Origin: a virus
Strand: one strand, 5' to 3'
IMG/VR virus record: IMGVR_UViG_3300038553_000013
Span: 1 to 28,754 of that record
DNA length: 28,754 nt
A model generated the notes under the pieces. The model was given only the letters and a program-made list of their open reading frames with translations. It searched no databases and was not told the DNA's origin. Position 1 is the stretch's first letter. Each line of letters starts with the position of its first letter. Positions 1-28,754 of the stretch are shown here, one piece after another. A program made the position numbers and the translations under genes.

Positions 1-1818
1 ACGTGCCGTTGTGACCGCCACTGCAGCAGCAGGGGCGACTTCTTCTTCGACTATCTCGCGGCGCCGGGCTGCTAGCCTTTGTTCGGCCAGCAATCGTTGA
101 ACCTTGCCCCAACTGATCGACATCGATCGGAGCGCAGCGAACGCGTAGACGCGGCAGTCGAGAGCTTCTTGCCTGGTGTTTGGCTTGGGCACCCAGTTGC
201 GTGTCGGAAAACCCTTCACGTACTTGGTTACCACGGCTTCAGACGTGAGCTGCTCGAACCAGGCACCGTCCCGATCGGCTGGGAAGTGGCAGTAACCGGG
301 CCCTGGTTTCTCAACCCTAAGCCGGCCGTAGATCATGTCCTTGGCAGCATCGACGCCGATGTTGAACAGCGCGATGCGGCCCTTGTTGTTCTTGCTCGCC
401 AGCTTGGGCCAGACGGGCTTGCCTTCGCCGCCCTGCCCCTTGACAGCCCACACACGACGCCGGGTCTTATCGCGAACGAAGTTGTAGACGGCGTCCGTGG
501 AGTGACCGCCTGAGTCGATGCATGTCGCTGCAACAGCTAGTTCTCGACCGTCTTCAGTGACTGTTGGCGTGAGCAAGTAGTCGTCCAGATCGTCCCAGAT
601 CTCGGGCGACGACGGGTCACCGTAGATAACGTGATGATCGATGGACCAAGATTCATCATCAATGCCCCAGCCAACCCGCTCGATTTCGAGCCGGTCGCCT
701 TGGACGTCAACTCCACAGGTAATCAGCAAGACCGCGGATGAGCACGACCCCATCCAATTTTGACGCGTAGCCCGCTCTTGCAGGCCGTGCATGTCGATCT
801 CTTCGCCACGCTCTTCCCAAGTTTCACCTAGCGACGTGTTCACCCACGTCTTCAGTCGCTCGGGGTTGCCCTTCGCTTCAATAAATGCTCGAGCGGTATC
901 GCACAGGCGTACCCATGGGGAGTATAGTTCCGAGAGGTGAAAGCCCGCTACACCCGTGAACTGCTCTTCTGCCCGCCATTCGCCACGGCGAATAGTTTGC
1001 CAACGCTCACCGTCAGTCCACACAGAACCGCAGTCATCAGCTGCGCAGACGTAGCCGGCAGTTTCTGGACGGCCTTCCTCCCACCGAACGTTGCTCCACT
1101 TGAGAACCTGCATTTCACCGCAGTGTGGGCACGGCACCCAGAACCGGCGGCGGTCGCTTTCTTCGAAGGCGGCCTCGATACGCGACACTGACTTCACTGT
1201 CGGCGTTGAGAATAGGCCGATCTTTCGGTTCCAGAAGGTGGTTGATCGCTTGCGTGCAAGCGATATTGGATCGCCTTCTGTGCCGGCCGAGGGCGGGTAA
1301 CGATCAACCTCGTCGCAAAGAACGATGCGTATCGGTCGTGACGCCAATGATGCGGCGCTGTTCGCGCCTGCCATGGTGATATGTCCGCCATCAAATGACT
1401 TGTGCAAGATGGTATTCTTTCCATCCCGAGATCGCACGTCTGAGACTTTGCCTTTCAGCGTCGGCGTGTCCCGCAGCATAGGCGCCAGCCGATCCTTCGA
1501 CCATGTCTGCGCCATCTCAATAGTAGGCTGCAACACAAGGGTCGGGCTGGGATCTTGGTCGATGTGAAAGCCGACAATGTTGTTCAGTATCTCTGTCTTG
1601 CCAACCTGAGCAGAGCTCATCACCACAACGGTATGGATGGCAGGATCGCTAAAAGCATCCATGATGCCGCGCTGGTACTCCGCGCGACGTGTATCCCATA
1701 TACCAGGTTCAGCGCTTGCTTCTGGGCTTAGCCGCCGCTCCATGTCGGCCCACTGACTTACGAGCAGGTCCGGGGGCGGTGCCAACACTGCCCACCAATC
1801 CTGTGCCGCCTCCAGCAT
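1..1818 (-). CDS. Terminase large subunit, GpA family (3' end outside window)
   Basis: This is the ATPase-nuclease motor that packages phage DNA into the prohead. The reading frame runs open to the left window edge, so at least 606 codons are present and the C-terminus is missing. Seen in the translation: an N-terminal segment of GpA type (RRLSPEASAEPG, about residues 28-39), Walker A SAQVGKT (69-75), Walker B IVLCDE (165-170), a CPHCG zinc knuckle, and nuclease-domain motifs DVQGDRLE and DSGGHSTD, with a late RQEALDCRVYA block. I chose the ATG at 1818 because the residues before the internal ATG at 1743 (for example SQWADM) already match the family. That start overlaps the TerS gene by about 110 bases. 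GTG codons just upstream are possible alternatives. It is the last of the leftward late genes seen here, directly after TerS. The identification is firm; only the start is uncertain. Confidence 0.95.
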   Translation of the reverse strand, partial: MLEAAQDWWAVLAPPPDLLVSQWADMERRLSPEASAEPGIWDTRRAEYQRGIMDAFSDPAIHTVVVMSSAQVGKTEILNNIVGFHIDQDPSPTLVLQPTIEMAQTWSKDRLAPMLRDTPTLKGKVSDVRSRDGKNTILHKSFDGGHITMAGANSAASLASRPIRIVLCDEVDRYPPSAGTEGDPISLARKRSTTFWNRKIGLFSTPTVKSVSRIEAAFEESDRRRFWVPCPHCGEMQVLKWSNVRWEEGRPETAGYVCAADDCGSVWTDGERWQTIRRGEWRAEEQFTGVAGFHLSELYSPWVRLCDTARAFIEAKGNPERLKTWVNTSLGETWEERGEEIDMHGLQERATRQNWMGSCSSAVLLITCGVDVQGDRLEIERVGWGIDDESWSIDHHVIYGDPSSPEIWDDLDDYLLTPTVTEDGRELAVAATCIDSGGHSTDAVYNFVRDKTRRRVWAVKGQGGEGKPVWPKLASKNNKGRIALFNIGVDAAKDMIYGRLRVEKPGPGYCHFPADRDGAWFEQLTSEAVVTKYVKGFPTRNWVPKPNTRQEALDCRVYAFAALRSMSISWGKVQRLLAEQRLAARRREIVEEEVAPAAAVAVTTAR

Positions 1819-2305
1819 CTCCACTGCCACTTTCGGCAGGTACAGGTATTCCCGCGATGGTGGTGCTGCTGAGCTCCGCGAGCGCTTCATGAATGGCCTT
1901 GGTCACGATGTCTCGGACCTCGGCAATGGATGCCAATCCGAAAATCGTAGGTGCAATTTTGGAAGGAAGGGCGAGCAGCTTGGCTCGTACCCGGCTAAAT
2001 GCTTCGGTGACCGAAAGGTGCACATCAGTCCTGGGCAATAGCTCGCGCCTGTCACGGGCGTTTTTCATCTCCATTGCGTCGGCTTGGCTCTTGGCAACTC
2101 GGGCTCTTTCCACCGACAGCCCAATACCATCTTCTGCTGTTCGGCCCGCGGCGACGCTTCGGATATGGGTCAGATATTGCTCGCGAACAACGTTTAGATC
2201 GTACTGTCCTGCTGGCATGCGACTGACAATCTGCTGGTCAAGCAGCTCGTAGAAGCGGCGCTCGGTTATGAACAGGTGGTCCGCGGCTTCGCCAATGGTC
2301 GACAT
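1709..2305 (-). CDS. Terminase small subunit, Nu1-like
   Basis: The 198-residue product is the DNA-recognition partner of the large terminase. The N-terminus (IGEAADHLFITERRFYELL) reads as the winged-helix DNA-binding domain of Nu1-type small terminases. A charged helical middle and a Gly/Pro/Ala-rich tail ending in a basic KPRSKR follow. I chose the ATG at 2305 because it begins exactly at the wing-helix domain and has a GGGGG stretch about 9 bases upstream. A longer in-frame reading from a TTG at 2401 adds 32 Arg/Gly/Pro-rich residues that look non-coding. The 3' end overlaps the large terminase start, consistent with coupled translation. The family call rests on the N-terminal domain plus position; the tail is not diagnostic. 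Confidence 0.85.
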   Translation of the reverse strand: MSTIGEAADHLFITERRFYELLDQQIVSRMPAGQYDLNVVREQYLTHIRSVAAGRTAEDGIGLSVERARVAKSQADAMEMKNARDRRELLPRTDVHLSVTEAFSRVRAKLLALPSKIAPTIFGLASIAEVRDIVTKAIHEALAELSSTTIAGIPVPAESGSGDAGGGTGLVGSVGTAPGPARKSVGRHGAAAKPRSKR

Positions 2306-2401
2306 GCTGCTGAACCCCCTATGCAACCGGGCGCCTACAATTACATCGGGGTGCCGAAATACCCTCGTCCGGGCAGGGCCCCAGGGGCCCCGCCGGGTCA
2401 A

Positions 2402-2728
2402 TCAGCCTGCCTTGGCCCTCATCCGCTCCAAATGCCGGGCTTCTGGGCTTCTGCACGGCAGCATCTCATGACAGCCACGACAGCGAGCAGAGAGGCCATC
2501 GGTGCCATAGCTGTGACGATAGAACTCCGTCTTCAGCTTTGACTGTCCGCATGCAGTACAAACCTTGCGGTCAGTGCTTGCCCTACAGCCTCGTTCAAGT
2601 GCCAATGCCACAGCGCATTGCTTGCAACGGCTGGCACGTCCAAGCTTCCCTCTCGCCTTTGGTGAGAACGCATCAGCAGCCTTGACTTCGCCGCATCTGG
2701 TGCACCGCTTCTCGTGATCGCTCACCAT
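2402..2728 (-). CDS. Twin zinc-finger phage protein, unknown function
   Basis: The 108-residue basic protein consists of two near-copies of one zinc-binding module. Finger 1 uses C9, C12, C35 and C38; finger 2 uses C57, C60, C83 and C86. In both, a CxxCG knuckle is followed by a basic loop and an RCKQC or RCRGCH knuckle. The repeat suggests an internal duplication. Such knuckles occur in the N-terminal part of many phage HNH-type proteins, but no HNH catalytic motif is visible, so a nuclease role is not claimed. It starts directly after the stop of the 218-residue gene (TAGATG) and precedes TerS. That position fits an accessory packaging or DNA-binding role (inference). Confidence 0.75.
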   Translation of the reverse strand: MVSDHEKRCTRCGEVKAADAFSPKARGKLGRASRCKQCAVALALERGCRASTDRKVCTACGQSKLKTEFYRHSYGTDGLSARCRGCHEMLPCRSPEARHLERMRAKAG

Positions 2729-3385
2729 CTACCTCATGGTAGCCATTGCCTGGGCGATACTAGCCTCGATCTCACGCTTGACGCTGTCACGCGCGATCTT
2801 GCTGACACGCTCGGTGAACCGGAAGCGCGGCTGGTACTTGGCCTGCCGCTCGAAGGCGACCAGCATGTTGAGCCGGGTCTTTTGCTTACCGCGTCCAGTG
2901 GTGACCTTGCGACCTCGCTTGGAGCCAAGGCCCCTCTTGCTGCGCACATCGAGGCGCTCATAGATGCCGGGTGCCAGGTGCTTCGTCTTGCCTGTGCCCT
3001 TCGATACGAACACGTTCGGCTTCGCCCTTAGCTTAGCGATCGCACCGCGACTGATGTTGCCGTACTGGTTGAGGCGTTGACCAACCGCGATGTTGATCGG
3101 GCTGCCAGGTTGAGGCGTTCGTAACCCACCCTGCTCTTGCCGCATCAGGTACATGGCCTGCTGATCTCGGACGAACACCCGAGCTTCAAGCTTGGCCTTG
3201 GTCGCAGACTGAAAGCCAATGGCTCGCCTGGTAAAAGGCGTTGGCCTGTCGAATATAGTGGGCAGCTGTTGCTCTAGCTTGGCTGCTGCGAACTTAGCCG
3301 TGTTGGTCAGGCCTCGCGCTAAGCCGAAGTTTAGGTTGCGCTGCACCTTCATCTGGATCGCACGAGACTGGGCTTCGAGTGACAT
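2729..3385 (-). CDS. Basic phage structural-type protein, unknown
   Basis: This 218-residue, Arg/Lys-rich protein contains a PTPFTRRA segment (about residues 48-55), ARVFVRDQQAMYL in the centre, a long basic stretch (KRGLGSKRGRKV) and a helical C-terminus. The layout is like small phage proteins of unknown function found near head and tail genes. I cannot assign a family with certainty; a neck or tail-completion role is only a guess. The start at 3385 has an AAGG about 6 bases upstream. It is the first gene of the late leftward group with the zinc-finger protein and the terminase pair, and it follows an interruption by an opposite-strand gene, so a late promoter may lie in 3386-3480. None could be identified by eye. 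Confidence 0.75.
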   Translation of the reverse strand: MSLEAQSRAIQMKVQRNLNFGLARGLTNTAKFAAAKLEQQLPTIFDRPTPFTRRAIGFQSATKAKLEARVFVRDQQAMYLMRQEQGGLRTPQPGSPINIAVGQRLNQYGNISRGAIAKLRAKPNVFVSKGTGKTKHLAPGIYERLDVRSKRGLGSKRGRKVTTGRGKQKTRLNMLVAFERQAKYQPRFRFTERVSKIARDSVKREIEASIAQAMATMR

Positions 3386-3480
3386 GTGCCCTTGCCTTTT
3401 CCCTAAACCTAGGCGAACAACTGGTGCCTCGGTCCGTCGCTACCGACCTAAAGGACACAATTTTCAGGAAGTAGACAGTT

Positions 3481-3684
3481 ATGGCTCTTTGCCGTTTAAC
3501 TTTGAGTTGGAATGGAAATCCACCGGTGTGGGTTAATCCAAAGAATGTGGTTTCGGTTTGGTCGCAGAGCGACGGCACGATGATTACCACCAACGCCACC
3601 GGCAAAGACGGTACAGCAACTGTTTACGTCATCGAAAATGCCGAGGTAGTCGCCCAATTACTTGACGAGGCCGAACGCAGATAA
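3481..3684 (+). CDS. FlbD-like small protein on the opposite strand
   Basis: The 67-residue product has the order of an FlbD-family protein: a short strand (RLTLSWNG), then PVWVNPKNV, a turn region and a second strand ending VYVIENAEVVAQLL. FlbD-like folds occur in flagellar loci and as orphan genes in alphaproteobacterial phages; the function here is unknown. An AGGAAG lies about 10-15 bases before the ATG. It lies in the opposite direction to all neighbours and is tail-to-tail with the next leftward gene (6 bases between stops). That is the arrangement of a moron, an extra gene with its own control. No clear promoter or terminator was seen, so independent expression is inference. Confidence 0.7.
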   Translation: MALCRLTLSWNGNPPVWVNPKNVVSVWSQSDGTMITTNATGKDGTATVYVIENAEVVAQLLDEAERR

Positions 3685-3690
3685 TCTCTC

Positions 3691-4005
3691 CTAAATTGGC
3701 GCATGATCCTCAAACGCCGAGCGCCCATGGAAGGTGGTATTCACCGCATAGACCTGGCGCCTTACTTGAACTTGGTCACCACCATGGCGCTCCAGGGCTG
3801 CGATCATAACCTGCCGGTGTGGGTTCCAGCGTTCGAAGTCGGCGTTGCACATGTCGTGCAGCCAATCCATGGTGTCTTGCCCTGCCTCGCGGTAGTTCTG
3901 CTGGTTGGTGCTGTAGAGGCCGGAGAAGCCGAGGGTGTTCCCTTCTAGGCGGTGCTCTACTGCTGCAACCAACTCATCGTTGGTACAAGTGGTGAGGTCG
4001 GGCAT
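3691..4005 (-). CDS. Hypothetical phage protein, 104 residues
   Basis: I do not recognise a family. The product is acidic at the N-terminus (DLTTCTNDELVAAVEHRL) and then Asn/Gln-rich with Trp and His. Two in-frame upstream readings exist, but the ATG at 4005 is the natural start because it overlaps the stop of the 63-residue gene by one base (TAATG), giving translational coupling. It ends 6 bases from the stop of the convergent FlbD-like gene. Its codon use resembles its neighbours. Confidence 0.7.
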   Translation of the reverse strand: MPDLTTCTNDELVAAVEHRLEGNTLGFSGLYSTNQQNYREAGQDTMDWLHDMCNADFERWNPHRQVMIAALERHGGDQVQVRRQVYAVNTTFHGRSAFEDHAPI

Positions 4006-4196
4006 TAGGCGGCGCGTTTGCCGGTTAGTGTTTCGACCACTTTCTCGATGCGGTCGGCATAGCTGCCCTTCTTGCGGAGGACGTAGAGATCGTCCAGTTC
4101 CTTGAGAACCTCTGCGAGCCACTGACGACGGACTGCGATCTTAGCGTTTGGTTCACCAGCAACGATCTTGCGGAGGGCCTCGCGGTCAACAGCCAT
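4005..4196 (-). CDS. Small hypothetical phage protein, 63 residues
   Basis: This short, mostly helical, basic protein (LRKIVAG, RRQWLAEVLKELDDLYVLRKK, RIEKVVETLTGK) is not recognised. The start is supported by a GGAG about 5 bases before the ATG at 4196. The gene begins a pair with the 104-residue gene through a TAATG junction. About 160 bases with hairpins separate it from the DUF6362-like gene, so it may head its own transcript. Confidence 0.7.
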   Translation of the reverse strand: MAVDREALRKIVAGEPNAKIAVRRQWLAEVLKELDDLYVLRKKGSYADRIEKVVETLTGKRAA

Positions 4197-4224
4197 TCCG
4201 ATCTCCAGCGATGCAGTGATTGGT

Positions 4225-4246
4225 GCCCAGCGTTATCGCCCTGGGC
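4225..4246. repeat. Small inverted repeat in intergenic gap
   Basis: GCCCAG at 4225-4230 pairs perfectly with CTGGGC at 4241-4246 around a 10-base loop. It lies upstream of the 63-residue gene in the leftward direction and has no run of T after it, so an intrinsic terminator is not supported. It could be a 5' leader hairpin or chance. Confidence 0.35.
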
Positions 4247-4339
4247 TGCGAGGGGCAGAACTTCAATCTACCGTTGTTGATGCCGTTTATGGGGCTAAGA
4301 GGCTCATTCGTCCAGAATGTTAGGAGAGTCCGGTAGAGC

Positions 4340-4370
4340 GCGGGCCTTTGGAAGCTTTTTAGCTGCCCGC
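4340..4370 (-). terminator. Hairpin at the end of the DUF6362-like gene, terminator-like but no T-run
   Basis: GCGGGC (4340-4345) pairs with GCCCGC (4365-4370), and inside it AGCT-TTTT-AGCT forms a second, nested stem. The structure straddles the stop codon of the leftward gene ending at 4359. The RNA in that direction lacks a T-tract after the stem, so it may reduce, pause or process the transcript rather than end it fully. Confidence 0.35.
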
Positions 4371-4901
4371 AGACTGCAAATTCTCGCGTGATCTGCGCTT
4401 ACGCGCCTGCCTCTCGGATGCCCAGACGGTGATTTCCTGCTCGTTTGCCTGCCTTGCCATTACTGAAGCGGCAAAATCCCTATGACGCTTCATGGTTGCC
4501 TCCTCCATGCGGATGCGCCAAGCGAACTCCTGCTCGGTCTCGAACTCTCCGTCAGGTGAGTGGCAGCCGTTGGCGACCCACAGGGCCCATCGGATTAGGG
4601 TGCGGCGATGCTCGGGGTAAGACAGCACTTTAGCGTTGATCAAGCCCTTGGCCTTTCCCTGGCCGATTAACAGCACTTCCATGTGCGTGATGTCGGAGGC
4701 CTTGGGGCGGAGCCGCTGTTTGTTGTTCTGCTCTTCATCAGCATATCCCCAATCGTCGTTGAAGTCCCATGTGCCTACTTGGGTCTTGTGACCGCCCCCG
4801 GGCAAGGCCCGAAGGACGCGTATGGCATAGACCAATGCATCCCGCATTAGACGTGGTGTCCAGAGCTCCTGTGAGCCTTTAGCGTACTGTGGGATGTGCA
4901 T
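4359..4901 (-). CDS. DUF6362-like phage protein
   Basis: The 180-residue product resembles DUF6362 proteins of alphaproteobacterial phages in the order of features. An N-terminal WTPRLMRDAL...VLRALPGG segment is followed by a loop with DFNDDWGY, then RLRPKASDITHMEVLL, a Trp-rich helix (RWALWVANG) and a C-terminal EFAWRIRMEEATMKRHRDFAASVMARQ that could act as a helix-turn-helix. The match is by eye and partial; the usual conserved W(L/A)RW core is altered. The C-terminus is strongly basic, suggesting nucleic-acid binding. It is coupled to the preceding gene by a TGATG junction at 4901. Confidence 0.6.
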   Translation of the reverse strand: MHIPQYAKGSQELWTPRLMRDALVYAIRVLRALPGGGHKTQVGTWDFNDDWGYADEEQNNKQRLRPKASDITHMEVLLIGQGKAKGLINAKVLSYPEHRRTLIRWALWVANGCHSPDGEFETEQEFAWRIRMEEATMKRHRDFAASVMARQANEQEITVWASERQARKRRSRENLQSAGS

Positions 4902-5287
4902 CAGTAGAACTGATCCTCAGTGACAATCTCGTTGTAGCGATCGCGTGGCATGGACCCGCAGATCAGCATGCGCCGGCTGTATTCCTCTATGCTTAGACCG
5001 TGCTGGCGAGCTCTGGAGGTGAGGTTGGCGCGGTCTCGCTGGGTCAGTGGCAGCACGACGAAGCAGTCTTGCTTGCGGCCCCAGCTAGGCAGCCCCCACT
5101 TCTTTGCCATGTCCCTGATGGTCTCAGGGCTCGTACCATCGCCAAGGGCTTCTGAGATAGCAGTGGATGCGTACCCACGGCCCAGGAGGAAGCCTACGAA
5201 GGCTGCCCAGTTGTTGGTCTTGCGTTCCTCGTAGGCGTTGCCGCCACGGAACCGTGATGTTCGGGGACGGCTGATCATGTCCAGCAT
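4901..5287 (-). CDS. Predicted HTH plus ribbon-helix-helix regulator
   Basis: The 128-residue product looks like two DNA-binding modules in a row. Residues about 32-67 (FLLGRGYASTAISEALG...IRDMAKKWGLP) have the spacing of a GcrA-type helix-turn-helix. Residues about 76-108 (CFVVLPLTQRDRANL...HGLSIEEYSRRML) read as a beta-strand and two helices of ribbon-helix-helix type. The combination is uncommon and is inferred by eye. The ATG at 5287 overlaps the previous stop as TGATG; a second ATG three codons later is possible. It may regulate late transcription in the leftward operon (inference). Confidence 0.65.
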   Translation of the reverse strand: MLDMISRPRTSRFRGGNAYEERKTNNWAAFVGFLLGRGYASTAISEALGDGTSPETIRDMAKKWGLPSWGRKQDCFVVLPLTQRDRANLTSRARQHGLSIEEYSRRMLICGSMPRDRYNEIVTEDQFY

Positions 5288-5505
5288 CAGGGCTGCTCCC
5301 CCAGCCAAGCTTCAATGGCGGTTCCCAGTGAGTCCACACACTTGTTCCAACCATCGATCTGCTCCGGTGACATCTCACTGTCCCCGCCGGCATCCCAAAC
5401 CCGATCGAGCCGCCAGTTACACTCCGCCCATTGCCCTAAACTCAGGGCGTACTGCCGAAACAGCTCACCCACTTCTCGCTCTACGTCCGCTCGTGCTGTT
5501 TCCAT
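5287..5505 (-). CDS. Small hypothetical phage protein, 72 residues
   Basis: This acidic helical protein contains several Trp (GQWAECNWRLDRVW, GWNKCVDSL). No family is recognised. Both ends are fused to neighbours by TGATG junctions, with the primase-helicase gene upstream and the HTH-RHH gene downstream, which supports it as a true gene of the replication operon. Confidence 0.7.
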   Translation of the reverse strand: METARADVEREVGELFRQYALSLGQWAECNWRLDRVWDAGGDSEMSPEQIDGWNKCVDSLGTAIEAWLGEQP

Positions 5506-7895
5506 CAGAATGGGGCCTTATCCATTTCTTTGATCTCGCGTTTCACGTCGTCAGGGATGCCGCTCCCCGGTTGCTCGATTGGTGGTGATTGCTCCCTGTG
5601 CCGCGATGCCGGCCGATCGCTCTTCCCAGTCCACCAGACGATCTTGAGGTCATTATCGCGGCCCATGTAGCCCGCGTTGATCAGCGCCGTTGTGGTGCGC
5701 TTTAGGAAGACCTGCAGCTCTTTGTTGCGAGCTTCTATCTCTTGCTCACTAGTGGCGAAGTTCATGCCTCGGCGTACACGGGCCTTGAACGCTTCATTGG
5801 AAACGCAGCGCTTGATCTGGGGCGGTGCCGTGCTACCCTGGGGCATATCTCCACCATCGTCTGTTTGGGCTGCCACCAAGGCGTCAAACACCAGCTTCTG
5901 ATCGCCGACCAGCTTTGTGACCTCTTCCTCGCTCTGTGTTGAGCTGTGCCGGGCTTGTCTGGCGCAAACCATGGTGGTGTAAGGCTCGCCATCATCATCA
6001 AGCTCGTTGAGCGTGACCTCCTCGAGCACGAACGACCAACCCTTATCCGAAACGCCGTTCTTGTTCTTCGCTAGGCGTGCTCGCCGAATAGGCCGACCCT
6101 GCCCGTCCAGGATCGGACGAGGCTCTTCCCGGCGGTTGGCCGGAATAGACATAAGCATCTTGATCTCGATGACATTCGGCACATTGGCAACGATGGCTGT
6201 GGAGCCGCGAACCTTGTTGCCGTTCGCGTTCATGTGGTGCACCAGGCACACGGTAGCGCCGGTGCGCTCCCGGATTCGTGTGACGCGACCCAAGACCTTG
6301 CTGGCCTCACCTGAACTGTTCTCGTCCATGCCCTCTGTGGCCATGGCCAAGGTGTCGATCGTGATCAGTTCGAGGCTGCCGTAGAACTCTTTCCATTCCA
6401 GGCATTCAGCAATGAACTTGTCGACCTGTTCGTCATTCATGAGCGAGAAGCCCAGCCCGCCGTTGGCGAACGGGTCCATGATGATGTAGGGAATGTCCGC
6501 GTCGGGGCTGATGCCCTGCGCCTTGAGGTACCCCTTGTAGCGGAGCTCTGTGCCCTTCCCATCTTCTACCGCCATGTGGATAACCGTGCCCTGGCGGGTC
6601 TTCCGATCGCCATATGGGAGGCCACGCGCGACCTTCATCCCTATATCCATTACCTTGAAGGACTTCCCCACCATACTTTCACCGGCGAGGATCAGCGTGC
6701 CGTTGCGCTCGATCAGCCCTTTGATAAGCCAGTCATACACCACGGGCTTCTTGGCAATGGCATTGCTGGTCTGGGCGCCGAAGCTCGAACGAGGCGGCTT
6801 TGGCCGGTAGACCGGAAGCCCATCAATAAGCATCTGTAGCTGTTTGTAGTCACCGCCGTGCTTCTCCACCCAGTCAGTGATGTCGTTGCCGTGGTCAAAG
6901 CCAGGTACGTGCTGTGCAAAATCGAGGACTCGGATTCGGCGGGCAACGCCCTTGAGGCTCTTAGCCAGAGCATCGGCTCGATCGCCTGCCTCGTCATTGT
7001 CTAGGCAGATCACAACGTCGGCGCCTTGAAAGCAGGCCGAGTGCGTTGCGGTCCAGTGCTTGGACCCGCTGCTGTTGGTGGTGCCGCAGAAGCCGAGAGA
7101 CGTGGCAGTGTCCGCGTCCTTTTCCCCCTCAACGATGAGGACCGGCTCGCCCTCGGCGATGGCTATCTCAACGGCCGGATGCCGGTAGATCGTGTGGTCA
7201 ACACCAGTCTCGAAAGTGCGCAGTTCGGCCGTCGGCCAGTCCTGCTTTTTCTTGTGGTCGTAGGCCGACCAGTCCTTGCCGGGACCGGGGCGCATGAAGT
7301 CGCCGGCCGATAGTCCCCAAACCCATGAACCGTCGGGCAGGCCCGATGGACGGCGCTGGAGGAAGGTCTTCCAGGTGCCCTTGCCATCCTTGGTCAGGGC
7401 ATAGCTGCCGTCCGGCATTTCAATCTGAAAGCGGCACACCTGGTACAGCAACTCGCCGTCCCGATCGGTGTAGTCGTATGTCTTGACCAGCTTTCGCTTT
7501 CCCTCGGCGGCGGAGGGTTGTGGGCGGGCTTTCTCCTGCCGGGGTTGTTCCGGTGCACGACGCTCACGCGGCTGACCTGCGGCTTCGCCTGGGAGCGATA
7601 TGCCAGCCATCTGAGCGACGGTCTCGACAGCCTCGGGGAAGTCCATGCCTTGGAGTTTGGTCAGGAACTCGAAGTGATCCCCTGAGGCACCGCACCCAAA
7701 GCAATGGTAGACGCCCTTCTCTGCCTCGGCATGGAAGCTTGGGGAGTTCTCGCCGTGGAAGGGGCAACACGCCCACATGTCACCACGGCCGGGGTTTGAC
7801 TTGCCGTTGTCCCAAGAAACGTTCTGGCCGACCACATCAGTGATCGGCACAGCTGACTTGATGTTCTCTAGCAGGGCTTCGGAAAAGCGTTCCAT
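5505..7895 (-). CDS. Phage replication primase-helicase (CHC2, Toprim, RecA-like helicase)
   Basis: The 796-residue product combines the two enzymes needed at the phage fork. In order: a CHC2 zinc finger (C44-P-F-H47 ... C65-F-G-C68), a Pro/Arg-rich linker, and a Toprim domain (VEGEKD at 255-260, CLDNDEAGD around 297-305). A RepA/AAA_25-type hexameric helicase follows (Walker A GESMVGKS 405-412, Walker B ITIDT 511-515, and LVHHMNANGN...RGS near 551-565). About 200 further residues with no clear motif complete it. Known members make RNA primers and unwind duplex DNA. The ATG at 7895 overlaps the stop of the methyltransferase gene (TGATG); a GTG one codon earlier is possible. It supports self-directed phage replication from an origin not identified here. 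Confidence 0.93.
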   Translation of the reverse strand: MERFSEALLENIKSAVPITDVVGQNVSWDNGKSNPGRGDMWACCPFHGENSPSFHAEAEKGVYHCFGCGASGDHFEFLTKLQGMDFPEAVETVAQMAGISLPGEAAGQPRERRAPEQPRQEKARPQPSAAEGKRKLVKTYDYTDRDGELLYQVCRFQIEMPDGSYALTKDGKGTWKTFLQRRPSGLPDGSWVWGLSAGDFMRPGPGKDWSAYDHKKKQDWPTAELRTFETGVDHTIYRHPAVEIAIAEGEPVLIVEGEKDADTATSLGFCGTTNSSGSKHWTATHSACFQGADVVICLDNDEAGDRADALAKSLKGVARRIRVLDFAQHVPGFDHGNDITDWVEKHGGDYKQLQMLIDGLPVYRPKPPRSSFGAQTSNAIAKKPVVYDWLIKGLIERNGTLILAGESMVGKSFKVMDIGMKVARGLPYGDRKTRQGTVIHMAVEDGKGTELRYKGYLKAQGISPDADIPYIIMDPFANGGLGFSLMNDEQVDKFIAECLEWKEFYGSLELITIDTLAMATEGMDENSSGEASKVLGRVTRIRERTGATVCLVHHMNANGNKVRGSTAIVANVPNVIEIKMLMSIPANRREEPRPILDGQGRPIRRARLAKNKNGVSDKGWSFVLEEVTLNELDDDGEPYTTMVCARQARHSSTQSEEEVTKLVGDQKLVFDALVAAQTDDGGDMPQGSTAPPQIKRCVSNEAFKARVRRGMNFATSEQEIEARNKELQVFLKRTTTALINAGYMGRDNDLKIVWWTGKSDRPASRHREQSPPIEQPGSGIPDDVKREIKEMDKAPF

Positions 7896-9418
7896 CACAG
7901 CGCCTCCACCATCTGGATTCGCTCGCCGATCACACGCATCACGTTGACCGCCATGCTGTTGCCGAGCGCCTTGTATCTAGGGCCGTCAGCCGCAGGCTTG
8001 CCGCGATGCGGTATGGCAGTGAAATCGTCAGGAAAGCCTTGGAGGCGCTCGCACTCGCGTGGAGTTAATCGACGAACCGCCCATGCTGTTTGAACTGCCA
8101 CGCTGGTGCAGTCGGTGTCGAGCGTGTAGGTCGAGCCGTCATCGAGGTAGCTCTTGCCAATGGTCTTGTTGCCGCCAGCCTTGGGATTGAAAGCCACGGC
8201 CTGCACTTCGGCGCGGGCCTCAACAGTGTAGGCAATTCCCTCTTGGACGCCAATGCCGTCAGGGCCGCTGGTCGGGTTCTCACGAACTGCTCCAGCTTGG
8301 ATGGCATGCGCAACGATGAAATCGCTCTCTGACTTCATGCCATTTGGATGGTCAGTGGTGCGCTGCCCGAGAGTGCCAGCGACCTGCTGCGCTACAAGGT
8401 TTGTGTCATCCTCTTGACGCCGACCAGCATAGCCGCCCTTACCAGCACTCTCTGCACCTCGAGTTAGTGAGGCAGCTACCACCGGCACAATGGGCGTTCC
8501 ACGCCCGCTGCCATCTTCACCGGCGTCAAAGCCTTCGCCGCGCAATGAATGGGCAACCAGCAGACCTTCTCGGCTCTCATGGTCACCATATGGATTGCTG
8601 GTAATCGCAGGCGCAGCGGTAGCGACTAGCGTCTCCGTCTCCGTCTCCGTCTCCGCGTCGAGGCTCTGCTGAGCGCTTGCTGTCAAGCAATACCCAACAT
8701 CCCCAGAGTTCGCGATCAAGCCGCCGTCGAGATCGAAGTCAGTTCCGAGGCCGCCACCACCCGAAGGGCGAGCGCTAATTGTTGGGGCAACTCTTTGCCC
8801 CGCTTGTCGGCGCGGCGCAGGATCCCCGCGCAGGCTCGCGGCGTCAAATAGTACCGCAGCGGCACGTCGCCAGTCTCCAAGATATCCGACAACGAACACA
8901 CGGCGTCGACGTTGCGGAACGGCCCACTCGTGTCCATGTGCTCGACAGAACTGAGCGTCAAGCACTCGGTAGGCGAACCCATACCCGAGTTCCCCCAACG
9001 CTCCGAGGAAGGAGCCAAAATCCCGTCCGTCATTGGAGGACAAAACGCCGGGGACATTCTCCCAGACCAGCCAGCGGGGGCGATATCGTGCAGCAATGGC
9101 AAGATAGGTGAGCATGAGGTTGCCCCTGGGGTCAGCCAATCCGGCTCTGAGCCCCGCGACCGAAAAGGACTGGCAGGGCGTTCCTCCAACAAGAAGTCCA
9201 ATTGCATAGTCGGGCCACTCCTGAAACCGGGTCATGTCGCCGAGGTTCGGCACACCATTGGTGGAAGCCACCTCACCCGGCATGTTGCTGCCGTAGTGGT
9301 GCGCCAGCACAGCGCTTGGAAACTTCTCAATTTCGCTGAAGAATGCAGGCGTCCAGCCGAGTGGATGCCAAGCCATGGTTGCCGCCTCAATGCCGCTGCA
9401 GACGCTGCCGTAGATCAT
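7895..9418 (-). CDS. DNA (cytosine-5) methyltransferase with repeat-rich insert
   Basis: The 507-residue enzyme transfers a methyl group from SAM to C5 of cytosine in DNA. Seen: motif I SVCSGIEAA (5-13), motif IV PCQSFS with catalytic C82, motif VI ENV (120-122), motif VIII QRRRR (169-173), and C-terminal motifs LTPRECERLQGFP and YKALGNSMAVNV. Between motif VIII and the C-terminal motifs sits an unusually long target-recognition region of about 240 residues. It is built from degenerate Gly/Asp/Thr-rich units and carries a TETETETE tract encoded by four exact hexamers (8631-8654). The start overlaps the preceding stop as ATGA. No cognate restriction endonuclease is visible, so a solitary phage methylase protecting DNA from host restriction is likely. 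Confidence 0.93.
   Translation of the reverse strand: MIYGSVCSGIEAATMAWHPLGWTPAFFSEIEKFPSAVLAHHYGSNMPGEVASTNGVPNLGDMTRFQEWPDYAIGLLVGGTPCQSFSVAGLRAGLADPRGNLMLTYLAIAARYRPRWLVWENVPGVLSSNDGRDFGSFLGALGELGYGFAYRVLDAQFCRAHGHEWAVPQRRRRVFVVGYLGDWRRAAAVLFDAASLRGDPAPRRQAGQRVAPTISARPSGGGGLGTDFDLDGGLIANSGDVGYCLTASAQQSLDAETETETETLVATAAPAITSNPYGDHESREGLLVAHSLRGEGFDAGEDGSGRGTPIVPVVAASLTRGAESAGKGGYAGRRQEDDTNLVAQQVAGTLGQRTTDHPNGMKSESDFIVAHAIQAGAVRENPTSGPDGIGVQEGIAYTVEARAEVQAVAFNPKAGGNKTIGKSYLDDGSTYTLDTDCTSVAVQTAWAVRRLTPRECERLQGFPDDFTAIPHRGKPAADGPRYKALGNSMAVNVMRVIGERIQMVEAL
8631..8654. repeat. Hexanucleotide tandem repeat inside the cytosine methyltransferase gene
   Basis: Four perfect copies of GTCTCC (plus strand) encode alternating Thr-Glu within the target-recognition region. 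Gain or loss of a unit adds or removes two residues without shifting the frame, so slippage could vary the protein length. Confidence 0.9.
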
Positions 9419-9732
9419 GCCGCCGCCTTCGCCGGCTCGCGGGCCAGTTCAATTTCAGCGAGCACCACTATGGCGTCGAAAGCTGCAGGGTTGCGTACCG
9501 CCAGTAGGAACAGCGAGCTCCATGCGTCAGCTTTGTTGACCATTGCCTCTATCGTCTGGGCGCCCTGCTTTAGGCAGCCAGTGTCATAGATGCGAGCACT
9601 ATAGAGGTCCGCTTGGACGGTAGTGATCGTGGGGTTTTCCAGGAGCGACTTTGGCCACTCAGTTTCGTGCTCCCGCGCCACGTTTCTGATCGCAGTTACG
9701 ATATCGAGAAGCCGTTTACCCTTGTCCGTCAT
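9415..9732 (-). CDS. Hypothetical phage protein, 105 residues
   Basis: This helical protein begins MTDKGKRLLDIVTAIRNVA and ends with an Ala-rich tail. No family is recognised. It is linked by ATGA junctions to the GcrA-like gene before it and the cytosine methyltransferase after it. It therefore belongs to the same translational chain and could be an accessory of either neighbour. Confidence 0.7.
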   Translation of the reverse strand: MTDKGKRLLDIVTAIRNVAREHETEWPKSLLENPTITTVQADLYSARIYDTGCLKQGAQTIEAMVNKADAWSSLFLLAVRNPAAFDAIVVLAEIELAREPAKAAA

Positions 9733-10193
9733 GGCCGCACGGCCTTGGACACGGAACGCTGGGTATGTTCGGGACAGTACGTGCCGCTGGGGATGTAGAT
9801 GCCGCAGAACAGTGTTCCGCTGCCCTCACCCGTTACCGGCCATCGGCAGGTGTGGTGGTCCAGGTCCATGATACCGAGCAGGTGGGTGACGTCGACGCCC
9901 TCACCATCCTTTATGTCGTGGGGCTCGCGTCCGGCACGCTTGCGGGCGGCTTTGGCTACAATAGCGTGAGCCCTTGGCGCACCCTTGTTGCCGTGCTGCT
10001 TAGCGGGTGCGGACTTGAAGCCTAGAAGCCTGACGTTGTTTCGATCGCAGAAGCCGCATACAGCTGATCGTGATGCGTTGCGGAAGTTGTCGGCGATCTG
10101 AGCAGCGGAGAGCCCATCAGCCACCATCGGGCGGATGATTTTTAGCCGAGCCTCGCCCGATAGCATTGTCCAGTTCGGAAGTACGTCAAGCAT
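9729..10193 (-). CDS. GcrA-family transcription regulator
   Basis: The 154-residue product has both halves of GcrA. The N-terminal helix-turn-helix (VADGLSAAQIADNF...SRSAV, about 24-45) is followed by a basic linker. The C-terminal block CRWPVTG...LFCG...YCPEHTQRS (about 116-147) is the part that contacts RNA polymerase sigma-70 in Caulobacter GcrA. In that host GcrA activates promoters in a manner that depends on adenine methylation by CcrM (established for the family). Here it overlaps by 8 bases the end of an NPPF methyltransferase gene, a suggestive pairing. The ATG at 10193 is chosen because the domain starts there; upstream in-frame residues are low-complexity. It probably tunes host or phage transcription during development (inference). 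Confidence 0.85.
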   Translation of the reverse strand: MLDVLPNWTMLSGEARLKIIRPMVADGLSAAQIADNFRNASRSAVCGFCDRNNVRLLGFKSAPAKQHGNKGAPRAHAIVAKAARKRAGREPHDIKDGEGVDVTHLLGIMDLDHHTCRWPVTGEGSGTLFCGIYIPSGTYCPEHTQRSVSKAVRP

Positions 10194-10875
10194 CGGCGGT
10201 CTCCAGATGATTGAAGAGTTCGTGCTGCCTGGCGTCTTTGCGATCGAGCATGCGCAGGACTGTTTCGCCCTGGCGCTCCTTGTCCCAAACGAACCAAGCG
10301 TTGAGCATTGGCGGGGCGCCCTGCCCCGTAAAATCGATCTTCCAGCGCATGAGGTAGACGCGGGCGGGAGGATGTGCGGCATAGAACGGGGCCAGCCCGC
10401 CAGCTCCAGGCCAGCCCCAGTTCATCAGCAGCGCCATGTATTCGACGCCAATGGTCTCAAGAGCATGGCGAAGCCAGCGGGCCTTACCATTGCCCCATCC
10501 ACACTCGGAGAACGGCGGGTTCGTCACGATGGCCTTGGGCCCGCTGGTGAACTGGTAGAAATCGGCGATCATCGCGCCGCAGCCGCGGTCAACCAGGTCC
10601 GACTTCTGGACCTTCAGCCCTAAGGCTTCCATCTCGCGGACCATTGCACCGTCGCCAGCAGCAGGCTCCCAAATGCAAGGGAAGTCACGCAGACGATTTA
10701 TCTCGGCATGTAACAGTGCCCGAGTGGGTTCTGGTGGCGTGGGGTAGAAGTCGTCACGCTCCCGCTCGAGGCCCTCGTCCGACTTGGCGAAGGTGCCGTC
10801 GAGCAGTTGAACCACGACCGGCTTCGGCGTCTTTCCAGTTGCGCGGAAGAGCCCGCGTGCCGACGCGGCCGTCAA
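10186..10875 (-). CDS. DNA methyltransferase-like protein with NPPF motif (TTG start)
   Basis: The 229-residue product has the SAM-dependent fold of amino-methylating DNA enzymes: DFYPTPPEPTRALL (about 43-55), motif I EPAAGDG (70-76) and catalytic motif IV NPPF (119-122). This order is typical of phage N6-adenine-type methylases, but the target base and site cannot be read from sequence. No ATG lies near the conserved start. The TTG at 10875 is chosen because AGGAG sits 8 bases before it and it overlaps the upstream stop. A longer frame would run far into the neighbouring gene. It is followed with an 8-base overlap by the GcrA-like gene, and a cytosine methylase lies two genes further on. Confidence 0.75.
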   Translation of the reverse strand: MTAASARGLFRATGKTPKPVVVQLLDGTFAKSDEGLERERDDFYPTPPEPTRALLHAEINRLRDFPCIWEPAAGDGAMVREMEALGLKVQKSDLVDRGCGAMIADFYQFTSGPKAIVTNPPFSECGWGNGKARWLRHALETIGVEYMALLMNWGWPGAGGLAPFYAAHPPARVYLMRWKIDFTGQGAPPMLNAWFVWDKERQGETVLRMLDRKDARQHELFNHLETADA

Positions 10876-11822
10876 AGTACCGGCTCCTCGTACATGTCGA
10901 GGGCTTCCTTGTAGCGGGCGCGAACCGCGACCATCTGGCGCTCGGTGCCCTTCCACGCATAGGCGTTGTCATCCACCAAGCCTATGCAGGACTGATGCAG
11001 ATACTTGCCATCGCGATTGCCTGTACGGAGGCGGAATAGCTGCCCCCTGGCGTGCTTTGCCGCTGGGCGGGAGGTTGGTGGCTTGGGAGGGCTCACAGGC
11101 GCCACAGACTGCGACTGAAGCTGTATCGCATCCTTCAGCGTGTCTGTGATCTTCGCTACCCTTCTCGCCTCGAACTCTGCCTGTGTTGGTAGTCCAAGGC
11201 CGTGGCAGCGCGACACTGCCGATATTTTAAAGACCGTCACGCCTAAGGCTTCACCAATAAGCTTAGCAGGCCACTCGGGCTGGCGGTCGTGCATTTCCTT
11301 GATGCGATCGATCAAACTATCATCTGCAGCCGGAGCGGCAGAGGCCGGAGCCTCCACCGGCTTACCCGAGCTTGTCTGTAATCCGGTACTCAGGTGCGCG
11401 GTATGTCCGGACATACCTTCGCCGTTCGCAGTAGCGGCGGCTTCCAGGGGCGCATCCCCTTCCTGAGCAATTTGACCCCGCACCGTGGCTGCAGGTTCGC
11501 GCAAATCATCCTCACCGACAAATCCACGCGATGCCGGGGGAAGCTCGTCAGCCGTTTCCGGCTGAATAGATTGACCGTCTACGATGCCCTCCGCACGGTC
11601 GAGAGAGGTTGGAGTGGCAGCACCTTGGGGAGTCTGCGGCCCGGCGGCGCCCGCCTGCATCTGCGCAGCCGTTGCAGGCGACTGCGGTTCGTGATCGCCC
11701 ACCAGCTCACGAGCTTGGGTGATGAAGTCTTGCCACCGATCATTGTCTGCCAACAGGCGGTGGATTTCGCGGTCGTTCTGAGCAATGCGGTTCTTCGCCT
11801 GCTCTATGATGTCCAAGGTCAT
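10872..11822 (-). CDS. Coiled-coil and HTH protein, unknown phage regulator
   Basis: The 316-residue product has three parts. Residues 1-45 form a charged helix likely to coil. About 46-165 is a Pro/Ala/Thr/Gln-rich linker of low complexity. About 170-212 (IKEMHDRQPEWPAKLIGEALG...HGLGLP) has the pattern of a GcrA-like helix-turn-helix. A C-terminal part (GQLFRLRTGNRDGKYLHQ, then AYAWKGTERQMVAVRARYKEA) may bind nucleic acid or a partner. No family name can be given. It begins 2 bases after the resolvase stop. Its own stop overlaps the TTG start of the methyltransferase. Confidence 0.7.
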   Translation of the reverse strand: MTLDIIEQAKNRIAQNDREIHRLLADNDRWQDFITQARELVGDHEPQSPATAAQMQAGAAGPQTPQGAATPTSLDRAEGIVDGQSIQPETADELPPASRGFVGEDDLREPAATVRGQIAQEGDAPLEAAATANGEGMSGHTAHLSTGLQTSSGKPVEAPASAAPAADDSLIDRIKEMHDRQPEWPAKLIGEALGVTVFKISAVSRCHGLGLPTQAEFEARRVAKITDTLKDAIQLQSQSVAPVSPPKPPTSRPAAKHARGQLFRLRTGNRDGKYLHQSCIGLVDDNAYAWKGTERQMVAVRARYKEALDMYEEPVL

Positions 11823-11824
11823 CG

Positions 11825-12307
11825 CTAGAAGCTCACATCTGCGCGCTGGGCCGTATCAGCCTGAGCGAACTTGAAATCGAATAAGGCCTGGGCGTCGGCC
11901 TCGTTGTCGTCCGCCGGAGACAGCCCACGACGTTCGGACTCGGCGATCATTGCCGCCTTGTCGGCGTTACCCTTCCCCGTCCAGTGCTTCTTGATGGTGC
12001 CAACCGGCACCGCCTCGTATGGAATGCTGCGCTCCTCGCACCAGGCCGTCAGGGTCGCCATCAACCCCCCATACACGTGCGCAGCATCAGTCGCGGCGTG
12101 GCGCCGGACTTCTTCAAATGCCACCTGATCAATCGGGTAAGCGCCGGACATCTCATTGAGCCAACCCCGAAACTTGACGAACCGCATGCCGCCGCCTTCA
12201 AACCGGCCCGGCTTGAAGTTGGCGGTGCCGCTGGAGCTGGCCGCGGCGTTGCCAACGCAAAACCCTGTGGTTGTGCCGAGATCGAGCGCCAGCAGACACC
12301 GGGCCAT
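11825..12307 (-). CDS. RuvC-like Holliday junction resolvase
   Basis: The 160-residue product has the RNase H-fold resolvase signature: LLALDLGTTTGF with D9, AFEEVRRH with E64/E65, and DDNEADAQALFDF with D133/D134 and E136/D138 near the C-terminus. These are the acidic residues that bind metal ions in RuvC-type enzymes. Phage members cut branched intermediates made in replication and recombination, clearing DNA for packaging. It is coupled to the previous gene by a TGATG junction at 12307. It fits with the RecE/RecT-like genes on the other arm. Confidence 0.88.
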   Translation of the reverse strand: MARCLLALDLGTTTGFCVGNAAASSSGTANFKPGRFEGGGMRFVKFRGWLNEMSGAYPIDQVAFEEVRRHAATDAAHVYGGLMATLTAWCEERSIPYEAVPVGTIKKHWTGKGNADKAAMIAESERRGLSPADDNEADAQALFDFKFAQADTAQRADVSF

Positions 12308-12732
12308 CAGTGCTTCACCTGGCTGAGTACTTCCTCGCCTTCAGCAAGTTCTGCAGCCGTAGGATCATGGGACGGCGGCGTCTCGTCGGGATCATCTGCG
12401 AGATGATCCTCGTCGTTCACCATCGAGAAGAAGCAGAACTGACCGACCGCATCCTCGAAGACCTCGATGTAGTCTTCATCGACATTGGAGGTGAGCTCTT
12501 CGATCTTACGCTCGAGCGAACGGCGCTTCAGGATTGGGTTAAGCACCTTCATCGGGATGCCCAGATCATCCTTCGCCTGCTTTTTTTGAACCTTGATCTT
12601 GTTCGCGATGCCTGCGCACTCACCCATGGCAGCGGCCATGATGGATTTCTTCTGCGCTTCCAGGCTCTCGATCGCGTCGATCACCGCGCGCATATCGTCG
12701 TCATCGTAAGAATTCTGCCGGTACTCAGTCAT
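12307..12732 (-). CDS. Hypothetical coiled-coil phage protein (weakly GapR-like)
   Basis: The 141-residue product has an Asp-rich N-terminus, then long charged helices (RAVIDAIESLEAQKKSIMAAAM, KVQKKQAKDDLGIPMKVLNPILKRRSLERKIEEL), and an acidic C-terminal tail. The pattern of a helix with an IE-LE-EKK core followed by a basic R-rich helix recalls GapR/DUF2312 nucleoid proteins. The resemblance is weak and the protein is longer. An AAGGA lies about 7 bases before the ATG. A 9-base GC hairpin lies in the gap upstream. Confidence 0.65.
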   Translation of the reverse strand: MTEYRQNSYDDDDMRAVIDAIESLEAQKKSIMAAAMGECAGIANKIKVQKKQAKDDLGIPMKVLNPILKRRSLERKIEELTSNVDEDYIEVFEDAVGQFCFFSMVNDEDHLADDPDETPPSHDPTAAELAEGEEVLSQVKH

Positions 12733-12760
12733 GGATTGATCCTTGTTTGAGGAATAGGCA

Positions 12761-12789
12761 CCCCGCCGCGGGAGGAGGATGCGGCGGGG
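12761..12789 (-). terminator. Strong GC hairpin just after a stop codon, no T-run
   Basis: CCCCGCCGC (12761-12769) and GCGGCGGGG (12781-12789) form a perfect 9-base stem with an 11-base loop, directly abutting the stop codon of the 172-residue gene. In the leftward transcript no poly-U tail follows, so partial termination, pausing or 3' end protection is more likely than complete termination. Confidence 0.5.
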
Positions 12790-13308
12790 CTACTCGGCAG
12801 CGATAAGGGAGGAGGACTCGCTGTCGGGGTTGGATTTCAAAAGAAGCGAAGCAGCCACAGTGCGGCGAACCGCTTGCATCGCTCGGCGCCGATCCGGACC
12901 TGAAGCCAGAAGATTTGCACCCTGCTGACGGTCAAAGGCTTGCCACTCCCGGGCCGTGGCGAGTTCGGCTTCAAGAGCTTGGCGTTGCGTGACCAGGGCA
13001 TGTTCCACCTGTTGGCTGGCTTCAATGAATGCGCTTAGCTTCTGCTCAATGGTGGGCCGCGGATTGGTGAGCGCGCGCACCACGTCCATAAGGTGACTTG
13101 GGATTTCGGCCTTCTCTCCATGCCAAAGTGCGTACGCCGTCCGGTCCGAGATGTGCTTGTTCTTGGGAAGCATGCCATTCACACGACGCTGCGCACGGTT
13201 GCGCACATGAACATCAGCTTCACCGATGCCCTTGATGCCGCCGATCTGACGAAAGCGGCGCTTCATCTCTAAAATTGGGTCTTCACGGTTTTCCATTTCG
13301 GCGGTCAC
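12790..13308 (-). CDS. Hypothetical phage protein with HTH-like and coiled-coil parts
   Basis: The 172-residue product has a basic N-terminus, a region reading as a possible helix-turn-helix (SDRTAYALWHGEKAEIPSHL, about 53-72), then a long helix rich in Gln/Glu/Ala (IEQKLSAFIEASQQVEHAL onward) likely to coil, and a Ser-rich tail. Function is unknown. The GTG at 13308 overlaps the stop of the 48-residue gene as GTGA, favouring that start; an ATG four codons later (13296) is the alternative. The stop abuts a GC-rich hairpin. Confidence 0.65.
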   Translation of the reverse strand: MTAEMENREDPILEMKRRFRQIGGIKGIGEADVHVRNRAQRRVNGMLPKNKHISDRTAYALWHGEKAEIPSHLMDVVRALTNPRPTIEQKLSAFIEASQQVEHALVTQRQALEAELATAREWQAFDRQQGANLLASGPDRRRAMQAVRRTVAASLLLKSNPDSESSSLIAAE

Positions 13309-13451
13309 ACTTTCCGAAAACGCGGAGTCGAGTTGGTGTTGATTGTGCGGGAACGGAGCTTCCCCACATGACGAGACATGACGAACCCCATAGCCGCCGC
13401 GTAGAGGATCAGAAGAGCTGCGCAGCTAACGACGATGCCCAGCTCAGACAT
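13305..13451 (-). CDS. 48-residue single-pass membrane protein
   Basis: The translation begins MSELGIVVSCAALLILYAAA and continues MGFVMSRHV before a basic, Ser/Thr/Arg-rich tail. That gives one membrane helix with an N-out, positive-inside pattern. The ATG at 13451 directly follows the upstream stop (TGAATG). The stop overlaps the GTG of the next gene, so the frame sits neatly in the operon chain. In phages, such proteins may be superinfection-exclusion or host-takeover factors; nothing here decides between these. Confidence 0.65.
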   Translation of the reverse strand: MSELGIVVSCAALLILYAAAMGFVMSRHVGKLRSRTINTNSTPRFRKV

Positions 13452-13688
13452 TCACGCCTCCAAAGCCGCAGCAACGGCTGCAGCTTCACGGCGGTAGCGG
13501 TCCTTCTGGACCTCTGGGACACGGACCCACCGCCGATATGCGTTGGCTGGATCGCGGATGAATTCGGCAAAGAGCGCCACAGCGGCGCGTTCGAGGCGGT
13601 CGCTGGCAACTTGCTGATCGGGATCAAAGCAGGTCACCAGTGGGCAACCATTCATCCGGCCGCTGATGGACTCCTGCTTCCCCCTCAT
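13452..13688 (-). CDS. Hypothetical phage protein, 78 residues
   Basis: The product has a helical C-terminal half rich in Arg, Ala and Tyr (AEFIRDPANAYRRW, KDRYRREAAAVAAAL), a pattern common in uncharacterised phage proteins. AGGTGA lies about 7 bases before the ATG at 13688. A second ATG eleven codons in is possible. It starts 38 bases from the start of the divergent 178-residue gene. Confidence 0.65.
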   Translation of the reverse strand: MRGKQESISGRMNGCPLVTCFDPDQQVASDRLERAAVALFAEFIRDPANAYRRWVRVPEVQKDRYRREAAAVAAALEA

Positions 13689-13726
13689 GGCAGCGTCACC
13701 TGCTGCAATCGAAAGGACATTCGATC

Positions 13727-14263
13727 ATGACCGACACGACTGATGCTGCTCGCATCGCTGCGCTGGAGCTTGCTGCCAACGCGATCCTCTTCGAACTTGC
13801 AGCACTGAGAGGCAAAGGGCCGTGGTTCGGCGGGTTGCTGAGTCGAACCCAAACCGCCGCGCTTTCGCTTTACCCACCCAAGGCATCGTCGGACAGCGAG
13901 AAGAAGGCTTGGGACAAAGCCGTGCACGCCACAGTCTACGGTGTGTTTCAGCGCATCTTGATGGACAAAACCGTTCCCGAGTACCGGTACGACGCAGCCA
14001 TCTCCGGTGATGGCACCGCCCACCACATCCTCGCCCCGGCCGTCGCTGCCGGGTACCGCATCGTTGCGGAGCTTGCACTGAACGTTAAAGGCAGCGCCAT
14101 CGATGGTAACGCCCTTGATCTGCTCGAAGCTGAGGCCATACGACAGGCAAAGCTCCAGGTAGTCCCAAGTGATGCCAAGGGTCTGCTGAAAGAGCGCTGG
14201 ATCGGCGCCAGCATCGCGGCAATCGACCATGTCCTTGCTGGAAAGCGAGGAGCCAATGAGTAG
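13727..14263 (+). CDS. Hypothetical protein, 178 residues, opposite to surrounding operon
   Basis: The product begins MTDTTDAARIAALELAANAI and is a balanced, mainly helical protein with normal Lys/Glu/Asp content; no family is recognised. An AAGGA lies about 9 bases before the ATG. It runs against the leftward operon, between the 78-residue gene and the Cro-like gene. A long frame on the other strand, in the same codon phase (stop at 13685, ATG at 14290), also joins both neighbours by ATGA overlaps. I prefer the plus gene because of its ribosome site and more natural composition, while the minus frame is Cys/Gly/Val-rich. The choice is not certain. Confidence 0.6.
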   Translation: MTDTTDAARIAALELAANAILFELAALRGKGPWFGGLLSRTQTAALSLYPPKASSDSEKKAWDKAVHATVYGVFQRILMDKTVPEYRYDAAISGDGTAHHILAPAVAAGYRIVAELALNVKGSAIDGNALDLLEAEAIRQAKLQVVPSDAKGLLKERWIGASIAAIDHVLAGKRGANE

Positions 14264-14286
14264 ACCGGAAACTACGGGGTATGTGG

Positions 14287-14523
14287 TCATGCTGCGCTCT
14301 CCCGCTCGGAGACGCTGCGCACAAAGATGGCTGCCAGGTCCGGCCGCAGGTCGAACCGGGAAATACCGGTGGCTCGCTCGACCGCAACAACACGTTCGGC
14401 GGGGATGCTGCCGCGACACCAGCGGGAGACGGTTGCTTTGTCCACGCCGAGAGCGCGAGACACGTCAATGGGTTTGACCCCGCGTTGCTTCAGCAAATCA
14501 GCGAATGTTTTGGTGGTGCTCAT
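14287..14523 (-). CDS. Cro/YdaS-like DNA-binding protein
   Basis: The 78-residue product carries a helix-turn-helix (LLKQRGVKPIDVSRALGVDKATVSRW, about 10-35) and the PAERVVAVERATG...RFDLRPDL segment (41-62) typical of YdaS-type phage regulators. As the first gene leftward from the divergent switch it is in the Cro position, opposing the XRE repressor. There is no recognisable ribosome site before the ATG at 14523. A TTGACA...ACTAAT promoter would start RNA at or next to that ATG, so a leaderless message is suggested. Confidence 0.85.
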   Translation of the reverse strand: MSTTKTFADLLKQRGVKPIDVSRALGVDKATVSRWCRGSIPAERVVAVERATGISRFDLRPDLAAIFVRSVSERESAA

Positions 14524-14530
14524 GGGAGCT

Positions 14531-14560
14531 ATTAGTTGCGCAACTAACAACTGTTGTCAA
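14531..14560 (-). promoter_or_regulatory. Predicted leftward early promoter
   Basis: On the minus strand a perfect -35 TTGACA (14555-14560) is followed after 18 bases by ACTAAT (14531-14536). The -10 lies inside the palindromic operator at 14532-14547, so a bound repressor would block it. Transcription would begin about at the ATG of the Cro-like gene. Confidence 0.6.
14532..14547. promoter_or_regulatory. Operator palindrome 1
   Basis: TTAGTTGCGCAACTAA is a perfect 16-base palindrome between the divergent Cro-like and repressor genes, covering the leftward -10 box. Its core TTGCGCAA repeats nearby. Confidence 0.75.
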
Positions 14561-14564
14561 TACG

Positions 14565-14580
14565 CTTGTTGCGCAAGGTG
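14565..14580. promoter_or_regulatory. Operator-like palindrome 2, imperfect
   Basis: CTTGTTGCGCAAGGTG has the same TTGCGCAA core with degenerate flanks, between the leftward -35 and the repressor start. It probably forms one of a set of spaced operators. Confidence 0.6.
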
Positions 14581-14588
14581 CTAACGAC

Positions 14589-14960
14589 ATGATTGCGCAA
14601 TCAGACTACCGACAGTCTATGACCGAAATTGTACGTATTCACAAAGGAAAGCAGCCCAAGCGCCCGCACTATATCGAAGAGTGGGCAGTCGCTCGCGGCT
14701 TTGAGAACCAGGCAAAACTGGCTGCAGAGTTGGACGTCGATAAGAGCGTAGTATCTCGTTGGTATTCAGGCTCTACACCAAACGTCGAGTCGCAGGAGCG
14801 CCTTGCCGCACTTTTCCACTGCGAGCCAGAATCGTTGTTCCGTCACCCCGACGACGACTGGATTGCAAGGTTCCTTCACGGTCGGAGCGAAGAGGAAGTG
14901 GAGCGCATCAAACGCACCCTAGAAAGTGCGTTCCCCCTCAAGACCGGCACCTCTAAGTGA
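14589..14960 (+). CDS. XRE-family repressor without peptidase domain
   Basis: The 123-residue product has a helix-turn-helix at about 41-62 (QAKLAAELDVDKSVVSRWYSG) followed by a short helical tail (EEEVERIKRTLESAF). Its place opposite the Cro-like gene, with shared operators, makes it the likely lysogeny repressor. It lacks the S24 self-cleaving domain, so induction would need another route, such as an antirepressor or proteolysis. AAGGTG lies about 7 bases before the ATG at 14589. A 14-base palindrome overlaps this start, fitting autoregulation. It heads the rightward group that includes TcmP. Confidence 0.82.
   Translation: MIAQSDYRQSMTEIVRIHKGKQPKRPHYIEEWAVARGFENQAKLAAELDVDKSVVSRWYSGSTPNVESQERLAALFHCEPESLFRHPDDDWIARFLHGRSEEEVERIKRTLESAFPLKTGTSK
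14590..14603. promoter_or_regulatory. Operator palindrome 3 over the repressor start codon
   Basis: TGATTGCGCAATCA is a perfect 14-base palindrome sharing the TTGCGCAA core and overlapping the repressor ATG. Repressor binding here could limit its own synthesis. Confidence 0.65.
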
Positions 14961-14978
14961 TTAAGGGGCTGGCAGATC

Positions 14979-15227
14979 ATGTCTGAACCAACCAAGCTCA
15001 TCGTCTACCTTGCCTTTGCTCGTGATGAAGAAGGCGAACTGCAGCCAGCGTTCGAAGCTCGTGAAGCTCAGTCCGAAGATGCCGCAAAGCAGCAGGCGCG
15101 GCTGCTCTGGTCATCTGGCAAGTATGCTGGCGTACTCGCCTGGTGGCGATCGGCTGACCTGGTGAACGGCGAGTTCGGCGAACCGGTGATCCTGTTCCAA
15201 GAGGGTGAAGTCCCGGAGATGGAGTGA
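14979..15227 (+). CDS. Hypothetical protein, 82 residues
   Basis: This acidic protein has strands (KLIVYLAFARD, AGVLAWWRSA, EPVILFQEGE) around a Glu/Ala-rich helix. No family is known to me. It lies 18 bases after the repressor stop and is joined by TGATG to the next gene, so it is probably expressed from the prophage with the repressor. Confidence 0.7.
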   Translation: MSEPTKLIVYLAFARDEEGELQPAFEAREAQSEDAAKQQARLLWSSGKYAGVLAWWRSADLVNGEFGEPVILFQEGEVPEME

Positions 15228-15466
15228 TGCCAGACAAAAACGCCTTGACGGCCGCCGTGGCACTTTCAACGTCGGCGATCCTCGCAGCCCTGGTCCAGTC
15301 GCTGCACGACAAGGGTTTGCTCAATGGCGAAGAGACGGTGGAAGTCTATGAACAGGCACTGCTCCTGCTTGAAACGCAGCAAGCCCAGGCAGATCGGACG
15401 CCCGCTTATGGCGAAGTCATCGCCATGGCACGCGAGCTGATCGAGCAGCATCTGAGGCCCGAATGA
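15227..15466 (+). CDS. Hypothetical protein, 79 residues
   Basis: This helical product (LTAAVALSTSAILAALVQSL, then a Glu/Leu-rich second half) has a moderately hydrophobic first helix but no charge pattern typical of a signal peptide. Its start overlaps the upstream stop (TGATG) and its stop overlaps the TcmP start (ATGA). Function is unknown. Confidence 0.65.
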   Translation: MPDKNALTAAVALSTSAILAALVQSLHDKGLLNGEETVEVYEQALLLLETQQAQADRTPAYGEVIAMARELIEQHLRPE

Positions 15467-16359
15467 GCAACAACTTTCGCGGCAGCATAGACACTGAACG
15501 TAAGCTCAACGCGCTTGGGAAATACCTGCAAGCCTACTCTATCGCGCTTAAGGACCAAGGGTTTGCCCGCATCTATGTAGACGCTTTTGCAGGATCGGGC
15601 ACGAGAACTGAAACGACTGCGGCGTTACCGCTTTTCGGGTTAGATGAACCTCAAGAAATGAGCACTCCAGGGTCAGCAAGTATCGCTCTTGCGGTGAACC
15701 CGCCGTTCGATACGCTGGCATTTTTCGAATCTGACCCGGATAGGTTTCGTCGACTTGAAGAGCTGAAACTCGCCCACCCCGACCGCAACGTTGCTTTGCG
15801 CCAAGGGGATGCCAATGATTTCGTCCGGCGCCTTTGCACCCGGATGCCCTGGCACCGAGCACAGGCCGGCATCAAAGGCATGCGGGGTGTGGTTTTTCTG
15901 GATCCATACGGAATGGAAGTGGAATGGAACACGGTAGAAGCTATTGCTGAAACGGAGGCGCTCGACTGCTGGTACTTCTTCCCACTTTCGGGACTTTACC
16001 GGAACGCTCCTCACGACCCAACTAAGCTGGACAGTTCCAACCAAGCTTCGCTCGATAGAGTGCTCGGGACGCAAGACTGGCGACAGCGTTGGTACGATCA
16101 CGCGGTCGCACCAACCAATCTCTTCGAAACAGTCGAACAGGCCGTTGTGCGAGCTGATGTGGACGCGATCGAGGCTTACGTTGGGGAGCGACTGAAAACT
16201 GTTTTTCGAGGCGCCGTCCTGCCTCCTATGCGCCTTCGCCACAATGGCGGCGCGCCAATGGCATCGCTATTCTTCGCTGTTTCCAACCCCAGCGACAAAG
16301 CAATTGGTTTGGCAACTAAGATAGCAGGTCACATACTCAAAGCTGGCATCTCGTCGTAG
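15463..16359 (+). CDS. tcmP: TcmP, three-Cys-motif partner protein
   Basis: The 298-residue protein has a SAM-methyltransferase-type core: YVDAFAGSGT (38-47) and FLDPYGMEVEW (145-155). These, with WYFFPLSGLYRN, are characteristic of TcmP, named for its regular genomic partnership with Gp37/Gp68 three-cysteine proteins. Such a gene is present here on the opposite strand, tail-to-tail, with a 31-base overlap. The biochemical role of the pair is not established; modification of a nucleic acid is a plausible inference. It is the last gene of the repressor-led transcript, so it may be made in the lysogen, as an anti-phage or anti-restriction function would be. Confidence 0.85.
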   Translation: MSNNFRGSIDTERKLNALGKYLQAYSIALKDQGFARIYVDAFAGSGTRTETTAALPLFGLDEPQEMSTPGSASIALAVNPPFDTLAFFESDPDRFRRLEELKLAHPDRNVALRQGDANDFVRRLCTRMPWHRAQAGIKGMRGVVFLDPYGMEVEWNTVEAIAETEALDCWYFFPLSGLYRNAPHDPTKLDSSNQASLDRVLGTQDWRQRWYDHAVAPTNLFETVEQAVVRADVDAIEAYVGERLKTVFRGAVLPPMRLRHNGGAPMASLFFAVSNPSDKAIGLATKIAGHILKAGISS

Positions 16360-17081
16360 GTGCGGCCGCGCAACTCCCGGCCGGCAGCCTTTTTGTTTCG
16401 ACCGCCCCACTGCTTGAAGAAGAACGCGGTACCGGCACGACGACAAGCGGCCTCAATCTCATCGACCCAAACGGGGTCCATGTCGCGGGCGTTCGGGCCA
16501 GATTCGCCGCCGACTATCGCCCAATGAATGTCAGTAAGGTCGGCGCCAGCAACAGAGCCGATCAACGGCTCGAACGAGACGAACCGGACGGCCGCAGGCA
16601 CGTTGCGCAAATCATCTAGGCGCTCGACCACCTTCCCATCTTCCACGCTGGTGCCAAGCCATACGTTCGGCAGAACCGGGAATTCACCGCGGGTAAGCAC
16701 TTCAGCCATGCGCTCCGGCCGCTTGGTTAAAATCTGGTAGGTGTGGCGAGGCGTAGCCTCCATAGTCGACCATACTTGCCGGATGAAGTCCGCAGGCACG
16801 TCAACATGGAACAGGTCGGACATTGAGTTCACAAATACCCGGCGCGGTTTTAACCACTTCTGCGGCACGCTAAGCGCTTTATGGTCCAGCGTGATCAACC
16901 CCGTCCACTTCGCTCGGCCACCGCTCTTGCGGGTGGTACCTGCGTATTTGTCTTGCCCCATAGCTTCGAGCCGCGCTGCCATGCGCATCGCATAGCAGTT
17001 GGTGCAGCCTGCAGTCAGGATCGTGCATCCAGCTACAGGGTTCCAGGTCGAATCGGTCCACTCGATCGAGGTCTCAGCCAT
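16329..17081 (-). CDS. DUF5131 (phage Gp37/Gp68) three-Cys-motif protein
   Basis: The 250-residue product opens with SIEWTDSTWNPVAGC and carries C19-x6-C26-x2-C29, the three-cysteine motif of this family. Further family motifs are FVNSMSDLFH, YQILTKRPER, NVWLGTSVED, VSFEPLIG and WAIVGGESG. The cysteine spacing suggests a metal or iron-sulfur centre, and radical-SAM-like chemistry has been speculated; neither is proved. AGGAG lies 6 bases before the ATG at 17081. Its 3' end overlaps TcmP by 31 bases in a convergent arrangement, so the two messages would be antisense at their ends. Confidence 0.88.
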   Translation of the reverse strand: MAETSIEWTDSTWNPVAGCTILTAGCTNCYAMRMAARLEAMGQDKYAGTTRKSGGRAKWTGLITLDHKALSVPQKWLKPRRVFVNSMSDLFHVDVPADFIRQVWSTMEATPRHTYQILTKRPERMAEVLTRGEFPVLPNVWLGTSVEDGKVVERLDDLRNVPAAVRFVSFEPLIGSVAGADLTDIHWAIVGGESGPNARDMDPVWVDEIEAACRRAGTAFFFKQWGGRNKKAAGRELRGRTYDEMPALSM

Positions 17082-17163
17082 TCGAATCTCCTAAGCCCGG
17101 AACATGGTGATTTGTAGCCGTTAAGGTTCCGTCGCTTTTTCCGCTCGCGCGTATTGCCTCTTA

Positions 17164-17293
17164 CTGAACTCAGAGCTTGCTGAGAGTCTGGTGTTTATCA
17201 CCCTGAACTCAGTGGCAGCGCCGCTTAGGCGCGGCTGCCCTGAAGCCTATAAGGGTGTTCCCGACAATCCCCTCACTACGTTCGGGTCTTGTC
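17164..17293. ncRNA. Candidate structured RNA or folded leader
   Basis: Successive stems occur: CTCAG/CTGAG (17169-17184), GGTG/CACC (17190-17202), GGCAGCGCC/GGCGC-bulge-TGCC (17214-17239), CCCT/AGGG (17238-17255) and GACAA-CCC/GGG-TTGTC (17263-17293). This density is high for a non-coding phage gap. No known RNA family could be matched by eye, and the coding strand is unknown; DNA-level binding sites remain an alternative. Confidence 0.35.
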
Positions 17294-17353
17294 TCAGTAC
17301 CTTCGGATTATAGTTACCGTACGCGAGCGCAGGAAAGGTCGTCAAGCAAAAAG

Positions 17354-17383
17354 TTGCACGTTGCGCATTTATCACTTTACATT
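17354..17383 (+). promoter_or_regulatory. Candidate rightward early promoter
   Basis: TTGCAC (17354-17359) and TACATT (17378-17383) are separated by 18 bases, about 60 bases before the first gene of the rightward operon. The match to consensus is modest, but operator-like sites overlap and follow it, as expected for a repressor-controlled early promoter. Confidence 0.4.
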
Positions 17384-17391
17384 AGTTGCTA

Positions 17392-17401
17392 GTTGCGCAA
17401 C
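17392..17401. promoter_or_regulatory. Operator-like palindrome before the rightward operon
   Basis: GTTGCGCAAC is a perfect 10-base palindrome with the same TTGCGCAA core as the operators at 14.5 kb. A TTAGTTGC half-site (17382-17389) and GTTGCGCA (17360-17367) lie close by, making a second operator cluster. Confidence 0.6.
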
Positions 17402-17441
17402 ATTACCCTCAACAAGCGAACATGCTGTTGGGGAACGACCA

Positions 17442-17855
17442 ATGACTAGCATCCCAATCGAACGCCTGACTACCGGAACCACCATTTACGCCGTGGGCGG
17501 CGATTTTGGCCCATTCGGCGGCTTTGCTACCGTCACGGCCATTGAAGATCAGGGCGAAGGGGAAGCGTTCCTGTTGACCCTCGATCATGGCGGATGGATC
17601 GGCGAACAAACCATGGCTGTCGACAAAGGTGGCCGCGTCACCTTCGGCGGCGTCGGTGAGCCTAAGCTTCTCCCCTTCGATGATGCTTCCGAGGAAGCCC
17701 TGCTCGCCCGGATCGCCGCGGACGATGCCGACTCTTGGGCGATGATCGACAAGCTTGATGCAGCCCGAGGGTGCGTATCGCAAAACGTCGACGCCCCTCT
17801 CACCAAGGCGGTTGCTGACGCCCTTGGCGTCCCTGCCCTCCTGGCTGCGGAGTGA
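17442..17855 (+). CDS. Hypothetical protein, first gene of rightward operon
   Basis: The 137-residue protein has a beta-rich first half (GTTIYAVGGDFGPFGGFATVTAIED, LTLDHGGWIGEQ) and a helical acidic second half. Unrecognised. GGGGAA lies about 7 bases before the ATG at 17442; an upstream in-frame extension passes through the operator region and is not credible. As the first early gene it could serve in host takeover, by position only. Confidence 0.7.
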   Translation: MTSIPIERLTTGTTIYAVGGDFGPFGGFATVTAIEDQGEGEAFLLTLDHGGWIGEQTMAVDKGGRVTFGGVGEPKLLPFDDASEEALLARIAADDADSWAMIDKLDAARGCVSQNVDAPLTKAVADALGVPALLAAE

Positions 17856-18127
17856 TGGCGATGCTGCACAAGTGTACAGATTTCACCTGCCCTTCCATAG
17901 GTCAACGCACCAGCAAGACCTGCGGGTGCCATCAGACAGACGAGCAAGTCCTGCGGGCATTGAGCGCTGATCTCCTCAGCGCACTACGCGATATGATGGG
18001 AGAGTTCGAAGATCCAACGATCACAGACGACCTTCGAACGCAGATCGGCATAAGCGCCAACACCATAAAGGCCCTTCAAAAGGCACGGCGCGTCATCGCC
18101 GAAGCCGCGGCTGTAGGGGTGGCGTGA
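17855..18127 (+). CDS. Hypothetical protein with Cys-rich N-terminus, 90 residues
   Basis: The N-terminus has four Cys and a His (HKCTDFTCPS...KTCGCHQ) that might bind a metal. A helix-rich remainder (LRALSADLLSALRDMMGEF, IKALQKARRVIAEAA) follows. Family unknown. Both ends carry TGATG junctions. Confidence 0.65.
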   Translation: MAMLHKCTDFTCPSIGQRTSKTCGCHQTDEQVLRALSADLLSALRDMMGEFEDPTITDDLRTQIGISANTIKALQKARRVIAEAAAVGVA

Positions 18128-18345
18128 TGCGCGATCTTCAACAAGCCATCGACCAGGCCCGCAAGCTTCATGAGACGCTTTGCTACGTCAAAGGCGCTCG
18201 CATGTCGGGCGGCGATCCAGAACCGATCGAGGCCGATGCACTGGCCCGATTGGTCGATCTGGCGAACGCCATGGAGCACTTCTGCGATCCCATGGACGCG
18301 GCTGCCAAGGTCGCGGTCGAAGGCACAAGGATCGCGGCCCAATGA
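18127..18345 (+). CDS. Hypothetical protein, 72 residues
   Basis: This short helical protein (LQQAIDQARKLHETL, DALARLVDLANAMEHF) is not recognised. It starts at a TGATG junction and ends at an ATGA junction with a tiny membrane-protein gene. Confidence 0.65.
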   Translation: MRDLQQAIDQARKLHETLCYVKGARMSGGDPEPIEADALARLVDLANAMEHFCDPMDAAAKVAVEGTRIAAQ

Positions 18346-18455
18346 TCCGCGCAGCCCTGCTCCTCCCCATTCAAGCCTTCGGCCTAGCTGGATTTATGTA
18401 CGCAACCTTCGGCTGGCTGATCGTGCCGCCGAGCCAGATCATGGGATTGTTCTAA
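18342..18455 (+). CDS. 37-residue membrane microprotein
   Basis: The translation MIRAALLLPIQAFGLAGFMY continues with ATFGWLIVPP and is hydrophobic almost throughout, giving one membrane helix or hairpin. The ATG overlaps the previous stop (ATGA) and its TAA overlaps the next ATG (TAATG), which strongly supports translation. Role unknown. Confidence 0.6.
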   Translation: MIRAALLLPIQAFGLAGFMYATFGWLIVPPSQIMGLF

Positions 18456-18781
18456 TGGTTTTGACCTTCCTGCATTCGCTTCGCCTCGCCCAAGCCGGAA
18501 TGATTGTTGCACCAGCCGATCATCCGCCCTGTGGCGGCATTGGAATCGGTGACTGGGACTTTCCCTTGGCCGCGATTTTCGCCCGCTTACAGGGCGCTTC
18601 TGACGACTACAAGCGCATCACAATCCTTGACCAGGAACGCCAGCGTTTCGCCCGCCACGCTCTGGAGATGGAGACAGTGGACCTTGCCATGCGCGACGAG
18701 CTTCTGGCGGTCGAAGCCAAGCTCGCTGAGTGGGCGCAGGCCATAGACACAGACATGCGGGTCGGGAGGGCGGCAGCATGA
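18455..18781 (+). CDS. Hypothetical protein, 108 residues
   Basis: The product has a short Gly/Pro-rich segment (PPCGGIGIGDWDFPL), then long charged helices with Glu and Arg (DQERQRFARHALEME). No family is recognised. It lies between TAATG and ATGA junctions, just before the RecE-like nuclease, and could be an accessory to it. Confidence 0.65.
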   Translation: MVLTFLHSLRLAQAGMIVAPADHPPCGGIGIGDWDFPLAAIFARLQGASDDYKRITILDQERQRFARHALEMETVDLAMRDELLAVEAKLAEWAQAIDTDMRVGRAAA

Positions 18782-19743
18782 ACGTCCAGAAGATCGAAGA
18801 CGGCGAGCTCGTCACCAAGCCAGGCATCTATGACATGTCGATCGACTGGTATCACTCGCAATGCTGCGATGGTCCGTCGATCAGCTCAAGTGGCATCCGC
18901 AAAATTCTGCAATCGCCGGCAGCCTATTGGCGCACTAGCGATCTAAACCCCAGCAGGGTGGAGGAAGGCGACAAGGAAGCCTTCATTCTCGGACGGGCTG
19001 CCCACCACCTGTTCCTGGGCGAGCGCGACTTCGGCAAGCACTTTGTGCAGCGGCCAGAGGAAGCGCCAGACGGTCGCGTTTGGAACGGCAACAACGCGTC
19101 GTGCAAGAAGTGGGTGGAGGATCGCAAGGCCGAAGGGCTGACCATCCTCACCCCAAACCAGGTGGAGAAAATCCAAGGCATGGCTGGCCTGCTGCCTTGG
19201 CAAAAAGGCATGACGAATTGCGGGCTCAAGAATACGCCCCTGTATGTGCAAGGGGCTCTCTCTGGGGAGATCGAGCGGTCACTGATCTGGAAAATTGGGA
19301 ATGTGTGGGTGAAGGCCCGACCTGACGCGATCCCCGGCGACAGCAACGACTTCGCCGACCTCAAAACCACCTCTACCGGCATCGAAGATCGGGATCTTTC
19401 CATGACGGTCTTGGACCGGGGCTACCACGTCCAAGGTGCTGTTGTGGGTATGGGTGCGGGAGCAGTGCTCGACCGGCAGATGGCTGGCTTCCACCTAGTG
19501 TTTGTCGACACTGGCGACGTCCACGCGGTTTCGGTCAGAACCCTGGACGACACCGACATTGTGCTGGGCGAACGCTCAACATTCGTCGCCCTCAGCATCT
19601 TTGAGAAATGCCTAGAGACCGGCATCTGGCCGGGACCAACAGCCCGCCAGGCAGACGCCCAGCGACTATCCCTCCCCCAATGGGGCCGCGACAACATCAA
19701 TCGGCGGCTCGACGTTTTCGAACAGGAGTTTAGCCTTACATGA
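18778..19743 (+). CDS. RecE-like PD-(D/E)xK exonuclease
   Basis: The 321-residue product carries the nuclease core shared by RecE C-terminal domains and Cas4-like enzymes: GRAAHHLFLGE (72-82), KARPDAI (179-185), DFADLKTTS (191-199) and HVQGAVVG (217-224). RPD, DLK and Q219 are the expected catalytic residues. Such enzymes resect double-strand ends to give 3' tails for the annealing protein encoded next. A purine-rich GGGAGGG precedes the ATG, which overlaps the previous stop. Together with RecT it makes a two-component recombination system. Confidence 0.85.
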   Translation: MNVQKIEDGELVTKPGIYDMSIDWYHSQCCDGPSISSSGIRKILQSPAAYWRTSDLNPSRVEEGDKEAFILGRAAHHLFLGERDFGKHFVQRPEEAPDGRVWNGNNASCKKWVEDRKAEGLTILTPNQVEKIQGMAGLLPWQKGMTNCGLKNTPLYVQGALSGEIERSLIWKIGNVWVKARPDAIPGDSNDFADLKTTSTGIEDRDLSMTVLDRGYHVQGAVVGMGAGAVLDRQMAGFHLVFVDTGDVHAVSVRTLDDTDIVLGERSTFVALSIFEKCLETGIWPGPTARQADAQRLSLPQWGRDNINRRLDVFEQEFSLT

Positions 19744-20621
19744 ACCAGCAGATTGCTACCCAGCAGCCCCAGCGAGAAACTATGCCGATGACGTCTGTCG
19801 GCATGACCTCGGGTGGTGGCTACCGTATAGCGCCGCAGAACCTCGGCGAGGTGGTCAAGTTCGCAGAGGTAATGGCTCGCGCCGGCAAGATGCTGCCAGA
19901 GCACCTCCAAGGCGATGTTGGCGCGTGCATGGCGGTCGCTATGCAGGCTCTAGACTGGCAGATGAACCCCTTCGCGGTTGCGTCAAAGTCCTACTTCGTA
20001 AACAAGCGAGTGGCCTATGAAGCCCAGCTTATTGCGGCGGTGGTCAATACACGGTCGGGCATCAAGGGCCGCCTGCGCTACTCCTACAGCGGTGAGGGCA
20101 ATAACCTAGTCTGCACAGTGACGGGCATCCTCAACGATCAAGAGTGCGAATACGAGACGCCTACAATCGGCAGCATAACGACCAAGAACTCGCCGCTATG
20201 GAAGTCCGACCCTCGCCAGCAGCTTGGATATTTCGCTGCACGATCCTGGGCTCGCCGCCACTGCCCGGAAGTTCTCTTGGGCGTCTACAGCAACGACGAG
20301 CTCGAGTACGAGCCAAAGGATATCACACCGCAAGGGTCAGGCCTCGCTTCCCGGCTTGCACCACGAGAGGCAGGCCCAGGGTTCAACGCGGAGATTGTAG
20401 CCGAGGCTCTAAGCGCCCCGTCACAAGACCTCGACAATCACCGGCAGACTTCCAGCGAGGATCAGGACGACGTGATTGATCCCGACCTTCTGCGTGACGC
20501 TGGCTCAGCCGCGATAGCTGGTGCAGACCGGGAACCACCCAGCGATCTCTTGCCCGCTCGCAGGGAAGCTTGGCTCGCCGAATTCGACCGGGTGACGGCT
20601 GACGCAGAGGAGAATGCGTGA
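19740..20621 (+). CDS. recT: RecT-family single-strand annealing protein
   Basis: The 293-residue product shows the RecT fold signature: a segment with ACMAVAMQALDWQMNPFAVA (about 62-81), YFVNKRVAYEAQLIAAVV, GRLRYSYSGEG, and a RQQLGYFAARSWARRH region. RecT binds the 3' tails made by the nuclease and anneals them to complementary DNA, promoting phage recombination. A disordered Ser/Asp-rich tail follows (about 220-293). It overlaps the nuclease gene by ATGA, matching the usual operon order. Confidence 0.9.
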   Translation: MNQQIATQQPQRETMPMTSVGMTSGGGYRIAPQNLGEVVKFAEVMARAGKMLPEHLQGDVGACMAVAMQALDWQMNPFAVASKSYFVNKRVAYEAQLIAAVVNTRSGIKGRLRYSYSGEGNNLVCTVTGILNDQECEYETPTIGSITTKNSPLWKSDPRQQLGYFAARSWARRHCPEVLLGVYSNDELEYEPKDITPQGSGLASRLAPREAGPGFNAEIVAEALSAPSQDLDNHRQTSSEDQDDVIDPDLLRDAGSAAIAGADREPPSDLLPARREAWLAEFDRVTADAEENA

Positions 20622-20920
20622 TGCAGCGACTTTTCACGCCAGGGCCCTATCGGGCAATCGGAAGCGCGATCTATGGCGACATTCCACAAGAGATAGACCC
20701 ATTGCGGTTTCGAGGCTTCAAAGAGATGGAGCCAGGTCGCGGGTTCCTCATAGCCGAGAGCATCCCACACTCGGCAACACGTAACCTACTTGCTGCATCC
20801 CCGGTCCTCTACGATGCGTGCGAACGCGCTGAGTGGTGGCTGAGCACCCACATTGAAGGGCAAACGATGCGTGATGTCATGCGCGCAGCAATCCTTTCCG
20901 CTCACGGGGTGCAGCCATGA
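20621..20920 (+). CDS. Ea22-like phage accessory protein, 99 residues
   Basis: The product contains FTPGPYRAIGSAI near its start and NLLAASPVLYDACERAEWWL near the end. This combination of a TPGP-W/Y motif and a LAA(S/A)P-L helix is seen in Ea22/Ead-type phage proteins of unknown function. It is linked by TGATG and ATGA junctions on each side. Function not inferred. Confidence 0.6.
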   Translation: MQRLFTPGPYRAIGSAIYGDIPQEIDPLRFRGFKEMEPGRGFLIAESIPHSATRNLLAASPVLYDACERAEWWLSTHIEGQTMRDVMRAAILSAHGVQP

Positions 20921-21684
20921 ACACGCTGGACCTCTCTCATACTCCGCGCATTGCCCGGGTAATCGACTTCGAAACCACCGGGCTGCCTGAAGACGAGAAC
21001 GCTGAAATAATTGAGGCGGGATTCCTTGATGTTGATCTCGCATCCGAAGGCTTTCCGATCGTGCCCGGCAGTGAATGGCAGTCACTGGTGAAGCCTGTTG
21101 GCGGCATACCACCAGTGACAATGGCTGTGCACCACATCATTCCTGATGATGTAGCGGACGCTCCGCATGCCATGGTTGCTTGGCAAGCGCTGCGCGCCGG
21201 CATGACAGAGGCTGACGTTTATGCAGCCCACAACGCGGTGTTCGAGCAGCACTTCTTCAAGGGTGCGGGGCAAGCCTATATCTGCACTTACAAGTGTGCT
21301 TTGCGGGCTTGGCCAGACGCACCGAGCCACAGCAACCAGGCACTGCGTTACCACCTCGGCCTGCCAATAGATCGCAAGCTTGCAGAGCCGCCCCACCGAG
21401 CCCTGCCCGACGCCTATGTCACGGCGCATATCCTGCAAGAACTGCTGAAGATGCGGCCGCTTGAGCGGCTGGTCGAGATCAGCAAAGAACCCGGCTTCCT
21501 ACCTCGCATGACGCTTGGCGAGCACTACGGCAAGAAGTTCTCCGAGGTGCCGCGTGCCTACTTGGAATGGTTGGTCACGAAGATGGCTGGCGATCCAAAG
21601 CGCAAGAATGAAGTCTTCACCGCTAATTGGTGGCTGACGAAACAGACCCAGGATCAACAGGTCTACCCGGCGGAGACGGTCTGA
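20917..21684 (+). CDS. ExoX-like DEDDh 3'-5' exonuclease
   Basis: The 255-residue product carries DEDDh nuclease motifs: VIDFETTG with D17 and E19, HNAVFE near 105-110, and PHRALPDAY with H160 and D165. A C-terminal module (MTLGEHYGKKFSEVPRAYLEWL, about 198-219) resembles the small domain found in exodeoxyribonuclease X. Known members trim single strands in repair and recombination. Its place after RecE/RecT supports a role in recombination clean-up. Confidence 0.85.
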   Translation: MNTLDLSHTPRIARVIDFETTGLPEDENAEIIEAGFLDVDLASEGFPIVPGSEWQSLVKPVGGIPPVTMAVHHIIPDDVADAPHAMVAWQALRAGMTEADVYAAHNAVFEQHFFKGAGQAYICTYKCALRAWPDAPSHSNQALRYHLGLPIDRKLAEPPHRALPDAYVTAHILQELLKMRPLERLVEISKEPGFLPRMTLGEHYGKKFSEVPRAYLEWLVTKMAGDPKRKNEVFTANWWLTKQTQDQQVYPAETV

Positions 21685-21950
21685 TGGCGCCCGATCCAGA
21701 CTACCGCATCATAACTTGCCTCTCGGAGAACTCCGACGCTGGCAAGGAATGGCTGGCTCGCGTCACCCATCCACGCACCCGGCTGGGCATCTTCTTCGAA
21801 GCGCCTAATGAGGCAGAGGTCATCATCAAGGCCAGTGAGTTCTGGGAGCAGCACCGCAAAGAGCGCGAGGAGAACTGGCGCAAGCGGGACGAAGCCCGGG
21901 CAAAGGCTGAGGCCAAGGCGGCTCGCAAGACGAAGGCGGAGGCTGCGTGA
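21684..21950 (+). CDS. Hypothetical protein with Lys/Glu-rich coiled tail, 88 residues
   Basis: The first half has mixed strands (DYRIITCLSENSDAGKEWLA); the second half is a long charged helix (HRKEREENWRKRDEARAKAE) typical of a coiled coil. Family unknown. TGATG junctions on both sides. Confidence 0.7.
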   Translation: MAPDPDYRIITCLSENSDAGKEWLARVTHPRTRLGIFFEAPNEAEVIIKASEFWEQHRKEREENWRKRDEARAKAEAKAARKTKAEAA

Positions 21951-22432
21951 TGGAGAACTTCCGCCGCGAGCCTATCCGCAGCCGTGACTACCTTGATGGA
22001 AGCAAGGGCCAGACTTGTGTGTTTGCCATCCCGAACGTGTGCACCGGTGGGCCAACAGTCTCCTGCCACCTGCACGACGAGACGTTCGCCATGGCGAAGA
22101 AGGCTGACGACACATCCACTGGCGACGGGTGCATGGCCTGTCACGACGCTATGGATGGCCGCAGCATGGTCCTAAGCGAACGGGACTGGCTGTTCTATGC
22201 CTTCCGGGCGCTCCAACGCACTATCCGACGCCGCATTGAGCAGAAGATTTTGCGCCTCAAGTTGGACGCGCCAGCCCAACCAAAGCAGTCCAAACCGAAG
22301 TCTGAGCGCCAGCCATCCAGGCCGATGCATTCGCGCGGCTTCGATCCCTCAGCAAGCCGCCCCATTCCCCAGCCAGTCGATCCTTGGGGCAAGTCCCGCA
22401 AGGCAAAAGCCAAATCGGAGCAGGTTCAATGA
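21950..22432 (+). CDS. YbcO-like putative nuclease (DUF1364)
   Basis: The 160-residue product has the YbcO pattern: QTCVFAIPNVC (C23, C31) with SCHLHDE (H40, H42) and GCMACHDAMDGR (C61, C64, H65). These Cys and His residues bind zinc in a beta-beta-metal (HNH-like) nuclease fold. The C-terminal third is Lys/Pro/Gln-rich and probably disordered. Members occur in lambdoid phages among recombination genes, fitting its place after the ExoX-like gene. Activity on DNA is inferred from the family, not tested. Confidence 0.75.
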   Translation: MENFRREPIRSRDYLDGSKGQTCVFAIPNVCTGGPTVSCHLHDETFAMAKKADDTSTGDGCMACHDAMDGRSMVLSERDWLFYAFRALQRTIRRRIEQKILRLKLDAPAQPKQSKPKSERQPSRPMHSRGFDPSASRPIPQPVDPWGKSRKAKAKSEQVQ

Positions 22433-22878
22433 CCCCCACCCCTTTATCAGTTGATGCGCTACGAGGGCTGCTGGAACGGGTGAATGCCGGTTCTATTCGG
22501 GCTCTCAGCATCAAGCAGCCATACCCGCACTACATCTTCAACCAAGGCAAAGATGTTGAGAATCGCGACTGGCCGACGCGGGGCCGGGGTTGGTTTTTGA
22601 TCCATGCCGGAGTTTCGAAAAGCGAACTCGACAAGGAGGATGAAACCGATATGGCGCTGCCTAGAGGCGGTGTTGTCGGTGCAGCTCGGATTGTCGATTG
22701 CGTCAGTGACATGGACAGCAATTGGTTCTTCGGCAAGTACGGGTTTGTCCTGCGCGATGCCTTCCCGGTGCCGTTAATCCCCTGCCGTGGGCAGCTTGGG
22801 TTCTTCGCGCTTGACCCCGGGATCCTTGATCAATTTTCCCGTCACGTCACCACCCTCATTTCGGAGCTTACCCCATGA
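22429..22878 (+). CDS. ASCH-domain protein
   Basis: The 149-residue product shows the ASCH signature: RALSIKQPYPHYIFNQGKD (about 24-42), VENRDWPTRGRGWFLIHAG, then a GVVGAARIVDCV strand and GFVLRDAFPV. ASCH domains have an OB-like fold related to PUA and are thought to bind RNA or modified nucleotides. In phages their substrate is unknown. It is coupled to both neighbours by ATGA junctions. Confidence 0.8.
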   Translation: MTPTPLSVDALRGLLERVNAGSIRALSIKQPYPHYIFNQGKDVENRDWPTRGRGWFLIHAGVSKSELDKEDETDMALPRGGVVGAARIVDCVSDMDSNWFFGKYGFVLRDAFPVPLIPCRGQLGFFALDPGILDQFSRHVTTLISELTP

Positions 22879-23996
22879 ACAGCATAGAGGCGGTCAGTGA
22901 TGAACGGGCGTGGCTTGTAACGGCTGGTCCTGACGGCGAAAGCTCAACAGTAGTGATCGGCTTCGAAGCCATGAAGCAGGCTGTGGTTCGCTGCATGTGG
23001 CCCGATCCGAGCGAAGAGCAAGAGGCTAACGATATGCTTGCTGAGCTTTCCGACCCGGATTTTTGGGAAGGCGACTACTGGCGGTGTGGCTGGAGTTTCG
23101 AGGACGGCTATCTGCACGTCCAACGCATTACCGACCTTCCCCAAGCCCTGCGCTCTCCAATTCAGGGAGAGGTGAAGGACGAAATGATTGAGCGGGGCGC
23201 AGTTGCTATTGACGCGCTATGGTCCGCAGATGGAACCCTTCGCGATTATCCGTTCCCGGAAACTGAGGATAGCTACCAGGAACATTGCCGCTCTACGGCC
23301 CGCGCTGCCCTATCTGCCGCCCTCTCATCCCCCGCGCCAGAGCCAGATGCCCTTCGCTCTGCACCTACTGCTGATGACCCTGCAATTGCATATCAGGAAG
23401 CCGAGAAGAGGCTTTGCGAATGCGGTGCAGCCGGGAGCGGGGAGGGACATTCAGACTTCTGCCCTTGGCTAGATAGTGCATGGAAGAAGTGGGGCGATGC
23501 TGTTGACGCCTCTCCTGCACCTATGGCTGAGCGAGACCCGCGCGACAGGGCAATCCGCAACCTCCAGCTTTTCATCAACACCAATGCTAAATACCTGCCG
23601 AACGAAAAGCAGGCGCAGATCGGTGATTTCTACAAACGCTTGGGATTGTCGCTGAACATTCTCCGGTCCTCTCCGCAAGAACAGACGATCAGCGATGATC
23701 TGATGCAACGGGCAAAAAAGGGCATGGCAGCGATGGTCAGGAGGGGGCTGCTGACTGCGCCTCTTGAACTGACGCCGGAAGTGGTTAGGGCCTTCAGTGA
23801 AGAAGCTGCTCCAATTGAGGTCTCCGACAGAGAGCCAGTCGCCTACATCGACGCCAAAGGCCAACTGCTGATGACCGAACACGGCGCAGCTTGGTTCTCC
23901 AATTTCCTTGACGGTCACAAAGATAGCCCGGCCGGAAACCCCGCTGTCGCGGTCTATGCAGAACCCAGAAAACAAGGCGAAGGAGCGGTAGGATGA
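22875..23996 (+). CDS. Mosaic hypothetical phage protein, 373 residues
   Basis: The product looks assembled from separate blocks: an acidic Trp-rich N-terminus (about 1-90), a module EMIERGAVAIDALW...HCRSTARAALSAAL (about 103-148), a Cys/His block (RLCECGAAGSGEGHSDFCPW, about 178-197), a helical middle, and a C-terminal PVAYIDAKGQLLMTEHG...VAVYAEP. Similar blocks occur separately in other phage proteins. No activity can be assigned. The Cys block could bind zinc. Confidence 0.65.
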   Translation: MNSIEAVSDERAWLVTAGPDGESSTVVIGFEAMKQAVVRCMWPDPSEEQEANDMLAELSDPDFWEGDYWRCGWSFEDGYLHVQRITDLPQALRSPIQGEVKDEMIERGAVAIDALWSADGTLRDYPFPETEDSYQEHCRSTARAALSAALSSPAPEPDALRSAPTADDPAIAYQEAEKRLCECGAAGSGEGHSDFCPWLDSAWKKWGDAVDASPAPMAERDPRDRAIRNLQLFINTNAKYLPNEKQAQIGDFYKRLGLSLNILRSSPQEQTISDDLMQRAKKGMAAMVRRGLLTAPLELTPEVVRAFSEEAAPIEVSDREPVAYIDAKGQLLMTEHGAAWFSNFLDGHKDSPAGNPAVAVYAEPRKQGEGAVG

Positions 23997-24772
23997 CCCA
24001 GCAGGTGAAGAAATATGCGGGTGGCATTCAGGGTTTTGGTCCGTGCGAAACCGTCCCTGCCATTGTATACATTCCGGACGAAGAAAATCCGGATCACATG
24101 ATATGTGAGCCTCTTACCCCGAAGCCTTTCGGTACGGCTTGGCAGACGAATTACACGGGTGAGGAATGGCATTTTGCACCCGAAGTGTCTTTTTCCGATC
24201 TGGATATAGAGCGCGGCATCGTTAGGAACATGACCCCCCTTTTCGTGGCCGAACCAGAGCAGATAGCAGAGGCGGTGGACGATACCGACCGCATGCAGAA
24301 GATCAGCGAGGTGATTCTGCACCTTCAGAGCATCCAAGAACGGTTTGGAGATACCTGCGTCTATATCCGCCGAGGTGGAATGTCATGGGGCGCTGTGGCC
24401 CTCAATCGCCGCGACGATGATAAGAAGAATGGCGTTTTCGACCTGCAAGCGCAGCACGACCGAGATATGACCGCTCGCTTGCAGCAAGTGGAACGCCTGA
24501 TCGGGGACAACCGCGACCTTCGCGCCCAGATTTCCGCCTTGTCTGCCCCACCATCTTCGAAGCCCGAGGCGGTTAGCGATGCTGATTTTCCTGCCGGAGC
24601 AATCGAGAACGGTCGCGTTTATATCGAGCGGTTGGAACGGGATTATCAATTCAACTGCGAGGCGGGTCCGCTAACCCTGTGTTCGGACTGGATAGAGCTT
24701 GTGCGCTGCTTTGAGTACATGGCGGATTATCTAGGCCGCGCCGCTCTCAGCACTGTAGAGGGCGGGAAATGA
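23993..24772 (+). CDS. Hypothetical phage protein, 259 residues
   Basis: The N-terminal half is Pro/Gly-rich with a TPLFVAEPEQ motif (about 81-90); the centre has charged helices (QHDRDMTARLQQVERLI). The C-terminus ends GRAALSTVEGGK, an ending shared with two later genes in this operon. Family unknown; no catalytic motif seen. Coupled by ATGA on both sides. Confidence 0.65.
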   Translation: MTQQVKKYAGGIQGFGPCETVPAIVYIPDEENPDHMICEPLTPKPFGTAWQTNYTGEEWHFAPEVSFSDLDIERGIVRNMTPLFVAEPEQIAEAVDDTDRMQKISEVILHLQSIQERFGDTCVYIRRGGMSWGAVALNRRDDDKKNGVFDLQAQHDRDMTARLQQVERLIGDNRDLRAQISALSAPPSSKPEAVSDADFPAGAIENGRVYIERLERDYQFNCEAGPLTLCSDWIELVRCFEYMADYLGRAALSTVEGGK

Positions 24773-25065
24773 GCAAGTCTTACCCCGGCATTGCCGCAGC
24801 TTGCTTACTGATCGCACTGGACAACGGTGGCATTCATCGTGGCCGCTCGGAGCAGCAGCAAAGCCGAGAGTTCAACAAGTGGCTGGCGAAGCAGGACTAT
24901 CCGAACTTGCACGAGATTGATGCATGGCTCGCATCTTTGAGCAAGGCCGATTTGGACCAGTTCTGTTCAGGAGGCACAGGCGAACCTGAAACAGAGGCAA
25001 TCCGCGCCAATGCCCCTGCCTTCACCGACGATTTGCTCAACTCCTATTTTGATGAGGTATGCTGA
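24769..25065 (+). CDS. Hypothetical protein, 98 residues
   Basis: The product begins with a mildly hydrophobic helix (GIAAACLLIALDNGG), then charged helices and an acidic end. Not recognised. Starts at ATGA and ends at TGATG. Confidence 0.65.
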   Translation: MSKSYPGIAAACLLIALDNGGIHRGRSEQQQSREFNKWLAKQDYPNLHEIDAWLASLSKADLDQFCSGGTGEPETEAIRANAPAFTDDLLNSYFDEVC

Positions 25066-25277
25066 TGTCTACTGTTCTGAACACGATTGAGACAGAACTC
25101 AAGACTGCGCTAGAAGATCTATTGCAAGCAGTATGTGGAGAAACCGGATTTGCTGCTGCCGTACGGCACGACAGCGGACACGCTTATCCATGGCCCGCCT
25201 TGGACATTGCCGAGGCGAATGCTCGCCACGCCCTCACCGCCGCTCTAAGCACTGTGGAGTGCACCGATGCGCGTTGA
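25065..25277 (+). CDS. Hypothetical protein, 70 residues
   Basis: This short helical product (TIETELKTALEDLLQAV) ends with HALTAALSTVECTD, sharing the AALST ending with neighbouring genes. AGGT lies 6 bases before the ATG at 25065, favouring it over the ATG at 25059. The stop lies 11 bases inside the next gene. Function unknown. Confidence 0.6.
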   Translation: MSTVLNTIETELKTALEDLLQAVCGETGFAAAVRHDSGHAYPWPALDIAEANARHALTAALSTVECTDAR

Positions 25278-25689
25278 TCAGGAGTGCTGGGAGCAAACAA
25301 TACGGGAGCAAGCCGCTAAAGTCTGGCAGTGGTCCGGTTCTGCGTTTCTTGCCGGAGAAAAAGTTGAAGATGAGGAAGGGCACAAAGCAGACCTCTATAG
25401 CTGGCTTTGTGGACTCGGCAACACTCTTGAGAGGCTAGCGGATACCGTCGCCCCTCCTGATATAAAGGTACTGGATGCCCTCGCTCTCATGGATAAGCAC
25501 AAAAGCTGGAGCCTCGGGTTCCACGACAAGGTTTATGGCGACGACGACGAGCAGCCGACACATGGCAAGTGGGTAATATGGGACGAAACCGGCAACATCA
25601 ATGACCGCGAGTGGCTGGTTATAGCTTCGGGCGAAACGCCAATCGCTGCCATCCGCGCCGCTCTCAGCACTAATGGGAGCGAGACGTGA
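25267..25689 (+). CDS. Hypothetical protein, 140 residues
   Basis: The product has a Trp/Glu-rich helical N-terminus (ECWEQTIREQAAKVWQW) and a C-terminal beta part (HGKWVIWDETGN, REWLVIASGETPIAAI) ending RAALSTNGSET. Not recognised. It overlaps the upstream gene by 11 bases and the next by 4. Confidence 0.65.
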   Translation: MRVDQECWEQTIREQAAKVWQWSGSAFLAGEKVEDEEGHKADLYSWLCGLGNTLERLADTVAPPDIKVLDALALMDKHKSWSLGFHDKVYGDDDEQPTHGKWVIWDETGNINDREWLVIASGETPIAAIRAALSTNGSET

Positions 25690-25997
25690 TAGTACGAGAT
25701 AATCTGATTGCGGCTAGAGCGCTGATCGATACGCCGGAGAAGTGGCAAAAGGGTCGCTTTAGGTCAGAGCGTAAAACCTACCGTTGCTACTGCGCGCTGG
25801 GTGCGTTGTTTGAGGTTTGCGGAACAGGCACGGATGCCCTTGCCTCATGTCGGGCTGCACTCATCAACGCTCTGCCTGTCGCTTGGCAACCTCGGATGAC
25901 AGCCCGCTACAACGATCTGCCATCCACCACCCACGCCGATATTCTTTCTCTGTTCGACCGCGCCATCGCCGCCCAGCCAGAAGGAAGCCAGAGATGA
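25686..25997 (+). CDS. DUF6197-like protein, 103 residues (GTG start)
   Basis: The block AARALIDTPEKWQKGRF followed by YRCYCALGALFEVC matches the order of DUF6197 proteins, including the WCALGA-type motif (here CYCALGA). The call is by eye. The GTG at 25686 overlaps the previous stop as GTGA. Function of the family is unknown. Confidence 0.6.
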   Translation: MIVRDNLIAARALIDTPEKWQKGRFRSERKTYRCYCALGALFEVCGTGTDALASCRAALINALPVAWQPRMTARYNDLPSTTHADILSLFDRAIAAQPEGSQR

Positions 25998-26839
25998 GCG
26001 TGGAGATCCTGCCTTGCCCGTTTTGTGGGTCGGTGGAAATTCAAACTGACGGCCCGTGCTACACGCAATTTATGTGCAGCGACTGCGGCGCGGCAACCTA
26101 TGACCAAGAGAGCCACGAAGCAGCCATTGCCGCTTGGAACTCCCGCCCCATCCCTGCGCTAGAAGCAATGGGGGAGGATAAGCTGGGGGAGATGCTGGCA
26201 GGGCTGGAAGGTGTTACGCCGGGGCCTTGGGAAGCAGATCAAAACTTACCGATCAATCGAAAGCCGCGAGTGCATGGCGGTGATGGTTCGCTGATCTGCG
26301 AAATTGGCAACATGGCGATGGATCAGGATCAATGGGAAAGGGACGCCGCCCATATTGCTCGCTGCGATCCGCAAACCATCCGGTCGCTCATCACCCGCCT
26401 CCAAGCCGCAGAGGCCCTTGTAGAGCGGCTAAAGCTTGAGGCCCAAGCTCACGCCTCAGAAGCCCGGACGGCCAACAGCACCATCTACGAGATTTATCAG
26501 GTCATCAGCGGCGGCAAAGGCGAGCCGGGAAACTGGAATGGCGCTGAACCCGTACGCGCTTATGTCCAAGCCGCAGAGGCCAAGAACCAGGCGTATGCCG
26601 AGGCGCTGGAGTGGCAACCGATTGAGACTGCGCCGAAGGATGGGACGGTGATCTTGGCCGTCACAGTCGAAGCCGCCAATCCTAGCGCCCGGATGTCGTG
26701 GTTTGAAAATGGCGTGTGGGTTCGCATCTGGAAACCAGAAAAGTTTGTAATCCCTGGGCCGGTGCGCTGGTGGCCCACTCATTGGCAACCGCTTCCCAAT
26801 CCTCCTATCGCCACCCTCCAACAGGGAGCCAAGCCATGA
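25994..26839 (+). CDS. Lar-like, Ea22-like and DUF551-like fusion protein
   Basis: The 281-residue product joins three modules. Residues 1-52 form a Lar-type zinc ribbon (LPCPFCGS, C8/C11, and CSDCG, C28/C31, followed by AIAAWNSRP) as in restriction-alleviation proteins. About 66-140 has TPGPWEAD and AAHIARCDPQTIRSLI, as in Ea22/Ead-type proteins. About 140-205 is an Ala-rich coil. About 207-271 has EWQPIETAPKDGTVI and WWPTHWQPLPNPP, the DUF551 pattern. Such parts usually occur in separate phage genes. A link to countering host restriction rests on the first module alone. Confidence 0.78.
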   Translation: MSVEILPCPFCGSVEIQTDGPCYTQFMCSDCGAATYDQESHEAAIAAWNSRPIPALEAMGEDKLGEMLAGLEGVTPGPWEADQNLPINRKPRVHGGDGSLICEIGNMAMDQDQWERDAAHIARCDPQTIRSLITRLQAAEALVERLKLEAQAHASEARTANSTIYEIYQVISGGKGEPGNWNGAEPVRAYVQAAEAKNQAYAEALEWQPIETAPKDGTVILAVTVEAANPSARMSWFENGVWVRIWKPEKFVIPGPVRWWPTHWQPLPNPPIATLQQGAKP

Positions 26840-27060
26840 GCAAGTTGTCCAATATGCAGGCGGAAGCGCTGATAAAGTTGCGCGATCATGGCCCAAGATC
26901 GGCTTACCCCGGCTTGCACATGGGTACGCTAAAGTCTCTAGCTCAACGCGGGTTGGTTGTTGAAAGTTATGGGCCGGGAAGCATGTCAATGCCGCACACT
27001 TCCATCATTTGGCGCATCACCTCTGCCGGTCGCGCCGCTCTATCGGAGCCCCACCCATGA
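26836..27060 (+). CDS. Small winged-helix-like protein, 74 residues
   Basis: The product (MQAEALIKLRDHGPRSAYPG, LHMGTLKSLAQRGLVVESY, IIWRITSAGRAAL) has the helix-helix-recognition helix-wing order of a minimal winged helix, as in MarR-like or phage regulators. Family not certain. ATGA junctions on each side. Confidence 0.6.
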   Translation: MSKLSNMQAEALIKLRDHGPRSAYPGLHMGTLKSLAQRGLVVESYGPGSMSMPHTSIIWRITSAGRAALSEPHP

Positions 27061-27125
27061 CCTCCCCACATGGTCTTGCAATACTGGCGCTGTCTCAGAT
27101 GGGGGATGGTCATGGCACAGAATAA
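27057..27125 (+). CDS. Possible 22-residue micro-ORF
   Basis: The frame starts at ATGA over the previous stop and encodes MTSPHGLAILALSQMGDGHG before a TAA just inside the next gene. It may be a bridging leader that keeps ribosomes on the message. Length is too short to judge coding by composition. Confidence 0.3.
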   Translation: MTSPHGLAILALSQMGDGHGTE

Positions 27126-27324
27126 GAACCATCGCCGTCTGGTCAGAGATACCAGGCTTTATTGGTGTCCACGCTGCCAATCGGAAACTTGGATACCGAA
27201 CAGCAAGTCATCACTTGGAATAACCTGCGGCGATTGCTCCGAGGGTTTTGATGGTCCGCTGCTGATTTGTGAGCCGAAAAAAGCAGACCGCGCCATGCAT
27301 AGCGACCGAAAGAATGCGGCATGA
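27112..27324 (+). CDS. Zinc-ribbon protein, 70 residues
   Basis: A basic N-terminus is followed by CPRC (C19, C22) and CGDC (C39, C42) spaced as a zinc ribbon (YWCPRCQSETW, GITCGDCSEGF). A Lys/Asp-rich tail follows. GGGGG sits 6 bases before the ATG at 27112; an ATG two codons earlier is possible. Function unknown, perhaps nucleic-acid or protein binding. Confidence 0.65.
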   Translation: MAQNKNHRRLVRDTRLYWCPRCQSETWIPNSKSSLGITCGDCSEGFDGPLLICEPKKADRAMHSDRKNAA

Positions 27325-27431
27325 CAGCGAACAACACAACGATGTTCTTTGCTCTGCTGGGTTGGCTGGCCGCGTTCAACATTCTTGCGGACTTTATACG
27401 CGGGATCGTGATGGGGGTTTTGGGATGGTGA
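27321..27431 (+). CDS. 36-residue membrane microprotein
   Basis: The translation begins MTANNTTMFFALLGWLAAF and ends with a hydrophobic GIVMGVLGW, giving one membrane helix of roughly 20 residues. It starts at ATGA with the zinc-ribbon gene, and its stop overlaps the start region of the Xis-like gene, so it sits in the chain as a translated unit. Role unknown. Confidence 0.6.
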   Translation: MTANNTTMFFALLGWLAAFNILADFIRGIVMGVLGW

Positions 27432-27691
27432 AGCTCCCCACAGCCTCCCTGCCCGATTGGCCGGCCGCCATGAACCAGCAACTTGCGGCGGCGTATTGCG
27501 GGATCTCAGTCGAGACCTTCGCCGCTCATTGCCCGGTTGTCCCCGTAGTTATCACCAGCTCAAACGCAGGTAAAAGATACCTCCGAGTCCGGCTGGACGA
27601 ATGGCTGCTGTCCCTAGACAATCCCGCCCCGGCGAAACGCCAGGGCATGGGAGCATTGAGGCTTGCCAACCGTGAAGCTCAGAGGGCTTAA
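27425..27691 (+). CDS. Xis/AlpA-like HTH protein, likely excisionase
   Basis: The 88-residue product contains MNQQLAAAYCGISVETF (16-32) and a wing-like KRYLRVRLDEWLLSLD (50-65), the layout of a helix-turn-helix of MerR/excisionase type. It immediately precedes the integrase and overlaps its start region, as phage recombination directionality factors often do. The excisionase role is inferred from fold and position. The ATG at 27425 overlaps the end of the membrane microprotein gene. Confidence 0.7.
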   Translation: MVKLPTASLPDWPAAMNQQLAAAYCGISVETFAAHCPVVPVVITSSNAGKRYLRVRLDEWLLSLDNPAPAKRQGMGALRLANREAQRA

Positions 27692-28754
27692 CACTCGCCA
27701 GAACAAAGCAGGCGTCTGGTATGTCTCGCTGCGGTCCAATGGCACCCTGTTGGGCAAGGCGCCTGATAGGGCTGCGCTGCAAAAGCTGATGGACACGCCG
27801 GCGTTCCTGAGCGCCTACGCCAATGCGCAGCAGAAGAAAGAACGCAGCTATGCCGCTGGCACGTTCGGTGCCCTCGTAGCTCGATATCAGAAGAGCCAGG
27901 ATTGGCTTTCTCTAGCCCCTCGCACCCGCTCGGACTATCAGGGTGCCCTCAATTTCCTCGAGACGGCTTACACTTACAACGCTGCCGAGATCGAGCTTGC
28001 CGACGTCGTAGAACTTCGGGACCAGGCTGCAGAAGAGCGCAACGCTAAGTTCTCGGATTTCATTATAGCCGTAATGTCGGCCGTATTCCGATTCGGCTGC
28101 GAAGCTGGGCTGATGAAGACGAACCCTGCCCGAGGCGTGCGGAGGCTCTACAAGGCTAGCGCCGATGCGAACCGCCGTTGGTCCACAGAAGAGTGGCAAA
28201 CGGCCTACAGCCTCGCCCCAGCCCATCTGCGCACGGTCCTGCTTATCGCCCGCCATTGCGGTCTGCGAGGCCAGGACATAGTCGCGCTGACATGGGACAA
28301 TTACCGCGACGATCCCGACATGGGAAAGGTCTTGGCGTTCGTCCCGAAGAAGAACGGCAACAAGGTTGGGGAATTGACCATCGGCGTGCCAGAGCCATTG
28401 CGGAGCGTGCTCGACGCAATGAAGGCCGGTGATGGTGTAGTGCAGCCGGCAAGCAATGGGCCGATCTGCAGGAACAGTCTGGGCAAGAAATACCCAACTG
28501 AGAACGCCATGCGAAAGGCATGGCAGGACATGAAGGCATCTGAGGTGTTCAAGGCCAAGGTGCCAACCGGAGCCGATCTGACCCTGCACGGACTTCGCGT
28601 CACCTTCAGCAGCGAACTACGCGAGCAAGGCTTTTCCGATCGCGAGGTTGCGGACATGCTAGGTGATCTGTCCGAAGGCATGGGCAAGCGCTACAGCCGC
28701 GGCGCTCAGATGCGCAAAACCAGCGTTCGGGTGCACCAAAAACGCGCCGTTTAA
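27663..28754 (+). CDS. int: Tyrosine-family phage integrase
   Basis: The product of about 363 residues inserts and excises the phage at its attachment site. The catalytic domain has CGLRGQDIVALTW with R202, a beta-hairpin Lys (K229 or K230), HGLR with H309 and R312, and GMGKRYSRGA with the nucleophile Y344. The second box II residue, usually His or Trp, is Asp here (LGDLSEG, D335). The N-terminal part reads as a SAM-like core-binding domain (about 65-165). The start is a TTG at 27663 with GGGAG 9 bases upstream; a GTG at 27672 with GAGG is the alternative. The stop is the last codon of the window. Confidence 0.93.
   Translation: MPTVKLRGLNTRQNKAGVWYVSLRSNGTLLGKAPDRAALQKLMDTPAFLSAYANAQQKKERSYAAGTFGALVARYQKSQDWLSLAPRTRSDYQGALNFLETAYTYNAAEIELADVVELRDQAAEERNAKFSDFIIAVMSAVFRFGCEAGLMKTNPARGVRRLYKASADANRRWSTEEWQTAYSLAPAHLRTVLLIARHCGLRGQDIVALTWDNYRDDPDMGKVLAFVPKKNGNKVGELTIGVPEPLRSVLDAMKAGDGVVQPASNGPICRNSLGKKYPTENAMRKAWQDMKASEVFKAKVPTGADLTLHGLRVTFSSELREQGFSDREVADMLGDLSEGMGKRYSRGAQMRKTSVRVHQKRAV

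Follow-up and report, generated by a model that had tools for sequence, protein, structure and literature searches.

A DNA methyltransferase gene adjoining a GcrA-family gene in the replication operon of a probable temperate phage

The locus and its compact operon

The window, by which we mean the whole virus record of 28.7 kb that was analysed, carries on its minus strand a gene for a DNA methyltransferase followed by a GcrA-family gene. Major features of the locus are summarized in Table 1. The two genes are likely part of a single operon and would then be co-transcribed, in agreement with a preliminary description of this DNA in which the pair was made from one message. The same description gave both as minus-strand genes with an overlap of 8 bases, which the coordinates confirm, and regarded them as fused, which does not hold: they are two separate ORFs, and nearly all junctions of the operon overlap, by 4 bp at 10875/10872, 9732/9729, 9418/9415 and 7898/7895, the genes otherwise touching each other. 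Because the neighbouring junctions overlap by 4 bp, the 8-bp overlap is that of an ordinary compact operon, and we reject it as a sign of any special coupling between the methyltransferase and GcrA.

The operon also encodes a primase-helicase, a C5-cytosine DNA methyltransferase and a RuvC-like resolvase. Elsewhere on the record there are genes for exonuclease VIII, RecT, a repressor-like protein and an integrase, indicating that the virus is probably a temperate phage. The product of 12307-12732 has a weak match to the GapR-like DNA-binding family (PF10073, E 0.0018, under the cut-off) and is perhaps another alphaproteobacterial chromosome-biology protein in this operon. At the two ends of the window (2402-2728 and 25817-26839), there are protein matches to Lar-like restriction-alleviation or endonuclease zinc-finger families.

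Table 1. Features of the methyltransferase/GcrA operon in the window
Feature	Positions	Strand	Basis
Primase-helicase, same operon	5505..7898	-	Pfam Zn_ribbon_DnaG, AAA_25
C5-cytosine DNA methyltransferase, same operon	7895..9418	-	PF00145 E 3.6e-45
GcrA-family sigma70 cofactor, 154 aa, ATG at 10193	9729..10193	-	PF07750, Caulobacter GcrA 7ye1_G
GcrA sigma-interacting domain (aa 105-148), CRWP...FCG...YCPEH	9750..9881	-	5yix_B match
GcrA DNA-binding helix-turn-helix (aa 8-54), recognition helix ASRSAVCGFCDRNNV altered	10032..10172	-	Alignment of 40 phage GcrAs
Methyltransferase stop/GcrA start overlap, 8 bp	10186..10193	-	Sequence
Probable gamma-class (M.TaqI-like) N6-adenine DNA methyltransferase, NPPF, 229 aa, TTG start	10186..10875	-	phrog_799, AF2 fold, relatives
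Methyltransferase catalytic motif NPPF	10510..10521	-	Sequence
Methyltransferase SAM-binding motif I WEPAAGDGAM	10642..10671	-	Sequence
RuvC-like resolvase, same operon	11825..12307	-	phrog_159 E 2.2e-25

The methyltransferase and its probable target

The methyltransferase gene starts with a TTG at 10875, within a TTGA that overlaps the TGA stop of the gene at 10872-11822. Its product matches the profile phrog_799 (DNA methyltransferase) with an E-value of 1.6e-54, while a search against Pfam gave zero matches; its sequence features are METHYLTRANSFERASE, and the initial assignment to the NPPF methyltransferases is correct. G73 and G75 of motif I and the catalytic N118-P119-P120 are unchanged in 27 relatives. 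Among DNA enzymes, the one closest to its AlphaFold model (AF2, pLDDT 76) is M.TaqI, a gamma-class N6-adenine methyltransferase (TM 0.50-0.51 by query length, Foldseek E about 1e-5). Judged by motifs and predicted fold, the enzyme is a probable N6-adenine DNA methylase. The lack of a Pfam match, the NPPF motif and the M.TaqI-like fold rule out that it is a CcrM, which is a beta-class enzyme (PF01555 N6_N4_Mtase, DPPY).

We found 80 viral and 34 genomic relatives of the methyltransferase. Those at 68-87% identity come from phages and prophages of Devosia, Phyllobacterium, Brucella, Mesorhizobium and similar hosts, which are alphaproteobacteria with a GcrA of their own. The closest relatives (84-87% identity) have no neighbours in common with the window, and since the genes around the relatives are unrelated, the methyltransferase moves alone. 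One genome record titled Bacillus subtilis SK6B4 (L125) has a Hyphomicrobiales-type phage methyltransferase together with a host-type GcrA (E 3.5e-61), and is probably mislabelled or contaminated.

In Caulobacter, GcrA reads the adenine methylation written by CcrM at GANTC, and CcrM is present in the hosts of this alphaproteobacterial group. GANTC methylation has been proven experimentally for three phage enzymes unrelated to CcrM, phi2LM21_p21 and phi3LM21_p21 (HinfI protection) and PhiLM21_p027, all of them NPPF/Y enzymes whose genes lie beside replication genes (PMC5537653). All three match the family HMM of the window methyltransferase (E 1e-40 to 1e-48), so that the methylation link drawn earlier between GcrA and the methyltransferase is borne out to the extent that the family includes enzymes specific for the mark GcrA reads (PMC5537653). 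They resemble the window enzyme in their NPPF/Y family, replication-gene neighbours and alphaproteobacterial hosts, but the phi2 and phi3 enzymes are only about 31-34% identical to it (tblastn) and belong to another clade. In a tree of 75 rows, the clade of the window enzyme (31 rows) is joined to the phi2/phi3 clade with support of 93/79 and PhiLM21_p027 falls in a third clade; the three tested enzymes thus represent two clades, both outside that of the window. Pben1, which is a member of the window clade, and AmM-1 were assigned to GANTC by similarity alone (PMC6536676). No GcrA gene was identified in the examined stretches around the methyltransferase genes of the three tested phages. The window enzyme has the homology and the NPP motif of the phage NPP(F/Y/W) GANTC methyltransferases, and it fits them in location as well, since its operon also encodes a primase-helicase and RuvC. 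On these sequence grounds its target is likely GANTC, CcrM's own site.

The window contains 29 GANTC sites where 100 are expected, a 3.4-fold depletion and the lowest value among 16 comparable motifs, and its GATC frequency is normal. GANTC is depleted in all 80 methyltransferase loci (L002-L081; 0.09-0.60), with or without GcrA, as expected for phages of CcrM-bearing hosts. Because such hosts account for it and it is the same with or without GcrA, we reject the depletion as evidence of the specificity of the methyltransferase. The sites are not clearly concentrated at the phage promoters of the window: 7 of 27 lie in the about 10% of the sequence that is non-coding, and 4 of 27 just upstream of gene starts (p 0.18).

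The GcrA-family protein and its recognition helix

The product of the second gene is a GcrA-family member, as first described, matching PF07750 with an E-value of 1.7e-15 and 58.2 bits (cut-off 26.9). As a whole, it matches the Caulobacter GcrA structure 7ye1_G (E 2.5e-8), and both halves align. The DNA-binding part is a weak match by itself (5yiu, E 0.11). The C-terminal sigma-interacting domain matches 5yix_B (rmsd 2.7, TMt 0.67, E 0.034) and retains the cysteines and histidine of sigma binding, and the protein would be expected to bind sigma. The PF07750 profile also scored above its cut-off in a control genome, that of the archaeon Sulfolobus acidocaldarius.

The recognition helix is different. 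GcrAs that read methyl-GANTC have (T/S)RNAVIGKVHRL, whereas the window protein has SRSAVCGFCDRN, in which CGFCDRN replaces IGKVHRL and the changes I46C, K48F and H50D fall at near-invariant positions. The GKxHR pattern is kept in 23 of 23 complete host GcrAs but in only 4 of 14 GcrA-family genes of phages with this methyltransferase, the window included (Fisher p 2.9e-6). A few of these 14 are weak helix-only matches that score under the Pfam cut-off, and phylogenetically the rows are non-independent. The comparison was made with profile-based sets only, loci found by their recognition-helix pattern being left out as biased. With near-invariant positions of its helix changed, this GcrA-family member cannot be taken for a reader of methyl-GANTC. 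The most informative doubt about the locus concerns the reading head: the window GcrA may not read CcrM's mark.

A single-sequence search of viral_contigs and the phage collection gave no relative of the window GcrA. The nearest one found belongs to a Pseudohoeflea prophage (34%, E 6e-18), and its helix is also divergent (SKGAVVGMFTRH). Some phage GcrA-family proteins (L086, L087, L093 and L094) consist of two or three helix-turn-helix units followed by one sigma-binding domain, and the one at a Pseudohoeflea locus (L117) has a long C-terminal extension.

Association of the two genes and their possible roles

GcrA is present above the Pfam cut-off in 11 of the 80 methyltransferase records, and in 14 if weak matches are included. 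For comparison, we used phages that have relatives of the window C5 methyltransferase and look alphaproteobacterial by their GANTC depletion. GcrA was found in 2 of these 19, that is, in about 11% of phages without this methyltransferase and about 14% of those with it. There is no enrichment by this measure, for which the comparison set is a crude proxy with few members and loci of 2 kb. A baseline sought from RecT relatives yielded zero loci, as did a search with the Pseudohoeflea GcrA. The closest methyltransferase relatives (84-87% identity) are without GcrA. A fixed two-gene module is accordingly rejected, and the portable methylation-sensing switch proposed in the preliminary description fares no better, given also the altered helix of the reader.

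When both genes are present, however, they lie within 1 kb of each other on the same strand in 11 of 14 phages, in either order, two pairs of the 11 appearing to be near-identical phages. The mean was 0.56 under a uniform null and 2.3 under an operon null of +-6 kb, and 11 was never reached in 20,000 draws. The expected co-occurrence of the two genes across prophages thus fails as enrichment and stands as adjacency in unrelated phages. Conversely, 7 of 80 GcrA phages have this methyltransferase family within 4 kb, almost always directly adjacent; the usual immediate neighbours of phage GcrA are replication genes and various DNA methyltransferases. In the Pseudohoeflea prophage, the methyltransferase is followed by GcrA with an ATGA overlap, and such overlaps of the two genes also occur in L050 and, with the order reversed, in L064. 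The type of GcrA and the order and side of the genes vary among phages, which points to repeated assembly and not to one inherited module.

We give about an even chance to the reading that the two genes are a recurrently assembled phage pair of a writer and a sigma cofactor, placed in an early operon and with the reader retargeted. The setting would be a temperate phage of Hyphomicrobiales-type hosts and, within it, the early/replication operon. The N6-adenine methyltransferase would most likely methylate GANTC like the host CcrM, and would keep phage DNA methylated outside CcrM's short cell-cycle window. The GcrA-type sigma70 cofactor, its sigma-binding domain retained and its DNA-reading helix rewritten, would bring host RNA polymerase to phage-chosen, possibly methylated promoters, those of phage early/replication genes and perhaps of some host genes. 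Behind this reading are the identities of the genes, their adjacency and its recurrence, the conservation of the domains and the divergence of the helix, from which we infer that the two products are functionally coupled. Against it stand the rarity of GcrA among the methyltransferase phages, the non-canonical helix, the position of the window enzyme outside the tested clades and the lack of a clear GANTC concentration at promoters. Moreover, GcrA varies in type and side among phages and its other neighbours are replication genes, so that the co-location may reflect the early operon only. It is unlikely that the reader has evolved off the host GcrA code to read another methylated site, possibly that of the phage methyltransferase itself; if true, this would create a private class of epigenetic promoters that still uses host sigma70.

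The main alternative, rather doubtful though substantial, is that two independently useful early genes merely share an operon. The methyltransferase would mimic CcrM, protecting phage DNA or steering replication, and the GcrA-like protein would act alone on host-methylated or unmethylated promoters. This fits a methyltransferase that travels alone, a GcrA rate that is similar with and without it, hosts that already have CcrM, and replication genes that are the usual neighbours of both (see also PMC5537653). But adjacency within 1 kb is far over the operon null, and the nearest GcrA relative holds the same place behind its methyltransferase. A decoy that displaces host GcrA from sigma70 and shuts off host cell-cycle transcription is quite improbable: the conserved sigma-interacting domain and the changed DNA-reading helix would suit it, but the helix-turn-helix is still predicted with a pLDDT near 95, and the two or three such units of related phage GcrAs suggest continued DNA binding. 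That GcrA has been decaying since its capture and has no present role, as its divergent helix and sparse distribution might suggest, is very improbable, since the ORF and its sigma-interacting motifs are intact, as are the nearest relatives.

The writer and sigma-cofactor pair would resemble Caulobacter GcrA/CcrM in combining a GcrA-family sigma70 cofactor with an adenine methyltransferase that writes GcrA's mark, if GANTC-specific. It differs in that the methyltransferase is an unrelated gamma-class NPPF enzyme, the genes are adjacent and phage-borne, and the recognition helix is different. Phage-encoded PF07750 proteins are known from phiCbK-type phages (PMC3556154), which, unlike the window virus, are large (over 200 kb); in the phiCbK-related CcrBL9, no GcrA was identified in the examined stretch around its methyltransferase-family gene. 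The phiLM21-like Sinorhizobium prophages have annotated GcrA genes and, in some, a DNA methyltransferase; the accessible part of that paper names GcrA once, in a table, and leaves adjacency undescribed (PMC12429752). Phage GANTC methyltransferases have been reported (PMC5537653, PMC7139368), and phage GcrA homologues are named together with them in PMC9437464. Expression of a Brevundimonas prophage operon is GcrA-dependent (PMC7987155), and a secondary replication origin in Agrobacterium is under GcrA/GANTC control (PMC11514494). Other GcrA orthologues have been assayed for complementation of a temperature-sensitive gcrA strain of Caulobacter (PMC3667746). The literature searched, with most subscription papers outside its reach, gave no description of methyltransferase-GcrA adjacency. 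Each half is thus known in phages separately, the pairing looks unreported, and a writer and a sigma cofactor adjoining in a replication operon are a sensible extension of the known phage contacts with GcrA and CcrM. If phages repeatedly place the two side by side, the conjecture that they hijack the cell-cycle epigenetic code of alphaproteobacteria can be tested directly, and the changed recognition helices are natural variants from which to learn how methylated DNA is read by GcrA.

Some phages with this methyltransferase or GcrA gene are named for cyanobacteria, namely Microcystis phage yong2 (L278) and Synechococcus phages (H59, H60). The DNA of yong2 is GANTC-depleted (0.47), and the true hosts of these phages may be alphaproteobacteria present in the cultures.
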